A stretch of 64,000 nt of DNA from a virus. The first letter of the stretch is position 1; each line of letters opens with the position of its first letter. This document shows positions 1 through 64,000 of the stretch, in pieces. The notes below the pieces were generated by a model. That model did no database searches. It was not told where the DNA came from and was given only the letters and a program-made list of their open reading frames with translations. The translations under genes and the position numbers were made by a program. The stretch spans positions 1 through 64,000 of the IMG/VR virus record IMGVR_UViG_3300034063_001922; one strand, 5' to 3'.

Positions 1-454
1 CGGCTGGCAATTCGTCGTCGCGCAGTTCTCTCGGCACCACATAGGGCTGCTTGCCTTCAGGGGTGTGCACCTCATCGCCGGTGATGGCGATGGCGCTGGG
101 GGCCACCGGCTGCCGGCCGCCATTGAGCAGCGGATGACAGGCCCTACCTCCATGCCAGAGCTGCAGCACGATGCGACCACCGGCGCGGTGCACCGCCTCG
201 GTGGTAAGCCGCCAGCCGTCGATCTGGGCCTGGCTGTAGATGCCGGGCTCATGCCAAAAAGCGGAATGGCCTTCCATCACCATCGTGGCCTCGCTCACGA
301 TCAGACCGGCACTGGCCCGTTGGGCGTAGTGCTCGGCGATCAGGGCACCAGGCACATGGCCGTCCTCAGCGCGGCAGCGGGTGAGCGGTGCCATCCAGAT
401 GCGGTTGGGGAGCTCCAGGGAGCCCACGCGCAGGGGCGAGAAGAGATCAGCCAT
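1..454 (-). CDS. Old Yellow Enzyme family NADH:flavin oxidoreductase, N-terminal part
   Basis: The reverse strand reads from ATG at 454 off the left edge (about 151 codons, partial). The start MADLFSPLRVGSLELPNRI, the MAPLTR segment around residues 21-26 and LWHGGR around 99-104 are typical of the FMN-binding TIM barrel of the NemA/Old Yellow Enzyme family, which reduces activated alkenes with NAD(P)H in the cytoplasm. It looks chromosomal, not viral. Only 91 bp separate its start from the stop of the phage LysM gene at 546, so the prophage boundary lies between them. Family assignment is from motifs; the physiological substrate cannot be read from sequence. Confidence 0.85.
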   Translation of the reverse strand, partial: MADLFSPLRVGSLELPNRIWMAPLTRCRAEDGHVPGALIAEHYAQRASAGLIVSEATMVMEGHSAFWHEPGIYSQAQIDGWRLTTEAVHRAGGRIVLQLWHGGRACHPLLNGGRQPVAPSAIAITGDEVHTPEGKQPYVVPRELRDDELPA

Positions 455-545
455 GGGCAGATTCTGCAATGCATCCGCATGGCATCCCACATGATCAGAG
501 GGGGCAGGACCTGGTCGATGCAATGGCACCGTCTCTCAGCATCCC

Positions 546-1730
546 TCAGCCCAGAGATTCCAATCCCTCCTCAACAGCAGGCACCGAGCGCCTGGCCGGC
601 AGATGGATCCACTCCCCCGCCGGCAGCGGCGTTGAGGGCATGAACGCCGGCACCAGCAGCTGCATCCCGGCCGGGAGGGGGGTGGTGGAGCGGTAGATCG
701 GCAGCAGCAGCGTGGTGCCGGCCGCCAGCGGCTCAGTGCTGGGCCAGCTGCTGAGCTCCGGGTTGAACTGGCGCAGCAGGGAGCGGCTGAGGTTCTGCTC
801 GGACGCCACGCTGCTCAAGGTCTCGCCCTCGCCGGTGACATAGGGCTCGCTCTGCTGCAGCACCGGGTTGAGGCTGCACAGCTTGCTTTCTGTGGTGCCG
901 TGCCGACCAGCCAGCACCGCCAAGGAATCACCCTCGGTGGTGGTGATCGTCTGGGTGCTCTCCAGCTGCGGGTTGATCCGCCGCAGCGTGGCCACGGTGG
1001 TGCCGTAGCGCTCGGCGATCAGGTTCAAGGTGTCGCCGTCCCGCAGCACCAGCACGCTGTGGGGTCTGAGCACCAGCTGGATCGCCTCCCCCAGCAGCGG
1101 CTGCAGCAGCAGGCCGATGCCACCCGGTCCGTAGTCCGCCCCGAAGTGCATCACCTGACAGCCGGCGAACTGGGCCCGTCCGCCCGATGGCAGGCCGCCC
1201 TGGGGCTGGAGCAGAGCCAGGTCCCCCAGCCACATCACCCCCTGACAGGGGGCCTGCACCGTTCCCAGCAGCGTTGGATCCCAGGGAAGTGGCGCCTCGT
1301 CGCGGAAGCCTGGGGTGGCCCAGTCCTGCTCGGCCGCCAGCCAGTCGAAGGTGTTGCTGGTGCTCACCGGCAGGATCGCCGCCCGGCAGAGGTAGCCCCG
1401 CAGCAGCACATCGCCCGGGTCGGTGAGGGCGGTGTCGTTGTAGCCGCTGACGATGCCGCTCTGCTCCAGGAAGCAGTCAATCACATGCCGGCGGATCGGA
1501 ATGGGGTTGCGGCTCTCGGGACGGTCCACCTCGAACAGGCAGAGGCGGGCGTTGGCGTAGGGCTGCAGCGCCAGCCACAGGGGCTGAGCCCCAGGGGGCG
1601 CAGCAACGGGCTGGGCCACCCGGCTGTCGATCGCCGGGGCGGCTGCAGGCAGGGACACCAGCTGCCCCCACAGCGGAGCAGCGCGCAGGGGGTTGAGGCC
1701 CTGATTTAACGGCGAGAGGGGCTGCTCCAT
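546..1730 (-). CDS. Phage virion-associated protein with LysM repeats
   Basis: 394 aa, ATG at 1730. The N-terminal two thirds match the 351-aa protein at 40214-41269 (shared blocks such as LQPYANARL, the GYLCR segment and GGIG). Residues about 225-350 hold three LysM-like repeats (pattern DGDTLNLIAERYGTT, then EGDSLAVLAGRHGTT, then EGETLSSVA), a fold that binds peptidoglycan. It lies 3 bp after the preceding gene in the portal operon. A role as a head-tail connector or injection-associated virion protein with a wall-binding tail is inferred from position. It is the last phage gene before the host junction. Confidence 0.6.
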   Translation of the reverse strand: MEQPLSPLNQGLNPLRAAPLWGQLVSLPAAAPAIDSRVAQPVAAPPGAQPLWLALQPYANARLCLFEVDRPESRNPIPIRRHVIDCFLEQSGIVSGYNDTALTDPGDVLLRGYLCRAAILPVSTSNTFDWLAAEQDWATPGFRDEAPLPWDPTLLGTVQAPCQGVMWLGDLALLQPQGGLPSGGRAQFAGCQVMHFGADYGPGGIGLLLQPLLGEAIQLVLRPHSVLVLRDGDTLNLIAERYGTTVATLRRINPQLESTQTITTTEGDSLAVLAGRHGTTESKLCSLNPVLQQSEPYVTGEGETLSSVASEQNLSRSLLRQFNPELSSWPSTEPLAAGTTLLLPIYRSTTPLPAGMQLLVPAFMPSTPLPAGEWIHLPARRSVPAVEEGLESLG

Positions 1731-1733
1731 TCC

Positions 1734-2231
1734 TCAGCCCCGTTGCAGAACACCCCGGAAGGGGTCGGAGTTGCACTGGCGCCAGTTCTGCAACCGCGGC
1801 AGCAGCAGCGCTAGCTGGCCGATGTGCTGGCTGCGCTGCCGGCCCAGCACCACCACTGGCGACGGGGCATTGGGGTCCCATTGGCTTTCGGTTTCCTCCA
1901 GCAGCAACTCGGTGGCGTACTCCACCACCGCCAACTTGCTCAGCGGCAGCGGGTTGGGCACGACGCCACCGGCGACGCCTTTGCGCCTGCTGCGCACCGG
2001 ACCGCTTACCTCAGCCGGGGTCAGTGCCGCCAGCTGCTGGTCCAGGTCAGCAATGGCGTCGAGATGCCGCTGGGCCGTACAGACACCTGTGGGGTAGTGG
2101 GTCTGCAGCTGCGCCATCTCCCGGTTCAACGCCGCCAGAGCAGCACTGATGACGGGGATGCAGAGGGCGATGCGCAGGGCCTCGGCGTCACCAGGGCGCC
2201 AGGTGCAGATGGGTGGGGAGGTTTGGGTCAT
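1734..2231 (-). CDS. Phage neck/head-completion-type protein
   Basis: 165 aa counting from MTQTSPP at 2231. That start is preferred over 2267 because a GGGAGG Shine-Dalgarno lies just before it and because it aligns with MSQTPTE of the right homologue at 39692-40210. Both share the sequence RIAL/RVALSIP, an alpha-helical body, ATELLLEET and a C-terminus rich in Leu and Gln/Ser. It sits between portal (16 bp upstream) and the LysM gene, where head-completion or adaptor proteins are usual. No enzymatic motif is visible; the function is inferred from position only. Confidence 0.55.
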   Translation of the reverse strand: MTQTSPPICTWRPGDAEALRIALCIPVISAALAALNREMAQLQTHYPTGVCTAQRHLDAIADLDQQLAALTPAEVSGPVRSRRKGVAGGVVPNPLPLSKLAVVEYATELLLEETESQWDPNAPSPVVVLGRQRSQHIGQLALLLPRLQNWRQCNSDPFRGVLQRG

Positions 2232-2247
2232 GCCCTCCCTTGCCAGC

Positions 2248-3825
2248 TCAGCCGCCACTGGCCCCATGGTGCTCGCCCAGCCCCAGCTGCTGGCGCAGCT
2301 CGGTCCCGTCGATCACTCCCCGCTCATGCAGCACGAGCCACTCCTGCACCGAGGGCTGGGGTTGGCGCGGCGGCTGGGGCGGCACCAGCGGGCAGATCTC
2401 CACGCTGCAGGCCGGTGTGTCCGCCAGCCTCTCGCCGGTGAGCCGGGTCCATTGCTGCAGCAGGGTGCTGAGCATCGAGCGCTTCTGGCCCGCCAGGCTC
2501 TGGAGCACTGCAAAGCTCTGGCCGGCGGTGAGTGAAATTTCCAGCTCGGTGCGGGCTGGCCCATGGCCACCGGCTGGAATCAGAGCATCGCGGCGCATCG
2601 CTTCTTCCAGTTGCTGCAGGTAGGCGCGGTGCTCCGCCAGTGAGCGGGCTTCTATTTCGACCCACTGGAACTTGGCGCCCTCGGGCAGGTCCATGAAGGA
2701 GGAAGTGGAGAGCACCAGCCGCTGGGGACGTTGAGCGTCACCACCGGCTGCTGGAGCAGAGCCGAGGGCGCCGTCGCTGCGGCGGAAGCCGTAGGCATCC
2801 ACCAGGCCAGTGCGCACCCCCACTGGGAGGGCGGTGCGGGAGAGGAGGTCTTCGTAGTCGCTGCGGCAGCGGTAGTGGTTCAGGTACTGGTGCGCCAGAC
2901 CCAGGTGCGGGAGGTCCCCCTCGCCAAAGGCGGTCCCATCCACCGAGTACCAGCGGGCCGGCAGGTCAAAGCGCTGGGGCATCAGCTCCGGCTCGCCTAT
3001 GGGCACCACGTCGTAGCCATCGACGGCACCGGGGTTGGGGTTGGCCTGCCAGCTGCGCAGCACCAGGCCGTCGTCCGTCACCGAGAGGCTGCGGTACAGC
3101 CAGGCCGCCGGATCCGGTACCAGCCCCCCGTGGGCATCGATCACCACCGTGGGCACCGCTGCATTGCCAGTGGCGAATCGGGGCGGCAGCGCCTGCCGCA
3201 GCGGTTCCCGCCAGACGATCTCCACTGGCCCCGAGGCCGGAGCCGCCGTGGCGGTATCGGTGGGCAGGCGCCAGTTGAGCAGGTCTCCACGGGGTACCAG
3301 CTGCAGGCGGGGCAGCGAGAGCCGGTCGCCCTTGGCGAGGGCCTCCAGCCGATCGCCTTCTGAGGGCCAGCGGTGCTGGGGCGGCAGCTGCAGGATCAGG
3401 CAGCCGCCATCCCGCAGGGTGAGCAGGTCGGCCAGGAACAGGAACACCCCCAGGTCGGTGCCCTGGCCATCTACATCGGTCGCCACTCGGGTCAGGGAGT
3501 CGGGCAGCTCCTGCCAGGCCAGCCGCGACAGCATCCCCGCGTAGGTGCGCAGCGCATCGCGGTAGAAGCCTGTTGGCCGGGCCGCTTCCAACCGCTTGCT
3601 GTAGCAGGTCTCGGGCTCCTCGATGCCGCGGGGGAGATAGACAGGCCGGCGGCTGGTGCCGTCAGGGAGCTCCAGCAGGGTCCAGCAGTCGTAGACCAGC
3701 TGTAGACGGTCCCTCAGGCCCGAGAGGGTGGGGTGTTCCAGCCAGGGGGGCTCAGCCGGTGCTTGGGGCTGCAGCGCTGGTGGGGAGATGGGGTTGGTTG
3801 TCCTGCGGCGGCGGGTGGTGGGCAC
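2248..3825 (-). CDS. Phage portal protein
   Basis: 525 aa, GTG start at 3825. Clearly similar along its length to the right copy (38094-39695): DALRTYAGMLSR, TDVDGQGTDLGVFLFLADLL, HLGLAHQYLNHYRC, SRTALPVGVR and AHRAYLQQLEEAMRRDALIP all recur. Length, position after terminase and before neck genes, and the mixed alpha/beta N-terminus with a long helical C-terminal part fit a DUF4055-type portal, the dodecameric channel for DNA entry and exit. In this prophage terL/sigma and portal are separated by the 4-kb cassette array, so co-transcription with terminase is broken. Confidence 0.8.
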   Translation of the reverse strand: MPTTRRRRTTNPISPPALQPQAPAEPPWLEHPTLSGLRDRLQLVYDCWTLLELPDGTSRRPVYLPRGIEEPETCYSKRLEAARPTGFYRDALRTYAGMLSRLAWQELPDSLTRVATDVDGQGTDLGVFLFLADLLTLRDGGCLILQLPPQHRWPSEGDRLEALAKGDRLSLPRLQLVPRGDLLNWRLPTDTATAAPASGPVEIVWREPLRQALPPRFATGNAAVPTVVIDAHGGLVPDPAAWLYRSLSVTDDGLVLRSWQANPNPGAVDGYDVVPIGEPELMPQRFDLPARWYSVDGTAFGEGDLPHLGLAHQYLNHYRCRSDYEDLLSRTALPVGVRTGLVDAYGFRRSDGALGSAPAAGGDAQRPQRLVLSTSSFMDLPEGAKFQWVEIEARSLAEHRAYLQQLEEAMRRDALIPAGGHGPARTELEISLTAGQSFAVLQSLAGQKRSMLSTLLQQWTRLTGERLADTPACSVEICPLVPPQPPRQPQPSVQEWLVLHERGVIDGTELRQQLGLGEHHGASGG

Positions 3826-4021
3826 TGGCTGCTGGTGGGGTCAGAGCCATTGCCAGAGGCCGTGATTGGCTGCGAGCAGGGCTATGCAGCATCCGCATGG
3901 TTTCGGTCAGATCATCCGGGCAAGCAGATCGGCCAGACCAAGAGGCATACGTGTCTATGCGGGTCCGCATATAAACCAGGCATGTTGGGCCATCTGTCTG
4001 TGATTGACTGGCACGCAGTGG
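3826..4021. other. Non-coding stretch upstream of portal
   Basis: No gene is visible between the portal start and the first cassette-site remnant. It holds an inverted repeat TATGCGG-GT-CCGCATA at 3956-3971; a related ATGCGGACC recurs at 4058-4066 within the outermost attC-like site. It may keep the original portal upstream region or the remains of a lost cassette. Confidence 0.4.
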
Positions 4022-4116
4022 GTCTAAGATTCGGCTCGAAGTGACTTCGGGTACTTATGCGGACCACGAAGGGCCGGACCATCTCTTAGCGAGGGTCCGC
4101 CCGTATAGCGTTAGAC
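4022..4116 (+). repeat. Degenerate attC-like site at the outer end of the cassette array
   Basis: Ends in the core GTTAGAC (4110-4116), which starts cassette 1. GTCTAAG at 4022-4028, followed by ATTCGG and CTCGAAG, resembles an outer attC core and spacer but departs from RYYYAAC at its last base. Internal complementary arms GCGGACC/GGTCCGC are present. It may be the attC of a lost upstream cassette. Confidence 0.45.
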
Positions 4117-4203
4117 AGTCCAGAGCTGGTGTAGCAAGCCCAGCACGCTACACTTTTCTTGCGCTATTGTCACACAACAAAGATGTGTCACTGAGTTCCC
4201 ACC

Positions 4204-5205
4204 ATGGCGCCAAGGTTTGTTCTCTCTGAGCACGAAGAGCCTTGGACTGAAGATCAAGTAGGCAAGGCTATTGCTTTTAACTTCCAGCAGGCAAGACGTG
4301 AGATAGAAGCAACTAGAGGAGGTCGCATGTGGTCTGCACTTACAGAGGTCAAGGACAGCCACTGGATCCTAGATCAGGCGATTGACGACTTACTTGAGGG
4401 GATTAATCGATTTGCGCATCGAAGCCAATATCAAGAGTTCTGGCTTCGCATCAATGAAGATAATCGCGGCGAGCACACCAAGAATATGAAGCGGTTTCTG
4501 TTTAATGCATCATCAGCATTGGCTGCACTTGTTGATCATACCCGTAACTTTCTCAAAAGTTATCCCGTGCCTGGCGAAGAGGAGGCGAGACGCATGGCAT
4601 TCATGGAGGACAACTTGCATCGCTTCCTTTTCGATCTGCGAAACTATTCACTTCACTGGAGACCTGCACAAGCAAACTGGAATATTTCTATGGCCGCTGG
4701 TCAAACTGGTGTATCTCGTACCGTTGTATTCTTGCTATCTAAGGCTGAATTGTTGGGATGGAGCGGCTGGAAGTCTGAAGCCAGAGAGTTTTTGAATTCT
4801 CAGCCCGAGAAGATTGATGTTCGCGAGCTTTTCATCGAATACCAATCTCGTGTACGCAAATACCAGTCGTGGCTACAGACAGCAGCAACAATGACGCATT
4901 ACACTGACCTAAGGCAGTATCTTGAATACAAGAAGTGGCATGAGCGTTTCCATGATCGATGGCAATGGGATGCAGTCGCAGCTTATCGAGGAATGAAGAG
5001 GGATCCCTATGAGCTCCTGCGAGACTATCTGTCGCCCCAAGAAATTGAGCATATCTGTTCTTTTGAATTAAAATCAGACGAACAAGTTAATAGGCTCATT
5101 GATCTTGTAGATATTCATCAAGCCGTGGATTTTCCTTTGCGCGCCAAGTTTCAAGAGTTCTTAAGGGAAGCTCCACACTCCTGCCATGGCGAAGAAGCTG
5201 TCTAA
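4204..5205 (+). CDS. Cassette 1: uncharacterised protein with HEPN-type RNxxxH motif
   Basis: 333 aa, ATG at 4204; the TAA stop lies inside the outer core of the attC that closes the cassette, a usual compact arrangement. The protein is largely helical and charged. Around residue 150 it contains FDLRNYSLHW: Arg-Asn followed by His at RX4H spacing, the catalytic signature of HEPN ribonucleases found in toxins and abortive-infection proteins. No membrane segment or signal peptide is seen. I do not recognise the family beyond this motif. A defence or toxin role is inferred from the motif, the cassette context and the prophage cargo position. Codon use and GC are unlike the flanking phage genes. 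Confidence 0.7.
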   Translation: MAPRFVLSEHEEPWTEDQVGKAIAFNFQQARREIEATRGGRMWSALTEVKDSHWILDQAIDDLLEGINRFAHRSQYQEFWLRINEDNRGEHTKNMKRFLFNASSALAALVDHTRNFLKSYPVPGEEEARRMAFMEDNLHRFLFDLRNYSLHWRPAQANWNISMAAGQTGVSRTVVFLLSKAELLGWSGWKSEAREFLNSQPEKIDVRELFIEYQSRVRKYQSWLQTAATMTHYTDLRQYLEYKKWHERFHDRWQWDAVAAYRGMKRDPYELLRDYLSPQEIEHICSFELKSDEQVNRLIDLVDIHQAVDFPLRAKFQEFLREAPHSCHGEEAV

Positions 5206-5290
5206 CATCAAGATTCACCTGTCACGCCACCTGGCGAGTCCTTCAGGATCACCTCAAGTTCTTGCGTGCAGGTGATCTTGAGCGTTGGAT
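5200..5290 (+). repeat. attC-like site of cassette 1
   Basis: Outer cores GTCTAAC (5200-5206) and GTTGGAT (5284-5290). The arms fold: CAAGAT-T-CACCTG-T-CACGC on the left pairs with GCGTG-CAGGTG-ATCTTG on the right, leaving unpaired extrahelical bases, which is the known attC strand-recognition feature. About 91 bp. Confidence 0.85.
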
Positions 5291-5473
5291 CGACAAAGGG
5301 GACATGGCTTGACGAACACCTAGTGGCGACATACCTTTTATTCAGCCCAGACAACAGTCGGAGAGACAAAGACTCCTGCAGCCCTGGTCAAATCTTGTTG
5401 AATTCTGGCTTTCTTGTCAATGGTCGCCCCAAACGTTCATTCAAAGCGTTCACATTAAATCTGATCCAAGTAA

Positions 5474-6022
5474 ATGCCACACAACGACCCAGCAATGCGA
5501 AAAGCCAATATCAACTATGGATCCGCAAAAGCGAGAGCAGCCAAAAAGGGGGCATTAGTTAACTTGACAAACGAAGAAGATAAGAGGATGCGAGCTCTCT
5601 ATCTAAATGCTGCACAACTTACTCTTGCCGGGAATCCACATGAGGTCGATCATATAGTGCCACTGGCTCTTGGCGGCAAACATCATCCCAGAAACCTACA
5701 AATACTGCCAAAAGCTGAGAATGCAGAGAAAAGAGCAGCAAAAGGCAAAACCATTAGCAAGGCACCGGCGAAGCGATTCAAGGTTGGAGATATTGTACTG
5801 GCGCAGCAAGTCAATGGAAAGTGGGAGACACGTGAAATCAATGAGGCTGAATGGGTCTTCGATGAGCAGCAATGGCTTTACTACACAGATGTTCCCACAG
5901 ACGAAGCTGGTCTGCCACTATGGGCCAAGGAAGATAGATTCTGGGAGTCTGACCTAAAAAGGTTGCCGCCAGCTCGTCGAGGCTTCGCATTGAGCAAAGA
6001 TAGAGATGTCCCACATTGTTAG
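5474..6022 (+). CDS. Cassette 2: HNH endonuclease
   Basis: 182 aa, ATG at 5474 (a second ATG at 5495 is possible). Residues about 55-80 read EVDHIVPLALGGKHHPRN then LQILP, the compact HNH/McrA-type zinc- and metal-binding nuclease motif (His of DHIVP, Asn of RNLQ). The C-terminal half (KRFKVGDIVLAQQ onward) is a small beta-rich region of unknown function, not a known DNA-binding domain to my eye. It lies alone in its cassette with about 190 bp of leader. A DNA-cleaving role, as a defence effector or homing-like nuclease, follows from the motif; the target is unknown. Confidence 0.8.
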   Translation: MPHNDPAMRKANINYGSAKARAAKKGALVNLTNEEDKRMRALYLNAAQLTLAGNPHEVDHIVPLALGGKHHPRNLQILPKAENAEKRAAKGKTISKAPAKRFKVGDIVLAQQVNGKWETREINEAEWVFDEQQWLYYTDVPTDEAGLPLWAKEDRFWESDLKRLPPARRGFALSKDRDVPHC

Positions 6023-6071
6023 TTGATGCTGATGAAACTTTCTGCGCCCGAAACTTGCGTACATGATAGCA

Positions 6072-6156
6072 ATCCAACAACCAAATACAAAAGACGGGAG
6101 CAGGGGATAAGATCAGATCAAAAGCTCTCGCCCGCTTCTGATCTGGAGCGTTATGC
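6072..6156 (+). repeat. attC-like site of cassette 2
   Basis: ATCCAAC (6072-6078) is the perfect complement of the cassette start GTTGGAT, and the site ends at GTTATGC (6150-6156). An internal hairpin AGATCA...TGATCT around an AAGC/GCTT stem is clear, but the arms next to the outer cores pair poorly, so this is the least canonical of the three sites. Confidence 0.6.
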
Positions 6157-7970
6157 GGCAGGAACCGAGGTTGCAGCGCGTTGATGGCAGAAGATTAGCT
6201 ATGAACAAAGATTGGATTCTCCAAACGAAGGAAACTCGCCGAGCATTCTCCAACGCGACTTGGGTTCCGTTGAGGGCATCAATTAATGACGAGAAGGGAA
6301 ATGTTAAAAATATTGGCTACATCAGTGAATATTTTGGCTGCGGCTCTGCTGCGTTTCCACCAGAGCATCGGAAATTGGTTGAGGAACGCCTAGGCTGGAG
6401 TGATATTGGAATAGGGCATACCGTAGCGCCTTATGCCTATGAAAATGGTTATTACGCATCCATTGATCAATTTCAGTACAACGACAAGGAACCGATAGGC
6501 GTCAACCTCGTCTTCGAACATCCTCAGCCCGTCGTTGGTGGAAAACAATGGATATTGAATCCTGATCTGGTAGTTGCCCTCCGCCTGATAAAGGAAGGAA
6601 CGAACTGGGTTAGGCCTGAAGAGAATTTCGTTGTAGTAGCCCGCGAGAGTTTTAATGAAAGAGGAGAACATAAGCTGATCGAGATCAAGCGAGAATTTCT
6701 CCTTGACTATTTGGCTGCAAGAAATCTTTCGCTTCGCCTCTCTTGTTACCGCCAAAGAGTGGAAAACGTGCCATTGCTTGAAGGCAGTGACTACGCAGAG
6801 CTAACAGAACTTCAAGAGGGGCGAGACGGCGGCCGATTTGAGCTACGAATCCGCGCCATTAATGACGTTTTCGGAGGGAGTTGGGCGATGTTCCGTGCTT
6901 GGCGAACGGACGTCGATGAAGACGAAGACGCACCTGTGATGGGGCCAGAAAATGACCACAACACCGGCCATGAAAGCTCGCAAGGTCAACGTGGCGGTTA
7001 TGAAGGCGTCCGGATTGAGGGAGAGTTCTGGCGAGATGAATGGATTGAACATCAATCGCAAAGCACGCGAGTTCGTGGAGATGCAGACACGAATCTCCCG
7101 CAGTTTATTGTCGAGACTGACGGCAAACGCATGGCATCTTCCGAATTGGATAACGAGGATGTTGGTCGATGGCTATGGTTTCGTTCAAGTGTAGTGACCG
7201 ACCTTCTAGACCACCGCGGCTTCGCTCTGAAGTGGTACACGGCGGAGACTGGTGCTATTTGCTCAACATCCGGCTACGCCGCGCACTTCGGTATCAATTC
7301 TGCTGACTTGCTAACAGTCTACGCCTACGACATCGCTCGTCTCCCAGCCTGGGAACAACATATCTGGGCAGCCCATAACGTTGCTCCCGACGGGAAGGTC
7401 TCAGGAGAATTGTTATCGGCGCAAGTCAAGGCCCAACCGGCGTCTACACATGCGGTTGAGGAGATGCTGTTTGGGAGCATGCGAATGCTCGAACAAGGCT
7501 TCCGCGACAAGTTCGGGGTTGAATTGTTCAGCCACGATATCAATGACGAATCGGCTATGCAGCAGGTATCTCGTTTCCATAGCAAGGACCAGGCGTCATT
7601 GCTAAGGCTGGCGAAAGAGCTTGTCCGCGTATTCTCAGACCGACTCAACATTCGCGACCTTCGCAAACTTTCAACCCACGCGGAGAAAGAAAAACTTGGT
7701 TCAAACAAGCTTCTGCAAGATATATTGTCCCAAACAGTTGGGGCCGATAAGGCCCGTCAAGTCTTTGCCGAAATTGCCGGCGCCTATGATATGCGTGTCG
7801 GCGATGCACATCCGACCGGATCAAAAGCTAAAGATGCCATAAAGCTTGCAGGCATTGACCAAAGCTGCTCGTATCTAAGACAAGGTGATCAGCTTATCCA
7901 CAACTTCGGGCGAGCGGTTTGGCTTACAGGTCAATATCTCTTCGGGCAACCTGAACCGCATGAAAGCTAG
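6153..7970 (+). CDS. Cassette 3: large uncharacterised protein with RX4H motif
   Basis: 605 aa from ATG at 6153, which lies inside the recombination core GTTATGC; a start at 6201 (MNKDWILQ) would give 589 aa. The N-terminal 250 residues look like a mixed alpha/beta domain, then comes an acidic Asp/Glu-rich linker (around residues 250-275), then a helical C-terminal domain. Near residue 555 the sequence AYDMRVGDAHPTGSK has Arg and His at RX4H spacing in the context typical of Abi-C/HEPN domains. I do not recognise the whole family. The gene nearly fills its cassette. An abortive-infection role is an inference from motif and context. Confidence 0.65.
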   Translation: MRQEPRLQRVDGRRLAMNKDWILQTKETRRAFSNATWVPLRASINDEKGNVKNIGYISEYFGCGSAAFPPEHRKLVEERLGWSDIGIGHTVAPYAYENGYYASIDQFQYNDKEPIGVNLVFEHPQPVVGGKQWILNPDLVVALRLIKEGTNWVRPEENFVVVARESFNERGEHKLIEIKREFLLDYLAARNLSLRLSCYRQRVENVPLLEGSDYAELTELQEGRDGGRFELRIRAINDVFGGSWAMFRAWRTDVDEDEDAPVMGPENDHNTGHESSQGQRGGYEGVRIEGEFWRDEWIEHQSQSTRVRGDADTNLPQFIVETDGKRMASSELDNEDVGRWLWFRSSVVTDLLDHRGFALKWYTAETGAICSTSGYAAHFGINSADLLTVYAYDIARLPAWEQHIWAAHNVAPDGKVSGELLSAQVKAQPASTHAVEEMLFGSMRMLEQGFRDKFGVELFSHDINDESAMQQVSRFHSKDQASLLRLAKELVRVFSDRLNIRDLRKLSTHAEKEKLGSNKLLQDILSQTVGADKARQVFAEIAGAYDMRVGDAHPTGSKAKDAIKLAGIDQSCSYLRQGDQLIHNFGRAVWLTGQYLFGQPEPHES

Positions 7971-7980
7971 GCCACATGCC

Positions 7981-8061
7981 GCATAACAATTCGCTCAACA
8001 CGGACGTGCAAAAGCGGCGCTTCTCGTCACTTTTGCACGCCGGTTAGCTCAAGCGTTCAAT
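7981..8061 (+). repeat. attC-like site of cassette 3
   Basis: Outer cores GCATAAC (7981-7987) and GTTCAAT (8055-8061), with the classic spacer AATTCG then CTCAA on the left and TTAG-CTCAAGC on the right. The stem GTGCAAAAG pairs with CTTTTGCAC. GCATAAC is the exact complement of the cassette start GTTATGC at 6150. The inner core overlaps the stop codon of the phage sigma-like gene (8057-8059). Confidence 0.9.
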
Positions 8062-8746
8062 CAACAGGAAAAGCAACCACCCGAACTGAGCAAGCATCAA
8101 CGATCTGAATCCACTGCTCGCGGCTGATACCTATTTGCTCCAGCATCTCGCCCACACCAAATCCTGATGTCAGCAACCGCTGCCCCCGCGCATGGATCTC
8201 TCGCCAAGTCGGGGGCACCTTGAGCAGGAACCCGTTGTCCCGCAGAAAGTGCGTGATCTCCCCATTGGCATAGGTACGCCCATAGGGCCGGAAGGATCCC
8301 CGTGATGGGTCGTAGCGCCGGGCCGCCTTGATCAACCCGATCATCGCCAGCTGCAAAAGATCTTCCTTGGGGTGAACGGTGCGCCGCGCGAAGTTGCCGG
8401 CAATCTTCTCCGCCAGGTCCATGTGCTCCAGAGCCAGGGCATCGGCAGCGGCATGGGGCCGAACGGGGCGTTGACGCCGCGGCCGGCATTGCGGCGCCTG
8501 AAAGGTCTTAGTCCTGGGCGGATGACGAGCAGGCTCCACCCATTCGATCTCCAGCTGCCCCGCTCGCGCGCAACAGGCCGGCCGGTGGTAGCGCCGTTGC
8601 CGCAGCATCTTCGCCGCACCGGTAGCAGTCCCCACCAGCACCACCGTGATCGGCAGCGACAGCTGAAGCACACCCAGCTGCCCATCCACCGGCACCAGAG
8701 CCTGAGTTGGTAACTGCTCAGGGACTTTCAGGACTGCATGCGTCAT
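8057..8746 (-). CDS. Phage-encoded sigma-70-like protein (region 2/3)
   Basis: 229 aa, ATG at 8746. Residues about 105-175 (EDLLQLAMIGLIKAARRYDP, then FRPYGRTYANGEITHFLRD) match sigma-70 region 2, the part that binds core polymerase and the -10 element; KVPPTWREIHARG resembles region 3. No region 4 helix-turn-helix for a -35 element is evident. Its counterpart is at 33701-34336 in the same place between terL and portal. It probably redirects host RNA polymerase to late promoters, or is a sigma-derived regulator. The cassette array begins 1-2 bp beyond its stop. Confidence 0.7.
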   Translation of the reverse strand: MTHAVLKVPEQLPTQALVPVDGQLGVLQLSLPITVVLVGTATGAAKMLRQRRYHRPACCARAGQLEIEWVEPARHPPRTKTFQAPQCRPRRQRPVRPHAAADALALEHMDLAEKIAGNFARRTVHPKEDLLQLAMIGLIKAARRYDPSRGSFRPYGRTYANGEITHFLRDNGFLLKVPPTWREIHARGQRLLTSGFGVGEMLEQIGISREQWIQIVDACSVRVVAFPVD

Positions 8747-8765
8747 CGGCTTCTCTCCTCCCCCC

Positions 8766-10391
8766 TCACCGACTGATCAGCAGAGGCGTCACCACCGGCT
8801 GGATGCCCTGGGCTTTCCAGTAGCGGCCCTCCAGCCACAAGGCGCCGTGGCAGAAGGCATCCACCAGGTCCTTGCTGCCCTTGGGGAAGCGGATCGCTTC
8901 CTCCACCAGCGGCTGGGCGCGGTGGTGAAAGCGAATCTGACCGGCCTCCACCAGGGGGGCGACGGCATGGGCGCGGGTCTCCTTGCTGCCACGGGCGGTG
9001 ATCGGCAGCATCCCCGGCACGCGACGCCGCAGCGTCTGCAGCACTGCGGGGCCATTGGCGGCGTCCTCGATGAGCACGGCATTGGGCCTGAGGCCCTGTT
9101 GCTCCAGGGCCCCCAGGCAACCCAGTAGGAAGCGGATCACCTCATGCAGGCCAAAGCGGTGCCGCGCCGCCCAGAGCACCTCGATCTCCAGGGCGGCTGG
9201 TGGCGCCGGGCCGTCAGGTTCACCCGTTCGGGGGATGACAGCGCGGGGCGGTGGAGCCAGCAGGCCGGCCAGGCAGAAGCCGCAGTAGTCGCTCTCCGCA
9301 TCCCCCTTGAAGCTCAGGTCACACGAGAGAGCCAGCAGGGCGTACTGCCGCTGGTGGCCCTGCTCGCGGGGGAAGGGCGGGCGGATCCACTGGCGGAGGA
9401 AGATCGATCCCGACGCCGGGCTGGGCCGCTGCTGGTAGAGCGCAGCCCACCAGTAGGCACCGAGGCGAGCGCGGATTTTGATCAGTTCCGGCAGAGGGAA
9501 CCGCTCTGGACACAGCGCCTCGCCCAGCTGTCGCCAGTCGGGGATCAGGCTGCAGGTGGGCGGCAGCTTGGGCCGTTCTGCAGGATCCTCGGCGATCGCC
9601 GGCAGATCCAGCACGGTCCACTGCTGCGGCGCTTCCCCCAGCTCCTGCTCCAGTAGCCAGCCGATCACGTCCTGGTGGTCCCAGCGGGTGAGCACCACCA
9701 CTTGGGCCGAGAGGTTCGGCTGCTCCCTGCCGTCCGGTCCCAGAACGGAGGCTGGTTCGGCGCGGGTGAGCCACACCGAGCGCAGCCAGTCGATCAGCTT
9801 TTGCCGCAGAGCTGGGGATGCGGCATCACCGGGCCCCTTGTAGGGGTCATCGATGATCCCCAGGCTGTAGCCCTTGCCGGTGAACGGCCCATCCACGCCG
9901 GCGGCGATGCAGCCGCCCCGCTGGCGGGTCAGCCAGTTGCCCACTGCAGCCGAGTCGCGGGCCAGCAGATGGCCGGTCACCCGGTAAAAGTGGCGCGCCT
10001 CGCGGGAGTGGGCGTAGGCCAGCTCGGCCGAATAGGAGGCGATTGCCGCGAACAGATGTGGGTAGCGCTGCAGGAAGTAGGCCGGGAACAACTTGGAGAC
10101 CAGCAGCGATTTGCCCAGCCGCGGCGGACAGGTGACGATCAACCGACTGAGCTGGCCATCGGCTACGGCCTGGAGCAGCTCGATCAGCACCTCGGCCCAG
10201 CGATGGAAGCCGTAGCGGGGGTAGGCCTCGGCGATGAAGCTGAGCAGGCTCTGGGGCTCTGCTGGCTCGGCTGCTGTGGCCGCGGGCAGGTGCAGAAGGC
10301 CGCCGTCACCCCAGGGGTCGCAGTCGGGCAGGAGCAACCCGCCCCAGTCGGGCAGAAGACGTGGGGGTGGTGCAACCGCCGCGGCCCTCAT
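8766..10391 (-). CDS. terL: Terminase large subunit
   Basis: 541 aa, ATG at 10391 overlapping the terS stop (ATGA). The Walker A-like motif TCPPRLGKS is near residues 87-95 and LGIIDDPYKG gives the ATPase acidic residues. The C-terminal nuclease has its three acidic clusters in LSCDLSFKGD, VLIEDAANGP and KDLVDAFCHG. It translocates and cuts DNA at the portal during packaging. It is closely similar to the right copy (31997-33697) and appears intact although the prophage lacks a capsid, so it may be a fossil or may serve packaging in trans (speculative). Confidence 0.92.
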   Translation of the reverse strand: MRAAAVAPPPRLLPDWGGLLLPDCDPWGDGGLLHLPAATAAEPAEPQSLLSFIAEAYPRYGFHRWAEVLIELLQAVADGQLSRLIVTCPPRLGKSLLVSKLFPAYFLQRYPHLFAAIASYSAELAYAHSREARHFYRVTGHLLARDSAAVGNWLTRQRGGCIAAGVDGPFTGKGYSLGIIDDPYKGPGDAASPALRQKLIDWLRSVWLTRAEPASVLGPDGREQPNLSAQVVVLTRWDHQDVIGWLLEQELGEAPQQWTVLDLPAIAEDPAERPKLPPTCSLIPDWRQLGEALCPERFPLPELIKIRARLGAYWWAALYQQRPSPASGSIFLRQWIRPPFPREQGHQRQYALLALSCDLSFKGDAESDYCGFCLAGLLAPPPRAVIPRTGEPDGPAPPAALEIEVLWAARHRFGLHEVIRFLLGCLGALEQQGLRPNAVLIEDAANGPAVLQTLRRRVPGMLPITARGSKETRAHAVAPLVEAGQIRFHHRAQPLVEEAIRFPKGSKDLVDAFCHGALWLEGRYWKAQGIQPVVTPLLISR

Positions 10392-10927
10392 GGCCCTCCC
10401 CTCCCTTCCGGTGGCTTGATCGGTGCGCGCAGCAGCCCGCCGATCTCAGCGATCACCCGGAAGGCGCCGACGGCCGCCGAAAACTGCTCGGCGTCCATGG
10501 CCCGGCGGGCGCATTCGTTCAGCGCAAAGATCTGCTCGGCCTGGTGTCGGCGGCGGTCGGTGATCAGCTCCTCCACCATCCGCTCGCGGGCGAGGTTGAG
10601 GTAGCGGTGCACCGTGAGGCTGTTGGTCACCCCCCACTTCGCTCCAGCGTTCTCCAGGATCTGCACCATCGGCAGGCGCTGGGCGATCCACAGCTGGGCC
10701 TCCGCCACCCGCCGCTCGATCTCCAGCCGGCTGGGCCTGGGGGCGGCGTTACTCCTGCGCCGCTGGCGCGGTGGGTTGCCCGGTCCCACCGGCCGCCTGG
10801 GGTCCACACCCACCATCGCCCCCAGCGGCTGGCCGTCGTCGTCCTCGGCTGGAGCCGCACAGCGCAGGGCCTCGATGGCATCGCTGCCGGCCTGCTCATC
10901 CCCGCCGTGGTGCCGGGGAGCGGTCAT
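10388..10927 (-). CDS. terS: Terminase small subunit
   Basis: 179 aa counting from MTAPRHH at 10927, chosen because longer starts lack a counterpart in the right homologue (31476-31997). Low-complexity Pro/Arg N-terminus, then a helical DNA-recognition part (WGVTNSLTVHRYLNLARERM) and a conserved C-terminus (FSAAVGAFRVIAEIGGLLRA). The last ~170 bp are almost identical at nucleotide level to the right copy, in inverted orientation. It recognises phage DNA and hands it to TerL. Confidence 0.8.
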   Translation of the reverse strand: MTAPRHHGGDEQAGSDAIEALRCAAPAEDDDGQPLGAMVGVDPRRPVGPGNPPRQRRRSNAAPRPSRLEIERRVAEAQLWIAQRLPMVQILENAGAKWGVTNSLTVHRYLNLARERMVEELITDRRRHQAEQIFALNECARRAMDAEQFSAAVGAFRVIAEIGGLLRAPIKPPEGRGGP

Positions 10928-11546
10928 GGCAGCACGACCTGCCCTGCGATCGCCCACCGCTTGGGTTCTGTTGATTGCAGCTGGATCGCCGCGGCCCCAG
11001 GAGCCCAGCAGCACAACGCCGCCAGCCCCCGTGGGTGGCCAAGCAGCGCGGCGCCCTGGCGCTTGAGATGAATGGTGCCCATGGCCAACGACGCCAAACG
11101 CTATCCACTGAGCCCGGAACTACGAGGAACCGTAGCGGCTCGACATTGTGAGGTGCAAGCAACAGCTTGCGATTCCAGGGAGCAATCAGTCGGTGCTGGC
11201 TGATTCCCCTGGCCGCGATTGCTACGTGTGCGTGCAGACCGCTGGAGTGACTCCAGGCCCCAGCCAGCAGGTGGAGGAGTGGGGGGGTGTCCCTATGGGA
11301 GGGGAATGAATGCGTGAACAATTCCGGCAGACCCCTTCTGGTGCAAGGGGTCCGGGCACCAGCAGCCAATGAACCCCCCGTGATGCCCGATGAATGGACC
11401 ATTCACACGGTTTTCATTGCCATTCATCGCTTTTTCATCCCTCCTAAATCGCCAGGAAGCACTGCACCGCAGTGCTTTACAGAGAAAAAATCATCCATTC
11501 ATTCTTTGAATGAGGGGGGACACAGGGTGGTGCCCATTGCAGGCAA
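10928..11546. other. Intergenic region with clustered short repeats, candidate replication origin
   Basis: About 620 bp without a convincing gene. From 11305 to 11515 it holds repeated AATGAA/TTCATT words in both orientations (AATGAATG at 11305, GATGAATGG at 11389, CATTCATC at 11421, CATTCATT and AATGAG around 11495-11515) and a perfect inverted repeat AGCACTGC-acc-GCAGTGCT at 11458-11476. It lies just downstream of a primase-helicase gene, matching the position of a repeat cluster in the right prophage. Origin function is inferred. Confidence 0.4.
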
Positions 11547-13853
11547 TCAGCGCAACAGGTTCTCCAGACCGCCGCGGCCCTGGCGGGGGAGCTCCAGCAG
11601 CCGCTGGCCCTTGGGTGTGAGGCACCAGGCCATGCCCGTCTTGCGAATCAGCCCCCGCTTGCGCAGCCAGGTGAGGTTGTTGCGCACTGAGCCCTCGTGG
11701 AAGCCGCTCAGGTCGTGGCAGAGATAGGGGCTGCAGGTTGGTAGGCCGCCTGCCTGGCGCCTGGCGATCAGCTCCATCAGCGCCTGGCGGCAGTTGCGGG
11801 TGATCAGTCCCTCGGTAATCTCAAAGCCCTCCTCGCAGAGGCGGTAGCTGAACTCCCGCTGCTGGCTGCCGCGCAGCTTGTGCACGCTCCAGACATTGCA
11901 GGGCCCCTGGTCACTGCTCTTGCGGGTGAGCTGGTGCACAGCAGAAGGGATCTGATTGATGTTCTGGTTGCCGGCCGCGGCCTGCAGCCCCTTGCCCGCG
12001 CTCTTGCCCCCGGCCGGGTGGTGCAGCCAAAGCAGCGAGCAGTGACGGCACACCAGGGCCTGCATCAGCCGCAGCAGGGTGCCCACCGGCCCGATGCCGA
12101 AGTTCACGCCGGCCAGCTCCAGCACCGCCTTGAGCGAATCGATCACCACCAGGGCGTAGGCACCGCCGGCGAGCTCCTGGCGCAGTTCCTGCAACCCCGA
12201 CGGACTGCAGCACCAGGAGGGCAGGGCCTCGCTGGGTTCCGCGCTCCAGATGGTCAGCCGCTCGATCACGACCGGGTCATCGGCATGGCCCAGGTCCTCG
12301 AGGTACTCGCGCACCATGGCGCGGGCCCCCTCGCCGCCGTCGCTGCCGATCCACAGCACCCGGCCGGTGCGGGAGGGAGGGATCTCCTGATCGAGAAAGG
12401 GAAGGCCCTTGATGCAGCACACCGCCATGGCCGCCGCGGCCATCGTCTTGCCGGTGCCGCCGGCGCCAAAAAGCAGATGGTCGCGCCGCCAGAGCAGAAA
12501 GCCCGGCAGCAGGTCTTCTGCCGGCGAGGCGATCGGATCCGAGAGGCTGCGGTTGCGGTTGCCGCCGCGGTGCGAGCTCTGCAGTGGCAGGCCCCAGCGG
12601 CCGGCCAGGGCGTAGTAGAGGCGCTCATCCACCGCCTGGCCGTTCACCCCCAGGCTCCAGAGGGCGGCCCGCACCGCCTGCTCCTGGGCCCAGGTGTCCT
12701 GGGTGTCGAGCAGCAGATCCAGCAGCTGCTCCAGCAGCAGCGCGATCTGCTGGTCCCGAGGCGGCTCGACCTGGCGGGGTGCTGGCTGCTGCTGGTTGGC
12801 GGTCTCCGCGGGGTGCTCCCTGGGGCGCTCTGACGAGGAGGAGAGAGCCCCTCCTGGTACCAGATTGCTGGTGCTGGACGTCAGGCGGCAGGGGCGGTAG
12901 CCATCGAGGCCGGCGAAGTGGAAGAGGGTGCCGATGGTCACCCCCCGCCCCTTGAAGGAGCGCCACTTGGCCTGGCATTCCTCGGCGTTGAAGCTGCTGC
13001 AGCCCCGCGACCAGGCAATCCAGTGGTGGAGCAGCCCTGGATCGATCGAATGGAGCGCCATGCCGACCGTCAGCCAGCCGTCGTAGTCCTCCCGCGGCTG
13101 GATGTGCGCGAGCAGCTCGATCGCCCGCTCCTGGTCATCGCTGCGCGGGGCGAAATCGGCCTCCACCGGCTCCTCCGGCCTCTTGAAGAGCGGCTCCAGC
13201 AACCAGTCCGGCGCATCGGCCACCTGCTGCTCGGCCGGGGAACGGCCTTCCAGCCAGCGATAGCGGCCGCTGAGCGGATGCACACCGGCGATCACCGACT
13301 GGTGGCCCTCCCAGCGCAGCTCCAGCACCGTGGCGCGGCGGCGCTTGCCGCCCGGCCCACTGGCAGGCGTTGGTGGGGTGGGGGTGTGATCGGCGCTGAC
13401 CGGTCCCCAGCTGCGGCGCCCGCGCAGGCAGTCCCAGTACTCCAGAGGGACGCGGAAGGCCAGCTGGGCGCGCTGGGGCAGGCCGGAACTCCAGCCCACC
13501 GTTGCTGGCAGCTCGGCAGCCAGGCAGCCGTAGATCCGCTGGAAGCAGGCCGTGGCGCCGGGGCCGTCGAAATCCACCGCCAGCACGCCGGAGACCGGGC
13601 CGAGCACCAGCCCCACTGCCCGCACATGGGGGCTGGTCGCGGCCGCGGCCGAGAAGTCCTCCAGGCTGAGGCCGGCGCTGGCCCATTGGCCCAATGGTTC
13701 GCCGCTGCCGGGGTCCACGGGGCGCTTGCGGCCATCGATCGGAATCAGCAGCCAGTCGGAATCGAGGCCGCGCAGGCTCTCGAGCACACCAGGGGCGAGC
13801 GCCATCAGCGGGCACGCCCCTGAATCGGCCAGGGGGCTACCGGCTGCGGGCAT
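11547..13853 (-). CDS. Phage replication protein: prim-pol, PriCT and RepA-like helicase domains
   Basis: Start taken as MPAAGSPLAD at 13853, just after the stop of the preceding gene (768 aa); MALAPG at 13805 is the alternative. The N-terminus carries a bifunctional primase/polymerase fold with the acidic pair in LAVDFDGPG. A PriCT-2-like helical segment follows (YDGWLTVGMALHSID). A RecA/RepA-type ATPase has Walker A FGAGGTGKTM and Walker B LVVIDSLKA, and the C-terminus is winged-helix-like. It primes and unwinds phage DNA. It is unrelated to the primase at the same position of the right prophage, so the replication module was exchanged. Confidence 0.8.
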   Translation of the reverse strand: MPAAGSPLADSGACPLMALAPGVLESLRGLDSDWLLIPIDGRKRPVDPGSGEPLGQWASAGLSLEDFSAAAATSPHVRAVGLVLGPVSGVLAVDFDGPGATACFQRIYGCLAAELPATVGWSSGLPQRAQLAFRVPLEYWDCLRGRRSWGPVSADHTPTPPTPASGPGGKRRRATVLELRWEGHQSVIAGVHPLSGRYRWLEGRSPAEQQVADAPDWLLEPLFKRPEEPVEADFAPRSDDQERAIELLAHIQPREDYDGWLTVGMALHSIDPGLLHHWIAWSRGCSSFNAEECQAKWRSFKGRGVTIGTLFHFAGLDGYRPCRLTSSTSNLVPGGALSSSSERPREHPAETANQQQPAPRQVEPPRDQQIALLLEQLLDLLLDTQDTWAQEQAVRAALWSLGVNGQAVDERLYYALAGRWGLPLQSSHRGGNRNRSLSDPIASPAEDLLPGFLLWRRDHLLFGAGGTGKTMAAAAMAVCCIKGLPFLDQEIPPSRTGRVLWIGSDGGEGARAMVREYLEDLGHADDPVVIERLTIWSAEPSEALPSWCCSPSGLQELRQELAGGAYALVVIDSLKAVLELAGVNFGIGPVGTLLRLMQALVCRHCSLLWLHHPAGGKSAGKGLQAAAGNQNINQIPSAVHQLTRKSSDQGPCNVWSVHKLRGSQQREFSYRLCEEGFEITEGLITRNCRQALMELIARRQAGGLPTCSPYLCHDLSGFHEGSVRNNLTWLRKRGLIRKTGMAWCLTPKGQRLLELPRQGRGGLENLLR

Positions 13854-13872
13854 GGGCGCCAGCACCCATCCC

Positions 13873-14184
13873 TCACAGCACCCCTCCCTGGGACCCCTGG
13901 GATCCAGCGGCAGGGGCGCGCAGCTGCTGGCGTGGCACCAGGTTGCGGGCATCACACACCCGCAGGGAGGTGGGGCAGCGGTAGCCCAGCCGCCGCGCCC
14001 TCACCAGCACACTGGCGCTGCCCACCTGGTCCACCACCCCCGCGGTCCAGGCACAGCCGAGGAACACGCCTACCCGATCGCCCCGGCGGAAGTGGCGGAA
14101 GTCCTGGGGAGGGGCCGCCAGCCGCTGCTGGGCAGGGACACGGGGGCGCCAGATCTGCTGCTCGGCGTCCTCAGCGCTGGCCAT
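13873..14184 (-). CDS. Small phage protein of unknown function
   Basis: 103 aa, ATG at 14184, overlapping the end of the preceding RHH gene by 14 bp and ending 19 bp before the primase start, so it belongs to the early-replication operon. Basic, with a central stretch RRGDRVGVFLGCAWTAGVVD that suggests a small SH3-like beta barrel. No counterpart in the right prophage. Function unknown. Confidence 0.5.
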   Translation of the reverse strand: MASAEDAEQQIWRPRVPAQQRLAAPPQDFRHFRRGDRVGVFLGCAWTAGVVDQVGSASVLVRARRLGYRCPTSLRVCDARNLVPRQQLRAPAAGSQGSQGGVL

Positions 14185-14365
14185 CGACAGCGCCGGCGGG
14201 GGGCTTGGTCCTGGCTCTTGAGGCAGCGCGAGCGGTGGAGCGGGTGTGGCGGCGGATGTGCTCCCGCAGGATTGAGCGGATCAGCACCACCCGGGGTTCA
14301 TCGCCGCGGTGGGCATCGAGCCAATCGAGCACGTCGTCACTGAGGCGGATCACGGTGGGCCGCAA
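14171..14365 (-). CDS. Ribbon-helix-helix-like small DNA-binding protein
   Basis: 64 aa with a TTG start at 14365. The core TVIRLSDDVLDWLDAHRG followed by VLIRSILREHI has the strand-helix-helix pattern of CopG/Arc repressors; the C-terminus is basic. A similar small protein (27195-27398) precedes the primase of the right prophage. It is the first gene of the leftward operon and probably autoregulates the divergent promoter region. Confidence 0.55.
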   Translation of the reverse strand: MRPTVIRLSDDVLDWLDAHRGDEPRVVLIRSILREHIRRHTRSTARAASRARTKPPAGAVDGQR

Positions 14366-14715
14366 GGCTCAAGAAAGCGGGGAGCGGCAGCGTAATCAGA
14401 CTGGCTCGCTAACGCAGGGAGAAAGGATGTACTCCCCCGAGTTCCCTGGGTTGGCTTAAGCACGCCTGCTGGCGGGTTTCGCGGCGCCATGGGGGCGCAA
14501 GGCAGATCGCTCGGGCAGGTGGCAGAACGGGCCTGGTTCCAGCAACAGGCCGCGGCCACCAAGGGCGATGGCCTCCGCAGTGTTCAGGGTTCAGCACGTC
14601 CCGCGAACCGATCAACCCGGCAGTCAGCCCGGTAAGTCGAGGAGGCTGATGTCGCATCCTGTCGTATTCGGGGCGATGCTCTAGCCTTTGGCTATTCTCC
14701 TCGGACTTTCAAGCC
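14366..14715. promoter_or_regulatory. Divergent control region between leftward and rightward early operons
   Basis: 350 bp with no gene, flanked by divergent genes for an RHH protein and an HTH protein. It contains the inverted repeat TAGCC-ttt-GGCTA at 14683-14695, 21 bp before the ATG of the HTH gene, a plausible repressor operator. No clear sigma-70 hexamers were identified. Confidence 0.45.
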
Positions 14716-15444
14716 ATGGCCAACTGGTTTGCGGAGATGGAGGCCCGACAGAGTGAGGCCCGTGTCGCCTTTGGCCGCATGCTCCGGCTGTGGCGCGAGC
14801 GCAACGGCTGGACTCAGTACACCGTGGCCGATTGGGGCAAACAGGCGGGTTTTCCTGCCATCAGCTACGGCAACCTCAGCGCGATCGAGCAGGGCAAGGC
14901 CGGAGAACTGCGCCGCCCTGCCTTCTTCCAGCTGGCGGAGGCCAACCAGCGCCTGTTCAGCGGCGAGCTGGGCACCATCACCGACAAGTGCCTGCGCGAG
15001 AAGATCCAGGCCGGCCAACCGCTCCTCGGCGCCGATGGCCAGCCCTGGGGCCCCCAGGAGTTGTGGTCCTGCTACGTGGGGCTGCTGGAGGTGCCCGAGG
15101 CCTACCGCCAGCCCCAGCGCGGCGACGCCCCCCGGCTGAGTGCTGCCAAGGCGCGGGAGATGAGCCGCCGCTGGCGCGAGCAGGTCGGAGAAGCCATCGA
15201 GGCCCGGCAGCTGGATCCGCTCCAGGCCCTGCAGGCGATTGCCCGGTTGGCGCCACAGGCCCAGCGCAAGCAGCTGCGCACGGTGCTCAGCTCGTTCGGC
15301 GACTACAGCCCCGCTGATTTGCAGCAGCTGTGGGATGGGGAGTGGCTGCCCCAGCAGTGGATCAACAGCTGGCTGGCCGGCCTGGAGGCCGGGAAGGGAG
15401 GAGAGACCAGGCCGGAGCAGCCGGCTGAGGAGGAGCAGCCCTGA
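14716..15444 (+). CDS. Phage HTH regulator, early region
   Basis: 242 aa, ATG at 14716. Residues about 15-70 (FGRMLRLWRERNGWTQYT... ISYGNLSAIEQGKAGELRRPAFF) form an XRE-like helix-turn-helix; WDGEWLPQQWINSW near the C-terminus recurs in the right homologue (23121-23822). It heads a rightward early operon. Its role as repressor or lysogeny regulator is inferred from the HTH and its position beside divergent promoters. Confidence 0.65.
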   Translation: MANWFAEMEARQSEARVAFGRMLRLWRERNGWTQYTVADWGKQAGFPAISYGNLSAIEQGKAGELRRPAFFQLAEANQRLFSGELGTITDKCLREKIQAGQPLLGADGQPWGPQELWSCYVGLLEVPEAYRQPQRGDAPRLSAAKAREMSRRWREQVGEAIEARQLDPLQALQAIARLAPQAQRKQLRTVLSSFGDYSPADLQQLWDGEWLPQQWINSWLAGLEAGKGGETRPEQPAEEEQP

Positions 15445-15484
15445 CAAGGGACCGGCTGCCGGCTGCCCCGAGAATCTGAGGAGA

Positions 15485-15518
15485 GCTTGCGCCCAGCGTT
15501 AGCGAGCCCATAAGATCG
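15485..15518 (+). promoter_or_regulatory. Conserved element and putative promoter of the early operon
   Basis: A 24-bp element at 15485-15508 recurs, with about four changes, at 23041-23064 (opposite strand) before the homologous gene of the right prophage. Its parts are GCTTGCGCC, AGC, TTAGC and AGCC. Read as a promoter it offers TTGCGC (-35) and TAAGAT (-10) 18 bp apart, 36 bp or so upstream of the ATG at 15553. Confidence 0.5.
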
Positions 15519-15552
15519 GCGGGCGCGGGCGCCGGTCCCGCATGAGCTCCCG

Positions 15553-16392
15553 ATGGACAACCCCAGGCCCCAGGCTGCAGCGAGCGAGCTGCTCTCCCCC
15601 GAGGCGATGCACTGGCAGGCCGATTGCGAGATGGCCGATGCCCTCTCAGCGTTCCAGAGCCAGGTGGAACCCGCCGCCGAGCTGACGCTGCAGGCCGTCG
15701 TGGAAACAGCAAAGCCTGCCTTTCGGCTCGGTTTCAGCTTCTCGGTACGCAGCAGCGAGGAGGGTACGACCGTGCTGCTGCGGCACCGCAGCGGCGCACA
15801 GCAAAGCGCAGAAGGTGAGGGCCACGACGGTGACTTCACCCTCAGCGCCCGGCTGCTGGCCGGCCTGCTGGGTATTCCTGTGGCTACAGCTCCTCGCCCC
15901 AGCAAGGCCGAGGAGGAATCCTGCGCGGAGGATGGCGCTCCGCCGGCTGCCGCGGCTGCTGGCGCGGGTGCCGGCAGCTCAGCCCCGGAAGCAGTGCCGG
16001 CTGCGCCCTCGCTGTCCACTGCGGAGGTTGCGCCAGCAGGTGAGAACGCCAGCGCCACGCCTGATGCCACGCCTGAACCAGGCATCCAGAGCAGGGCACA
16101 GGAGGAGGTGGCTGGCGGCAGCGCCGAGGGGTTGGATCCAGCCCTGGAGCCCCTCACGGCAGAGGAGATCAGCACCCTGACGGGGATGCTCAAGGAGCTG
16201 GCCCGCAATGACAGGGAAGCCTGGAAGCAATTCTCGCTGGCCTTCCGGGAGCACTTCGAGGTGCCGCGCACCGCCCGCACGATCACCGATCGGATCAGCC
16301 AGCGGCGGCACGCCGAGTTCATCGATCGCTTTGAACGGGAGCTGGCTGCCAGTGGCAGCAGCGGCGCGGTTGGTGCAACGGAGGCGATCTGA
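15553..16392 (+). CDS. Conserved early phage protein, unknown function
   Basis: 279 aa, ATG at 15553. An N-terminal domain (AFQSQVEPAAELTLQAVVETAKPAFRLG) is joined by a long Ala/Pro/Glu-rich linker to a conserved C-terminal domain with EPLTAEEI and FREHFEVPRTARTITDRI, then HAEFIDRF. The 241-aa product at 22272-22997 has the same two blocks (FREHFQVPRSARSIGDRI, HAAFIDHF). Stop overlaps the next start. No known family recognised. The neighbourhood (ssDNA-binding protein, RHH-like protein) hints at DNA metabolism or control. Confidence 0.6.
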   Translation: MDNPRPQAAASELLSPEAMHWQADCEMADALSAFQSQVEPAAELTLQAVVETAKPAFRLGFSFSVRSSEEGTTVLLRHRSGAQQSAEGEGHDGDFTLSARLLAGLLGIPVATAPRPSKAEEESCAEDGAPPAAAAAGAGAGSSAPEAVPAAPSLSTAEVAPAGENASATPDATPEPGIQSRAQEEVAGGSAEGLDPALEPLTAEEISTLTGMLKELARNDREAWKQFSLAFREHFEVPRTARTITDRISQRRHAEFIDRFERELAASGSSGAVGATEAI

Positions 16393-16661
16393 TGGCCAGC
16401 CAGTCCAGTTCCAGCCCGCGGCCGATCGCCTACGGCCACCGCCTGCATCAGCGGCCCGCCGCGGCCGATACCGGCCACTACCTGCACAGCAAAGTGCGCA
16501 GCGATGTCTGGGGCGTGTTGCAGCAGCTCAGGCAGCAGCACGGCCTCTCGATCAGCGGCGCCGCCCATCACCTGATGCGGCTGGGCGCCGGTCTCGATCC
16601 CCTTCCTCCCCTCGATCACCTCACCCGCACCCAACGGTGCGCACAGCGCGATGGCCATTGA
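16392..16661 (+). CDS. Small RHH-like phage protein
   Basis: 89 aa, ATG at 16392 overlapping the previous stop (TGATG). The region GHYLHSKVRSDVWGVLQQL then HGLSISGAAHHLMRLG has a strand-helix-turn-helix look, conserved in the right homologue at 22039-22275 (FIQTQVRTDVYLRV, NLSASGAVHHLL). Likely a small DNA-binding protein. Overlaps the next gene by 11 bp. Confidence 0.55.
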   Translation: MASQSSSSPRPIAYGHRLHQRPAAADTGHYLHSKVRSDVWGVLQQLRQQHGLSISGAAHHLMRLGAGLDPLPPLDHLTRTQRCAQRDGH

Positions 16662-17304
16662 GCTCAACGACGGCGCCCGCATCGGCGCGCCAGTGATCCG
16701 CCAGCAGCGCCTCGGCGAGGTGGCCTACCTGGCGGTGGTGCGCACCGAGCAGCGCGACCGCCTGCGCCGCAACCAGAGCAACGGCGAGATGGAGCCGATC
16801 CCCAACGGCACAGACCGCCAGGGGCGGCCGCGCTACAGGCAGGAGATGGTGCTCCATGCCCTGGCCCTGCCCGGCACCACCATGGAGGCCCGCCTGGGGG
16901 ATGAGGGGGGCGTACCAGCGGCAGGCGATCGGGTGCGGCTGATCCTCAAGGCCAGAGGATTCGGCGACTGGATCGAAGCCCGCCGCGGCCACCGCAAGGG
17001 CAAGCTCAATGTGGGTGATGTGCTGACGCTGGAGACCCGCTGGGCCCAGCAGTACGACCAGGACGGCAACGCCAAGGGCCCCAAGATCGACGACCAGGCC
17101 ACCGCCGACGCGCTGCCCCGCAACGTCACCATCGGCTTCTACGGCCCCCTCACCCTGCGTGAAGGGACCGATGGCCGCTGGATTGAAGCTGCTGAGCAGG
17201 CCTACCGGAGCGATGAGGCGGCGCAGCGCCAGCAGCAGGCGATCGAGCTCGATGGCGACGATGACTTCGCCGAGGAGTTCGGCGATGAGGAGGTGCCCTT
17301 CTGA
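16651..17304 (+). CDS. Phage ssDNA-binding-type protein with acidic tail
   Basis: 217 aa, ATG at 16651. The body looks beta-rich and ends in an acidic tip (DDDFAEEFGDEEVPF), the hallmark of single-stranded DNA-binding proteins that recruit partners through a final Pro-Phe. It occupies the same slot as the protein at 21453-22046, which also ends in DDDDEAPF but whose body is not obviously similar. Single-stranded DNA protection during replication is therefore inferred from the tail and the operon, not from an OB-fold I could prove. Confidence 0.55.
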   Translation: MAIELNDGARIGAPVIRQQRLGEVAYLAVVRTEQRDRLRRNQSNGEMEPIPNGTDRQGRPRYRQEMVLHALALPGTTMEARLGDEGGVPAAGDRVRLILKARGFGDWIEARRGHRKGKLNVGDVLTLETRWAQQYDQDGNAKGPKIDDQATADALPRNVTIGFYGPLTLREGTDGRWIEAAEQAYRSDEAAQRQQQAIELDGDDDFAEEFGDEEVPF

Positions 17305-17588
17305 TGAGCAACCCCCATAACCACCGTTCCGTCCCAGGCCGCCGACCCAGCTCCGGCAGTTCCAGCCGCCGCAGAGCCGAGTTGCCGGCCTTCTGCCGCA
17401 GCCGCAGCTCCCGCAGCCTGCTGGTGAGCGTCAGCACCCTGCGAACCACCCAGCGCCTGCTGCTGCTGGTGCTGCTGTTTCAGCTCAGCACGTTGCTGTT
17501 GGTGCTGAGCCTGCTGCCAGCGCCACTTCCCTCGCTCCTGGGTGCCAGTGCCCACCACGACCGACAGCTGAAGCACTCCCCATGGTGA
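17304..17588 (+). CDS. Small single-span membrane protein conserved in both prophages
   Basis: 94 aa. A basic Ser/Arg-rich N-terminus contains LPAFCRSR, followed by one long hydrophobic segment RLLLLVLLFQLSTLLLVLSLL (about residues 51-71, given here as a description). The homologue at 21145-21453 keeps LPAFCRSR and LLFQLSTLLLV. The gene sits between the ssDNA-binding-type and excisionase-like genes with overlapping ends in both prophages. Function unknown; an early-gene membrane protein could act in superinfection exclusion, which is speculation. Confidence 0.5.
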   Translation: MSNPHNHRSVPGRRPSSGSSSRRRAELPAFCRSRSSRSLLVSVSTLRTTQRLLLLVLLFQLSTLLLVLSLLPAPLPSLLGASAHHDRQLKHSPW

Positions 17589-17842
17589 AGACCATCGCTG
17601 ATGACATGGCGGCCCCTGCCGCCCAGGGCCGTCAGCGGGTGTGGGTGACCACTCCCCAGGCCTGCGAAGCCCTGGGGATGAGCCGGGAAACCCTGCGCAA
17701 GCTGCGGCTGCGGGCGGTGCTGCAACCCGGCAAGCACTACCGCCGTTGGGGCTGCACCCAGGGCCGGGGACCGCTGCAGTGGCATCTGGAGAACGTGGAG
17801 GCCACCATCACCGGCTGGAGCCGCCGGCATCTGAGGCCGTGA
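17582..17842 (+). CDS. Excisionase-like small HTH protein
   Basis: 86 aa, ATG at 17582. RVWVTTPQACEALGMSRETL followed by RKLRLRAVLQPGKHYRRWG is a winged/MerR-like HTH as in phage excisionases (helix_turn_helix_17 type). The last ~35 residues are practically identical to those of the right copy (20139-20378), and the DNA is nearly identical over about 110 bp in inverted orientation. It probably binds near the attachment site and directs integrase. Here no integrase follows. Confidence 0.65.
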   Translation: MVKTIADDMAAPAAQGRQRVWVTTPQACEALGMSRETLRKLRLRAVLQPGKHYRRWGCTQGRGPLQWHLENVEATITGWSRRHLRP

Positions 17843-18223
17843 GAACGCCGTTCTCCCTGGCAGAGCGTCGAAGTCCCAGAACCCGATCACACCTCTCCTA
17901 GCCAGCAATGGTGAGGAGGCGGCGCGATCGGGTTTCTGTATGGCACCACTGGCTCTGCCGGTACGGGCGCAGGTCCGCCTGCATTGCGCGCGAGCTTTTG
18001 CTCCGGTCTTGCTCACATGCCCGCTCCAGGCAGCCCGGGATCAAGCACCCATGCCAGGGCACAGCCAGAAGACCTGACCGCAGGTCAGCCATGCCTGCTG
18101 GGGGAGCTGGAGGCCATTCTCCAGGCAGGCACGAAAGGAGGAAGCCTGGATCAATGTGAGCAGGGGAGTGATTTGCTCACCTGTTTGCTCACATGACCCT
18201 TGGCCGATCGGTGAGAAGTCAGT
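17843..18223. other. Non-coding prophage end with inverted and direct repeats
   Basis: 380 bp without a gene. Near-perfect inverted repeat CAGAACCCGATC (17877-17888) / GATCGGGTTTCTG (17926-17938), terminator-like or a site remnant. Closer to the attachment core lie ATGTGAGCA (18154-18162) and its inverse TGCTCACAT (18186-18194), plus two direct copies of TTTGCTCAC (18172-18180 and 18184-18192); these are candidate integrase arm sites. Confidence 0.45.
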
Positions 18224-18266
18224 CGGGGCGACAGGATTCGAACCTGCGACCTAGTGCTCCCAAAGC
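18224..18266 (-). other. 3' part of tRNA-Pro(TGG): attachment-site remnant
   Basis: On the minus strand the sequence reads from the anticodon loop TTTGGGA through the variable loop and the T arm (GGTTCGAATCC) to the acceptor strand CGCCCCGA. The 5' half of the tRNA is absent: no partner for the anticodon stem precedes it. Next to an integrase this is the classic displaced 3' fragment left by integration into a tRNA gene. Orientation puts the inserted element to the right. The intact tRNA was not found in the window. Confidence 0.8.
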
Positions 18267-18393
18267 CCTTGAAAAAGGGTCCTTCAGACCGGCTGCAACG
18301 ACTGGGTTTAATGGCTCAAAACCATTGCTGTTACTGGCTTTTGCCCTGCCAGTCGATGGCGGGCTGTGGCGGCACGTGCCAAGCTTAGAAGGC

Positions 18394-18417
18394 GATTCTC
18401 TTGCAGATTCTCTTGCA
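18394..18417. repeat. Perfect tandem 12-bp repeat upstream of integrase
   Basis: GATTCTCTTGCA occurs twice head to tail (18394-18405, 18406-18417), 33 bp before the integrase start. It could be an operator, excisionase or integrase arm-binding site. Confidence 0.7.
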
Positions 18418-18450
18418 AGGGGTGTCGAGCGTGCCTGATTTCCTGGAGCC

Positions 18451-19704
18451 GTGCCAAAGCCCACCACCGCCCCTCGACCAGCCCGAGAAGCCAAGGACCG
18501 TGGCTGGGTCGCAGCCCTGCGCCTGTCGCTCACGTCAGATCTGGGGCCTCGCAGTGGCTGGACCGTGTCGGAGATGCGTGGGCGCGTTCTGCTGAACGTC
18601 TCAGCATCTGCCGCAGGTGGTGCTCGCCAGCAGCGGGTTTTGCCATTGGCCTGGGCTGCTTCGGAGCGGCAGGGCATCCATGCAGCAATTCTTGCCATTC
18701 ATGCCGATTTCAGCGATGGCGTGCCCCTTGATCTCGCCATCGAAACCCACGCGCGAATCCCTTCAGATGAACCGAGCCCCAATGGGATTGCTGTTTGCGA
18801 GGCAATCAACTGGCCACAACTGATTCAAGGATTCAAAGACCACAAGCTCACTAGTGGGGCAATCAAGCAGAGCACTTGGGATGAGATCTATTGGCGGCGT
18901 ATGGTTGTGATTCTGGATGCAGCTGGAGGCAAGCGACGACCCATCTCATCCAAGCAACTTCTGCAGGCAGTGATTGAGTCATGGAAAGATAGACCTGGAT
19001 CGCGTGGCCGTCAGCTTCAAGTTCAATTCACTGCTGCACTTTTGCGCTGGGGCGTCGATTCGGAACGTCTGCCATCATCATGGGCACCACCCCTTGATCT
19101 CTCTATCTATGTTGGCCGGAAGCGTGAAGAACGAGGGATTACAACACCCATTGAAGCTAGCCATGTGCTCGAGTTGGTCGAGGCTATACCTGATCCTCGC
19201 TGGCGATTGGCATTTCAGCTGATGGCTGGTTACGGTCTCCGGCCAGAAGAACTGCAGCACTTGGAGAGTCGGAAGGGGCAGCTCTGGACGACTTACCAGA
19301 AGGTTTCCAGCCGTGGCAGCACCCGATCCAGGATGCTGCGACTGTTGCCCTGCGACGACTGGGCCCAGGCCTGGCAACTTGTGAATGCATTTCGACCCGA
19401 CCGCATGCCACCGATGCGACCAGGTCATGGGGCCGAGGACCTTGGCACATACATGCGTCGCCGATCTCTCTGGCAACAACTTCGGCGGGACTATGAAGAA
19501 CAAGGCGAAAAGCTGGTCCTCTATTCCTGCCGCCACGGTTATGCCCACCGCGCTCATGTCATCTGTGAGCTCCCGCCCAAGGTGGTGGCAGCGGCTATGG
19601 GCCACTCAGTGGAAACCCATCTTGCGGCCTACAGCCGATGGTGTGGCGATGACGTGGTGGATGACGCTTTTGAAAAAGCGGCCCTAAGAATGAGGAGACC
19701 TTAA
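18451..19704 (+). CDS. int: Tyrosine recombinase, prophage integrase
   Basis: 417 aa, GTG start at 18451 preceded by GGAG. The catalytic domain shows the first Arg in GYGLRPEEL (about residue 267), the H-x-x-R box in SCRHGYAHRAH, a later His in MGHSVETH and the nucleophile Tyr in LAAYSRW. The N-terminal half has a core-binding SAM-like domain. It recombines the phage attachment site with the host tRNA-Pro. It lies directly beside the tRNA fragment. The terminal region is lower in GC than the phage structural genes. Confidence 0.92.
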   Translation: MPKPTTAPRPAREAKDRGWVAALRLSLTSDLGPRSGWTVSEMRGRVLLNVSASAAGGARQQRVLPLAWAASERQGIHAAILAIHADFSDGVPLDLAIETHARIPSDEPSPNGIAVCEAINWPQLIQGFKDHKLTSGAIKQSTWDEIYWRRMVVILDAAGGKRRPISSKQLLQAVIESWKDRPGSRGRQLQVQFTAALLRWGVDSERLPSSWAPPLDLSIYVGRKREERGITTPIEASHVLELVEAIPDPRWRLAFQLMAGYGLRPEELQHLESRKGQLWTTYQKVSSRGSTRSRMLRLLPCDDWAQAWQLVNAFRPDRMPPMRPGHGAEDLGTYMRRRSLWQQLRRDYEEQGEKLVLYSCRHGYAHRAHVICELPPKVVAAAMGHSVETHLAAYSRWCGDDVVDDAFEKAALRMRRP

Positions 19705-19711
19705 GCGGCGA

Positions 19712-20092
19712 TCAGTACGGAGCATCTCGTGGTTCACGAGTAAACCGCCAATGCCGTGACTTACCCAAACGAATACCTTCCAATTGGCCCGACCCCTGGC
19801 CCATGGGATCTACGTCCGAACAGCCATGATAGACATCATAGACATAAGAATATTCTATTATTATTCGTCCGGGCTCAACTACTACATCCTCCAGCTGCAG
19901 GTCATCTGGCTCTACATTTACTTCCAGCCCAGAGACATCCTCGTCGAACGACAGGAGATCGAATAGGTCTCTTCTAAGCCGAAGTCTGAGATAGTGACTC
20001 AAGCCATCCCCGCCAGGATTCTTGATTGTGCTTAGGCGCGGGATTTCAAGATCCAAATGCCCCGGTTCCTGACCTCCATTCATTGGATTCAT
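19712..20092 (-). CDS. Hypothetical acidic protein next to integrase
   Basis: 126 aa counting from MNPMNGG at 20092; convergent with the integrase (7 bp apart). Acidic and beta-rich (FDEDVSGLEVNVEPDDLQLE, then VVVEPGRIIIEYSY). Lower GC than the neighbouring early genes. No counterpart in the left prophage and no family recognised; probably a lysogenic-conversion gene. Confidence 0.5.
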   Translation of the reverse strand: MNPMNGGQEPGHLDLEIPRLSTIKNPGGDGLSHYLRLRLRRDLFDLLSFDEDVSGLEVNVEPDDLQLEDVVVEPGRIIIEYSYVYDVYHGCSDVDPMGQGSGQLEGIRLGKSRHWRFTREPRDAPY

Positions 20093-20138
20093 TTTGTGCC
20101 GACCTGAAACGCAAGACTCTAGGAGTGGAGTATGAGCC

Positions 20139-20378
20139 CTACAGATTTCTTCGGCTCCAGCCGGTGATGGTGGCCTCAACGTTCTCCAGGTGCCACTGGA
20201 GTGGACCCCGGCCCTGGGTGCAGCCCCAGCGGCGGTAGTGCTTGCCCGGGGTGAGCACCCCCCGCAGCCGCAGCTGGCGGAGGGTTTCGCGGCTCATGCC
20301 CAGCGCTGTGCAGGCTTCTGCTGTCGTCACCCAGACCCGGTGCCGCCCAGATGTGGGTGGAATTGTCTGGTTCTCCAT
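20139..20378 (-). CDS. Excisionase-like small HTH protein
   Basis: 79 aa, ATG at 20378 overlapping the stop of the upstream BRO-type gene. RVWVTTAEACTALGMSRETL gives the HTH; the rest is almost the same as the left copy (17582-17842). Its position close to the integrase, facing it, fits a directionality factor. Confidence 0.65.
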   Translation of the reverse strand: MENQTIPPTSGRHRVWVTTAEACTALGMSRETLRQLRLRGVLTPGKHYRRWGCTQGRGPLQWHLENVEATITGWSRRNL

Positions 20379-21148
20379 CAGGCCAGCTCCCGCAGCACGC
20401 CGACTACGGCGGGATTCCAGAGGATCTGGTACCCGCTGTGGCCATGCCGGCAGTAGGGCATGGCTTCGGCCCATTCCTGGCCCCGTTGCGTCAGTTCCCA
20501 CTCGTCGCGGGCATTGCGGCTCTGCAAACCGCATGCCGCAAGATGCTGGTTCATCCCCCGGGCCGACATGCCCACCTTCCGACCCAGCTGAGTGGCATTC
20601 AGCGAACAGATGGGCTCATCGGCAGCCGGCAAGGCACGGCGCAGGGTCTCCACTGCCAGGCCGGTGTTTTCCTGGATGCAGTTGAGGGTGGCAGCCATAG
20701 CGATCCCGGCCTTCACGCCGGGCAGCCGGCCAATGGCTTGACCGATCAGCAGAAGAGCGCCGACGCTGTCCAGCTTCTCTGAGGGCAAAGCTGCCGGAGT
20801 GGGGACGGTACCAGCCACGCTGTAGGTCCCGGCCCGACGGATTGTCGGCAGCACCTCGTGAGTGACCCAGCGCTTGAAGCTGTGCGCCTCTTTCTTGCGA
20901 CTGCCCAGCACCAGGTTGTACATCCCTGGCTCATTCACGATCGTCATGACCTGCTCGCCACCAGGGGTGTGAATTGAACTCACACCCTTCTCGTCGTCAT
21001 CAAGCCGCTCCAAGGCCTTGCGGTCGAGGGCGAGCGACGCAAGCAGATCGGCAGCAACAAACCAAGGATCACCCAGCTCATCGCTGATGACCCGGATCTG
21101 GCGGCCCTCATACTCAAAGGGAACGAGGGAAGACGTGTTGTTGTTCAT
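20378..21148 (-). CDS. BRO-N family antirepressor-like protein
   Basis: 256 aa, ATG at 21148. The N-terminal BRO domain is recognisable (FEYEGRQIRVISDELGDPWF, VAADL, LDDDEKG, NEPGMYNLVLGSRKKEAHSF, FKRWVTHEVLP). The C-terminal part (NATQLGRKVGMSARGMNQHL and a terminal HTH-like region) resembles phage antirepressor KilAC/P22-type tails. It probably relieves repression or controls early genes by DNA binding. Start overlaps the stop of the small membrane-protein gene. No equivalent remains in the left prophage. Confidence 0.8.
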   Translation of the reverse strand: MNNNTSSLVPFEYEGRQIRVISDELGDPWFVAADLLASLALDRKALERLDDDEKGVSSIHTPGGEQVMTIVNEPGMYNLVLGSRKKEAHSFKRWVTHEVLPTIRRAGTYSVAGTVPTPAALPSEKLDSVGALLLIGQAIGRLPGVKAGIAMAATLNCIQENTGLAVETLRRALPAADEPICSLNATQLGRKVGMSARGMNQHLAACGLQSRNARDEWELTQRGQEWAEAMPYCRHGHSGYQILWNPAVVGVLRELA

Positions 21149-21453
21149 CGGTCTGAAATCGGTGAGGAGGTGACAGGCCCGTTGAGGGCTGAGCTGGGAT
21201 CGGGGTCGGGATCGAAGCAGGAGAGGCTGGTGACGGTGGCCGGCGCCAACCGCGGTGGCACGGGCCCAGCGATCACCAGCAGCAGGGTGCTGAGCTGAAA
21301 CAGCAACCCCAGCAACCCCAGCAAGACCAGCAGGCGCACGTTGGCGATGCTGCTGGCCGTGACCATGACGACCGGCCGGCGGCTCCGGCAGAAGGCAGGC
21401 AACTGGGGACGGGGCCCTGCGGCCCCGTTGCTACGCACGTGTGGCGAGGCCAT
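21145..21453 (-). CDS. Small single-span membrane protein conserved in both prophages
   Basis: 102 aa, ATG at 21453 overlapping the previous stop. LPAFCRSR precedes a hydrophobic stretch (LLVLLGLLGLLFQLSTLLLV), then a Pro/Asp/Ser-rich tail. Counterpart of 17304-17588. The topology prediction is one span with a basic N-terminus inside. Function unknown. Confidence 0.5.
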   Translation of the reverse strand: MASPHVRSNGAAGPRPQLPAFCRSRRPVVMVTASSIANVRLLVLLGLLGLLFQLSTLLLVIAGPVPPRLAPATVTSLSCFDPDPDPSSALNGPVTSSPISDR

Positions 21454-22046
21454 CAGAAGGGGGCCTCGTCGTCGTCATCAACAGCCCACCCCGAACTGCT
21501 TCCGGTCTCCGCGGCACTACCCGTCGTATATCCATCGAGCTCATCGAAGCCGTCGGTGGGGTCGACCTGCTCGTAGGGCACGAACTCAACGACCTGAACG
21601 GCACGCGGTTGGAAGGTCATCCCGCAGCCGTTTTCCCCGTCCCAGTCGTAGATGTCGAAGGCGACGATGACCTTCGAGCCGTTGCCAATGGCGGCACCAT
21701 CCCAGGGTTGCTTCCTGGCATCAACGATGCGCGGCCCCTCGGATAGAGAGCCATCGCGCCGCTGGAACTGCGGAATCTTGAAGCGCACCACGGTGAGCTC
21801 GTTGGGCTTCTCCTTATCCGCCCTCCAGGGGAAGCCCTTCTCTGCCCGGCGCTTGCGGCTGCCGTGAAGAGCGATGAACTGGTCCTCCATCGCAAGCAGG
21901 AAGGATTGGGCCTGCTCATCGCTGTTGGGGAGCAGCAGATCAGCCGTCCAGGCTTTGGGTTTGCTCTTGTCGAGCTGGTGCCTGGGGGTGATCAAGTGGG
22001 CCCAGCGCACTTCGGCGAGGGGGTTGCGAAAAATGTCCTTAGCCAT
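21453..22046 (-). CDS. Phage ssDNA-binding protein (DUF2815-like)
   Basis: 197 aa counting from MAKDIFRNP at 22046. The pattern LAEVRWAHLITPRH... SKPKAWTADLLLPN and the mid-section FDIYDWDGENGCGMTFQPRA recall DUF2815/T7 gp2.5-like ssDNA-binding proteins, and the C-terminal tip DDDDEAPF is the protein-interaction tail typical of SSBs. It is in the early operon between an RHH-like and a membrane-protein gene. Confidence 0.7.
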   Translation of the reverse strand: MAKDIFRNPLAEVRWAHLITPRHQLDKSKPKAWTADLLLPNSDEQAQSFLLAMEDQFIALHGSRKRRAEKGFPWRADKEKPNELTVVRFKIPQFQRRDGSLSEGPRIVDARKQPWDGAAIGNGSKVIVAFDIYDWDGENGCGMTFQPRAVQVVEFVPYEQVDPTDGFDELDGYTTGSAAETGSSSGWAVDDDDEAPF

Positions 22047-22275
22047 GGGTTGAATCGGGGTGAACGGTGGAAATGGGCTGTTGATCGAACGGGGGAAGGG
22101 GCGGCAAACCAAATCGCTCACGCAGCAGGTGATGCACTGCTCCGCTGGCCGAGAGGTTGTGGCGCTCCATCACCTCGCGGACCCGGAGGTAGACGTCAGT
22201 GCGCACCTGGGTCTGGATGAAGTGGCGGCCGGCCACTGAGCGGGGCTGCTCGCCATATCGGCGCAGGCTGCTCAT
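22039..22275 (-). CDS. Small RHH-like phage protein
   Basis: 78 aa, ATG at 22275. Counterpart of 16392-16661: FIQTQVRTDVYLRVREVM then HNLSASGAVHHLL. Overlaps its neighbours on both sides by a few bases, indicating translational coupling. Probable small DNA-binding protein. Confidence 0.55.
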   Translation of the reverse strand: MSSLRRYGEQPRSVAGRHFIQTQVRTDVYLRVREVMERHNLSASGAVHHLLRERFGLPPLPPFDQQPISTVHPDSTHG

Positions 22276-22997
22276 GGCTCTGCAGGCGACTGATCGCCAT
22301 CAAGACCTTGCCCTTGGCACTCCTCGAGGAAGTGGTCGATGAAGGCGGCGTGCTGGTGCTGGGTGATGCGATCACCGATGGAGCGAGCACTGCGCGGCAC
22401 TTGGAAGTGCTCGCGGAACGCCTTGGTCAGCTCCTGGCGAGCGGCCTGAGGCAGGGCGAGGATCCGCTGGTGGGCGGCCTCGATCTCTTGGGGCGTTAGA
22501 GGCTCCAGAGCGACTTCGAGGTCAGCCGCCGGAACAGCCCCTTCCTCCTCGCTGGGTCCAGGCCCAGTCGGAGCATCAGGATGCACGACGATTGCGAGGC
22601 TATTGAGCACATTCGTCTCAGGCTCTACAGGCAAAGCCTGTCTAGCCAAAGGAATGCCCAGCAGCATGGCCAGCATCCAGCCGGAAGTTTTCAGCAAGTC
22701 GTCGACCTGGTCGGCCCACTCCTCGCTGCTGACCTCAGCACCGCCAGCGTGCATCACGGTGACGCGCAACTTGTTGCGGCCGCGGATGTCAACCAGTTGG
22801 GCACTGAAGGCGATGCCTGAAGCAAAGGCTGGTCTGGCTGCTTCGACCACAGCAGCCAAGTCAAGGGATGGAACGGCCTGCACCTGTTCCTGGAAGGAGG
22901 CCAGGGCGGCGGTGAGAGCGCGCTCGGCGCTGCCCTTTCCGTCGAGCAGCTCAAGAGCGTCGATTGGCACGCCTGCGCGTGCGAAGGGTTGAGTCAT
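22272..22997 (-). CDS. Conserved early phage protein, unknown function
   Basis: 241 aa, ATG at 22997. Homologue of 15553-16392, with the same two conserved blocks: an N-terminal helical/beta domain and a C-terminal FREHFQVPRSARSIGDRI motif near residue 200. The central linker is shorter here. It is preceded by the conserved 24-bp element at 23041-23064. No known family identified. Confidence 0.6.
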   Translation of the reverse strand: MTQPFARAGVPIDALELLDGKGSAERALTAALASFQEQVQAVPSLDLAAVVEAARPAFASGIAFSAQLVDIRGRNKLRVTVMHAGGAEVSSEEWADQVDDLLKTSGWMLAMLLGIPLARQALPVEPETNVLNSLAIVVHPDAPTGPGPSEEEGAVPAADLEVALEPLTPQEIEAAHQRILALPQAARQELTKAFREHFQVPRSARSIGDRITQHQHAAFIDHFLEECQGQGLDGDQSPAEP

Positions 22998-23040
22998 GGC
23001 AACTGAGAGCCGGGCTTGTGCCCGCTGGCCCGAGCTTAGC

Positions 23041-23064
23041 GGCTAGCTAATGCTAGGCGCAAGC
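23041..23064 (-). promoter_or_regulatory. Conserved early-operon control element
   Basis: Minus-strand copy of the element at 15485-15508, 43 bp before the ATG at 22997. It contains the perfect inverted repeat CTAGC-ATTA-GCTAG, so an operator function (perhaps for the adjacent HTH protein) is as likely as a promoter. Confidence 0.5.
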
Positions 23065-23120
23065 CCTATCCATCCTCGGAATCATCCGGGTCGTGGGCGA
23101 CCCCTGTCTGGGCATGCCTC

Positions 23121-23822
23121 CTAGACGGCCAGCGCCGTCAGCTCCCAGGCGCTGATCCACTGTTCGGGCAGGAACTCCTCCCCATCCACCCAGAGCTGAG
23201 CCAGCTCAACCGAGCTGTAGTCGTCGATGGCCAGCACCTCTGAGAAACGTTTCTGGTGCTCCTTCGGTGAACCCATGACCAGATGCTCCAGGGCCTGGGT
23301 CACGTCGAGACCGCCTTCCTTGATGACGCGGCGCACGTGCTGGCGCCACTTCTGACAGATCTCTTCGGCGCGCTTGGGGGTCAGCGTCGGCGCGGGCGCT
23401 GCCTGATAAGACCTGGGCACCGGCGCATAGCCGATGTAGCAGCTCCAGAAGTCGACGGCATCCCAGAGCTTGCCGTCATCCCCGCGCAGGGGCTCGGCGT
23501 CTTTCAACTGCTCCTTAAGGCGCTGGCTTTTCACCCCGGCGAGCTTGCCTGCCGCGTCATCGAGGCGGCGGTTGATCTCTTCGAGCTGGAAGAACGCCTT
23601 CTGCCTCAGCTCGCCGGCTTTGCCCTGCTCGATCACCGAAAGGTTGCCGTAGGAGATCACCTCGAACTCGGCCTCTGCGCCCCACTCGCAGGCGGTGTAC
23701 TGGGTCCAGCCGTTACGGCGCCGCCAGTTGAGCAGCATCTTCCCGAAGGATCTGCGGGACTCGTCCTGCCAGTCCAGGACGGCCTGGTAGGTGCGCTTGA
23801 CGGGCTTTTTTGCTTGTGCCAT
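23121..23822 (-). CDS. Phage HTH regulator, early region
   Basis: 233 aa, ATG at 23822. N-terminal HTH similar to 14716-15444 (RRSFGKMLLNWRRRNGWTQY, ISYGNLSVIEQGKAGELRQ). The C-terminal part conserves DDYSSVELAQLW, EEFLPEQWISAW. Lys-rich N-terminus. A likely repressor-type regulator of the early region. Confidence 0.65.
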   Translation of the reverse strand: MAQAKKPVKRTYQAVLDWQDESRRSFGKMLLNWRRRNGWTQYTACEWGAEAEFEVISYGNLSVIEQGKAGELRQKAFFQLEEINRRLDDAAGKLAGVKSQRLKEQLKDAEPLRGDDGKLWDAVDFWSCYIGYAPVPRSYQAAPAPTLTPKRAEEICQKWRQHVRRVIKEGGLDVTQALEHLVMGSPKEHQKRFSEVLAIDDYSSVELAQLWVDGEEFLPEQWISAWELTALAV

Positions 23823-23865
23823 AGCCCAATCCTAAGCACTCCTTGGCACTGCAAGCCAGAGCTTG

Positions 23866-24045
23866 TTACAGCTTGGCAGGCTGCTTTCGGTAGTTTCCTG
23901 GCTCGGCCAAGAGCTGTTTGACCTGCTGGCCGGTGAGAATCCGGCCCGTCTGGGCCTGGAACCGCAGGGCCAGCGTGTAGGGGTGGATGCGTGGATGGCG
24001 GCGGGCCAGGGCCTGCAGTTGCCTGCGGAGTTCGGGCCTGTTCAT
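23866..24045 (-). CDS. 59-aa protein coupled to the VRR nuclease gene
   Basis: Starts MNRPELRRQLQALARRHPRI at 24045 and ends with TAA at 23866-23868. Its ATG overlaps the TGA of the VRR-NUC gene (ATGA), the usual mark of translational coupling. Very basic, with one or two helices. Too short for most gene callers, but the overlap and coding pattern make it credible. Unknown function; may be a nuclease partner or DNA-binding protein. Confidence 0.55.
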   Translation of the reverse strand: MNRPELRRQLQALARRHPRIHPYTLALRFQAQTGRILTGQQVKQLLAEPGNYRKQPAKL

Positions 24046-24419
24046 TGGTCCGACCCGTCCATGGGATTCAGGGCCAGGACCGCCTGGGCCTGTGCAATCG
24101 AGCGGCAGACCGCCCCCACCCCGCCAAGCTGCTGCACCAGCTGCAGAAAGGCCTGCTGCTCAGGGCTGACTGTTCCGGAGCCCGTCTTGATCTCCAGGGC
24201 AACGAACTGGGCGAGCCGCTGGCCGACCAGCTCAGGCGTGATCTCCAGCGAGCGCAGACCGATCAGGTCGCTGCTGCCCTTGCACAGCCCGAAGCGCACG
24301 AAGCGCCCCTGCTGGTCGACCAGGGCGCCGGTGTTGTTGCGCCAGAGCCGCACGGTCCCGCGGCCGCAGGCCAGGCGGATGCGCTGCTGGATCTCGTGTT
24401 CACTGGGGCAGGAGGTCAT
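24042..24419 (-). CDS. VRR-NUC (PD-(D/E)XK) nuclease
   Basis: 125 aa counting from MTSCPSE at 24419. SEHEIQQRIRLACG at the start, a central KGSSDLIGL and FVALEIKTGSG (E-x-K) give the D...ExK active site of stand-alone VRR-NUC nucleases, which cut branched DNA such as Holliday junctions; SPEQQAFLQLVQQLGG is the conserved following helix. Common next to phage helicases, here separated from the DEAD-box helicase by two inserted secreted-protein genes. Confidence 0.85.
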   Translation of the reverse strand: MTSCPSEHEIQQRIRLACGRGTVRLWRNNTGALVDQQGRFVRFGLCKGSSDLIGLRSLEITPELVGQRLAQFVALEIKTGSGTVSPEQQAFLQLVQQLGGVGAVCRSIAQAQAVLALNPMDGSDQ

Positions 24420-24538
24420 GCCTCCTGTTGCCAGACTCGGGACAACGACCACCCTGGCCAGCGCCGTGCCAGGCCACGCCACACTTCAGACGAGCCAGCC
24501 AGGCCTGTCTGAAACTGGCTCCCGACCAAGAGGAACGC

Positions 24539-25177
24539 ATGCCAAGTAGGACAGCGTCAGCCACCAAAGAAATACGTCAGCCATTCACTGGCCACACCTT
24601 CCTCCGACCACTGACGGCTCTAGTCCTGACCTTGCAGTCTCTGCATGGCTGGAGCGATAGCGCGATCGCACAGTCACTTCACTTCACCAGACTGAAGAGC
24701 ACAACTGCGACTTGCACGGAAGCACAATCATCAGTCCAGTCTGAGCTCAGATCGCGAGGCTTCTTCTCTCCCTATCGGGCCAACGCCGGCAGTCGCATAG
24801 CGCGGATGGTGTATCCAGCTATCACGCTCGATAGCACCTCAATCGGCAAGTACTACTTTGGTGCGCCTGCAGGCAGGCCGCAGCAGTTGGATATCAACTT
24901 GTCCGGGGACTCCAACAAGCTTTACCAGGGCCTTCTCTCCTCTCCAGTGTACCTATCCGCTCTTGGTGCACGGATCATGGAAGCATGTCCAGACATTGGC
25001 CTGGTGAGCTTTAATCACTGGCATGAGGGAGGGGTCCCAGTTGGCTTTTTCCCTGATGGTACGGCTCGCACGTTTCAATGGGTAGACCTAGGAGAAGGTC
25101 CACACACGCGCCTGGTCCCAGGCGCGGACGGCATGAATGTCATGCAATACCAATGGGGGTACTACTTCTCACCATGA
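24539..25177 (+). CDS. Secreted protein of unknown function (lysogenic-conversion type)
   Basis: 212 aa counting from MPSRTAS at 24539, with AGAGGA upstream. A signal-peptide-like segment (FLRPLTALVLTLQSLHG) lies near residues 20-40. The mature part has ACPDIGLVSFNHWHEGG and a short aromatic C-terminus. A paralogue follows immediately with overlapping ends. Plus strand and lower GC set the pair apart from the minus-strand phage genes on either side. Export to the periplasm or outside is predicted; no enzyme motif recognised. Confidence 0.6.
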   Translation: MPSRTASATKEIRQPFTGHTFLRPLTALVLTLQSLHGWSDSAIAQSLHFTRLKSTTATCTEAQSSVQSELRSRGFFSPYRANAGSRIARMVYPAITLDSTSIGKYYFGAPAGRPQQLDINLSGDSNKLYQGLLSSPVYLSALGARIMEACPDIGLVSFNHWHEGGVPVGFFPDGTARTFQWVDLGEGPHTRLVPGADGMNVMQYQWGYYFSP

Positions 25178-25661
25178 AAACGCTCATCTCTTCTGTCACG
25201 CTTGCATTGACCATGGCGTCCCTGACCGACAGATCAGCTTTTGCGAACGAGAGAGCTTCCGCCTACGAAAGCATCAAGGACCCTCGTTGCCTGAATGCCA
25301 TTCATCAAGTGCATAGCGACATTGAAAACAGGCTGGGCGGAGTCCCGCTGCAGCCTCGCCTATACCAGAGAGGCAACAGCGGATCGTTTTTAACCTCAAC
25401 ACGCAGTGGTCGCGAGGGCTGCAGGCTACTCAGCAGGCGCACAACGCAAACCAGGCACTCACGTCCAGCCCACAGCTCGCCAAGAAATACACCGAGCAAA
25501 TCCTCTCCGCCTGCCCCGATGTAGGGAGTGTGGTCTTCTACATGTGGGAATGGGGAGTTGGGTGGTCAGTAGGCAGCGACTCTAATCTTGTGCAAGATCG
25601 CTGTGTCTACCCATCGCAAGGCAGGTCCTTCTACATCTGGGGTGAATTTGGCTGCACTTAG
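25174..25661 (+). pseudogene. Second secreted paralogue, frameshifted
   Basis: ATG at 25174 overlaps the previous stop. It reads MKTLISSVTLALTMASLTD (signal peptide) and a Cys-containing mature part, but the frame that continues to 25524 loses protein character after about 25380. The next frame carries the missing C-terminus: VFNLNTQWSRGLQATQQAHN, LAKKYTEQILSACPDVGSVV, FYMWEWGVGW, ending at TAG 25661. ACPDVG/ACPDIG links it to the upstream protein. The shift lies near a TTTTT run (25387-25391), so it may be a genuine mutation, programmed slippage or a sequencing error. Confidence 0.65.
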
Positions 25662-27088
25662 GTGGTAGCTCTTCCACCTTTTTGCCGTGCCGCCCAGACA
25701 TGCCTGGCCCAGCCGGGCTTGTAGCCCCGCTCCTGCTCCCGTTGCAGCAGCTCTTCGAAAGTGCGGCAGCCTGCGGCCGGGTGCGTACGCCGTGGTCGTT
25801 GCTGCTGTTTTGGCCTGGGCCGGTGGCGGGCGGCTGACCCCGTGACTTCCACCAGCTCGCCTTCAAGTTGCTGGAGCCCGCGCCTCTGCTCATCGCGTTC
25901 CTCGCTCAGGAACAGATGGCCGCAGTCGGGGCAGACCTGTGCTGCGCTGGGGCAGCTGCAGAAGCAGACCGGGCAGTCCTTGATCGGGATCGAGACACCC
26001 TCGCGCCGACGGCGGCCGGCCAGGTTCCAGTCGCGCTCATCGGTGGGCAGGCCGTGGCGGTGGGCATTGCCGACGTGATCGAGGATCACGGCCTCCTGCT
26101 TCCCAGGTGCAGGACGCAGGGCACGGCCGACCATCTGCAGGTACAAGGGCAAGCTTGCGGTGGGGCGCATCAGGATCGCGCCGCCGACCGAGGGGATGTC
26201 GGTTCCCTCGGAAATGATCATGCAGCTGGTGAGCACCTCGACCTCACCGGTGCCCAGGCCGGCGATCAGGCGTTTGCGCTCCTCCGCTGGGGTGCCACCG
26301 CTCACTGATGCGGCGCGAATTCCCGCACGACGGAAAGCCGCGGCCATTTGCTCGGCGTGCTCGATCGTGCAGCAAAAGCAGATCGCTGTGCCCGGGTGCA
26401 GTCGGCGCTGGTAGTGGGAGACGGCATCACCGATGGCGGCCCGGTCCCCGAAGGCCTGGGCTGCCTGTTCCAGATCGAAGTCGCCCATGCGGCGGCGGAG
26501 CTTGCTGTTCCGGGCGCCTGGCCAGGAGAAGACCCTGGGCCGGGCCAGCCAGCCCTGCTCCACCAGCCAGGCTGCTGAGGGCCCCAGCACCAGGGCCTCG
26601 AAATAGCCGCCGGCCTCCACGCCCAGCCCCTTGCCGTCGAGGCGCTCGGGGGTCGCGGTCTTGCCGATCAGGTGGGCGTCCGGCCAGGCGTTGATGACGC
26701 GGCCCCAGACATTGCCGGCCACCAGGTGGTGGGCCTCGTCCTGAATGATCAGATCCGGCGGCGGCAGCAGTGAGAGCCGCCGGACCACGGTCTGCACCGA
26801 GCCCACCGCCACTTGCCGCCCCTGGATCCGGTGGCCGGGGGCGATCACGTCGGGCTCCAGGCCCCAGGCCCGCACGGTGCCAGTGAGCTGGTCGATCAGC
26901 TCAGCCCGGTGGGCGAGCACCAGCACCCGCCGGCCCTTGCCGGCCGCCCCCTGCACAATGGCGCCGATGGTCTGGCCCTTACCCGCACCGGTGGGCATGA
27001 CGGCGCAGACCCGCCGGTGGACCTTGAGGGCGGCGCGGAGGTCGGCCAGCAGCTGCTGCTGGTAGTCGCGCAGGACGATCGGGGCCAT
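25658..27088 (-). CDS. Phage DEAD/DEAH-box (SF2) helicase
   Basis: 476 aa counting from MAPIVLRDYQQQLL at 27088 (a GTG nine bases upstream is possible). Q-like motif RDYQQ, Walker A MPTGAGKGQT, motif II QDEAHH, motif III KTATP, motif V SEGTDIPSVG and motif VI YLQMVGRALRP are all present. A C-terminal four-cysteine zinc finger (CPVCFCS...CPDCG) follows. It resembles phage recombination/replication helicases of the RadD/SSL2 type and would unwind DNA near the origin or at recombination forks. The gene is divergent from the RHH and primase genes. Confidence 0.9.
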   Translation of the reverse strand: MAPIVLRDYQQQLLADLRAALKVHRRVCAVMPTGAGKGQTIGAIVQGAAGKGRRVLVLAHRAELIDQLTGTVRAWGLEPDVIAPGHRIQGRQVAVGSVQTVVRRLSLLPPPDLIIQDEAHHLVAGNVWGRVINAWPDAHLIGKTATPERLDGKGLGVEAGGYFEALVLGPSAAWLVEQGWLARPRVFSWPGARNSKLRRRMGDFDLEQAAQAFGDRAAIGDAVSHYQRRLHPGTAICFCCTIEHAEQMAAAFRRAGIRAASVSGGTPAEERKRLIAGLGTGEVEVLTSCMIISEGTDIPSVGGAILMRPTASLPLYLQMVGRALRPAPGKQEAVILDHVGNAHRHGLPTDERDWNLAGRRRREGVSIPIKDCPVCFCSCPSAAQVCPDCGHLFLSEERDEQRRGLQQLEGELVEVTGSAARHRPRPKQQQRPRRTHPAAGCRTFEELLQREQERGYKPGWARHVWAARQKGGRATT

Positions 27089-27194
27089 CAGGATCACAGG
27101 CGATCAGGACAGGAGCTAGCCGCTGGCCTTTTTTAGCTCAGCCTAGCGAGAGCTGGCCCACGGTATTAGGCTGTAGTTCACGAGCAGAGTTCCC

Positions 27195-27398
27195 ATGTCC
27201 GACTACGCCCTGCCGGTGAGTGTCTCGATCACCCAAGAGCAGCTGGCCTGGCTGGATGCCCGCCGTCGCCATGGCTCCCTGAGCCGCTCAGCCGCCCTGC
27301 GCCAGGTGCTCGACGCGGTGATCCACCGTGAATCCCTGGTGCCCGCACCCGATCGCGGCTCTACGGGGAACCAGGCGCTTGCCGGCCAGGGATGGTGA
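27195..27398 (+). CDS. Ribbon-helix-helix-like small DNA-binding protein
   Basis: 67 aa, ATG at 27195. PVSVSITQEQLAWLDARRRH then SLSRSAALRQVLDAVI is a CopG-like strand-helix-helix. It stands first in the rightward operon, 10 bp before the primase, as 14171-14365 does in the left prophage. The divergent interval 27089-27194 is the likely control region. Confidence 0.6.
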   Translation: MSDYALPVSVSITQEQLAWLDARRRHGSLSRSAALRQVLDAVIHRESLVPAPDRGSTGNQALAGQGW

Positions 27399-27408
27399 GC
27401 GACATCCC

Positions 27409-30021
27409 ATGGCCGATGCCATTGCTGCGGCCCGAGGCCGCTGGCCGGAGATCCTTGCTGCCCTGGCAGGGCTGAGAGAAGCGGAGCTGAGCGATCGTCA
27501 TCAGCCCTGCCCGCTCTGCGGTGGAACCGATCGCTACCGCTTTGACGACAAGGACGGCAGCGGCTCCTGGTTCTGCAACCAGTGCGGCGGCAAGGACCAG
27601 CGCGGTGGTGCCGGCTCCGGAATCGACCTGCTCATGCGCCGGCAGGGGTGGAGCTTTGTGGAGGCCGCCCGGCAGGTGGAGGCCTTTCTTGGACTGGTGC
27701 CTGATCACCAGGACCCACGTGCCGGCAGTGCCACGAGCCGAAACGGCAAGCCCTGGCGCATGCCCGAGAAGCCGCCTGTCGATGCGCCGCCGCCGCCGTT
27801 GAACCGCGGCGCCACCGCCCAGTGGGCCTACCGCAATGCCGCTGGAGAGGTGCTGTTCTGGATCCAGCGGATCCGGCTGCGCAGCGGCGCCAAAGCCTTC
27901 CTGCATCGCGTCTGGCTCGATGGGGACTGGCATCGCCCCAGCCGCCGCGATGCCTTCACATGCGATTGGCCCGCACCGCGGCCGCTCTATGGGCTGTCGG
28001 ATCTGCACCGGCGCCCCGAGGCTCCGGTGCTGGTGGTGGAGGGAGAGGGCACCGCCGATGCTGCCGCTCGCCTGTTCCCGCAGCACGCGGTGCTGACCTG
28101 GCCCAACGGATCCAAGGCGATCGCCAAGGCGGACTGGACGCCGCTCGCCGGCCGTTCGGTCACGCTCTGGCCGGATGCCGATGCCGCCGGGCTGGAAGCC
28201 ATGGAGAGCCTGGCCGCTCTGCTGCACCCGCTTGACTGCCAGCTGCAACTGGTGGCCCTGCCGGCCGATCTGTCCCAGGGCTGGGACCTGGCCGATGCGG
28301 ACTGGACGCCCCGGCAGGCCGCACGCCAACTGGCGAAAGCAGCCCAGACATGGACCCCGCCAGAGGCGGGTGGCGATGGGCCTCCTCTCCAGCCTGCGGA
28401 TGCGGCAGCCCCCAGGCCGGCAGCGCCCTTCCTCTGCCTGGGCTACGACGCCGACGCGAACTTCTACCAACCTTCCAGCACCGGTCAGGTGATCCGGCTG
28501 CCCCGCGGCTGCCACACCGCCACTCACCTCGTCGCCCTGGCACCACTGGAGTACTGGGAGAGCCTCTACCCCAGCCGCACCGGTGTGAACTGGCCGGCGG
28601 CGGCCAGCGATCTGCACAAGAGCTCCGCCGCGATGGGGATCTTTGCGGTGGAGCGCATTCGCGGCCGCGGGGCCTGGTGGGATGAGGGCCGCACAGTGCT
28701 GCACCTCGGTGATCGCCTGATCACCCCCGACGGGGAGCACCCGATCACCAAGCCATTCCGCTCGCGGCACATCTACCAGCGCCTCGAACGCCAGGAGGGG
28801 CCCTGCGGCGTCGAACCCCTGACCGTGGAGGAAGCGGCGGTGATCGTCAGCATCGCCAACCGCTTCCGCTGGGAGGTTCCCGCCTCCGGCACCCTGCTGC
28901 AGGGCTGGGTGGTGCTGGCTCCGATCTGCGGAGCCCTGCGCTGGCGGCCCCACCTCTGGCTCACCGCTGGTGCAGGCTCGGGGAAGAGCCAGATCCTCGA
29001 TCGCTTTGTGGTGCCGCTGCTCGGCGACCTGCGCCTGGCGGTGTCGGGCGCCACGACAGAGGCTGGCCTGCGCCAGACCATCTGCTCGGACGCCGTGCCG
29101 GTGGTCTTCGATGAGGCGGAGAGCAACGAGAAGGGCGACCAGCAGCGGATGCAGGCGATCCTCTCGCTGGCGCGGGTGGCCAGCAGCGAGAGCAGCGCCG
29201 AGATGCTCAAGGGTTCCCCCAGCGGCGATGTGAGCCGCTATCGGGTGCGCTCGATGTTCTTGATGTCCTCCATCGCAACCGCCCTCAAGCAGGGGGCGGA
29301 CAAGAGCCGCTTCGCGCAGCTCACCCTGCGCAGCCCCACCGAGATGGGCCAGGAGGAGCGCGAGGCCCACTGGCAGAGCCTCGATCGGGACCTCGAGCGC
29401 TACATCACCCCGCAGCTGGCGCGGCGCTTGATCGCCCGGACGGTGTCGCTGATCCCGGTGATTCGCCAATCAGTCGTGGTCTTTTCAGCGGCTGCCGCCC
29501 GCCACTTCGACTCCCAGCGACTGGGGGATCAATACGGCACCTTGATGGCCGGTGCCTGGTCGCTGCTCAGCGACACGGTTCCCAGCCAGAAGGAGGCCGA
29601 GGAGTGCATTGAGGTCCACAACTGGGACAGCTACAGCCAGAGCACCGAGGTTCCCGACGAGGCCCGCTGCATCCAGACGATCCTGCAGCGGCAGGTGCGG
29701 GTGGAGACCGACGACAAGCCCGTCACCCGCACCATCGGTGAACTGGTGGAGCTGGCCGCCTGCCACAGCAGCTGCATGGATGTAAGCCCTGGCCTGGCGG
29801 CCCAAACCCTGGGTCGCCATGGCCTGCGGGTGGATCAGGACCGCCTGCTGGTGAGCAACACCGCCAAGGCGATCGAGCACTTCCTGGCTGATACCGCCTG
29901 GCAAAACAGCTGGTCGGTGGTGCTGCTGCGCCTGAGCGGTGCGCAACGGGCCGGACCGGTGCGTTTCTGTGGCGCCGGCATGGTCAGCCGTGCCGTCGCC
30001 ATTCCCCTGAGCGCGCTGTAA
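27409..30021 (+). CDS. Phage primase-helicase: zinc finger, Toprim and DUF927-type ATPase
   Basis: 870 aa from MADAIAA at 27409. P4-type zinc-binding primase domain (CPLCGG...FCNQCGG, residues about 30-65). Then Toprim motifs VLVVEGEGTADAA and LWPDADAAG (about 225-290). Then a DUF927-type domain (HTATHLVALAPLEYWES onward) with Walker A TAGAGSGKSQ and Walker B VVFDEAE. It synthesises primers and unwinds phage DNA. The left prophage has an unrelated prim-pol/RepA protein at this locus, showing module exchange. Confidence 0.88.
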   Translation: MADAIAAARGRWPEILAALAGLREAELSDRHQPCPLCGGTDRYRFDDKDGSGSWFCNQCGGKDQRGGAGSGIDLLMRRQGWSFVEAARQVEAFLGLVPDHQDPRAGSATSRNGKPWRMPEKPPVDAPPPPLNRGATAQWAYRNAAGEVLFWIQRIRLRSGAKAFLHRVWLDGDWHRPSRRDAFTCDWPAPRPLYGLSDLHRRPEAPVLVVEGEGTADAAARLFPQHAVLTWPNGSKAIAKADWTPLAGRSVTLWPDADAAGLEAMESLAALLHPLDCQLQLVALPADLSQGWDLADADWTPRQAARQLAKAAQTWTPPEAGGDGPPLQPADAAAPRPAAPFLCLGYDADANFYQPSSTGQVIRLPRGCHTATHLVALAPLEYWESLYPSRTGVNWPAAASDLHKSSAAMGIFAVERIRGRGAWWDEGRTVLHLGDRLITPDGEHPITKPFRSRHIYQRLERQEGPCGVEPLTVEEAAVIVSIANRFRWEVPASGTLLQGWVVLAPICGALRWRPHLWLTAGAGSGKSQILDRFVVPLLGDLRLAVSGATTEAGLRQTICSDAVPVVFDEAESNEKGDQQRMQAILSLARVASSESSAEMLKGSPSGDVSRYRVRSMFLMSSIATALKQGADKSRFAQLTLRSPTEMGQEEREAHWQSLDRDLERYITPQLARRLIARTVSLIPVIRQSVVVFSAAAARHFDSQRLGDQYGTLMAGAWSLLSDTVPSQKEAEECIEVHNWDSYSQSTEVPDEARCIQTILQRQVRVETDDKPVTRTIGELVELAACHSSCMDVSPGLAAQTLGRHGLRVDQDRLLVSNTAKAIEHFLADTAWQNSWSVVLLRLSGAQRAGPVRFCGAGMVSRAVAIPLSAL

Positions 30022-30308
30022 CCAGCAGCCGTTACAAAACGGCCAGACATAACAGCAGAGGTAACGCCCAGATCTCTTGCCCCGCAAGCGATCTTGGCCT
30101 CCGTAACGATGTAACGCTCCGGGGAGCACATAGAGCCCCCTATGAATTCAAAGACAAATGCACACCTGCTCAACCAGACACTGCTGCTTGCTAATGCCTC
30201 TATCTCTGAAAAAGGGTTACATCGTTACAGGCACCGCCAGAAGCCGCTGCCAGCAGGCGATCTCGGATGTGACGCCCACCGTCACACCGCGTCACATCTG
30301 AAACGGCC
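30022..30308. other. Repeat-rich intergenic region, candidate replication origin
   Basis: No gene. Short palindromic words cluster here: GTAACGATGTAAC (30103-30115) and its exact inverse GTTACATCGTTAC (30216-30228), several isolated GTTAC/GTAAC words, and GATGTGACG (30266-30274) facing CGTCACATC (30290-30298) with a further GTCACA between. Position directly downstream of the primase-helicase and repeat density suggest an origin or primase-binding region. Confidence 0.45.
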
Positions 30309-31001
30309 ATGCACAGCACCACATCCACCTGGCTTGAGCCCATTCCCGGCCTCTGGCGGGATGAGGAGGCCCACCGCTACTGGCTGGGCGATCACCTGTT
30401 CCCGGTGTCGATCACCGGCGTGCTGGCCCACGGGCTGAGCGAGACCGCCAGACGCTCGATCGAGGCCAAGCGGCCAATCTGGGAGCCCCGCGGCACCACG
30501 GTGCACGCGGCCCTGGAGCGCTATAGCCAGGCCCGCTTCCTGGTGGGCAACAGCGCAGCCGAGGCCCTGCTGGAAGCCGAAACACTGCCGGGCCATCACC
30601 GATACCGGGACTGGATCCTGCCGCTGCTGCAGCTGCCGCTCTGGGACGAGGTGGAGGTGATCGCCAGCGAGCGACTCACCTGCTGCCTGGTCCGCAACGT
30701 CGCCGGGGCCTTCGATGGCGCCTATGTCTCACCGGCCCTGAGTGAGCGGCGCGGGCGGGAGGTGCAGGTGCTCTACGACCTCAAGACCCTCTCGGCCCAC
30801 GGTCGGCCCTATTCCACCGCCGCCCAGCTCGGCGGCTACATGGTGCTGGAGGCCGCCCAGGGGAATCACTACGAGCTGGGCCAGACGATCTGGAGCAAGC
30901 CCGGCGAGGCGCTCACCAGCACCTTCTACAGCCGTGAGCAGTGCCTGGCTGCCTGGGCTGCCGCCTGGAGCAGCTACCGCCTGGCCCATCGGCCCTTCTG
31001 A
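30309..31001 (+). CDS. Phage RecB/Cas4-like PD-(D/E)XK exonuclease
   Basis: 230 aa, ATG at 30309. FPVSITGVLAHGLSE at the N-terminus, RGTTVHAALERYSQ (conserved His), then the active-site residues in GAFDGAYV (Asp), VLYDLKTLS (Asp-x-Lys) and the following motif TAAQLGGYMVLEA (Gln) define this superfamily. It probably acts in phage recombination, end processing or host DNA degradation. No counterpart in the left prophage. Confidence 0.85.
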   Translation: MHSTTSTWLEPIPGLWRDEEAHRYWLGDHLFPVSITGVLAHGLSETARRSIEAKRPIWEPRGTTVHAALERYSQARFLVGNSAAEALLEAETLPGHHRYRDWILPLLQLPLWDEVEVIASERLTCCLVRNVAGAFDGAYVSPALSERRGREVQVLYDLKTLSAHGRPYSTAAQLGGYMVLEAAQGNHYELGQTIWSKPGEALTSTFYSREQCLAAWAAAWSSYRLAHRPF

Positions 31002-31105
31002 GAACCAGGATCACTGCAAGCAGGCCTGGCAAGATAGCCAGCGCTCCATAGCCGCTAGATTGAGCAGGCTCGGATACATCCGGGCGGTCTTTGTGGTGCT
31101 CCTCA

Positions 31106-31471
31106 ATGGCGGATCTCCTCCTTGCCCCTGCTCCGCCGGCGTCAGCCGCTGATCTCGACGCCCTGCTGGACGCGGTCACCGCGATCAAGGCCCAGCAGAA
31201 GGAGCTGGAGCAGCAGCTTGAGCCCCTGCTGGAGGCCCTCAGTGAGGCGATGGCCACCGGCCAGCTGGATCCCTCCTTCTCGCACAACGACTGGGCCTTC
31301 TGCCACAGCCCCGGCCGACTGAGCTACGCGTTCCCCGCGGCGGTGCAGCAGATCGAGCAGCAGCTCAAGGCCGCCAAGGAGAGCGCCATCCAGCAGGGCA
31401 GTGCGACGGAGAAGCGGGGCAAACCCTACTGGACCATCCGCCCCCCGAAGGCCCAGGACCAGCCGTTCTGA
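31106..31471 (+). CDS. Small coiled-coil phage protein
   Basis: 121 aa from MADLLLAP at 31106. Residues about 20-65 form a Gln/Glu-rich coiled coil (AIKAQQKELEQQLEPLLEAL); the middle has SHNDWAFCHSPG and the end GKPYWTIRPPK. Sits between exonuclease and terS, 4 bp before the latter. Probably an accessory replication/recombination protein; no defined family recognised. Confidence 0.55.
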   Translation: MADLLLAPAPPASAADLDALLDAVTAIKAQQKELEQQLEPLLEALSEAMATGQLDPSFSHNDWAFCHSPGRLSYAFPAAVQQIEQQLKAAKESAIQQGSATEKRGKPYWTIRPPKAQDQPF

Positions 31472-31475
31472 GCCG

Positions 31476-31997
31476 ATGCCGACGCGCGCCCGCAACTTGA
31501 GTGCTGCCGATCCGGTGGAGGAGCTGCGCGCTGCCGCCAGCACAGAGGACGACAACGGCCAGCCGATCTATGAGCCCACCGATCCCGCGCGGCCGATCGG
31601 TCATGCCAACCCACCGCGACGCACGAAGGGACAGGCGGCTCAGCCGCCGCCACGACCCTCGCGGCTGGAGGTGGAACGCCGCGTCGCTGAGGGGCAGTTG
31701 TGGATCGCCCAGCGCATTCCGCTGGCACTGATCTACGAAAAAGCTCGTGAAAGCTGGGGGGTGACCAACAGCCAGACGATCAACCGCTACCTCAACCTGG
31801 CCCGCGAGCGGATGGTGGAGGAGTTGATCTCCGACCGCCGCCGCCATCAGGCCGAGCAGATCTTTGCGCTGAATGACTGCGCCCGCCGGGCAATGGATGC
31901 CGAGCAGTTTTCGGCGGCGGTCGGTGCTTTCCGGGTGATCGCAGAGATCGGTGGACTGCTGCGCGCCCCGATCAAGCCCCCCGAGGCGAAGACCTGA
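31476..31997 (+). CDS. terS: Terminase small subunit
   Basis: 173 aa from MPTRARN at 31476. Same architecture and nearly identical C-terminal half as the left copy (10388-10927). Stop overlaps the terL start (TGATG). Binds packaging sites and activates TerL. Confidence 0.82.
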   Translation: MPTRARNLSAADPVEELRAAASTEDDNGQPIYEPTDPARPIGHANPPRRTKGQAAQPPPRPSRLEVERRVAEGQLWIAQRIPLALIYEKARESWGVTNSQTINRYLNLARERMVEELISDRRRHQAEQIFALNDCARRAMDAEQFSAAVGAFRVIAEIGGLLRAPIKPPEAKT

Positions 31998-33697
31998 TGG
32001 GCCGCATTGCCTCCACCCTGCGGCCCATGGCCAGCGTCACGACCGATGGCGGGCTGCTGCTGGATCCCGCCACCGACCTGTGGGAGGACTGGGGGCTGCT
32101 CGGTGTTCCTGACCCTGACCGGGCGACAACTACCCGCCATGGCCTGCTGTTCCGCGACTTCATCCGCAGCGCCTTCCCCTCCTTCCAGTTCCACCGGCTG
32201 TCGGAGCTCCTGATCGACCTGCTTCAGCAGGTGGCCGATGGCCAGCTCACCCGTCTGATCGTCTGCTGTCCTCCACGCCATGGCAAATCTCAGCTGGTGT
32301 CACGCCTCTTCCCCGCTTACTGGGTGAGCCGGCACCCCGAGCTGTTCTGCGCCATCGCCAGCTACTCGGGGGAGCTGGCCTACGCCCACAGCCGGGAGGC
32401 CCGCCACTACTACCGGATCACGGGGCACGCCCTCTCCAAGGATTCGGCCGCGGTGGGCAACTGGCTGACGCCCCAGCGCGGTGGCTGCATTGCTGCCGGC
32501 GTGCGAGGCCCGTTCACCGGCAAGGGCTACAACCTGGGAATCATTGATGACCCCTACAAAGGCCCCGAGGACGCCAAGAGCGCGCTGCAGCGGGAGCGGT
32601 TGATTGACTGGCTGAAGAGCGTGTGGTTCACCCGGGCAGAACCTGGCCTCACGGCCGATGGAGCCCTGCTCCCGGCGGCGCAGGTGGTGGTTCAGACCCG
32701 CTGGGACCACCACGACATGACCGCCTGGCTCCTGGAGCAGGAGGCCGAGGAAAACCCCGAGCACTGGACGGTGCTCAACCTGCCAGCGATCGCTGAGCCG
32801 GTGGCGATTTCTATGCAGATTCCGCATACCTGCAAGAAAGTCGCGGACTGGCGCCAGCCCGGAGAGGCGCTTTGCCCGGAGCGGGTGCCGCTGGCGGTTC
32901 TGCAGCGCATCCGCACCCGCCTGGGCTCCTACTGGTGGAACGCGCTCTACCAGCAGCGGCCCAGCCCCGCTGAGGGTCTGCTGTTCCGCAAGGACTGGAT
33001 CCAGCCGCCGCTACCGATCGCCCCCGGCCAGCCCCGTCGCTACGCCCCGCTGGTGCTGAGCTGTGACCTGAGCTTTAAGGACGGCAAGGAGAACGACGCC
33101 TGCGGCTTTGCCCTGCTGGGCCTGTTGGAGCCGCAGCGTCATCCGGCAGTGGAGGCGCGGCGGCAGGGGCTGGCCCTGGCGGCCAATGCCGGCGGGGCTA
33201 AAGGAACGCCCAGGGGTGTGAATGCCACTCACTCCCTTGCTGGCGGCCCGGACCCATGGGCAGAACTGCAGATTGAGGCGCTCTGGGCCCATCGGCAGCG
33301 GCTGGATCTGCCGGGGGTGATCAAGTATCTGCTGGCTTCCCTCGCCTCTTTGGAGCGGCAGGGCCTCCGCCCCAACGCTGTCCTGATCGAGGACGCTGCC
33401 AACGGTCCGGCGGTCTGCCAACTGCTCAAACGGCAGGTGCCGGGGCTGATCGCCATCCCGCCCAAGGGCAGCAAGGCATCAAGGGCCCATGCCGTTGCAC
33501 CGCTGGTGGAGGCGGGCCAGGTGCGCTTTGCCCGCAAGGCCGACTCGCTGATTGAGGAGCTGCTGGCTTTCTCACCCAGAGGCGGGGTGGACGACCAGGT
33601 GGATGCCTTCTGCCAGGGGGTGCTCTGGATCGAGGCGCAGTTCTGGCGCGGCCGGGGGTATGGCAGCTCGCCGGTACCGATGGTGTTCAGCCGCTGA
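31997..33697 (+). CDS. terL: Terminase large subunit
   Basis: 566 aa. Walker A-like VCCPPRHGKSQLVSRLF, LGIIDDPYKG, and nuclease acidic clusters LSCDLSFKDG, VLIEDAANGP and VDDQVDAFCQ. It has a ~25-residue insertion (MPGG-type Gly/Ala loop near residues 385-415) absent from the left copy. The motor that packs DNA into the prohead. Confidence 0.93.
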   Translation: MGRIASTLRPMASVTTDGGLLLDPATDLWEDWGLLGVPDPDRATTTRHGLLFRDFIRSAFPSFQFHRLSELLIDLLQQVADGQLTRLIVCCPPRHGKSQLVSRLFPAYWVSRHPELFCAIASYSGELAYAHSREARHYYRITGHALSKDSAAVGNWLTPQRGGCIAAGVRGPFTGKGYNLGIIDDPYKGPEDAKSALQRERLIDWLKSVWFTRAEPGLTADGALLPAAQVVVQTRWDHHDMTAWLLEQEAEENPEHWTVLNLPAIAEPVAISMQIPHTCKKVADWRQPGEALCPERVPLAVLQRIRTRLGSYWWNALYQQRPSPAEGLLFRKDWIQPPLPIAPGQPRRYAPLVLSCDLSFKDGKENDACGFALLGLLEPQRHPAVEARRQGLALAANAGGAKGTPRGVNATHSLAGGPDPWAELQIEALWAHRQRLDLPGVIKYLLASLASLERQGLRPNAVLIEDAANGPAVCQLLKRQVPGLIAIPPKGSKASRAHAVAPLVEAGQVRFARKADSLIEELLAFSPRGGVDDQVDAFCQGVLWIEAQFWRGRGYGSSPVPMVFSR

Positions 33698-33700
33698 GCC

Positions 33701-34336
33701 ATGACCGACGCCATCCCCCGACCCCTGCGTACGCCCGCCTGCGGTGGTGCAGCCGGCCAACTCGATCTAACGCTGCGGCCGCCCGTGGTGGCGACGTGTC
33801 TGCCACGGCCCCACAGTGCCAAGCGTGTCGGGATTGGAGCTCGACCACAAGCCCGGCCCCACTGCCAGGTCGATGCCGTTCAGTTGGTGATTGCCTTCCC
33901 GGCCAAGCCGCGGCGCCACCGCCCGATCAATCCCCATGCCGCCGCCAATGCTCTGGCACTGCAGCACCGCGATATCGCCAAGACCGTGGCCGGAAACATC
34001 TCGCGCCGCACCGGTCACCCGAAAGAAGATCTGGAGCAGATCGCCATGCTCGGCATCATCCAAGCCGCTCGCCGCTACTCACCGGAGCGGGGTTCATTTC
34101 GGCCCTACGCCCGAACCTACGCCAACGGGGAGGTGTATCACTACCTGAGGGACAAGGGGTTCCTGATCAAGGTCCCGGCCAGTTGGAGGGAGCTGCACGC
34201 CCGTGGGCAGAAGATGCTCAGGTTGGGGACACCTATCGAGGAGCTACCAGAGAGACTAGGAGTCAGTCGGGAGCGGTGGGGAGAGATTTTGGCGGCGTGC
34301 AGTCAAAGGGTGGTGGCTTTTGAGGAGGGGGATTAG
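33701..34336 (+). CDS. Phage-encoded sigma-70-like protein (region 2/3)
   Basis: 211 aa, ATG at 33701, 3 bp after terL. The region EDLEQIAMLGIIQAARRYSP, SFRPYARTYANGEVYHYLRD and VPASWRELHARG corresponds to sigma-70 regions 2.1-3. Homologous to 8057-8746 throughout. Conservation between terL and portal in two diverged prophages implies an important role, most simply late-gene activation. The cargo slot begins after its stop. Confidence 0.72.
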   Translation: MTDAIPRPLRTPACGGAAGQLDLTLRPPVVATCLPRPHSAKRVGIGARPQARPHCQVDAVQLVIAFPAKPRRHRPINPHAAANALALQHRDIAKTVAGNISRRTGHPKEDLEQIAMLGIIQAARRYSPERGSFRPYARTYANGEVYHYLRDKGFLIKVPASWRELHARGQKMLRLGTPIEELPERLGVSRERWGEILAACSQRVVAFEEGD

Positions 34337-34800
34337 TGAAATGTCCGTGAGAGGGGGGGGGTAGGCTTTGAATGCCAGAGCAACATACTTCGTGGAGAGC
34401 TGTCCACTCGAGGGTCTTGCTAGGGGTAGCCCGGAAAACCGGCAAGTCAGACATCGTCATTCAGACAAGGACACGAGTCTCAACTGCTGACCTGGCTGCC
34501 TGGCTGGCGCCTGGGTTACCCGGAGCATCTCCAGACCTCATTGACGCCATAAGCATAAAAAATCGCACATCTTCCACTTTGCAGCTCCCATTTTAGCCTT
34601 ATCAGGCAGCACCAAAGAAACCGAAATAAAATAGCACTTTCGGGCTATTCCTGATTGAAAAAAACTGCTCCTGATTGGCCTATCAAACCCAAACCTGAAA
34701 GAAAGGCTGCAATGCACCTACAGCTCTCAAATAAATGCTTATTTGAATTGCTGCATTGAACTGATGCATATCCTTAGCGCCCTCAAAAAGGGAATATACT
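34337..34800. other. Cargo-slot left flank, mostly non-coding, nested inverted repeats
   Basis: A 74-codon frame at 34372-34596 (plus) is too weak to call. The region becomes AT-rich, unlike the phage genes. At 34710-34758 two perfect inverted repeats are nested: CAATGCA/TGCATTG outside and CAAATAA/TTATTTG inside. Being downstream of the minus-strand gene ending at 34801, this hairpin may be a terminator or an element end. No GTTRRRY/RYYYAAC cassette pair was found. Confidence 0.4.
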
Positions 34801-36093
34801 TCAAAACCCAATATTAAAAAGGGGAACAGATCCGTTGCTCGGTGGACGCATGGACAACTGCAACAAGAATTTAATCAGAGACTCTGTAGAAGGTGAGTTC
34901 GCAAGCAGGCCGAAAAAGTCCTCGATTTCAAGGATATATACTCCTATGCCTTTCATTTCTTTTCCGCCTATGTTTAAAGATTCTTCGAGCATCCTAGCAT
35001 TAATCATCCACGCGTCATCGACAATACATATGCAAATGACATTCGTAAAGCTCTCGCAGTATTCGCGTAACTTTATATCTTCGACAAAAGCAGGGTTCTG
35101 AGCGACGACTTCCTTTGCTCTATGCAGTTGTTCAAAAGCCTTGGAAATCAGGCGCGTAAATGAGCTTTCAACAGTACGCGGCTTTCGAGGGGTACCCTCG
35201 TATGGCCTGGATGCCTTCGATTCAATCAAGACAATTGTGCCATGGTCCGCAATCACAAAGTCAGCGAGCTCTATGTTAGTTCGAGTTCGAGGAGAGATAA
35301 ATAGATTACCACCAGATTGAAAGTATCTAGTAATTATAGTGGTTAGTACGTGTTCTTGATAATAACCATGCTTACCTTCCTCAAGATATCTAGTAACAGA
35401 CAAATGATCAGTGTACTTATTCGTCGTTAATACGTAAGGCTTATCTCCTAGCTTATCGATGAGATTATAATTTTTATAGGTTGTTACGGATTTTTGGGAC
35501 AAAGGGCCAAGCTCTAGTGAGTAACCATATTCTAGTACTTGATTTTTTGGAATATGACTGAAATTAGTCGATAAGCACTTATCAATCCACTCTTCTACAG
35601 ATTGTTTGGGCTTCAAGATCTGAACAATTTCAGTATATACACATTTTATGTTCCAATCAAACAAACCAACTTGGATCTGGGAGGCCTGCGCGAGTTGCTC
35701 AAACATGGGCGGCAGGCCTAAAGCAGCTTCACTAAGCTGACTATTCTTGGAGTTAGAATTCCACGTTTTAGAAATAAAGAAGGGTGTGCCGACCACATCG
35801 TGCAACGTGAAAGATAGTGTATTTGGTTCAACTGCAGGACATCCTATAACAAGTCCAATGGGGGCACCGTTAATGATAGAGAGAGTTTGAGTTGGGGTGA
35901 GCTTTAAATAAAGAACAAACGGTTCATCTTCTCTTGGCTCTATTGCAAAAGTTCTTTCATGAGTTCGCTTCAACTCTAATACAGCCTGGATGCCTGGAAT
36001 AAGCAGTGCCATATGAGTATGTATCTCTAGAAGTTGTTTGTGTGAAAGCAAAGAAGCTTGGCAGCACCCTGCGCGTCGTTCACCGGCACGCAT
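34801..36093 (-). CDS. PD-(D/E)XK nuclease-like protein (prophage cargo)
   Basis: 430 aa from 36093, or about 403 aa if MALLIPG at 36012 is the start. Residues around 280-300 read ELADFVIADHGTIVLIESKA: an Asp, a hydrophobic strand and E-S-K, the active-site pattern of restriction-endonuclease-fold proteins. The last ~130 residues are alpha/beta (VICICIVDDAWMI, GIGVYILEIEDFFG). AT-rich, opposite strand to the phage late genes and in the cargo slot, so an anti-phage role is inferred. Whole-family identity not recognised. Confidence 0.65.
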   Translation of the reverse strand: MRAGERRAGCCQASLLSHKQLLEIHTHMALLIPGIQAVLELKRTHERTFAIEPREDEPFVLYLKLTPTQTLSIINGAPIGLVIGCPAVEPNTLSFTLHDVVGTPFFISKTWNSNSKNSQLSEAALGLPPMFEQLAQASQIQVGLFDWNIKCVYTEIVQILKPKQSVEEWIDKCLSTNFSHIPKNQVLEYGYSLELGPLSQKSVTTYKNYNLIDKLGDKPYVLTTNKYTDHLSVTRYLEEGKHGYYQEHVLTTIITRYFQSGGNLFISPRTRTNIELADFVIADHGTIVLIESKASRPYEGTPRKPRTVESSFTRLISKAFEQLHRAKEVVAQNPAFVEDIKLREYCESFTNVICICIVDDAWMINARMLEESLNIGGKEMKGIGVYILEIEDFFGLLANSPSTESLIKFLLQLSMRPPSNGSVPLFNIGF

Positions 36094-36201
36094 GCAAAAA
36101 TTACCATTAGTACCATTGGTTTAACATCGGAACCGTCTGAGTGCGCAATGATCATGGGCTTTTCGAGCAGCATGTTCATGAAAGTTCATTCAACTAATTG
36201 C

Positions 36202-37905
36202 TCATTCTATGTCGCATAAACTTGCTACATGGCGCTCTAACCATTCAGAATTCTCGAAAGATGCGCCAAGGAAACTGGCACCCGAGAAATCAGTTCCGCC
36301 AACTTCTTTAAGGGATTGCAATTTCGCACCGGCGAACAATGCACCTTGCAAGGATGATCCCTTAATTGATGTACCAGACAGAATAGCATTAGTAAAGTCT
36401 GCTCCAATTGCTTTTACGCCATTCAGCTGAGCTCCGCTCAAGTTTGAGCCCCTAAATGAACTATTGCCGATGAGGGAGCTTGAAAAGTTACAGCGAAATA
36501 ATTCGGCGCCGTCAAAGACCACATTTTTTGCAAATACATTGATAAACTTCGCTGCATGCAGTTGTGTGCCACGGAAGCTAGTACGAGTTAGTTTTGCTCC
36601 ACTAAACTTTGCAGCTTTGCATGAGCTGTCGTCAAAAATAGCGTCGTGGAGTTTTGCCATTTTAAAATTTGAATCGCCAAGATCTGCCGAGGAGAAATCA
36701 CAATTTTTGAACGATGACCTTTGCAATACAGCCTTTGTCATGTGTGTTCTTCTGAATGAGGACCCGTCAAAAGTGGAATCACTAAGATTGCTCATTGTCA
36801 GATCAGCATTGTCAAATACCCATTGCTCAAGGTTGAGCCTGCTAAGATTTATAAACCGAAGGTTAGCATTTCTTAAGTCACCAGGAAAGCCTGCATCTAA
36901 ATGAGAAGCAACCTCCTCAATAGCTCTACGAACTATTGCATGAGACTCTTGAAGTCTCCAAAGCAGTTGTAGGAGGCTTGATCGCGATTCACAGCTATCG
37001 GCAGATGGGTAGACAATGGCAACTGCTGATTTCCTCTTGGATTCACCCAACTGTATTTCAACTGCATCCTCAGAGGCCAGGATTTCTTTTACACCTTGAA
37101 TATTTAAACCGATTACTGTGGCGATATTGTCGATTGGCTCGTTGATTGTTATTAGTTTTGCTATCAGCAAGATTTCTTGCCTGCGAATAGCAATCGTGGC
37201 ATCGCGGAGTGTCTTAAGTGTTGCGCCCCCAGTGGTCTTCAAGCTAGCTATTATTGTGTCAACGACTTGATTATCGGACTCTGACTGAAGAGCGTCGACC
37301 AGGAAAGTTGTCGATTCCGGATACTCTCCGATTGCACGGGCAGCGGCTACTCGGCTCCTGGGATTCTCGCTGCCAAACTGCTGCAATAAATGCGAAATTC
37401 GTTCTTGCCTGCTTTGCAATCGTTGCTGGTTCTGACTTGCAATCTGAAGGCGTTGGGCACGTGTAGCACTCCAGGCTGAAATCGCTGCCGCCAAAAGAGC
37501 AGAGAACAATGTGCCGAACTGAAGAAACAGCGTGTATCGGCCCGTGCCTCTATCGTACTCTAGCTTATCAATTTCGGCTCGAAGTTTTTCTAGCTCTAGC
37601 TTGTCTCGCTTATCCTTGTATGTGATTATCGTGCTGTTTGTGAAATTATGAGCCGGCTGCTTTGGAGGGTCGGCTGGCTTGCCCCAATCTGGTTTTTTCG
37701 GAGATGGTTGCGGCAATGCTGGATGAATGAATGAGAAGCCAGCAAACCCAGCAATGAGAGTGGCGCAAGCGGATGCGAGGTTGATGCCCATTTGTTTCGT
37801 CCAGGAATAGACATGCTCAATAGCCAGCTGTCGCAAGCTATTCGTTTGATGCTTCTGTAAGCCACAAGTGCTCTGCCGCTCCCTTCCGAGAAGCGTTTTG
37901 CGCAA
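36202..37905 (-). CDS. Membrane-anchored pentapeptide-repeat protein (prophage cargo)
   Basis: The frame opens at 37905 (567 aa, TTG); MGINLAS at 37791 is a better start (529 aa). Two hydrophobic segments near the N-terminus (LASACATLIAGFAGFSFI and LFLQFGTLFSALLAAAISAW) flank a charged coiled stretch. Then comes a HEAT-like piece (PRSRVAAARAIGEYPEST) and, over the last ~230 residues, pentapeptide repeats (NLRFINLSRLNLEQWVFDNA, DLTMSNLSDSTFDG) forming a right-handed quadrilateral helix. Such proteins occur in cyanobacteria and in some defence effectors. Together with 34801-36093 it may form a two-gene unit (108 bp apart). Function unproven. Confidence 0.7.
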   Translation of the reverse strand: MRKTLLGRERQSTCGLQKHQTNSLRQLAIEHVYSWTKQMGINLASACATLIAGFAGFSFIHPALPQPSPKKPDWGKPADPPKQPAHNFTNSTIITYKDKRDKLELEKLRAEIDKLEYDRGTGRYTLFLQFGTLFSALLAAAISAWSATRAQRLQIASQNQQRLQSRQERISHLLQQFGSENPRSRVAAARAIGEYPESTTFLVDALQSESDNQVVDTIIASLKTTGGATLKTLRDATIAIRRQEILLIAKLITINEPIDNIATVIGLNIQGVKEILASEDAVEIQLGESKRKSAVAIVYPSADSCESRSSLLQLLWRLQESHAIVRRAIEEVASHLDAGFPGDLRNANLRFINLSRLNLEQWVFDNADLTMSNLSDSTFDGSSFRRTHMTKAVLQRSSFKNCDFSSADLGDSNFKMAKLHDAIFDDSSCKAAKFSGAKLTRTSFRGTQLHAAKFINVFAKNVVFDGAELFRCNFSSSLIGNSSFRGSNLSGAQLNGVKAIGADFTNAILSGTSIKGSSLQGALFAGAKLQSLKEVGGTDFSGASFLGASFENSEWLERHVASLCDIE

Positions 37906-38093
37906 GCATGCGCTACCTGGTTTGACCCCAATGCAGGCACGGCTTTATTAGCAGACCTCGCTATCTGTAGCAATGGTTCTCAGGTCCGTGAACCAAAAGT
38001 TCAAGCGGTGAAACAATGCCTAGGCGTCTGCTCCACTTATCTGGCCACTGCTCAGCTGGTTCGTGCTGATCCCCGACAGGGCACGAGCATCCG
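37906..38093. other. Right flank of cargo slot
   Basis: 188 bp between cargo and portal. No gene, no obvious att or attC site; GC rises back to phage level here, so the insertion boundary lies in this interval. Confidence 0.4.
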
Positions 38094-39695
38094 TTGGCAA
38101 AAGTTTGCACCCCCCAGCGCAATATCGCCACAGTGCCCCAAAACACCATCTCGCATGTAGCCAGGATCTCTCCCCCCTGGCAAGCACACCCCACCCTGAC
38201 CGCCCTGCAGCCCTCCCTACAGATCACCGCCGACTGTTGGGCCCTGCTGGCAGCCCCTGACGGCAGCAGCCGCAAGGAGCACTACCTGCCCAAGGGCGAA
38301 CGGGAGCCGGAGACGGCCTACCGCAAGCGCCTCGACGCCGCCCGCCCCTCGGGCTTCTTCCGTGATGCCCTACGCACTTACGCCGGCATGCTCAGCCGAG
38401 GCAGCTGGATCAGCCTCCCGGCAAGCCTGGCTTCAGTGCTCACCGACGTCGATGGCCGGGGCACGGACCTGGGCGTGTTCCTCGCCGCTGCTGACCTGCT
38501 GGTGCTGCGCGATGGCGCGGCCCTGGTGCTGGTGCTGCCGCCTGAGCACAGCTGGCCCAGCGAGGGCGACCGGCAGGAGGCCCTCCGCTGTGGCGACCGC
38601 CTTTCGCTGCCCCGCCTGCAGCTGGTGCCCAGGGCTAACTGCCTGAACTGGGAGCTGCCGGTGTCGTACGGCCTGCCGGGGCTGATTATCTGGCGGGAAC
38701 CGGTGAACCTGCCGATCAGCACTGAGGCCCCCGGCAGCGAGGGCGCTGTCACTGAGCAGATCCAGGCCCTGCTGGGTGATGCCGATGCCCCAGACCGCTG
38801 GCACTACCGCAGCCTGCAGCTGCTCACGGCCGGAGATGCGATCCCGGGTCTGCAGCTGGCCCACCACCCGGTCTGCGCCGACCCCCAGGCCACCAGCGGC
38901 TGGCGTTGCGATGAGCCGGTGGTCACCACGTTTGATGGCATCCACCGGCTACCGGCCTGCTGGTACACCTCCGATGGCTCGGCCTTCGGTGAGGGCGACT
39001 TGCCCCACCTGGGCCTGGCGCATCAGTACCTCAACCACTTCCGCTGCAAGAGCGAGTACGAGGAGCTGCTGAGCCGCACAGCTCTTCCCGTTGGCGTCAG
39101 GAAGGGGATGGTGGATGCCATGGGCAACAGCCAGGCCGGCCCAGTGGTGCTGGGCCCCAACACCTGCATGGATCTGCCGGCCGATGCGTCCTTTGAGTTC
39201 GTGGAGATCCGGGCTCGATCGCTGGCCGAGCACCGGGCCTGGCTGCAGATCCTCGATGACACCATGCGCCGCGATGCGCTGATCCCATCTCAGAACCGCG
39301 GTGCGGCCCGCACCGAGATGGAGATCAGCCTCACGGCCTCCCAGAGCTATGCCCTGCTGCAGGCGATGGCGATCCAGAAGGCGTCGCTGTTCTCGACCCT
39401 CCTGCAGCACTGGTGTGCCCTCACCGGTGAGCCCCTCGACCCCGGTGCCGGGCTGCAGGTGACGGTCAGCCCGCTCACCCCACCGATCCAGCCCCAGCCG
39501 CAGGTGAAGGAGTGGATCGAGCTCTTTGACAAGGGGGTGATTAGCCGGGAGGAGCTCCGCCACCAGCTGGCCCTGGCGACAGCCAATGCGATCAGCAGCC
39601 CGACGCTGGATGACAGCCCGGCAACCAAGGCTGGGGAGGACTCGGCGTCGGTGCCCCTCAGGCAAGAGGAGTCAGCCGCGTCTGCAGCCGCATGA
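38094..39695 (+). CDS. Phage portal protein
   Basis: 533 aa from a TTG at 38094; the true start is uncertain because the N-terminus differs from the left copy up to about ISPPWQAHPTL. Conserved blocks FRDALRTYAGMLSRG, TDVDGRGTDLGVFLAAADLL, HLGLAHQYLNHFRC, RDALIP and DKGVISREELRHQL identify it with 2248-3825. A dodecameric portal is expected at the capsid vertex. Stop overlaps the next start (ATGA). Confidence 0.82.
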   Translation: MAKVCTPQRNIATVPQNTISHVARISPPWQAHPTLTALQPSLQITADCWALLAAPDGSSRKEHYLPKGEREPETAYRKRLDAARPSGFFRDALRTYAGMLSRGSWISLPASLASVLTDVDGRGTDLGVFLAAADLLVLRDGAALVLVLPPEHSWPSEGDRQEALRCGDRLSLPRLQLVPRANCLNWELPVSYGLPGLIIWREPVNLPISTEAPGSEGAVTEQIQALLGDADAPDRWHYRSLQLLTAGDAIPGLQLAHHPVCADPQATSGWRCDEPVVTTFDGIHRLPACWYTSDGSAFGEGDLPHLGLAHQYLNHFRCKSEYEELLSRTALPVGVRKGMVDAMGNSQAGPVVLGPNTCMDLPADASFEFVEIRARSLAEHRAWLQILDDTMRRDALIPSQNRGAARTEMEISLTASQSYALLQAMAIQKASLFSTLLQHWCALTGEPLDPGAGLQVTVSPLTPPIQPQPQVKEWIELFDKGVISREELRHQLALATANAISSPTLDDSPATKAGEDSASVPLRQEESAASAAA

Positions 39696-40210
39696 GCCAG
39701 ACCCCCACTGAATCCGCTTACCGCTGGCGAGCTGCTGACCTGGAGGGCATCCGCGTTGCCCTCTCGATCCCGGCCCGCCTGCCGGCCATCCGCGCCATCA
39801 ACGACGCGATGGCGGAGCTGGAGCAGCTCTACCCCGACGCCATCCCCACCGCCCGGCGGGAACTGGATGCGATCGCTGCCATCGACACCGAGCTTGCGGG
39901 GCTGACCCCGGATCAGCTGCAGGCGCCGATCGAGACCCGCCGCAAGGCCGCCAGCCCCGACGCCCTCCCGGAGGACGGGACGCTGCCGGTCAAGAAGGCA
40001 GACGTGATCGAGTTCGACACCGAACTGCTGCGGGAGGAGACGATCACCCGTTACGGCAGTGGGCTCTCGATCGAGGCAGCCCTGCGGCGCCAGCGGGGGA
40101 GCCATGCCCGGGCCCTGCTGCTGCTCCTGCCGACCCTGGAGAGCTGGAGCCGCGACCCACAGCTGGGCAACCATGGCAGCGCCTTCACCACGGTGCTGGC
40201 GCGGGGCTGA
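39692..40210 (+). CDS. Phage neck/head-completion-type protein
   Basis: 172 aa, ATG at 39692. Helical N-terminal half (RAINDAMAELEQLYPDAIPT, ARRELDAIAAIDTELAGL) and a C-terminal section DTELLREETITRYG then ALLLLLPTLESW. Homologue of 1734-2231. Role assigned from position between portal and LysM protein. Confidence 0.58.
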   Translation: MSQTPTESAYRWRAADLEGIRVALSIPARLPAIRAINDAMAELEQLYPDAIPTARRELDAIAAIDTELAGLTPDQLQAPIETRRKAASPDALPEDGTLPVKKADVIEFDTELLREETITRYGSGLSIEAALRRQRGSHARALLLLLPTLESWSRDPQLGNHGSAFTTVLARG

Positions 40211-40213
40211 GCC

Positions 40214-41269
40214 ATGACGCTCACCCCTGGCCCTGCGGCTTTGCCCCCGTCGGTGCTGCAGCCCTACGCGAATGCCCGGCTGCTCCTCACCATCCACCAG
40301 CTGCCTGGGCGTTTTGATTCGCCGCGCCTGGGCCGGATGGTCTGCGAGGCCTTCCTCAAGCGCGGGCGCATGGTGGGCGAGAGCAGCAGCGGCCTTGGCA
40401 TCGACAGCGGTGACTTCCTCTACTCGGGCTATCTCTGCCGCTCGACCTTGCTCGACGCCCAGCCCAGCAATCCCTGGGACTGGCTGACGGCCGGTATCGC
40501 CTGGAGCGAGGTCGGTTTCCGGCCGCCCCTGGCGGATGGCCGCTGCTGTGAGGCGCCTGCCCAGGGCGCCATCTGGCTGGGCTCCCTGGCTGCGCTGCAA
40601 TCTCCCGGGGTGCTGCCGCCAACCGGCCGGGGCCAGCTGGCCGGTCTCACCGTGACCGAGTTCGCGGGACCCTTCGGGGCTGGCGGCATCGGGTCGCTGA
40701 CGCAGCCGCTGCTGGGTGAGCGGCTGGAGCTGGTGCTCAAGCCCAACCGCATCGCCCTGGTGCAAGCCGGCGACACCCTTCTCTCGCTCGCTGAGCGCTA
40801 CGGCACCACACCCGAGACGCTTCGCTCGCTGAACAGCGACATCAGCGCCAACACCGTGATCACGACCGCTGCGGGCGACACGCTGAACAGCCTGGCCCAG
40901 CTGCATGGCACCACCGTCAGCTGGCTGCGGGATCAGCCCGAGAACGCCTGGCTGCTGCGTCCCGAGGGCCACACCGTCGCCGCAGGCGACACCCTCACCT
41001 TGGTGGCCCAGATGTACGGGACGACCCGATCGACACTGCGCAAGCTCAACCCCACCTACGCCGACTACCGGGAGTGGCCCGGCGATGCCCCGTTGCCGCT
41101 GGGGGAGGTGCTGAATCTGTTTGCGATCAGGCCTTCCGACATCCTGCTGGCAGGAGAGCCGCTGCTGGTGCCGCTGTATCGACCTTCTACGCCGCTGCCC
41201 GCCGGCGGCTGGTTATTCCTGCCGCGGCGCCGGGCAGCAGCCAGCGCGTCTCCGGAACCGGATCTGTAG
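40214..41269 (+). CDS. Phage virion-associated protein with LysM repeats
   Basis: 351 aa, ATG at 40214. Residues about 180-310 hold three LysM repeats (QAGDTLLSLAERYGTT, AAGDTLNSLAQLHGTT, AAGDTLTLVAQMYGTT). The N-terminal 170 residues are shared with 546-1730. A peptidoglycan-binding structural component is inferred; it could be part of the connector or help DNA entry through the wall. Confidence 0.62.
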   Translation: MTLTPGPAALPPSVLQPYANARLLLTIHQLPGRFDSPRLGRMVCEAFLKRGRMVGESSSGLGIDSGDFLYSGYLCRSTLLDAQPSNPWDWLTAGIAWSEVGFRPPLADGRCCEAPAQGAIWLGSLAALQSPGVLPPTGRGQLAGLTVTEFAGPFGAGGIGSLTQPLLGERLELVLKPNRIALVQAGDTLLSLAERYGTTPETLRSLNSDISANTVITTAAGDTLNSLAQLHGTTVSWLRDQPENAWLLRPEGHTVAAGDTLTLVAQMYGTTRSTLRKLNPTYADYREWPGDAPLPLGEVLNLFAIRPSDILLAGEPLLVPLYRPSTPLPAGGWLFLPRRRAAASASPEPDL

Positions 41270-41281
41270 CTCACACCAGCG

Positions 41282-41297
41282 TGGCAATAGGTCGTGA
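41282..41297 (+). promoter_or_regulatory. Candidate late-promoter motif, copy 1
   Basis: TGGCAATAG-gtc-GTGA, 46 bp before the scaffold start at 41344. The same 9+4 bases with 3-bp gap recur at 44203 and 49799, each upstream of a structural gene. Confidence 0.55.
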
Positions 41298-41343
41298 GCA
41301 CAGCCCGGATGGGGTGCTCACTCCACGACAGCCGCGATGGGTC

Positions 41344-42240
41344 ATGGCCACTGCCACTGCTTCCTCCACCTCCAGCACTGCCGCCGCCAGCGGCCAGGGC
41401 GCTGACGACAACTACGCCGCCACCGGCCAGCCCGGTGAATCCACGGCAGCCGGTGGCCCCACGGGCGACCCCAACGGCGCCGGCAGCCAGGCCGGTTCAA
41501 CCGCCAGCGGCGGCGACAGCTTCGGCGCTGCAGCATCCGAGGCCGGTGCTCCCCCGCTGGACGACAACCGCCTCTCCGATCCCCTGCGGGCCGAACGGCG
41601 CAAGAGCAACCAGCTCGAAAAAGAGATCCGCACCCTGCGGCAGCAGCTGAACCGCTTCTCGGAGATCAACCCCGAGGAGTACGCCCGCCTGCAGGAGGCC
41701 GAACGCCAGAAGCAGATCCTCGAGCAGCAGATGGAGCTGCGCGAACGGCAGATGGAGGAGGCTTCCGCCCAGAAGGTGGCAGCAGTGGCTGCCGAGCGTG
41801 ATGAAGCCAAACAGCAGGTGCTGCAGCTCCGCAAGGATCGTCTTCTGGAGCGTGCCTTCTCCCAGGCCGAGGGCCGCACCGGTGGTGACGCCAGGGGCAC
41901 GTTCTTCGACATCTTCAAGGGGCAGCTGGGCACCTGCTTCCGCCTCAGCACCGGCGGCGATGGCAAGGACGTGCTCGAACCCCTCGACGGGCAGGGCAAA
42001 CCCCTGCTGGGTGATGACGGCCGGCCGATGACCACGACCGAGTTCCTCGATCAGATGCGCGTGCATCCCGTCTACGGCTTCCTCTTCCAGCAGCGGGGCC
42101 CGGCCGGCATGCAGGCCGCTGGTGGGCTGACGGTGTCGGGTATCGGCAGCAACGGCGAACCGATCAACCCCCAGGCGATGTCGGCGTCAGAGCTCTACCG
42201 GGCCTCGTTCGCGGTCAACGGCCGCGGTGCTCGTCGCTGA
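41344..42240 (+). CDS. Capsid scaffold protein
   Basis: 298 aa from MATATAS at 41344. Low-complexity Ala/Ser/Gly/Thr N-terminus, then a strong coiled coil (residues about 85-165: RRKSNQLEKEIRTLRQQL ... RQKQILEQQMELRERQMEEA), then a conserved C-terminal region (GTFFDIFKGQLG, VHPVYGFLFQQRG). This is the usual composition of phage scaffolds, which guide assembly of HK97-fold major capsid protein and are then lost. Confidence 0.78.
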   Translation: MATATASSTSSTAAASGQGADDNYAATGQPGESTAAGGPTGDPNGAGSQAGSTASGGDSFGAAASEAGAPPLDDNRLSDPLRAERRKSNQLEKEIRTLRQQLNRFSEINPEEYARLQEAERQKQILEQQMELRERQMEEASAQKVAAVAAERDEAKQQVLQLRKDRLLERAFSQAEGRTGGDARGTFFDIFKGQLGTCFRLSTGGDGKDVLEPLDGQGKPLLGDDGRPMTTTEFLDQMRVHPVYGFLFQQRGPAGMQAAGGLTVSGIGSNGEPINPQAMSASELYRASFAVNGRGARR

Positions 42241-42256
42241 GACACCAGGCACCCTG

Positions 42257-42733
42257 ATGGCACGTCGGCCGCGCAGCTTCTACGCCGGACTCTCCTTTCG
42301 GCCGCCAGCCCCTGTGGCCGCTGCCGCCCGTCGTGCCCTGGAGCGCCGGGCGCAGCAACCCCCTTCGAACCGCGGCATGACCCCGGTGGGGCTGGCCCGC
42401 GCCCGGCAGTTGCTCCACCGGCAGGAGCTCTCCCCCCAGACGATCGATCGGATGGTGAGCTACTTCGCCCGTCACGAAGTCGACAAGCAGGGCTCCAGCT
42501 GGGAGACCTACGGCAAGGGCCGTCAGGCCTGGGATGGCTGGGGCGGCGACCCCGGCCGCCGCTGGGCCAAGGCGCTCGCGCGCCGGATGGACTCGCTGGA
42601 GCGATCCTCCGTCCGTTCACCAACTGCCACTCAGCAGCGACGAGGTCGAGGATCACACTCACCCAATCAACGGATCCACGCACCGATCAACCAATCACCA
42701 CCAACCCCGAGAACCAATCACGGGAGAAAATGA
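42257..42733 (+). CDS. Phage protein with conserved RMVSYFARHEVDK-type motif
   Basis: 158 aa, ATG at 42257. The middle part GLARARQLLHRQELSPQTID, RMVSYFARHEVDKQGSS and AWDGWGGDPGRRWA is a helical domain common in phage DNA- or head-associated proteins. The C-terminus is basic and Ser/Pro/Asn-rich. It lies between scaffold and capsid, separated from the latter by a minus-strand insertion. Precise role unknown. Confidence 0.6.
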   Translation: MARRPRSFYAGLSFRPPAPVAAAARRALERRAQQPPSNRGMTPVGLARARQLLHRQELSPQTIDRMVSYFARHEVDKQGSSWETYGKGRQAWDGWGGDPGRRWAKALARRMDSLERSSVRSPTATQQRRGRGSHSPNQRIHAPINQSPPTPRTNHGRK

Positions 42734-42821
42734 ATGTTGATCCAAGGGGGGTATACCCCAAAAAACTAAAAACACGCGCCGACTGCCTCGAAAATTTCTC
42801 AGGTTCTGGGCAATCCCCCTC

Positions 42822-43196
42822 TCAGCCTCTGCTGTCCTGATCGGCTACCAGCAGCAGGCCGCCGATGATCGCCAGGTTCTTGAACAGCTGAATTCGCTCC
42901 ATCTTGTCCGCCACATCCCCGTGGAAGATCAGCGTCGTGGGAATCAGGAACAGCAGCAGCAACACCACACCCAGCCGTGCCCTCCAGCCGCTGATCACCA
43001 GGGCTGAGCCCACCGCCATCAGGACCATGGCCGCCACCAGCAGCAGCGGCGCCAGCGGCAGTCCCTTGGCGGCGATGGCGCCTGCCACACCGGCAAAGCC
43101 CGTCAGCTTGCCGATCACGGCATTCACGAACACCAGGCAAAGCAGCACGCGGGCGATGCGGTTGAGCAGGGGCGGTCGGCGGCTCTGCTGGTTCAT
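42822..43196 (-). CDS. DoxX-family membrane protein
   Basis: 124 aa from MNQQSRRPP at 43196. Four hydrophobic segments are visible (RIARVLLCLVFVNAVIGKL; GLPLAPLLLVAAMVLMAVGS; LGVVLLLLFLIPTTLIF; LFKNLAIIGGLLLVA) with the DoxX pattern FHGDVADK near the third. DoxX proteins are small inner-membrane proteins linked to quinone or thiol redox. It is opposite to the capsid genes and lies between scaffold and capsid, so it is a moron or insertion and not a virion gene. Confidence 0.75.
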   Translation of the reverse strand: MNQQSRRPPLLNRIARVLLCLVFVNAVIGKLTGFAGVAGAIAAKGLPLAPLLLVAAMVLMAVGSALVISGWRARLGVVLLLLFLIPTTLIFHGDVADKMERIQLFKNLAIIGGLLLVADQDSRG

Positions 43197-43231
43197 GAGG
43201 GGGCGAGGTCTGCTGGGGGCATTGTGTGGTC

Positions 43232-43318
43232 GCCAGCCTGCTGCTGTGGGCCAGCAGCAGGCTGGCCCCGGCGAGCGCTCACCCGCCGGGGCGCTGCCAG
43301 GGGCCCGCAGGCCCCGAG
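43232..43318. terminator. Three consecutive GC-rich hairpins
   Basis: Hairpin 1: 15-bp perfect stem GCCAGCCTGCTGCTG/CAGCAGCAGGCTGGC with a 5-nt loop (43232-43266). Hairpin 2: CCCCGGC/GCCGGGG (43266-43291). Hairpin 3: GGGGCC-cgca-GGCCCC near 43300-43316. They lie right after the stop (43321) of the minus-strand 70-aa gene and before the DoxX start; probable transcription stop, though no U-run follows. Confidence 0.5.
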
Positions 43319-43320
43319 GC

Positions 43321-43533
43321 TCAGAGCACCGCCACGGTGCCGAGGCGCCGGGCCTGGAGCTTGCGGGCCCAGAAGTGAGCGCGCTCAGCCGGGATGAAGC
43401 GGGGCTTTTTGACCGGCTTGCCGCGGCGGCCATAGAAGACCGTGATGCGCTCGGCATCGGCGGCCTTGATCCCACCGGGATAGACGAACACCGCCAGCTG
43501 GCGGATTTCGCAGCGGGGAGAGAAGGAGGCCAT
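43321..43533 (-). CDS. Small basic protein, unknown function
   Basis: 70 aa from MASFSPRCEIRQLAVFVYPG at 43533. Basic and compact with a likely beta hairpin (ITVFYGRRGKPVKKPRFI) and a C-terminal helix. The N-terminus MASFS resembles MASLS of the next small gene on the same strand. No known family recognised. Confidence 0.5.
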   Translation of the reverse strand: MASFSPRCEIRQLAVFVYPGGIKAADAERITVFYGRRGKPVKKPRFIPAERAHFWARKLQARRLGTVAVL

Positions 43534-43814
43534 CACAAGGAAGGCGAGGGACGTCCGCGATCAGCCCCGGCTTGCCCCTGGAGGCAAGGACCGCGCAGCG
43601 GCCCGGCCTGATCCTTGCCGCCTGGGGCGGGCTGGGGCAGCGGTGCTCAGGCCCTCGCCGACCGTGATCCTCCCGATCCCGCTCGTGCTGAATCCCTCTG
43701 CCAGTGGGCTCGTGTGACCCGGCGGATCAGCACCCTGCCTCAGCCGTGCCGTCGTCCATGGCTGCAGCGACCAAAAAAAGAGGCCCCCTGGGGAGCCCCG
43801 CCCGGCTGCTGGCC
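43534..43814. other. Intergenic, no gene recognised
   Basis: About 280 bp between two small minus-strand genes. GC-rich with Gly/Arg-coding shadow frames only; nothing supported. Confidence 0.3.
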
Positions 43815-44000
43815 TCAGAAGGGAATGAGCGCCTCGATCGCTGGATCAACCCGCATGGCCGGGGCAGCTGCCTGCTGCTCGAACAGCACCTGGGCCGCCA
43901 GCTCAGCAAGCCGTGGCCAGCGCGCGCTGCAGAACGCCAGATCTTCCAGCACCTGCCAGGAGAACTGCTGCAGCTGGATCTTGCGGGAAAGAGAGGCCAT
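43815..44000 (-). CDS. Small helical protein, unknown function
   Basis: 61 aa, ATG at 44000. Mostly helical (KIQLQQFSWQVLEDLAFC, LAELAAQVLFEQQAAA). Same strand as the DoxX and 70-aa genes, so the three may have entered together. Weak support: short, no homologue recognised. Confidence 0.4.
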   Translation of the reverse strand: MASLSRKIQLQQFSWQVLEDLAFCSARWPRLAELAAQVLFEQQAAAPAMRVDPAIEALIPF

Positions 44001-44067
44001 GGGAGGGCTCCGCGTAGGACCCCTCAGCCGGCGGGGGGCGGGTCAAGGGCCCGTCCACAACTGGGAT

Positions 44068-44124
44068 GCGGAGCGCAGCGCAGCCAACGTCCACACCGGC
44101 GGGCTCGTATCACCCTTGAGGCGC
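44068..44124. repeat. Intergenic repeat, copy A
   Basis: About 57 bp starting GCGGAGCGCAGCG and containing AACGTCCA and CCCTTG, ending GAGGCGC. It matches 55344-55404 over its length with scattered changes. It lies before the capsid gene; the other copy lies among the minus-strand lysis genes. Confidence 0.6.
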
Positions 44125-44202
44125 CCCCCGACCATGAGGAGGGCCGGAGCGGAGCCCCATCGAGAGCCGGTGGTCGCACAACCGCTGAGTTGCTCACCCG
44201 CA

Positions 44203-44218
44203 TGGCAATAGCCGGTGA
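44203..44218 (+). promoter_or_regulatory. Candidate late-promoter motif, copy 2
   Basis: TGGCAATAG-ccg-GTGA, 36 bp before the major capsid start at 44255. See copies at 41282 and 49799. Confidence 0.6.
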
Positions 44219-44254
44219 CGTGATCTGGGGCCGGGCCCCGGGAGTGCAGCACCG

Positions 44255-45172
44255 ATGGGCCTCACCCTGATCGAGGCAGCCAAGTACGAGACCCGCCTGG
44301 AGCACCTGGCGGTGATCAAGACCTTCGCTGAGGGCGAACTGCTCAGCTGGCTGCCGTTCATGAACATCGCCGGCGGCGGCCTCTTCTATTCCGTCGAGAA
44401 GGAGCTCCCCTCGGTGGGCTTCCGGGCCGTGAACGAGGGCTACAAGCAGAGCTACGGCGTCGTCGATCCCCAGTCAGAGGCCGTGCACCTCTTCGGGGGT
44501 GACGTGGATGTGGACCGCTCGATCGTTGACCTGCAGGGCCCGGAGGCCCGTGCTGCTCAGACCGAGATGAAGGTCCGCTCGATGCGGCTAACGCTGGAGG
44601 CCGCCTTGATCAATGGCGACGCCACCGCCAGTCAGGGCCGGGGCTTTGATGGCCTGGCCAAGCGCCTGATGCCCGGCAGCGAGATGGCGCTGAACAACGG
44701 TGGCGGGGCGCTCGATTTCGACAAGCTCGATGAGCTGATCGACTCGGTCAATTCCTACGGCGGCAAGAAGTACTTGGTGATGAGCAAGGCGATGCGCCGC
44801 CAGCTCAATGCCCTCGCCCGCGCCACCGTCGGCCAAGGCGTCTACAACGTCTCCACCAACAACCTGGGCGTGATGGTGCATCACTACCAGGAGTGCCAGA
44901 TCCTCACGGTTGACCGCGACGCCCAGGGCCTCGAAGTCCTCGGGTACGGGGAAGCGGGCGGCACCAGCTCCATCTACTGCTGCACCTTTGGCGACCAGGC
45001 CGTCACCGGACTGCAGGGACCGTTCCAGGGCCGCTACGGCATCTCCGTGCGCGACCTCGGTGAAGTCCCCGATGCCCCTGTCTTCCGTACCCGGATCGAT
45101 TGGTACGTGGGCTTTGGCGTCATGCACCCCCGCGCCGCCGGCCGGCTGCACAGCATCGCACCCATTTCCTGA
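44255..45172 (+). CDS. Major capsid protein
   Basis: 305 aa, ATG at 44255. Layout fits an HK97-fold shell protein: an N-terminal arm, a spine-helix region with two-sided charge (QTEMKVRSMRLTLEAALING), then beta-rich P- and A-domain sections (KYLVMSKAMRRQLNALAR, TFGDQAVTGLQG, SVRDLGEVPDAPVFRTRIDW, YVGFGVMHPRAAGRL). The C-terminal part resembles DUF5309/Gp5-like phage coat proteins. Position after scaffold and before decoration and tail genes supports this. About 415 copies would form a T=7 head if typical (family knowledge). Confidence 0.82.
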   Translation: MGLTLIEAAKYETRLEHLAVIKTFAEGELLSWLPFMNIAGGGLFYSVEKELPSVGFRAVNEGYKQSYGVVDPQSEAVHLFGGDVDVDRSIVDLQGPEARAAQTEMKVRSMRLTLEAALINGDATASQGRGFDGLAKRLMPGSEMALNNGGGALDFDKLDELIDSVNSYGGKKYLVMSKAMRRQLNALARATVGQGVYNVSTNNLGVMVHHYQECQILTVDRDAQGLEVLGYGEAGGTSSIYCCTFGDQAVTGLQGPFQGRYGISVRDLGEVPDAPVFRTRIDWYVGFGVMHPRAAGRLHSIAPIS

Positions 45173-45207
45173 CCGCCACTCCGTACCCCTTCCTTGGAGA
45201 CCGACCG

Positions 45208-45645
45208 ATGACTCCCCTCAAGGCCAATCCCCTCCTCGATGCCGCCACCGTGCTGGTGGGCTGGACCAACCGCTCCGCCACCCGTGACACCGAGAAGGTA
45301 TTCACCAGCGGTGAGGTGGTGAAACTCAACACCAAGCTCGATGCCACCGCCCAGTTCTCCCTGCTGGTGTCCCACCCGGGCCACAGCGCTGCGGTGACGG
45401 TGGTGCTGCACCTGGCGCCCCAGCTGCGCGACGGCACCCGCGGCACCTTCATCCCGGTGGCCACCGTTGCCGTGCCAGCGGAAGGCGGTCGGGTGGAGGC
45501 CTACATCAGCGGCCACGACATTCTGCTGGATGCCGTCGATGCCGATAACGCCGACCTACCGGCGCTCTGCTTCGCGAAAGCTGTCGTTACCCCTTCCACG
45601 CCCGAGGGGATGGTCGTCGGCCTGACCGCCACGCTGCCGGCCTGA
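45208..45645 (+). CDS. Phage head decoration/structural protein
   Basis: 145 aa from MTPLKANPL at 45208 with GGAG upstream. Beta-rich: LDATAQFSLLVSHPGHSAAV then VTVVLHLAPQLRDG and VEAYISGHDILLDAVDADNA. It follows the capsid gene directly, the usual place for decoration or head-fibre proteins. No family recognised. Confidence 0.5.
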   Translation: MTPLKANPLLDAATVLVGWTNRSATRDTEKVFTSGEVVKLNTKLDATAQFSLLVSHPGHSAAVTVVLHLAPQLRDGTRGTFIPVATVAVPAEGGRVEAYISGHDILLDAVDADNADLPALCFAKAVVTPSTPEGMVVGLTATLPA

Positions 45646-45647
45646 CC

Positions 45648-46145
45648 ATGAACCACTCCCCCATGGCCGGAATCGCTGTCCAGGGACCTCTTCCGGCCGG
45701 GATGCTGCGCATCCGGCAAGGCAGCCAGGAGCGCTACGTCTGGCCGGTGCATCTGCCCGGCTGGCTGGGGCTCGGCTGGCGTGTGGCCGGGGCTGAGGCA
45801 ACAGCCGGAGCCCCAACGATTGGGGTCGCCGCAGCAGAACCGCCGGCTCCCATCGCCGCAGATGGAAGCCAGCTGCTGGAGCCGGACGATGCAAAACCTG
45901 CATCAACCCGCGGCCGGCGCGGCCGGCGCCGCAAGGAGGAGCCGGAACAGCCACCCGCCGGGGGTGAGGCCCACCCGGAAGAAACCGGGACGACCCCTGA
46001 GGCGGACGCGGCCGACTCCGAGCACCCGGCAGCCCCTGAGGCTCCAGAGGAGGCAGGCACCACGCCTCGCGATGACTCCACCACAGACGGGGGCGACGCG
46101 CTGAGCGCCCTGCCCGATGACCTCTTCTCCGACCCGTTGATCTGA
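45648..46145 (+). CDS. Phage structural protein with acidic linker
   Basis: 165 aa, ATG at 45648, 2 bp after the preceding stop. A short globular start (LRIRQGSQERYVWPVHLPGW) is followed by a Pro/Glu/Ala-rich, likely disordered, stretch with a basic cluster (STRGRRGRRRKEE). Probably a small head-tail joining or capsid-bound protein; function unknown. Confidence 0.45.
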   Translation: MNHSPMAGIAVQGPLPAGMLRIRQGSQERYVWPVHLPGWLGLGWRVAGAEATAGAPTIGVAAAEPPAPIAADGSQLLEPDDAKPASTRGRRGRRRKEEPEQPPAGGEAHPEETGTTPEADAADSEHPAAPEAPEEAGTTPRDDSTTDGGDALSALPDDLFSDPLI

Positions 46146-46155
46146 TCCCCTCGCC

Positions 46156-46935
46156 ATGCCCTACCCCCTGCCCGAGCAACCAGCCACGGTGGGCGGGGTA
46201 CGGGTGCGGCTGCTCCCTCCCCTCGGCTGCCCCGGCACCGAGCAGTGGGTGCTGCCGATGGAGTTCGGCCGTTGGGAAGAACTCGGTTACCGCAAGGGCC
46301 CGGTGCCGGCGAACGACCTGGAGCTGTTCTGGCTGCCGGCCGATCGCCGCTGGAATGAACCGATCGCCTCGGTGGCGATCGAGCTGCTGATCAACCCCCG
46401 CCAGAGCATCACCTCTCCCATCTCAGTCACCTGGGGGGATGGCAGCAGCGATCTGCTGCCCTGGCCGGTCACCTCCCGCACCGCACCGCGGCTGCGGCAC
46501 GTCTACGCCCAACGAGCCGATGTCACGGTCCAGGTGCAGCTGGGGATGCTGATCGCCTCTCTGTCTGTCGCCCTGGTGGGCTGCCCCGTGCCGCCCCAAC
46601 AGCTGTTGAACAACCGTGATGGCGGTGGCGCCAGCAGCAGCGGCACCATCCAGCCCCTGATCCCCAGCAGCGGCATCACCGGTGAGCCCTACGACGGCCG
46701 CCATGCAGTGGTCTGGCGCCTGCGCCTCCACCCCAACGGTGGCCTGGGCTTCCTTCCAGATCCCAGCAGTGGCGAGCCGGCCCTGGCGGTGGTGCAGGAA
46801 TCAGGCGTCGGCAGCCGCGCCACCCGCTGGTACTCCGGCAACGGGGCCCCGCCGACGACCTTGGAGCCGCCGCCGGCGGTGGGTGACTTCTACCTCGACC
46901 GGCTCACGGGGCAGGTCTACGAACTCTCCGCCTGA
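46156..46935 (+). CDS. Phage tail-associated protein
   Basis: 259 aa, ATG at 46156. Beta-rich N-terminal two thirds (VRVRLLPPLGCPGTEQWVLP, SITSPISVTWGDGSSDLLPW), then a Ser/Gly linker and a C-terminal FYLDRLTGQVYELSA module. The same FYLD-type DxxTGxVY motif is found in the fibre at 49854-51098 ([14 protein letters not shown]), linking them as baseplate/fibre parts. Confidence 0.5.
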   Translation: MPYPLPEQPATVGGVRVRLLPPLGCPGTEQWVLPMEFGRWEELGYRKGPVPANDLELFWLPADRRWNEPIASVAIELLINPRQSITSPISVTWGDGSSDLLPWPVTSRTAPRLRHVYAQRADVTVQVQLGMLIASLSVALVGCPVPPQQLLNNRDGGGASSSGTIQPLIPSSGITGEPYDGRHAVVWRLRLHPNGGLGFLPDPSSGEPALAVVQESGVGSRATRWYSGNGAPPTTLEPPPAVGDFYLDRLTGQVYELSA

Positions 46936-46940
46936 TCGCT

Positions 46941-47675
46941 GTGCCTGAGCTGAACAAAGGGCTGGCCGAGCGGGTGGAGGTGTTCACCCGCGCCACCAGC
47001 GATGCCCTGCAGAAAGCCGTCGGGGACGTGCTTGATGCCCGCAGCCCCTGGCAGCTGCTCTACCGGCTCTCGCGCATCGTGCTGCTCGGCCTGGTGCTGT
47101 ACACCGCCTGGCTGCTGATCACCCTGCAGCCGGAGCTGGCCAAACGGATGAGCACCACCCCGGCCCCGACCCTGCAGGAGCAGGTGGCGGCCCATCAGGG
47201 CCAGGTGCAAGCGCTGCTGCGCACGGCGATCGACAGCAGCGGCGATGGCCTCCACACCCTGGTGCTGCTCCAGTGGGATGGAAGCAGCAGCGCCACCGTG
47301 CTGGTCGTTGCGGGGCGGGCCGGCCAGCTGGAGCTCTCCGCCGATCAGCCGCTGCTGCTGGGGGTGGAGATGGCTGCGGCCCTGGGCCATCTCGCCCTGG
47401 GCCTCTGCGCCAGCGAGCAGCCAGAAGCCCTGCCCCTCCCTCACGATTCCGGTGCATCCGGGGGGGCAACGGCGAGCGCCGCGCTGCTCTGTCCGGTGGG
47501 CTGCGGCACCACCAGCCGCCATCGCGGCCTGCTGCTGAGCCTCTACGACCAACGCTCGGCCGCCGCGGGTGAGCGGCAGCTGCGGCGGCAGCAGGAGCTG
47601 CTGTTGATCGCCCGCCGCCTCGGGGAGCTGCTGGCCGATGACGACCCCGGCTCCGGCCATGGCAAGAGACAGTGA
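46941..47675 (+). CDS. Membrane-spanning phage protein of the tail region
   Basis: 244 aa, GTG at 46941. One hydrophobic helix (RIVLLGLVLYTAWLLITLQ, residues about 44-62) follows an amphipathic start. The rest is a globular domain with a hydrophobic sheet (GLHTLVLLQWDGSSSATVLV) and a GAF-like GTTSRHRGLLLSLYD stretch. Putative injection-channel or regulatory membrane protein; assignment weak. Confidence 0.45.
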   Translation: MPELNKGLAERVEVFTRATSDALQKAVGDVLDARSPWQLLYRLSRIVLLGLVLYTAWLLITLQPELAKRMSTTPAPTLQEQVAAHQGQVQALLRTAIDSSGDGLHTLVLLQWDGSSSATVLVVAGRAGQLELSADQPLLLGVEMAAALGHLALGLCASEQPEALPLPHDSGASGGATASAALLCPVGCGTTSRHRGLLLSLYDQRSAAAGERQLRRQQELLLIARRLGELLADDDPGSGHGKRQ

Positions 47676-47693
47676 TCGCCGCTTCCCGCCGCC

Positions 47694-47987
47694 GTGGCCC
47701 TGTTCTGGACGCAACTGGCCTCTCTGCTCGGGCCCCCAGGCCAGGCTGGACCGCCGGGACCCCAGGGCGCCGGCGTCCCGGCCGGGGGCAGTGCCGGCCA
47801 GACCCTGCGCAAGCGCAGCGCCGCGGACTTCGACAGCGAATGGGCGACGCCCCCCGCCAGCGCTGATCTCCTCTTCATTCAGGACAGTGCACCGACGGCC
47901 GAGCAGCTGGCGGGCGCCTCCCGTTACCAGTGGTGGGACACCAGCGGCGGTGCCCTCACCCTCTACATCGAGGACGGGGTGAACTGA
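47694..47987 (+). CDS. Short collagen-like phage tail protein
   Basis: 97 aa, GTG at 47694. A GPPGQAGPPGPQG triplet segment near residues 13-25 forms a short collagen-like trimer stem. The C-terminal half ends YQWWDTSGGALTLYIEDGVN, a beta-strand tip typical of structural trimers. Stop overlaps the next ATG (TGATG). Confidence 0.5.
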   Translation: MALFWTQLASLLGPPGQAGPPGPQGAGVPAGGSAGQTLRKRSAADFDSEWATPPASADLLFIQDSAPTAEQLAGASRYQWWDTSGGALTLYIEDGVN

Positions 47988-48310
47988 TGGCCCTGCGCAA
48001 TGCCTTTGACGATCTCGCGCTGGAATCGACCCTCCAGTCGCTGCGGCTGGCGGTCGCTGCCCTCACCCGCACCATCGGTCTGATCACGCCCGATGCGGCT
48101 GGCCGCATGCGCGTGAGCCTCGACGCGGCCCCAGCGACGGTTGCCGCCACCCAATCCGGTACCTGGAACGTCACCACCCTGACGACCCTGACCACCTGCT
48201 CCACCCTCACCAACCAGAGCCAGGTGGGCGGCTACGGCGCCAATGATCAGATCCCTGCCCTGATGCACCTTTCGGCCGATTCCCTGCGGCGCAACATCAC
48301 CGTGAGCTGA
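47987..48310 (+). CDS. Small phage tail protein
   Basis: 107 aa, ATG at 47987. LESTLQSLRLAVAALTRTIG forms a coiled helix, DAAGRMRVSLDAAPATV is a strand-rich linker, and there is a Thr-rich repeat (TWNVTTLTTLTTCSTLTNQS). The pattern is common next to phage fibres, where it forms trimeric stalks. Function inferred only from context. Confidence 0.5.
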   Translation: MALRNAFDDLALESTLQSLRLAVAALTRTIGLITPDAAGRMRVSLDAAPATVAATQSGTWNVTTLTTLTTCSTLTNQSQVGGYGANDQIPALMHLSADSLRRNITVS

Positions 48311-48321
48311 GGTGAATTGAG

Positions 48322-49761
48322 ATGCCCATCAGCAACGGCAACCGCAAGATCCTCGATCTCAAGCGCTGGGAGTTCTGCACCCCCGCCCCAGCCGCCACCG
48401 CCGCCGGCCACTTCATCGTCTCCAGCCGCCATTACCGCCAGCAGCAGCTGCTGGTGCAATCGAACACCGCTGCCTTCCTCTACAACCCAGCGGAGGACGG
48501 CTGGATACAGATTCCCTCCCCCGCCCTGGCAGGAACCTTTGGTGCTGGTGCCTGCGGCACTGCGGGCTCCTTTTCCACCGGGGCGACTGCTGCAGCCTCC
48601 AGCCTCACCGCAACCGCCGGCACCACCACCAGCCTCACTACCAATCAAAACCTGCAGCGGGACCTGCGGGGCTACAGCGTCTTGATCGTGGGCGGCAGCA
48701 ACGCCGGCCGGCTCAAGACCATCGCCGCCAACACCCTCGGCGCCAATGCGGTGCTTACCTTCACGGAGGCGGAGGCAACGGCCTTTGATGCCACCAGCCA
48801 GTACCGCCTGCTCACCCCCACCTTCTTTGTGCTCGGGGCCGGCACCCTCGCTGCCGGCTCGTTCCGGCGGTACGACTTCGCGACCAACAGCTGGATCACC
48901 CTGGCCCACGGCGGCCTGCCGGCCACGATCGGCACCGATGGCCGGCTGATGTCCACCCCCGCCTGGATCGACAACGGCTTCCGTTCCTTCGCCTCAGGCA
49001 CTGCCACCGCTGGGAACACAACCACCCTCATCAACACCGCCAAGGGCTGGGCCACCAACCAGTGGGCCAACAGCCAGCTCCGCATCACCGCCGGCACCGG
49101 CGCCGGTCAGATCCGCACCGTGGCGAGCAACACAGCCACCACCCTCACGCTGAGCAGCGCCTGGAGCACCGCTCCCGATGCCACCAGCCAGTACAGCCTG
49201 GAGGGCAACGACGATGCGCTGTACTTCATCGGCAACAACGCCGTCGCGCTGTACCGCTACAGCATCAGCGCCAACAGCTGGTCCACCCTCTCCCCCACAA
49301 CTGCCCGCGCTGCAGCGCCGGGGGCAGGACTTTCGGGCCACTGGATCCATTCGGTGAGTGCGAGCGACTGGAGCAGCGAGAACAGCATCCGCAATGGCCG
49401 CTACCTCTATTCCTTCCGCGGCGGCGGCTCTGCGGTGCTCGATCGGTATGACATCGCCGCCAACACCTGGGAGAACGCCCTGCCCTATGCCCCGGCGACG
49501 GAGACCTTCTCGGCGGGCACCAAGCTGGCCTACAACGGCGATTTCCTCTATCTGCAGAAGGACGCCACCAGCCGCTGGTTCCGCTACGACTTCGCCCAGT
49601 CCGCCATGGACGGCTGGACGACCATGCTCTACCCGCAAGGCGCGGCGGTGGTGGGCGACACGGCCTTTGATGTGTCCTTCCGCGATGGGAATAGCGAGAT
49701 TGTTTATATCTACATGCTGCTCAACACCTCGGCGGTGAGCCTGCGGCAGATGGTGATCTGA
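48322..49761 (+). CDS. Phage tail/fibre protein with beta-propeller-like repeats
   Basis: 479 aa, ATG at 48322. Two related internal segments, residues about 100-175 and 230-310, share the pattern T-T-S-L-T-x-N-Q then GR-L/Q-x-IA-S/A-NT then FDATSQYRLL / PDATSQYSLEG. Repeats like RYDFATNSWITLAHGG and RYDIAANTWENALPY resemble kelch motifs of propeller proteins. A large host-recognition or baseplate protein is likely. Confidence 0.6.
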   Translation: MPISNGNRKILDLKRWEFCTPAPAATAAGHFIVSSRHYRQQQLLVQSNTAAFLYNPAEDGWIQIPSPALAGTFGAGACGTAGSFSTGATAAASSLTATAGTTTSLTTNQNLQRDLRGYSVLIVGGSNAGRLKTIAANTLGANAVLTFTEAEATAFDATSQYRLLTPTFFVLGAGTLAAGSFRRYDFATNSWITLAHGGLPATIGTDGRLMSTPAWIDNGFRSFASGTATAGNTTTLINTAKGWATNQWANSQLRITAGTGAGQIRTVASNTATTLTLSSAWSTAPDATSQYSLEGNDDALYFIGNNAVALYRYSISANSWSTLSPTTARAAAPGAGLSGHWIHSVSASDWSSENSIRNGRYLYSFRGGGSAVLDRYDIAANTWENALPYAPATETFSAGTKLAYNGDFLYLQKDATSRWFRYDFAQSAMDGWTTMLYPQGAAVVGDTAFDVSFRDGNSEIVYIYMLLNTSAVSLRQMVI

Positions 49762-49798
49762 GCCCCAAAGGGGGGCAGACGGGGAAGGACTCGATCCA

Positions 49799-49814
49799 TG
49801 GCAATAGGCAGTGA
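49799..49814 (+). promoter_or_regulatory. Candidate late-promoter motif, copy 3
   Basis: TGGCAATAG-gca-GTGA, 39 bp before the collagen-like fibre start at 49854. Confidence 0.55.
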
Positions 49815-49853
49815 CCTGCTCGGCTGCAAGGCCCGGCGCGCACTGCTTCTGCC

Positions 49854-51098
49854 ATGGGTTCCTGGAAAACCTCCGGTTCGATCCGCGGTCCTGAGGGGCC
49901 CGCCGGTCCCCAGGGCTCGCCCGGTGTGCAGGGCGTCCAGGGCCCGTCAGGTCCCCAGGGCCCCCAGGGGCCCGCCGGATTGCAGGGGACGCAAGGCCCT
50001 GCCGGATCATCTGGCCCCGCGGGCCCGACCGGCCCCCAGGGCATCCAGGGTCCGGCGGGGATCGGTATCAACTTCAAGGGCCAGGTCGCCACTCTCGCCG
50101 CCTTGCCCACAGGCGCCGCCCAGGGCGATGCCTACCTGGTGCAGGCCGATGACTCGCTGCGGGTGTGGGACAGCGGCAGCAACAGCTGGGTGAACGGCGG
50201 CTCGATCCAGGGTCCCCAGGGACCAGCCGGCGTGGCCGGCCCGACCGGCGCCGCCGGCTCCCAAGGACCAGCTGGCCCGCAAGGCCCCCAGGGCATTCAG
50301 GGTCCGGCTGGCGCCGATGGGCTGATCGGCCCCCGCGGCAGCGGCTGGTTCACCGGCACCGGCGCCCCACCGCCAACGATCCCGGGTGCTGTCGATGGCG
50401 ATCTCTACCTCGATCTGACGACGGGAACCGTCTATGTGCTCGGCCCGATTCGCATCGCGGATCTGCCCGCCATCGGCAGCGCCTTCCAGGGCGGCTTCTA
50501 TGCCGGCCTGATCAGCCATACCGCCAATGGTGTGGCCACCCATGCACTGATCATTTCGCCCAAGACTGCCGGCTCGCTGCTGAACGTGGCCTGGAAGAGC
50601 GCCAATACGTCCACGACGGGAACCACGAGCGTGTTCGACGGCTGGGCGAACAGCGAGGCGATGAACAACGGCAGCCATCCGGCCGCCCAGTTCTGCCGCT
50701 CGCTCACCATCAACGGCTACGACGATTGGTATCTACCGGCCACCCAGGAGTGGGACATCCTCTGGCGTGCCTTCAAGCCGGAGGCGACAGCTGCTGGCAC
50801 CTATTCGGGTGCTGGATTCGGCGCCAACCCCTATGCGGTGCCCCAGGGCGGCAACTACAGCGACAGCAACCCAGCCCTCACCTCCGTTCTCGACTTCCGC
50901 GCCGCCGGGGCGGAGACGCTCCGGCACTTCGATGAGAACTACGGCGACGATCCCTTCTTCCACTGGACCTCCACCCAGGCCGCCAGCGGCACGGCCTATC
51001 AGCGCACGACCTACATGGGCATCCAGCTGGCGGAGAGCAAGACGATCGCCACGGCCACCCAGGTGCGGGCGATCCGCCGCATTCAGGTGCTGCCGTAA
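49854..51098 (+). CDS. Collagen-like tail fibre with DUF1566-type tip
   Basis: 414 aa, ATG at 49854. Residues about 10-70 and 115-165 are Gly-X-Y repeats forming collagen-like trimeric shafts around a small beta domain. [15 protein letters not shown] motif follows. The C-terminal 200 residues contain [20 protein letters not shown] and [11 protein letters not shown], the fingerprint of DUF1566, a C-type-lectin-like fold used for ligand binding. Host-receptor recognition is the likely role. This fold is a common target of diversity-generating retroelements, but no reverse transcriptase is in the window. Confidence 0.75.
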
Positions 51099-51116
51099 CC
51101 AACCGAGGGCACGCCC

Positions 51117-51536
51117 ATGGCCAACTGGCTGCCGCGCACCCAGGTCCCCGGTCAGCGGGTGAGCGTGAGTGCCACCACCACGCCCCTGCTGCCGGGGGCC
51201 AGTGCCCTGCTCGACCTGCCTGGGCTGGGACGGCTGGGCCACTTTCTGGCCGTCAGCACCGACGCGCCGGCCTGGGTGAGCTTCTACAGCTCCGCTGCTG
51301 GCCGCGAGGCCGATGGCAGCAGGCCCATCACCCAGGACCCGGCCGCCGGGAGCGGGGTGCTGCTCGATCTGGCTACCACCCCAGCCGCCCTCACGGTCAC
51401 CGCCCCGCCAGGGGGCACTTACTTCTCAAGTGAAACCGCAGCAGCGGCGCCGCTGCTGCGGGCGGTGGTGCGCAACACCGGCACCGCCCAGGCCGCCATT
51501 GCCCTCACCGTCTCCGCCGTCGTGCTCGCCCCCTGA
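51117..51536 (+). CDS. Small fibre-region protein
   Basis: 139 aa, ATG at 51117. A beta-sandwich-like protein (GQRVSVSATTTPLLPGASAL, LGRLGHFLAVSTDAPAWVSF) of a type common in fibre clusters of cyanobacterial phages. Function unknown. Confidence 0.5.
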   Translation: MANWLPRTQVPGQRVSVSATTTPLLPGASALLDLPGLGRLGHFLAVSTDAPAWVSFYSSAAGREADGSRPITQDPAAGSGVLLDLATTPAALTVTAPPGGTYFSSETAAAAPLLRAVVRNTGTAQAAIALTVSAVVLAP

Positions 51537-51542
51537 GCCCTG

Positions 51543-52439
51543 ATGAGCCGCACCCTGATCGACATCAGCCGCCTGGGCACCGACACCACCTGGCCCTTGG
51601 TGGCCACCGAGGTGAACGGCTGTCTGCAGAACTGGATCGCCGCGGCCAACGCCCAGGTGAACCAGCACCAGCTGCGCCTGGTCACCGCCCCCAACCCGAC
51701 TGCCACCTCCACGGACCCCTGCGGCTGGCGCATCGAGGCAACGCTGTCGCAGCTCACCCCTGGTGGTGATCCGGCGGTGCTGCTGCTGGAGGTGTTCCTG
51801 ACCGGCACCACCCTGTTGATCAAACCCGGCATCGCCAACCGGGAGCCCTACCTTGGCGGCGATGACCAGGTGAGCTGGGTGTACCCCTCAGCGGAGGTGG
51901 GTACCAGCAGCGGCACTTGGAGCACCCCGCCCCTGCCTTTTACGGCCCAGGTGGGCTGGTCGCTGTCGCCGGGGGCCGAATACTTCGTGTTCGCCTACAG
52001 CCAGCACCGCTTCACGAACAGGCAGGCGGTGCCGCTGCTGATCGCCCGCGATCAGGTGTCCGGCCACTGGACCCTGGCTGCTTCTCCCCCCTCCACCACC
52101 TTCGATGCACTGCGGGCGGTGAGCTGGAACGTGCGCTCCGGCCAGCCCGCAGGCTCCCGCACCCTGCTGCGCGATGGCATCACGGCGCCGGTGATGATCC
52201 GCCAGCCGGCCGAGCTGGTGCTCGCCACCACCGACTGGAGCTACTACGAGGGCGCCAACGTCCCGGCCCAGTTCTGGGAACCGCTGCTGCTGCCGCCGGA
52301 TTTCGCGGCGCTGAACCTCAGCAGTGCGGCAATTAGCTACTTCAAGCCGCCCGATGGCAGCGAGTGGCTGGCGATCGGCGGTCATGGCCTGCTGCTCCGC
52401 ACCAAAGACCCCACCCCAACAGCGGCGCCGACGCCATGA
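51543..52439 (+). CDS. Fibre-region structural protein
   Basis: 298 aa, ATG at 51543. DISRLGTDTTWPLVATEVNG and later GGDDQVSWVYPSAEVGTSSG, AEYFVFAYSQHRFTNRQAVP form a mainly beta protein. It overlaps the next gene (ATGA). Part of a baseplate/fibre block from context. Confidence 0.5.
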   Translation: MSRTLIDISRLGTDTTWPLVATEVNGCLQNWIAAANAQVNQHQLRLVTAPNPTATSTDPCGWRIEATLSQLTPGGDPAVLLLEVFLTGTTLLIKPGIANREPYLGGDDQVSWVYPSAEVGTSSGTWSTPPLPFTAQVGWSLSPGAEYFVFAYSQHRFTNRQAVPLLIARDQVSGHWTLAASPPSTTFDALRAVSWNVRSGQPAGSRTLLRDGITAPVMIRQPAELVLATTDWSYYEGANVPAQFWEPLLLPPDFAALNLSSAAISYFKPPDGSEWLAIGGHGLLLRTKDPTPTAAPTP

Positions 52440-53668
52440 CCTATCAGGTGTTCTGCCAGTCCTTTGCTCCCGGCAGCTGGAAGTGGACCAGCAAAGACCC
52501 GGCAGGGGTCGGCATGCAGATCGACGGGGCCTTTCGCGCCTTCGCTGCCCTCATCAACGCGCTGCCCGGCAACGCCAGCACGCCCCTCTCGGTTGTGCGC
52601 TCTCACGCCGATGCCACCGCCAACCGCTGGGGCTACACCTGGCAGCTGGGCCATCCCGTGGAACCCGCCCACCTCTGGTTTTTGACGGAGAGCACCACAG
52701 CCCAGGGCGACACCCAATCCAGCAGCAGCGCGGTCTTCGGAAGCGCGCCGGCCAGCACCTTCACGAGCAACACCAGCAACGGGGGCTACGGCTCCTACAG
52801 CAACTCCACCGGCTACGGCACCGGCCTGGCCTACATCGACAGCACGATCACAGGCGCCACATCGATCGGCGCGATCCTGCTCATCGCCCAGGACACCGCC
52901 CCCGGACAGGAGTTCTTCTGCTGGGCCCTCAAGACCCACGGCGGCAACGACGACCTTCACCGCGACAGCTGCCATGCCCTCTACAAGAGCCCTGGCACCA
53001 CGGGCTGGAACTCGATTGCCGTCTTCCCCCGCACCACCAAGCAGTTCTACGGGCAGGTCGTGCTGCACGGCTATTCGGGCAACCGCTTTGGTGGCCTCCC
53101 CTCCGCCATCGGCTCCAGCATCCATGCCAACGGCCACCAGCTGCGCAGCGGCATCGCCCTGGGCCACTACGACTTCGTTCTCCAGGCCCAGGGCCAGTTC
53201 GATTCCCCGCCGCCACTGATCCAGCTGCCGGCTCCGCTGTTCATCGGATCCACCAGCATCCGTGGCGCCAGCACCCATTTCGGCAAGGTGACCCGCCCCG
53301 ATGGGGTGATGCTGCAGCTGGGCCAGCGCTCGACCGAACGGGACGTGTGGCTGTGGGTGCCCATTGGCACCAGCCACAACCAGCCCAGCCCCTGGAGTTC
53401 GCCCCTGGCCCTGAGCCACTGGCGGGAGTGCAATGAGCTGCACTTCGTCAGCAGCCTGCCCCCGGGGGGGATGCAGCTGGTCTCCGGTTCGGCGGACTTC
53501 ATCCGCCACTTCCCGCCGATGAGTGCGATGGGCGCCCGCCAGCATCCGCAACAGGGCCCCCTGCTTACCGGCTCCGGTGGCGGAGGCAGCGGTGGTGGTG
53601 GCGGTGGGGAAACGGGTGGCGGAGTGACGCGACCCGCAACTGGGCTGCTCTGGCCGCGGGGGACCTGA
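52436..53668 (+). CDS. Fibre-region structural protein with glycine-rich C-terminus
   Basis: 410 aa from MTYQVFCQSF at 52436. Mainly beta; near the end there is a glycine/serine linker (GSGGGGSGGGGGGETGGG-like) joined to a short WPRGT tail, suggesting a flexible spacer to another virion piece. No enzymatic motif seen; possible receptor-binding or tip protein. Confidence 0.5.
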   Translation: MTYQVFCQSFAPGSWKWTSKDPAGVGMQIDGAFRAFAALINALPGNASTPLSVVRSHADATANRWGYTWQLGHPVEPAHLWFLTESTTAQGDTQSSSSAVFGSAPASTFTSNTSNGGYGSYSNSTGYGTGLAYIDSTITGATSIGAILLIAQDTAPGQEFFCWALKTHGGNDDLHRDSCHALYKSPGTTGWNSIAVFPRTTKQFYGQVVLHGYSGNRFGGLPSAIGSSIHANGHQLRSGIALGHYDFVLQAQGQFDSPPPLIQLPAPLFIGSTSIRGASTHFGKVTRPDGVMLQLGQRSTERDVWLWVPIGTSHNQPSPWSSPLALSHWRECNELHFVSSLPPGGMQLVSGSADFIRHFPPMSAMGARQHPQQGPLLTGSGGGGSGGGGGGETGGGVTRPATGLLWPRGT

Positions 53669-53714
53669 TCAGCAGAAGGGGAAGGACCGGAGCAGAAGGA
53701 CTCAGCTGCGTCGG

Positions 53715-53981
53715 ATGTCTCGGACCGGACTCTTGAGCCGCGTCCGCGTGCTTGGGATCCTGAACTCAACCGCTATCGCGATCGCCATGACCCTGTCCAC
53801 GGCCGACATCTCCATCCAGCTGTTGATGGACACCATGAATGCACTGCAGGAGATCGAGAGTCGGGTGACCGCACGCACATTCGCGGCGGTGATGGATCCC
53901 ACCAAAGGGCCAGAGGTTCGCGATGTGCTGGCTCAGCTGTTGGCCGTTCTGGATGAAACAAGCAGCGATGGGGTGATCTGA
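53715..53981 (+). CDS. Small helical phage protein
   Basis: 88 aa from ATG 53715; MTLSTADISI at 53787 is an alternative giving 64 aa. The helical part (IQLLMDTMNALQEIESRVTA) is followed by KGPEVRDVLAQLLAVLDETS. Last gene of the rightward structural block. Function unknown. Confidence 0.45.
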   Translation: MSRTGLLSRVRVLGILNSTAIAIAMTLSTADISIQLLMDTMNALQEIESRVTARTFAAVMDPTKGPEVRDVLAQLLAVLDETSSDGVI

Positions 53982-54099
53982 GCGCCAGTGAGGCGGAGGA
54001 ATGAAGCGTGCTGACCAGGCGCCTGCCCGGCCCACCCCAGTCCATCCCCTTGGGCGGGAGGAAAAGCCGGGATCTGGGCTCCCGGCAGGCCCGTGCGGA

Positions 54100-54438
54100 T
54101 CAGGCCATCTGCAGCCGCAACTTAGCCAGCGCCTCGCGCTCGGCCTCCAGCTGGCAGCGGTGCAGCAGCTCCTGCTGGGCCAGCAGCCGCTCATCCAGCT
54201 CATCAACTCGCTTGATGCACTGCTGGATCGCCGGGATCACCTCCTCCTCGAGCAGCGTGATCTCCTCTTCTCCATACGGCTGCTCGATCCAGGTGCGGCG
54301 CAGCGGCAGCCCCCTGCTGCGCCGCAGGATCTCCTCCATCGAGCGCAGCGTGGACTCGAGCAGCAGAAACGGATCCTCCTCGGGCCGGCAGAACGGGGAG
54401 CGGGCAACAGCCGAGGCGCTGGCAGTGAGCATGGCCAT
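54100..54438 (-). CDS. Small coiled-coil phage protein
   Basis: 112 aa from MAMLTAS at 54438. Mostly helical and acidic/basic mixed; LEEEVIPAIQQCIKRVDELD and EAEREALAKLRLQMA form coiled coils. First of the leftward genes after the fibre block; an assembly chaperone or lysis-related spanin-like helper is possible but unproven. Confidence 0.45.
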   Translation of the reverse strand: MAMLTASASAVARSPFCRPEEDPFLLLESTLRSMEEILRRSRGLPLRRTWIEQPYGEEEITLLEEEVIPAIQQCIKRVDELDERLLAQQELLHRCQLEAEREALAKLRLQMA

Positions 54439-54551
54439 GACAATCGGCGCCGAGAGCGGCGCAGCGACGGGACCGATCCCAGCCGGGGCCCGACGCCAGG
54501 AGGGCCCCAGACTGGAGAGGCCCGGAGCAAGCCCCATCGGGCCCTGCCCCC

Positions 54552-55334
54552 TCACCGGCAGTGGGCCGCCGCTGCTGCGGCGCGGGCGCCATGGGCCGGA
54601 AAGGTGATCACGAACCCGCGATCGGCCTGGGCGCAGAGGGGAAGACCAAAGCGGCCGCCGCAGCTGATGCACTGCACCTTGCGGCCGGCTCTCCCCTGGC
54701 GGCTGGCGGGGCAGGCCACGAACCGCACGCCCTCGTGGCGGAATACCGCCGGCGCATCGGAGGGCACCACGCAGACCGCCGGGATGCCCTGACGCACCAA
54801 CGCCGCCGCCCTGGAGCGGGACTCAGTGGAGGCATTGACCACCAGCCCCTTGGCCGCTGCCAGCCGCAGGGTGGCTTGATTGGCAGGGCCCATCGGGAAG
54901 TGGGTGAACGACCAGGCGGCCCGCAGATGCCTGGTGGCCTTGGCCAGCTGGAGCAGCAGGGCCTGATCGATGCGCAGCGGATCGGCCGGATCAGGCCACT
55001 GATCACCGGCGACGCAATGGCGGAAAAGGATGCCCGCCGGCAGCGCCATCACCTGGCGAAGGAAGGCCGCTGCCGGAAAGCCGCTCTCGCCGCGGCTGAG
55101 CCGATCCCAGTGCAGCCGGGTGTGGAAGCCAGCCTCGGCGTAGCAGCCCTGATCGCCAGCCAGGGGGCAGCTGGAGGGACAGGTTTGCCGGCTGGTGCTG
55201 GAGACAGCGATCGGGCCGGTTTTGCCGTTGTCCGACGGGAAGGACAGGGATGCACGGTGGGACTCGGCAGCAGCCACAGGAGGGGTGACGCAGGACCCGC
55301 CCTGCAACCGCGCCGACAGGCAAGGGCCAGCCAC
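54552..55334 (-). CDS. DUF7227-like phage protein with conserved cysteines
   Basis: About 260 aa; the start is unclear (frame open to 55364, but its first codons lie in a repeat; GTG at 55334 is the first plausible start outside it). The conserved motif NGKTGPIAVSSTSRQTCP then SSCPLAGDQGCYAEAG, later AGDQWPDPAD and AWSFTHFPM, VVNAST, CVVPSDAPA and the Cys cluster VQCISCGG...LPLCA match a family (DUF7227-like) that is frequent in phages and has unknown function. The Cys positions suggest a metal or Fe-S site. Confidence 0.6.
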   Translation of the reverse strand: MAGPCLSARLQGGSCVTPPVAAAESHRASLSFPSDNGKTGPIAVSSTSRQTCPSSCPLAGDQGCYAEAGFHTRLHWDRLSRGESGFPAAAFLRQVMALPAGILFRHCVAGDQWPDPADPLRIDQALLLQLAKATRHLRAAWSFTHFPMGPANQATLRLAAAKGLVVNASTESRSRAAALVRQGIPAVCVVPSDAPAVFRHEGVRFVACPASRQGRAGRKVQCISCGGRFGLPLCAQADRGFVITFPAHGARAAAAAAHCR

Positions 55335-55343
55335 CAGCGAATG

Positions 55344-55404
55344 GCGGAGCGCAGCGGAGCCCAACGTCCAGCCCGGCTGGCTGGTGAAACCCTTGCCGAG
55401 GCGC
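55344..55404. repeat. Intergenic repeat, copy B
   Basis: Matches 44068-44124: GCGGAGCGCAGCG, then AGCC, AACGTCCA, CCGGCTGGCT, CCTTG and GAGGCGC. It lies between the endolysin and DUF7227-like genes. Confidence 0.6.
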
Positions 55405-55465
55405 GGAGCATGGAAGGGCCTGCGGCACCGACCCCACGACGCAGACGATCGCTCTCAGGCACCCC

Positions 55466-56815
55466 TCAGCGAATGCTGTCCACCACCACTGCCCAGCCCT
55501 TTCCGGGGGCATAGCGGTAGGCGCCGCCGCCGATTGGCTCCACCATCCAGCGCTTGCCGAAGTTGAGGCGGGAGAAGCGCAACCCCATGCCGTTGGGCTT
55601 GAGGGTGGTGCCGTGGATCAGGTCGGGCTCTCCCCAGGGATCGTTCACCACCACCTGGGTGGGGGTGTGGCCGACAACGATCAGCCAGTGTCCAGACCCG
55701 GTGGGCCGTTCGACCGGCCCGCGGTGGATGTAGCCGCAGGGAACGGGGATGCCGCGGGCGATCTGCTGCTCGAGGAGCTGGAAGTCGCCGTCCTGCACCA
55801 GCCGGGCGATGACACCGAAATGAGCGAGGGCCTGGATCTGAGCGTTGGCGTTGGTGGTGTCACCAAAGCGCTGTACCACCGCCAGGTACTGGTCGTCGCC
55901 GTTGGGCCCCTTGAGCGTGCCGGGCTTGATGGCCTCCAGAAGCATGGCGCAGCTGGAGGAGAAGCAGACGCGATCGCGTTGGGCAAGCTGGGCCGAATCG
56001 CGCTGCTGAAACCTGGGCACACCCACCAGCGGGTTGGGGTGACGGAACACGCCTCCCCCCTCCGATGGATTGTTGCTCACCCGTTCGGGTGATTCTTTGC
56101 TCCCCCGATCGGGTGATGCGCTCCAGAGTGCTGCTTCCGCCTTGCGCCGACGCCGCAGCCCGGCCTCGCTAGGGCCGCCGGGGTTCACGTAGAGCATCAA
56201 GGCGGCCTGCACCGTCTCCAGCGCTCCCGAGCGCAGGGCCTGGCTCAGGGTGTCAAAACCCTTGGCGCCAAACCAGCGGGGCCCGCAGTTGTAGGTGAAC
56301 GACAGCAAGGCCGCCTGCTGGTTCACCGTGAGGGCCTTGTAGACCGGGATGCAGTCCCGTAGGCGCTGCCAGTCGTCCAGAAGCCGCTGGCGCAGCAGGC
56401 CATCAGCCTGCTCCTGATTAATCCGATCGCCCTCGCGGATGGGCCGCCCATCGCAATCACTGGTGCTGCCCCAGCCGATCGTCCAGGGCTCGCTGCCGCT
56501 CTCGGGATCGGGGTAGGCGCTGAGCCGGCAGCCCTCGAAATCCTTCACCAGGGGGAGGGCCACGGCAACGGCCGGCGGGAGGTCAGTGACCGTGGGCGGT
56601 TTTTCCGTCCACGCCTTGGGTGCTTGCAGCTCTGGTGCCTTGGTTTCGACCGCGGCCTTCCAGACATCCCGCAGTTCATTGCCCTCGGCCAGGGCTGCGG
56701 GATCGAGGTCTACCAGCCGATCGAGCACGGCCTGCAGCCAGGCGCGGTGATGGGTCTTGGACGGGTCGAAATGGGTGACGTAGTGGCTGGTGGGAACCGG
56801 CCGGGTGGTGCTCAT
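55466..56815 (-). CDS. Bipartite endolysin: GH24-type lysozyme plus C39-like peptidase
   Basis: 449 aa from MSTTRPV at 56815. After a linker, residues about 85-230 form a phage lysozyme: catalytic Glu in VKDFEGCRLSAYPDP, PWTIGWG (T4-lysozyme-like Thr/Asp region) and QQAALLSFTYNCG. Residues about 260-449 form a papain-fold C39-like peptidase: Cys in SSSCAMLLEA, His in GHWLIVVGHT, Asp in VNDPWGEPD. The enzyme would cut both peptidoglycan glycan and peptide bonds at lysis. Located next to a holin candidate. Confidence 0.85.
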   Translation of the reverse strand: MSTTRPVPTSHYVTHFDPSKTHHRAWLQAVLDRLVDLDPAALAEGNELRDVWKAAVETKAPELQAPKAWTEKPPTVTDLPPAVAVALPLVKDFEGCRLSAYPDPESGSEPWTIGWGSTSDCDGRPIREGDRINQEQADGLLRQRLLDDWQRLRDCIPVYKALTVNQQAALLSFTYNCGPRWFGAKGFDTLSQALRSGALETVQAALMLYVNPGGPSEAGLRRRRKAEAALWSASPDRGSKESPERVSNNPSEGGGVFRHPNPLVGVPRFQQRDSAQLAQRDRVCFSSSCAMLLEAIKPGTLKGPNGDDQYLAVVQRFGDTTNANAQIQALAHFGVIARLVQDGDFQLLEQQIARGIPVPCGYIHRGPVERPTGSGHWLIVVGHTPTQVVVNDPWGEPDLIHGTTLKPNGMGLRFSRLNFGKRWMVEPIGGGAYRYAPGKGWAVVVDSIR

Positions 56816-56902
56816 GGCTGCGGCGCAGCCGGCACGGGGACGGGAGGCGAGCCGGCGCTGCTCAGCTCTTGCCAGCGCCACAAAGCCCAGGCAGACACCA
56901 AC

Positions 56903-57286
56903 TCAGGCGGCCAGATCCTCCTCGTCGACGGTGCTGGTGCTGCAGAACTGGCCCAGCCGGTTGCGCGGTGGCAAGACCCGCAGGGGAGCGCCGCTATCCG
57001 GGCCTGGCCCGGAAGGCCCCCGAGGCCCTGGTCGGCCGGAGTCCATGAAGTAAGTGGCCGCTGACTGACCGGCCAGGGCGATGGCGGGCAGGGCCAGCGA
57101 CCAGCGGCTTTCGCATAGGGCGATGTCAGTGGCGCGGGCCTCACAGACGCCCACAAAGGCCATCAGCGAAAAGATCTCAGCGCCTACCAGGGCCAGGATC
57201 GGTGCGGTGTTGCTGCTCAGTTGTGGTGGGGCCATTGGGTTCGGCGGGGCGGCCGCAGGCGACACGGCCAGCTCTCCACAGGCCAT
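56903..57286 (-). CDS. Holin-like membrane protein candidate
   Basis: 127 aa from MACGELAVSP at 57286. Two hydrophobic segments (TAPILALVGAEIFSLMAFVGV and SLALPAIALAGQSAATYF) and a Pro/Gly-rich C-terminal tail. Immediately upstream of the endolysin on the same strand, 87 bp away. A class-II-type holin making pores for endolysin is inferred from topology and position. Confidence 0.5.
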   Translation of the reverse strand: MACGELAVSPAAAPPNPMAPPQLSSNTAPILALVGAEIFSLMAFVGVCEARATDIALCESRWSLALPAIALAGQSAATYFMDSGRPGPRGPSGPGPDSGAPLRVLPPRNRLGQFCSTSTVDEEDLAA

Positions 57287-57320
57287 TGCCAAGCCGGCCC
57301 ACCGCCGGGCTTGAGGGAGC

Positions 57321-57660
57321 TCAGCCCGCTCCCACCAGCTGCTGGCGCAGTGCGGACAGGGCCTTCTTCTGGGCCCGCTGCACGGCCATCGGGCTGATCT
57401 GCAGCTGCGGCGCGGCGGCCCGTAGGGACAGCCCCTCGAGGATGGTGAGCCGCAGCGCCGTGGCCTGCACGGCGGGTAGTCGCTCGAACAGCTGCTCCTT
57501 GGCACACTCGATTGAGGGAGGACACCAGCAAAGGTTCGAATGCGGAAGTCGCCAGCTGATCCAGCAGGGAGTTGTCACCAGTTGCGGAAGCGTCGTAGTG
57601 ACAAGTTCGACACCGCAGGAACCCGACTCGTGCACACTGTGCAAGTTGCACACGGCGGAG
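57321..57660 (-). pseudogene. Sigma-70 region-4-like protein, frameshifted
   Basis: The C-terminal part AKEQLFERLPAVQATALRLT, ILEGLSLRAAAPQLQISPMA and VQRAQKKALSALRQQL is a clear sigma factor region 4 (helix-turn-helix with SPMAVQRAQKKAL as recognition helix). The preceding sequence in the same frame has poor protein character, while the other frame reads NSLLDQLATSAFEPLLVSSL before the junction near 57515. So the gene looks broken by a frameshift, or starts at a weak codon. It may once have acted with the region-2-like protein at 33701. Confidence 0.5.
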
Positions 57661-57776
57661 GCAATTGCAGCAGCCGATAAATAATTCCACCAAGACTGCA
57701 AAGCAAGATAGTCCATGTTGCAATGGTTAAGTTGACTTGCAAGCCGAAAAGGGGGGCAGCCTATGCCAGTTCCCAC

Positions 57777-58862
57777 TCAACCCTGCTTGATGAGCACAAC
57801 TGGATGAGCGCGAGGATAGGGAAAACCTGGGAAGCACGAAAAACTGACACGGTCACCCTCGGACGGCATTGGACCATACACACTTTGTCGGTGGAAAAAG
57901 ACAACGCCTCCACCGTCCTGACTGATAAAGCCAGTGTTCCCAGGGGGTCTAATGGCTGAGCAGGTCCCTTCAAGTCTTTCGTCAACCGAATAACAGAGAG
58001 CTTCACAACGAACCGCTAATTGCTTCGCTGACGGCCTGGCAGCTGGGTCTTTACTAAGGCAGGCGACGAGAAGCTGGTGGACTTCATCTGCTAATGTCTT
58101 AAACTGAGTTTTGCCAGTAAACAAATCCGAAGGTACCTGTAGCTCAGCTTGAAGGATTCTTGGCACGGCTGTCAATCCAACTCCAAACGGAGGTTCGCCC
58201 ACCAAGAGCTCATAGGTCATTGCGCCAACAGCCCATACATCGGAAGGCTTGTCGGCATTGCGTGGATCGGTAATCATTTCGGGAGCCATATAAGGAAGCG
58301 CTCCTACAACAGTCTTTGATGCAGAGATTGACGCCTCACCACCCTCCACAGCTTCCGCGATTTCATCACCAGCCATTTTGGCGATGCCAAAATCTGTAAT
58401 TTTAATTTCTCTTATACCTGCCCCACCCGTGAACATTACATTGCTTGGCTTCAAATCACGGTGAATAACTCCAGCTCTATGCGATGCATCGAGCCCTTTG
58501 GCTGTGTGGTGCATGGCTTTCGCTACAAGTGCTGGGTCAACAGCCGTCAGGCGATCCAGCAAGCCTTGTTTTATATCTGTGCCAGCGATAAACTCCTCCA
58601 CAAGATACTGAGAATCATTGACCTCAATGTAATCAAGTGTTTTGGCTACATTGGGGTGGTTGACTTTTGCGCTAACAACAGCACTTCTCTGAAAACGCTT
58701 CTGAGCAGACCTGTTTTTCGGAACTTTAAGTGCTACCTCCTTCTGCAAATGCAAATCGAGTGCAAGATAGACCTCCTGCATGCCTCCTTCGCCTGCAAAT
58801 GACTGAACCATATAGCGCGAGTTGATCTCGTCACCCTGAGCATGTATTTGGTGCCCACTCAT
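57777..58862 (-). CDS. Ser/Thr protein kinase with C-terminal cold-shock-like domain
   Basis: 361 aa, ATG at 58862 overlapping the stop of the upstream kinase (ATGA). Kinase: GEGGMQEVY loop, VALKVP (Lys), GVIHRDLKPSNVMF, KITDFGIAKM, YMAPEM and SDVWAVGAMTYELLVGEPPFG. From about residue 297 a domain of ~65 residues follows: GTCSAIRPPGNTGFISQDGGG, VVFFHRQSVYG, EGDRVSFSCFPG. It aligns with cold-shock proteins (RNP-1-like GFI, RNP-2-like VFFH, EGxxVSF). The kinase-CSD fusion suggests nucleic-acid-sensing or RNA-directed phosphorylation (inference). AT-richer than the phage genes. Confidence 0.82.
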   Translation of the reverse strand: MSGHQIHAQGDEINSRYMVQSFAGEGGMQEVYLALDLHLQKEVALKVPKNRSAQKRFQRSAVVSAKVNHPNVAKTLDYIEVNDSQYLVEEFIAGTDIKQGLLDRLTAVDPALVAKAMHHTAKGLDASHRAGVIHRDLKPSNVMFTGGAGIREIKITDFGIAKMAGDEIAEAVEGGEASISASKTVVGALPYMAPEMITDPRNADKPSDVWAVGAMTYELLVGEPPFGVGLTAVPRILQAELQVPSDLFTGKTQFKTLADEVHQLLVACLSKDPAARPSAKQLAVRCEALCYSVDERLEGTCSAIRPPGNTGFISQDGGGVVFFHRQSVYGPMPSEGDRVSFSCFPGFPYPRAHPVVLIKQG

Positions 58863-59926
58863 AAGACCACCTCTGGGTTTGAGATGTCGAATGTTGCAAA
58901 GACACGTCTCTGCCCTACATCTCCAAGGGTAATGACACAGCTTTTCGGCAAGACATCACCCACCCGAGTTCGGCAGTTGTTGATCGACACTACACCCTCA
59001 AAGGCTGCAACTCGAAAAGCCAAACCGGTGTATCTGATTGTAATGGAAAGCGTACTATCTATCTGCAAAAGGGCCCCAGGCTTCTCAGAGCTCATAACAA
59101 AGATATTGCTTCCACTAACAAGCAACCCCTTGTGCTTATTCCTAAGCAACTCCGTCTGTAGCACCTGAGAAATCTCTGAGATCCTAGGGCGATCAGTTGG
59201 GCTCAGTCGTGTCGTATGATCTAGCAGGTTTACCAAAGCATCAGGAATATCAAGAGTCAGCGAAGCGAAGCTCGGAATACTATCAAGTAGTGGAGGAAAC
59301 AGCGCAAGTTCGCGGGGTATACCTTGCCCAGAAAGATGCCAGGCAAGAACCCCGAAGGCATAGACGTCGATAGCGCTTGTAAATCCCAGAGGCTGATTTT
59401 TAACCAGCTCAGGCGCTGCATAGACGAGGGTGCCTGAGAATCCAACTGTTCTATCATTGAATCCGGCAAATCGTGCTAGTCCAAAATCAATGATTTTAAC
59501 GAGTCCAGAGTCGGTGCGTTTGATGTTATCTGGCTTGATGTCTCGATGGATTATTCCTTGCTCGTGAAGGTCGGACAAGCCTGATGCTACTTGGTAGAGA
59601 ATAAGGAGGTATTCATTGACAGGCAAGGGTGATCCAGCTGGAGGAAAGTCCTGGAGATCTGGCCCTGCCACATACTCTTCAACAATGCCAATCTGCTGGT
59701 TTTCCGAGTCTACGAAGTAGTCATAGATTTGGACAACATGCTTAGATCTTAGTTTCTGCAGAGCTTTAATTTCATCTACGACCCGATGTACCTGACACGG
59801 ATCGCCGATAGACTTGACAACAACTGTGCGCTCGAGCAGGGTATCCCTGCAAACATAGATATCACTCAAGCCTCCGTGCAAGACTTCGCCCGTTGGCTGG
59901 TAGCGATCAGGTATGGATAGCATCAT
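58859..59926 (-). CDS. Ser/Thr protein kinase with C-terminal beta domain
   Basis: 355 aa, ATG at 59926, starting 8 bp after the phosphatase stop. Kinase motifs: VVVKSI (Lys), GIIHRDIKPDNI, VKIIDFGLARF, TLVYAAPELV, SAIDVYAFGVLAWHLSGQ. The last ~85 residues (GALLQIDSTLSITIRYTG, LAFRVAAFEGVVSI, TRVGDVLPKSCVITLGDVG) look like a beta-sandwich, perhaps FHA-like, that could read or dock partners. It is part of a kinase/kinase/phosphatase operon. Confidence 0.82.
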   Translation of the reverse strand: MMLSIPDRYQPTGEVLHGGLSDIYVCRDTLLERTVVVKSIGDPCQVHRVVDEIKALQKLRSKHVVQIYDYFVDSENQQIGIVEEYVAGPDLQDFPPAGSPLPVNEYLLILYQVASGLSDLHEQGIIHRDIKPDNIKRTDSGLVKIIDFGLARFAGFNDRTVGFSGTLVYAAPELVKNQPLGFTSAIDVYAFGVLAWHLSGQGIPRELALFPPLLDSIPSFASLTLDIPDALVNLLDHTTRLSPTDRPRISEISQVLQTELLRNKHKGLLVSGSNIFVMSSEKPGALLQIDSTLSITIRYTGLAFRVAAFEGVVSINNCRTRVGDVLPKSCVITLGDVGQRRVFATFDISNPEVVL

Positions 59927-59934
59927 GGTTAGAA

Positions 59935-61125
59935 CTACGATTCCGAAAGCTCTATTCGTAGTTGTGGCTCATGAAGATCCTTGATTACCGCATCTGCAAA
60001 TCTATTTTCTTTGCCGGCATCCCGGTATACCTCATGGGTGGCCTGTAAGCTATCACTCCCTTCATTTGATTGGGCTGTTTCCAAGATCGCTCCAGCCTTT
60101 CTGGCTGCTGGAGGCTTCCGACGTCGTTGTCGATTAGGCTCTGGCTCCTTACCTCGAAACATTGAAGAGCTAGCCTCTTGTCTTGATGTAATTTCGAACT
60201 TTCCTGAAAGACCCCATACCTCTAAAAAGCCTCTTTCGACTGGGCTAAGCCCTAAAAAGACTCCAGTAGTGATGTCCCAAGCTGCAACAGTTGCATTATC
60301 TCTGCCGCCCTTCCATTCAGATAAGACAGTCAACCTGCGTGCGATTTCCCTGGACGAACCTGCACTTACAACAATTTCCTTGAATAGTTGCTGGTCGATT
60401 TCGTGGGCACCATCAGAGGTCAGGAATAGGCAGTGATACAGATCAGTGTCAGAGACTGGGATACCATGAACCTGGATCCCTTTGCCCATCCCTACATACT
60501 GAAGTAATTCCCTGAACTGAGCCGGTGGAGTTGGAACTTCCATGCCAGATAGAATATTTCCAAGGCTATCATCTGTAGAGATCTGCTTAATATCTCCACT
60601 CTTTAAAAATCCATAAACCCTGCTATCGCCAACATTTACACATGCCCAGTCGCCGTTGCTGGTGGATCCAATTGCGGATAAGGTCGCGCCTCCTCTGCCA
60701 GAGAAATGGCTAAAGACTTCTTCGTTAGCGGCTTCGGTTGCGTTGCGAAGTTGATCAACCAGAGAATCTGACTTTGCTGCAGAGAATGCGGCAACAAAGG
60801 AGCTAATTGCTAACTCTGCTGCTGTAGCACCTTCCCTCATTCCACCCATGCCATCACAAAGGACTAGGGCCGTTGTCATGGGCCATCCATCCCGCTGAGG
60901 TATCAGCCGAAGGAAAGCGGCTCTATCCTGATTCTCATCCCTCTTGCCGATTGTGCTGGAGAAAGTAACTGATCCTTCTTCTACAGATGAAAAGCCTGTA
61001 TTCCTTCCACGATGAATCCAGCGAAGGACAGCCTTCCGAACATCTTCTTGGAAGGACCCAGCAGGAGCCACCTCGGGTGTGCCAACGTACCCAGCGATCC
61101 TAGCTGTCCTTGGCCTGGCCTGCAC
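59935..61125 (-). CDS. PP2C-family protein phosphatase
   Basis: 396 aa, GTG at 61125. PP2C metal-binding and catalytic motifs are present: RDENQDRAAF, LVLCDGMGG, NVGDSRVYGF, LTSDGAHEID, GGRDNATVAAW. The N-terminal ~50 residues and a basic, disordered C-terminal tail (RQRRRKPPAARKAG) flank the domain; the tail may be a kinase substrate. Reverses phosphorylation by the two kinases that follow in the same operon. Confidence 0.85.
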   Translation of the reverse strand: MQARPRTARIAGYVGTPEVAPAGSFQEDVRKAVLRWIHRGRNTGFSSVEEGSVTFSSTIGKRDENQDRAAFLRLIPQRDGWPMTTALVLCDGMGGMREGATAAELAISSFVAAFSAAKSDSLVDQLRNATEAANEEVFSHFSGRGGATLSAIGSTSNGDWACVNVGDSRVYGFLKSGDIKQISTDDSLGNILSGMEVPTPPAQFRELLQYVGMGKGIQVHGIPVSDTDLYHCLFLTSDGAHEIDQQLFKEIVVSAGSSREIARRLTVLSEWKGGRDNATVAAWDITTGVFLGLSPVERGFLEVWGLSGKFEITSRQEASSSMFRGKEPEPNRQRRRKPPAARKAGAILETAQSNEGSDSLQATHEVYRDAGKENRFADAVIKDLHEPQLRIELSES

Positions 61126-61215
61126 TTATGTTATCTCTCTGGATGCATAGAGGATCCTTCCCACTGCCGCCAGTTCTTCGGAGTTAGTCAAATTTACATC
61201 TGAGGCACAGGTGAT

Positions 61216-61851
61216 TTACAGAATCTCAAAGCGAAAGCTACTTGCCTCGCGAAGCCGAAGATCATGCAGCCACAAACCGTGACCACCATTAAAGGAAATC
61301 ATCGGCTCAAGCTCATCAGACACAGAAGGGGGAGTGATTTCACCCAAAGCGCTGGGAAGCAGTCCGGTTCTGACCAGTCGCTCTGACATGATCGAAGAAG
61401 ATATTTTAGAGATGTCTAAAGAGATTCTCCACTCATCTTCTTGCTGAAGATTTCCATGGTCGGGACCTCCCGGCAGTCTCATCGCTCGTCCTAAGCGAAA
61501 TGGAAGGGCCTCGCTAGACGCAGAGAGATCGGCATAGTCAATTTTTCCATATGCGTACCTGACAGCCTGAGGATTCCAGTCATCGCGAAGGCTGCCATCA
61601 GGGTGCTTCATCTCATGCTCACCGGGCTGCTGTTGGTTCCATCGATTAAAGCATTCTTGAAGACAGCTGACCAAATCGGCTTCAGAAATCTGGAGAAGGA
61701 CTCGATCGTGCAATGGCTGAGCAAACTCAAGAGCTGCTGCTCTCGAATGTGACCAACTGCAAATATAAGCCAGTCCGCTGTACAGCCTTTCGGCGCTCTC
61801 AAAGAACTTCTTGCACCTCTGGTCTTCGTGAATTGGGCATTCTCCTCCAAT
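61216..61851 (-). CDS. Unknown protein upstream of the PP2C gene
   Basis: From the TTG at 61713 it has 165 aa, but the same frame stays open to about 61860 with protein-like sequence (ECPIHEDQRCKKFFESAERL, YSGLAYICSWSHSRAAALEF), so the true start may be the ATT at 61851 or another rare codon. C-terminal part: DEWRISLDISKISSSIMSER, GHGLWLHDLRLREASSFRFE, similar to a small beta sandwich. The 90-bp gap to PP2C suggests one operon. Not a vWA domain as far as I can see. A candidate sensor/partner of the kinase module. Confidence 0.45.
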   Translation of the reverse strand: MGGECPIHEDQRCKKFFESAERLYSGLAYICSWSHSRAAALEFAQPLHDRVLLQISEADLVSCLQECFNRWNQQQPGEHEMKHPDGSLRDDWNPQAVRYAYGKIDYADLSASSEALPFRLGRAMRLPGGPDHGNLQQEDEWRISLDISKISSSIMSERLVRTGLLPSALGEITPPSVSDELEPMISFNGGHGLWLHDLRLREASSFRFEIL

Positions 61852-62090
61852 CCCTAATTGCTAAAGTTCGTTCCTCTGCTCATCTCTTGTCTTGAGCATC
61901 TCGCTTTCCTGGGTGTCGTCGTCGTGAATAAATGCTCTTTAAAAGTGTATCCTATTAAGCTCGAGATCGCGCTCTGCTAGGGATTTGGTCGCCCCACGAT
62001 ATAGAAAAGCCTCCGATGATGCCTGGCTGCACTGCTTGCGACTGAGACACTCCTTGAATCGATACAGCATGATGCTCGGTGAAATAGTGT
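61852..62090. other. Intergenic region between unknown protein and SNF2 helicase
   Basis: 239 bp, AT-rich, with no supported gene. It should hold the promoter of the leftward kinase operon and the 3' region of the helicase gene that ends at 62091. No clear terminator was identified. Confidence 0.35.
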
Positions 62091-64000
62091 TTATAGGCCT
62101 TTGAGTGCATCCTCATAAGTCGCTCGATCGGGAGGGCATTCGATGGAAAAAGCTTGGCACTCCCTCATGGGAAACAACGGACTCCCCGGCACCCAAAGCT
62201 CACAGCTATCACTGTTGTCCTCGTAGTAGGAAGCGTTGCAGGTGACGCGCATTTCCTTGTCGAGACCTGGTTGGGTCCAGGCGAAGTCGTAGGCGCCAAT
62301 CGCGCGGGCGCTGCAACCGGGTGGCAGCAAGGCCGGCTGCCTGAGAATGGCTTCCAGATCAGACAGGGTGAGCGGCGGGGGCTGCAGGGTGTTCACCACA
62401 TCACGGATGGCATCGAGATCCTGGAGGACGTCATCAAGGTCCAGGCCCTTGATCTCGGGCTCCTGCTGCACAGCAGCCACCGCAGATGCCCGCGCCTTTT
62501 CCCGCTGATCACGGCTGACGAGGGTGGCCTGGGAGATGGAGCTGGATGCCTTGGCAAGGATCGGCTGCAGCTTGCCCACCACCTGCTCGAACATCGCGAT
62601 CCGGCCCTTCAACGCCCGGTACACATCAGCCTCCACGGTGCCATCGAGGTGCAGGTTGATGATCTGCATCTGCTCGTGGGTCTGGCCGATGCGGTCGATT
62701 CGGCCGATGCGCTGCTCTACTCGCATCGGGTTCCAGGGCATGTCGTAGTTGATCAGGGCTCCGCAGAACTGGAAGTTCAGGCCTTCAGCCGCGGCATCGG
62801 TGCAGAGCAGGATCTCGGCCTTGCCTTCCTTGAATCCGCGTTTGGTGGCCTCGCGGTTCAGCGCCTTCCACACCCCGCCCTTCTGGAGGATCTCGCCACC
62901 GCGACCGGTGAAGGCCATCAGGCTGGTGCGCCCTGCGCCGATCAGCAGCGCCTTGAGGGCATCAACCGTGTCGGTGTACTGGGAGAAGACGATCACCTGC
63001 TTGTAGCCCTGGGCCTGCAACTGCTCGATGGCCTTGAGGAACTCGGATCCCTTGCTGTCGTGGCCGACCAGGGGCCTGGCCTGATCGAGGAGCACCCCGA
63101 TGGCATCGAGCTCGATCTGCAGCGAGGCCTCCTGGAAGGCGCTCTGCATGCCCTCCAGATCAAGGGTGAGTTCACCCGTGATGTCGTCGTCTTCGCTGGC
63201 GGCGGCGTCTTCCTCCAGCTGTTGCTGCTGGCCGGCCATCCGTTTCTCCAGGGTGGAGACCAGTGCAGCCACACTGCTGGCCAGCCGGCGGCGGTAGATC
63301 GTCATCACGAAGCCCACAGCCGACTTCTTCTGGCCGGTTGCCTGGGAGTACTGGGTGGAGATGAAGTCCTCCACGGCGTCGTAGAGCGCCCGCTCCTGCG
63401 GGGTGCTCTCCAGGAAGCGGTCGTCCACATGGCGGGTGCCGATGGCTAGATCCATTGATCCCTGCTGCTTGTAGGCCCGCAGCAGGTTGCGGCTGTGGCG
63501 CGAGATCAAACCCTGCACCGGGGTCCAGCGTTTGGCCAGGGCCAGCGAGGCCTGGCGGATCTCGATGCTGAGATTGCGGCGGGAGAGGGGATCGGTGTCG
63601 TTCAGGGCCCGTAGGGCCTTGCGTTTGCGCAGCGGCGATTTCCGCAGATCTTCCGGCATGGCGTTGCCCGGGGCCTCGCCAAACGCGGTCACGCTGCTGC
63701 GCCACAACCCTGCTAGGTACGAAAGGGTGGCCTCATCCGGGTTCTCCTTCTCCACCCACTCGAAGAAGCGCTCGAAGGCGTCTTCGGTCCACTCGGGTGG
63801 CATGCCCAGCAGGGCGAGCAGGTCCCACACCTCCAGCTCGCTCACCTGCATCGGTGTGGCGGTGAGCAGCAGCAGTCCGTTGGTGCGCTGGCGCAGCTGC
63901 TGCATGAGCTGCATCAGGGTGTTGGGGCGGAGGCGCTCACCGCCGCTGCTGCTGTTCTCCCGACGGGTGCGGGCATGGTGGGCTTCATCGAGCACCACCA
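62091..64000 (-). CDS. SNF2/RapA-like helicase, C-terminal part
   Basis: Partial: runs off the right edge, with at least 635 codons here. Motif II appears as VLDEAHHARTR, motif III as LLLTATPMQ; the second RecA lobe has VIVFSQYTDTVDAL, LCTDAAAEGLNFQF, DMPWNPMRVEQRIGRIDRIG, then a C-terminal tail. This is a Swi2/Snf2 double-strand DNA translocase of the RapA/DISARM-DrmD/BREX-like kind. Large helical insertions (residues about 215-300) sit between lobes. GC-rich like the host, unlike the kinase genes next to it. Candidate defence-island member; the N-terminus and neighbours are outside the window. Confidence 0.85.
   Translation of the reverse strand, partial: VVLDEAHHARTRRENSSSGGERLRPNTLMQLMQQLRQRTNGLLLLTATPMQVSELEVWDLLALLGMPPEWTEDAFERFFEWVEKENPDEATLSYLAGLWRSSVTAFGEAPGNAMPEDLRKSPLRKRKALRALNDTDPLSRRNLSIEIRQASLALAKRWTPVQGLISRHSRNLLRAYKQQGSMDLAIGTRHVDDRFLESTPQERALYDAVEDFISTQYSQATGQKKSAVGFVMTIYRRRLASSVAALVSTLEKRMAGQQQQLEEDAAASEDDDITGELTLDLEGMQSAFQEASLQIELDAIGVLLDQARPLVGHDSKGSEFLKAIEQLQAQGYKQVIVFSQYTDTVDALKALLIGAGRTSLMAFTGRGGEILQKGGVWKALNREATKRGFKEGKAEILLCTDAAAEGLNFQFCGALINYDMPWNPMRVEQRIGRIDRIGQTHEQMQIINLHLDGTVEADVYRALKGRIAMFEQVVGKLQPILAKASSSISQATLVSRDQREKARASAVAAVQQEPEIKGLDLDDVLQDLDAIRDVVNTLQPPPLTLSDLEAILRQPALLPPGCSARAIGAYDFAWTQPGLDKEMRVTCNASYYEDNSDSCELWVPGSPLFPMRECQAFSIECPPDRATYEDALKGL

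What the first reader, a model, noticed from the sequence alone, without database searches (positions are those of the whole stretch)
57777..61851. Kinase-kinase-PP2C operon with a kinase/cold-shock fusion
A Hanks-type kinase ends in a domain that aligns with cold-shock proteins (GFI, VFFH and EGxxVSF positions kept), an architecture I do not know as a described family. It is translationally coupled to a second kinase and next to a PP2C, a possible reversible phosphorylation switch that senses RNA or ssDNA. Adjacent to a prophage and an SNF2 helicase, it could be part of a defence island.
Basis: partly seen in the sequence, partly recalled or inferred. Interest (0 to 1): 0.8.

Follow-up and report, generated by a model that had tools for sequence, protein, structure and literature searches.

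The report
Cyanobacterial kinase-kinase-phosphatase (KKP) phage-defence module
Three neighbouring genes, a phosphatase and two protein kinases, one of which ends in a cold-shock (nucleic-acid-binding type) domain, form a member of the already described KKP anti-phage toxin-antitoxin system, here sitting next to a BREX-related defence system and a prophage in a cyanobacterium.

Summary
On the minus strand lie a PP2C phosphatase (61125-59935), a Ser/Thr kinase (59926-58859) and, overlapping it by ATGA, a second kinase (58862-57777) whose last ~65 residues are a genuine cold-shock domain. The claim that the architecture is undescribed is wrong. It is the KKP module (PfpC-PfkB-PfkA; Guo et al. 2024, PMC11341870), a tripartite phosphorylation toxin-antitoxin with tested anti-phage activity. 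Gene order, gene lengths, kinase and phosphatase motifs and the CSD 'GFI' motif match, and full-length homologues occur in about 50 genomes, nearly always as the same triad. The CSD is supported by a profile match to CspB (E=3e-8), Pfam CSD hits in 24 of 49 members, and an AlphaFold five-strand barrel. One published label is not supported: 0 of 45 PfkB-like proteins match the FHA profile. The 'SNF2 helicase' belongs to a separate DUF499/Hma (BREX-related) system. In all picocyanobacterial loci found, KKP lies beside some BREX-superfamily system (DUF499/BR, BREX-3 or BREX-1). This is suggestive but rests on few loci. The ORF between helicase and PP2C is a pseudogene. Verdict: a new member of a known kind.

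The parts
57777..58862 (-). kinase B = PfkA-like: Ser/Thr kinase (GGM, K46, HRD, DFG intact) with C-terminal cold-shock domain (about residues 296-359; GFI and VFFH kept)
   Evidence: 48 aligned relatives, 41-95% identity
58859..59926 (-). kinase A = PfkB-like: Ser/Thr kinase (HRD, DFG intact; GGL in place of GGM) with a ~90-residue all-beta C-terminal domain ending in [SN]xPEVVL
   Evidence: FHA profile not matched
59935..61125 (-). PfpC-like PP2C phosphatase, GTG start, motifs RDENQD, DGMGG, GDSR, DN intact
61216..62090 (-). decayed gene between helicase and PP2C (two in-frame stops); intact as a 294-aa ORF in L084; not part of KKP
62091..64000 (-). C-terminal part of a 1070-aa PLD/HKD-SNF2 helicase that continues past the window (to record position 65303); neighbour system, not part of KKP

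Best explanation
This is a KKP (kinase-kinase-phosphatase) module. As in the tested members, the two kinases probably act together: kinase A (PfkB-like) and kinase B (PfkA-like) bind each other through their kinase and C-terminal domains, activate by phosphorylation, and when unchecked phosphorylate many host proteins and stop growth. The PP2C keeps them dephosphorylated. Phage infection that inhibits the phosphatase would release the kinases and abort infection. The module may also tune the neighbouring prophage. Shown here: gene content, order, intact catalytic motifs, CSD fold, family-wide conservation. Inferred from Guo et al. 2024: toxicity, antitoxin role, defence, prophage control. The trigger and the substrates in this cyanobacterium are unknown.
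For: Same triad, order and strand in 49 of 56 homologous loci, with five of the seven exceptions at contig ends. Full-length PfkA-like homologues in cyanobacteria, proteobacteria, Verrucomicrobia and others. Kinase B is 50% and kinase A 40% identical to the kinase pair of an E. coli PP2C-kinase-kinase cluster that lies next to a phage portal gene. PfkA-like proteins form one clade apart from other kinases, and the window protein sits in a cyanobacterial subclade. CSD supported. Published definition and function.
Against: None of the experimentally tested KKP sequences (MPAO1 Pf6, Shewanella W3-18-1, V. tasmaniensis, E. coli 15EC039, S. Typhi CT18) was compared directly: none turned up in the searches made here. 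The published FHA label of PfkB is not recovered by sequence here. No functional data for a cyanobacterial KKP were found.
Confidence: 0.93

Rival explanations
1. KKP here is an auxiliary part of the adjacent BREX-related (DUF499/Hma) system: phosphorylation by the kinases gates it, or KKP is its back-up suicide module.
For: Helicase, decayed ORF, PP2C and kinases lie on one strand in three loci (window, L004, L084). The other picocyanobacterial KKPs lie beside BREX-3 (L034) and BREX-1 (L045). BREX-2 has its own kinase PglW (PMC12839542).
Against: No BREX or BR homologue within the fetched flanks (up to 10 kb) of the other ~50 KKP loci. Cyanobacterial loci L005-L008 show no BREX genes among the large neighbours scanned. 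The three BR loci are close relatives, and the partner system differs between loci, as expected for a shared insertion hotspot.
Confidence: 0.1
2. KKP is a prophage gene set whose main role is control of the neighbouring or a co-resident prophage, as for Pf4/Pf6 (a question of role; compatible with KKP membership).
For: A prophage (portal, major head, tail fibre, endolysin) lies directly downstream. L084 shows phage-gene homology downstream too. Over 90% of published KKPs are in prophages.
Against: L004 has KKP plus the BR genes with no match to this prophage downstream; what follows is a D5-type primase gene and a LexA-type gene. In the window KKP is closely flanked by defence genes. Prophage borders were not determined.
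Confidence: 0.35
3. A generic housekeeping signalling operon unrelated to mobile elements.
For: PP2C and Hanks kinases are common in bacteria (general knowledge).
Against: Very sporadic: 2 of 399 genomes of the order; changing neighbours; presence on plasmids and phages.
Confidence: 0.03

Closest known systems
KKP module PfpC-PfkB-PfkA of Pf6 and other prophages (Guo et al. 2024, Nat Commun 15:7244, PMC11341870)
   Same: Gene order phosphatase-kinase-kinase, sizes, kinase and phosphatase motifs, CSD with GFI on the last kinase, mobile-element and defence neighbourhood; cyanobacterial members already mentioned in the paper
   Different: Cyanobacterial sequence; kinase A has GGL in place of GGM; beside a DUF499/Hma system; kinase A C-terminal domain does not match FHA profiles
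DUF499-centred BREX-related (BR / Hma) system (PMC12839542)
   Same: The neighbouring genes: DUF499 ATPase (HmaC model 2e-101), DUF1156 N6-methylase, PLD(HKD)-helicase fusion as in Type-2 BR
   Different: It is the neighbour, not the finding; a DUF7680 protein stands where Type-2 BR has DUF3780
Stk2 kinase defence of Staphylococcus (as described in PMC11341870)
   Same: Ser/Thr kinase based phage defence
   Different: Single kinase locus, no phosphatase antitoxin

Membership tests
KKP | Three adjacent co-oriented genes in the order PP2C, kinase, kinase, each 900-1300 bp | tested here: met
   1191, 1068 and 1086 bp, same strand; order conserved in 49 of 56 loci
KKP | Last kinase (PfkA) ends in a cold-shock domain with GFI/GFA motif | tested here: met
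   NTGFIS...VFFH in window; CspB match E=3e-8; 24/49 Pfam CSD; AlphaFold barrel
KKP | Middle kinase (PfkB) ends in an FHA domain (PF00498) | tested here: inconclusive
   A conserved ~90-residue beta domain is there, but 0/45 match PF00498 at E<=0.1, and hhalign to 24 true FHA domains gives 6% against 99.8% for the control; the E. coli KKP kinase also lacks the hit. Whole-model fold search listed only kinases
KKP | Both kinases with GGM, HRD, DFG motifs | tested here: met
   kinase B GGM/HRD/DFG; kinase A GGL/HRD/DFG, so GGM is altered in kinase A only
KKP | PP2C with intact catalytic motifs | tested here: met
   RDENQD, DGMGG, GDSR, DN; invariant or nearly invariant columns in 43 sequences
KKP | Kinase pair toxic, phosphatase neutralises, phage protection | not testable with these tools
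   needs experiments
KKP | Direct homology to an experimentally tested member | not tested
   tested sequences did not turn up in the searches made; an untested E. coli cluster gave 50%/40% identity
BREX-related (BR) system | KKP genes are part of it (constant co-occurrence) | tested here: not met
   no BR or BREX homologue near ~50 other KKP loci

The most novel reading that the evidence does not exclude
In picocyanobacteria KKP is a regular partner of BREX-superfamily systems (DUF499/BR, BREX-3, BREX-1), acting as their back-up abortive-infection arm or phospho-regulator; and the PfkB C-terminal domain is a new beta domain rather than a working FHA.
Probability: 0.15. Interest if true: 0.5.

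Novelty: new member of a known kind. Interest (0 to 1): 0.2.

Why it matters
It corrects a 'new architecture' call to a known, tested defence module. It adds a well-marked cyanobacterial branch, and points out two testable loose ends: the FHA label of PfkB lacks sequence support across the family, and picocyanobacterial KKPs keep landing next to different BREX-type systems.

Tried and rejected
TerY-P triad and MADS/PD-T4-6 kinases: the PADLOC matches cover only the kinase domain and look generic to Hanks kinases; TerY was considered from memory and not searched for as such. Pfam on the single window kinase gave no CSD hit, so the family profile was needed. The FHA assignment was tested four ways (Pfam on members, PDB profile search, hhalign with positive control, whole-model Foldseek) without support; Foldseek on the whole chain only returns kinases, and the first hhalign attempt had part of the FHA domains on the wrong strand and was redone. 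A constant helicase-KKP system was rejected. Promoter and terminator scan gave nothing above shuffles. tRNA scan of the window found none.

Full report
What is there. The window is part of a 76,044-base IMG/VR record. On the minus strand, read 5' to 3', lie a PP2C (61125-59935, GTG start, 396 aa), a Ser/Thr kinase A (59926-58859, 355 aa) and a Ser/Thr kinase B (58862-57777, 361 aa). The PP2C and kinase A are 8 bases apart. Kinases A and B overlap by four bases, ATGA. All catalytic motifs are present: kinase B has GGM, HRD and DFG, kinase A has HRD and DFG with GGL in place of GGM, and the PP2C has RDENQD, DGMGG, GDSR and DN. Their key residues are invariant or nearly so in the family alignments.

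The cold-shock domain. The single window protein gives no Pfam CSD hit, only a weak S1-like match. The family settles it. 24 of 49 members hit PF00313 (best 2e-7), and a profile of the last ~73 residues of 31 members finds cold-shock protein CspB in the PDB at E=3.3e-8 over the whole domain. AlphaFold puts five strands there (296-305, 310-315, 320-324, 338-344, 351-358) with pLDDT about 92-96. The C-terminus is present in essentially all full-length homologues. Some nucleic-acid-contact positions of classical CSDs, judged from general knowledge of CspB, differ in the window protein, so RNA or ssDNA binding is plausible but unproven.

The family. A scan of 84,980 genomes gave about 50 full-length homologues of kinase B (40-81% identity) in cyanobacteria, proteobacteria, Verrucomicrobia and others, plus four viral contigs. 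PP2C, kinase A and kinase B occur in that order on one strand in 49 of 56 loci. Of the seven exceptions five lie at contig ends, and L021 and L051 look degraded. Other neighbours are not conserved. In the order that holds Aphanothece minutissima only 2 of 399 genomes carry it, so it is a sporadic, apparently mobile module. PfkA-like proteins form one clade against other kinases, and the window protein nests in a cyanobacterial subclade.

Identity. Guo et al. 2024 (PMC11341870) describe precisely this triad as KKP: phosphatase PfpC, PfkB, and PfkA with a CSD bearing GFI/GFA, in over 1200 clusters including cyanobacteria. The two kinases together are toxic and phosphorylate many host proteins, PfpC neutralises them, modules from several sources protect against phages, and T4 Gp59 inhibits PfpC. 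The window module meets the defining features that could be tested, except that the FHA label stays open. The experimentally tested sequences were not compared here; an E. coli PP2C-kinase-kinase cluster beside a phage portal gene shows 50% (kinase B) and 40% (kinase A) identity.

A point against the published description. PfkB is said to carry an FHA domain (PF00498). None of 45 PfkB-like proteins matches PF00498 at E<=0.1, nor does the E. coli one. The FHA profile search of four KKP-bearing genomes found 24 FHA domains, none of them at the KKP kinases. Profile-profile comparison with those 24 gave 6% probability over 26 columns, against 99.8% for a split-half control. The PDB profile search found no FHA. 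The domain is an all-beta ~90-residue unit with invariant Y, NN, G and PE. It may still be a derived FHA fold, since only the whole chain was modelled and the fold search was swamped by kinases.

Surroundings. Upstream, running past the window, are a PLD/HKD-SNF2 helicase, a DUF1156 N6-methylase, a DUF7680 protein and a DUF499 ATPase (HmaC model 2e-101). This matches the DUF499-centred BREX-related (Hma) systems of PMC12839542, of the HKD-helicase type but with DUF7680 in the place of DUF3780. Between helicase and PP2C is a decayed gene with two in-frame stops; a relative (L084) has it intact. Downstream is a prophage (portal, head, tail fibre, endolysin). The same BR-KKP arrangement occurs in L004 and L084. 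In Synechococcus HJ21-Hayes two KKP copies lie beside BREX-3 (L034) and BREX-1 (L045), and share with the window record a Rad52/Gp157 flank. This looks like a recombination hotspot for defence genes. KKP loci elsewhere lack BREX homologues in the fetched flanks, so a working partnership is not shown.

Verdict. This is a KKP module, ordinary as a kind, with two modest leads (PfkB domain, BREX neighbourhood). The confidences given to the rival on prophage control concern the role of the module, not its identity.

Noticed in passing
window 61216-62090 (minus): Pseudogene with two in-frame stops; the intact relative in L084 (4749-5630) has LYRG and SWSxSxxAxxFA motifs that by eye resemble an ADP-ribosyltransferase; no Pfam hit.
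   Followed up: partly
L003 5092-14867 (record positions 62091-71866): DUF499/Hma-type BREX-related system with a DUF7680 protein in the usual DUF3780 slot and a PLD-SNF2 helicase.
   Followed up: partly
L034 15657-21079 and L045 12323-21079: KKP copies of one Synechococcus genome lie next to BREX-3 and BREX-1 systems respectively, sharing a Rad52/Gp157 flank with the window record.
   Followed up: partly
window 57321-57776 (minus): Small ORF with sigma-70 region 4-like HTH directly downstream of kinase B; a 148-base stretch is also similar in L084.
   Followed up: no
L090 3084-4517 and L008 6113-7528: An additional kinase gene lies just upstream of the KKP triad in some loci (divergent in L090).
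   Followed up: no
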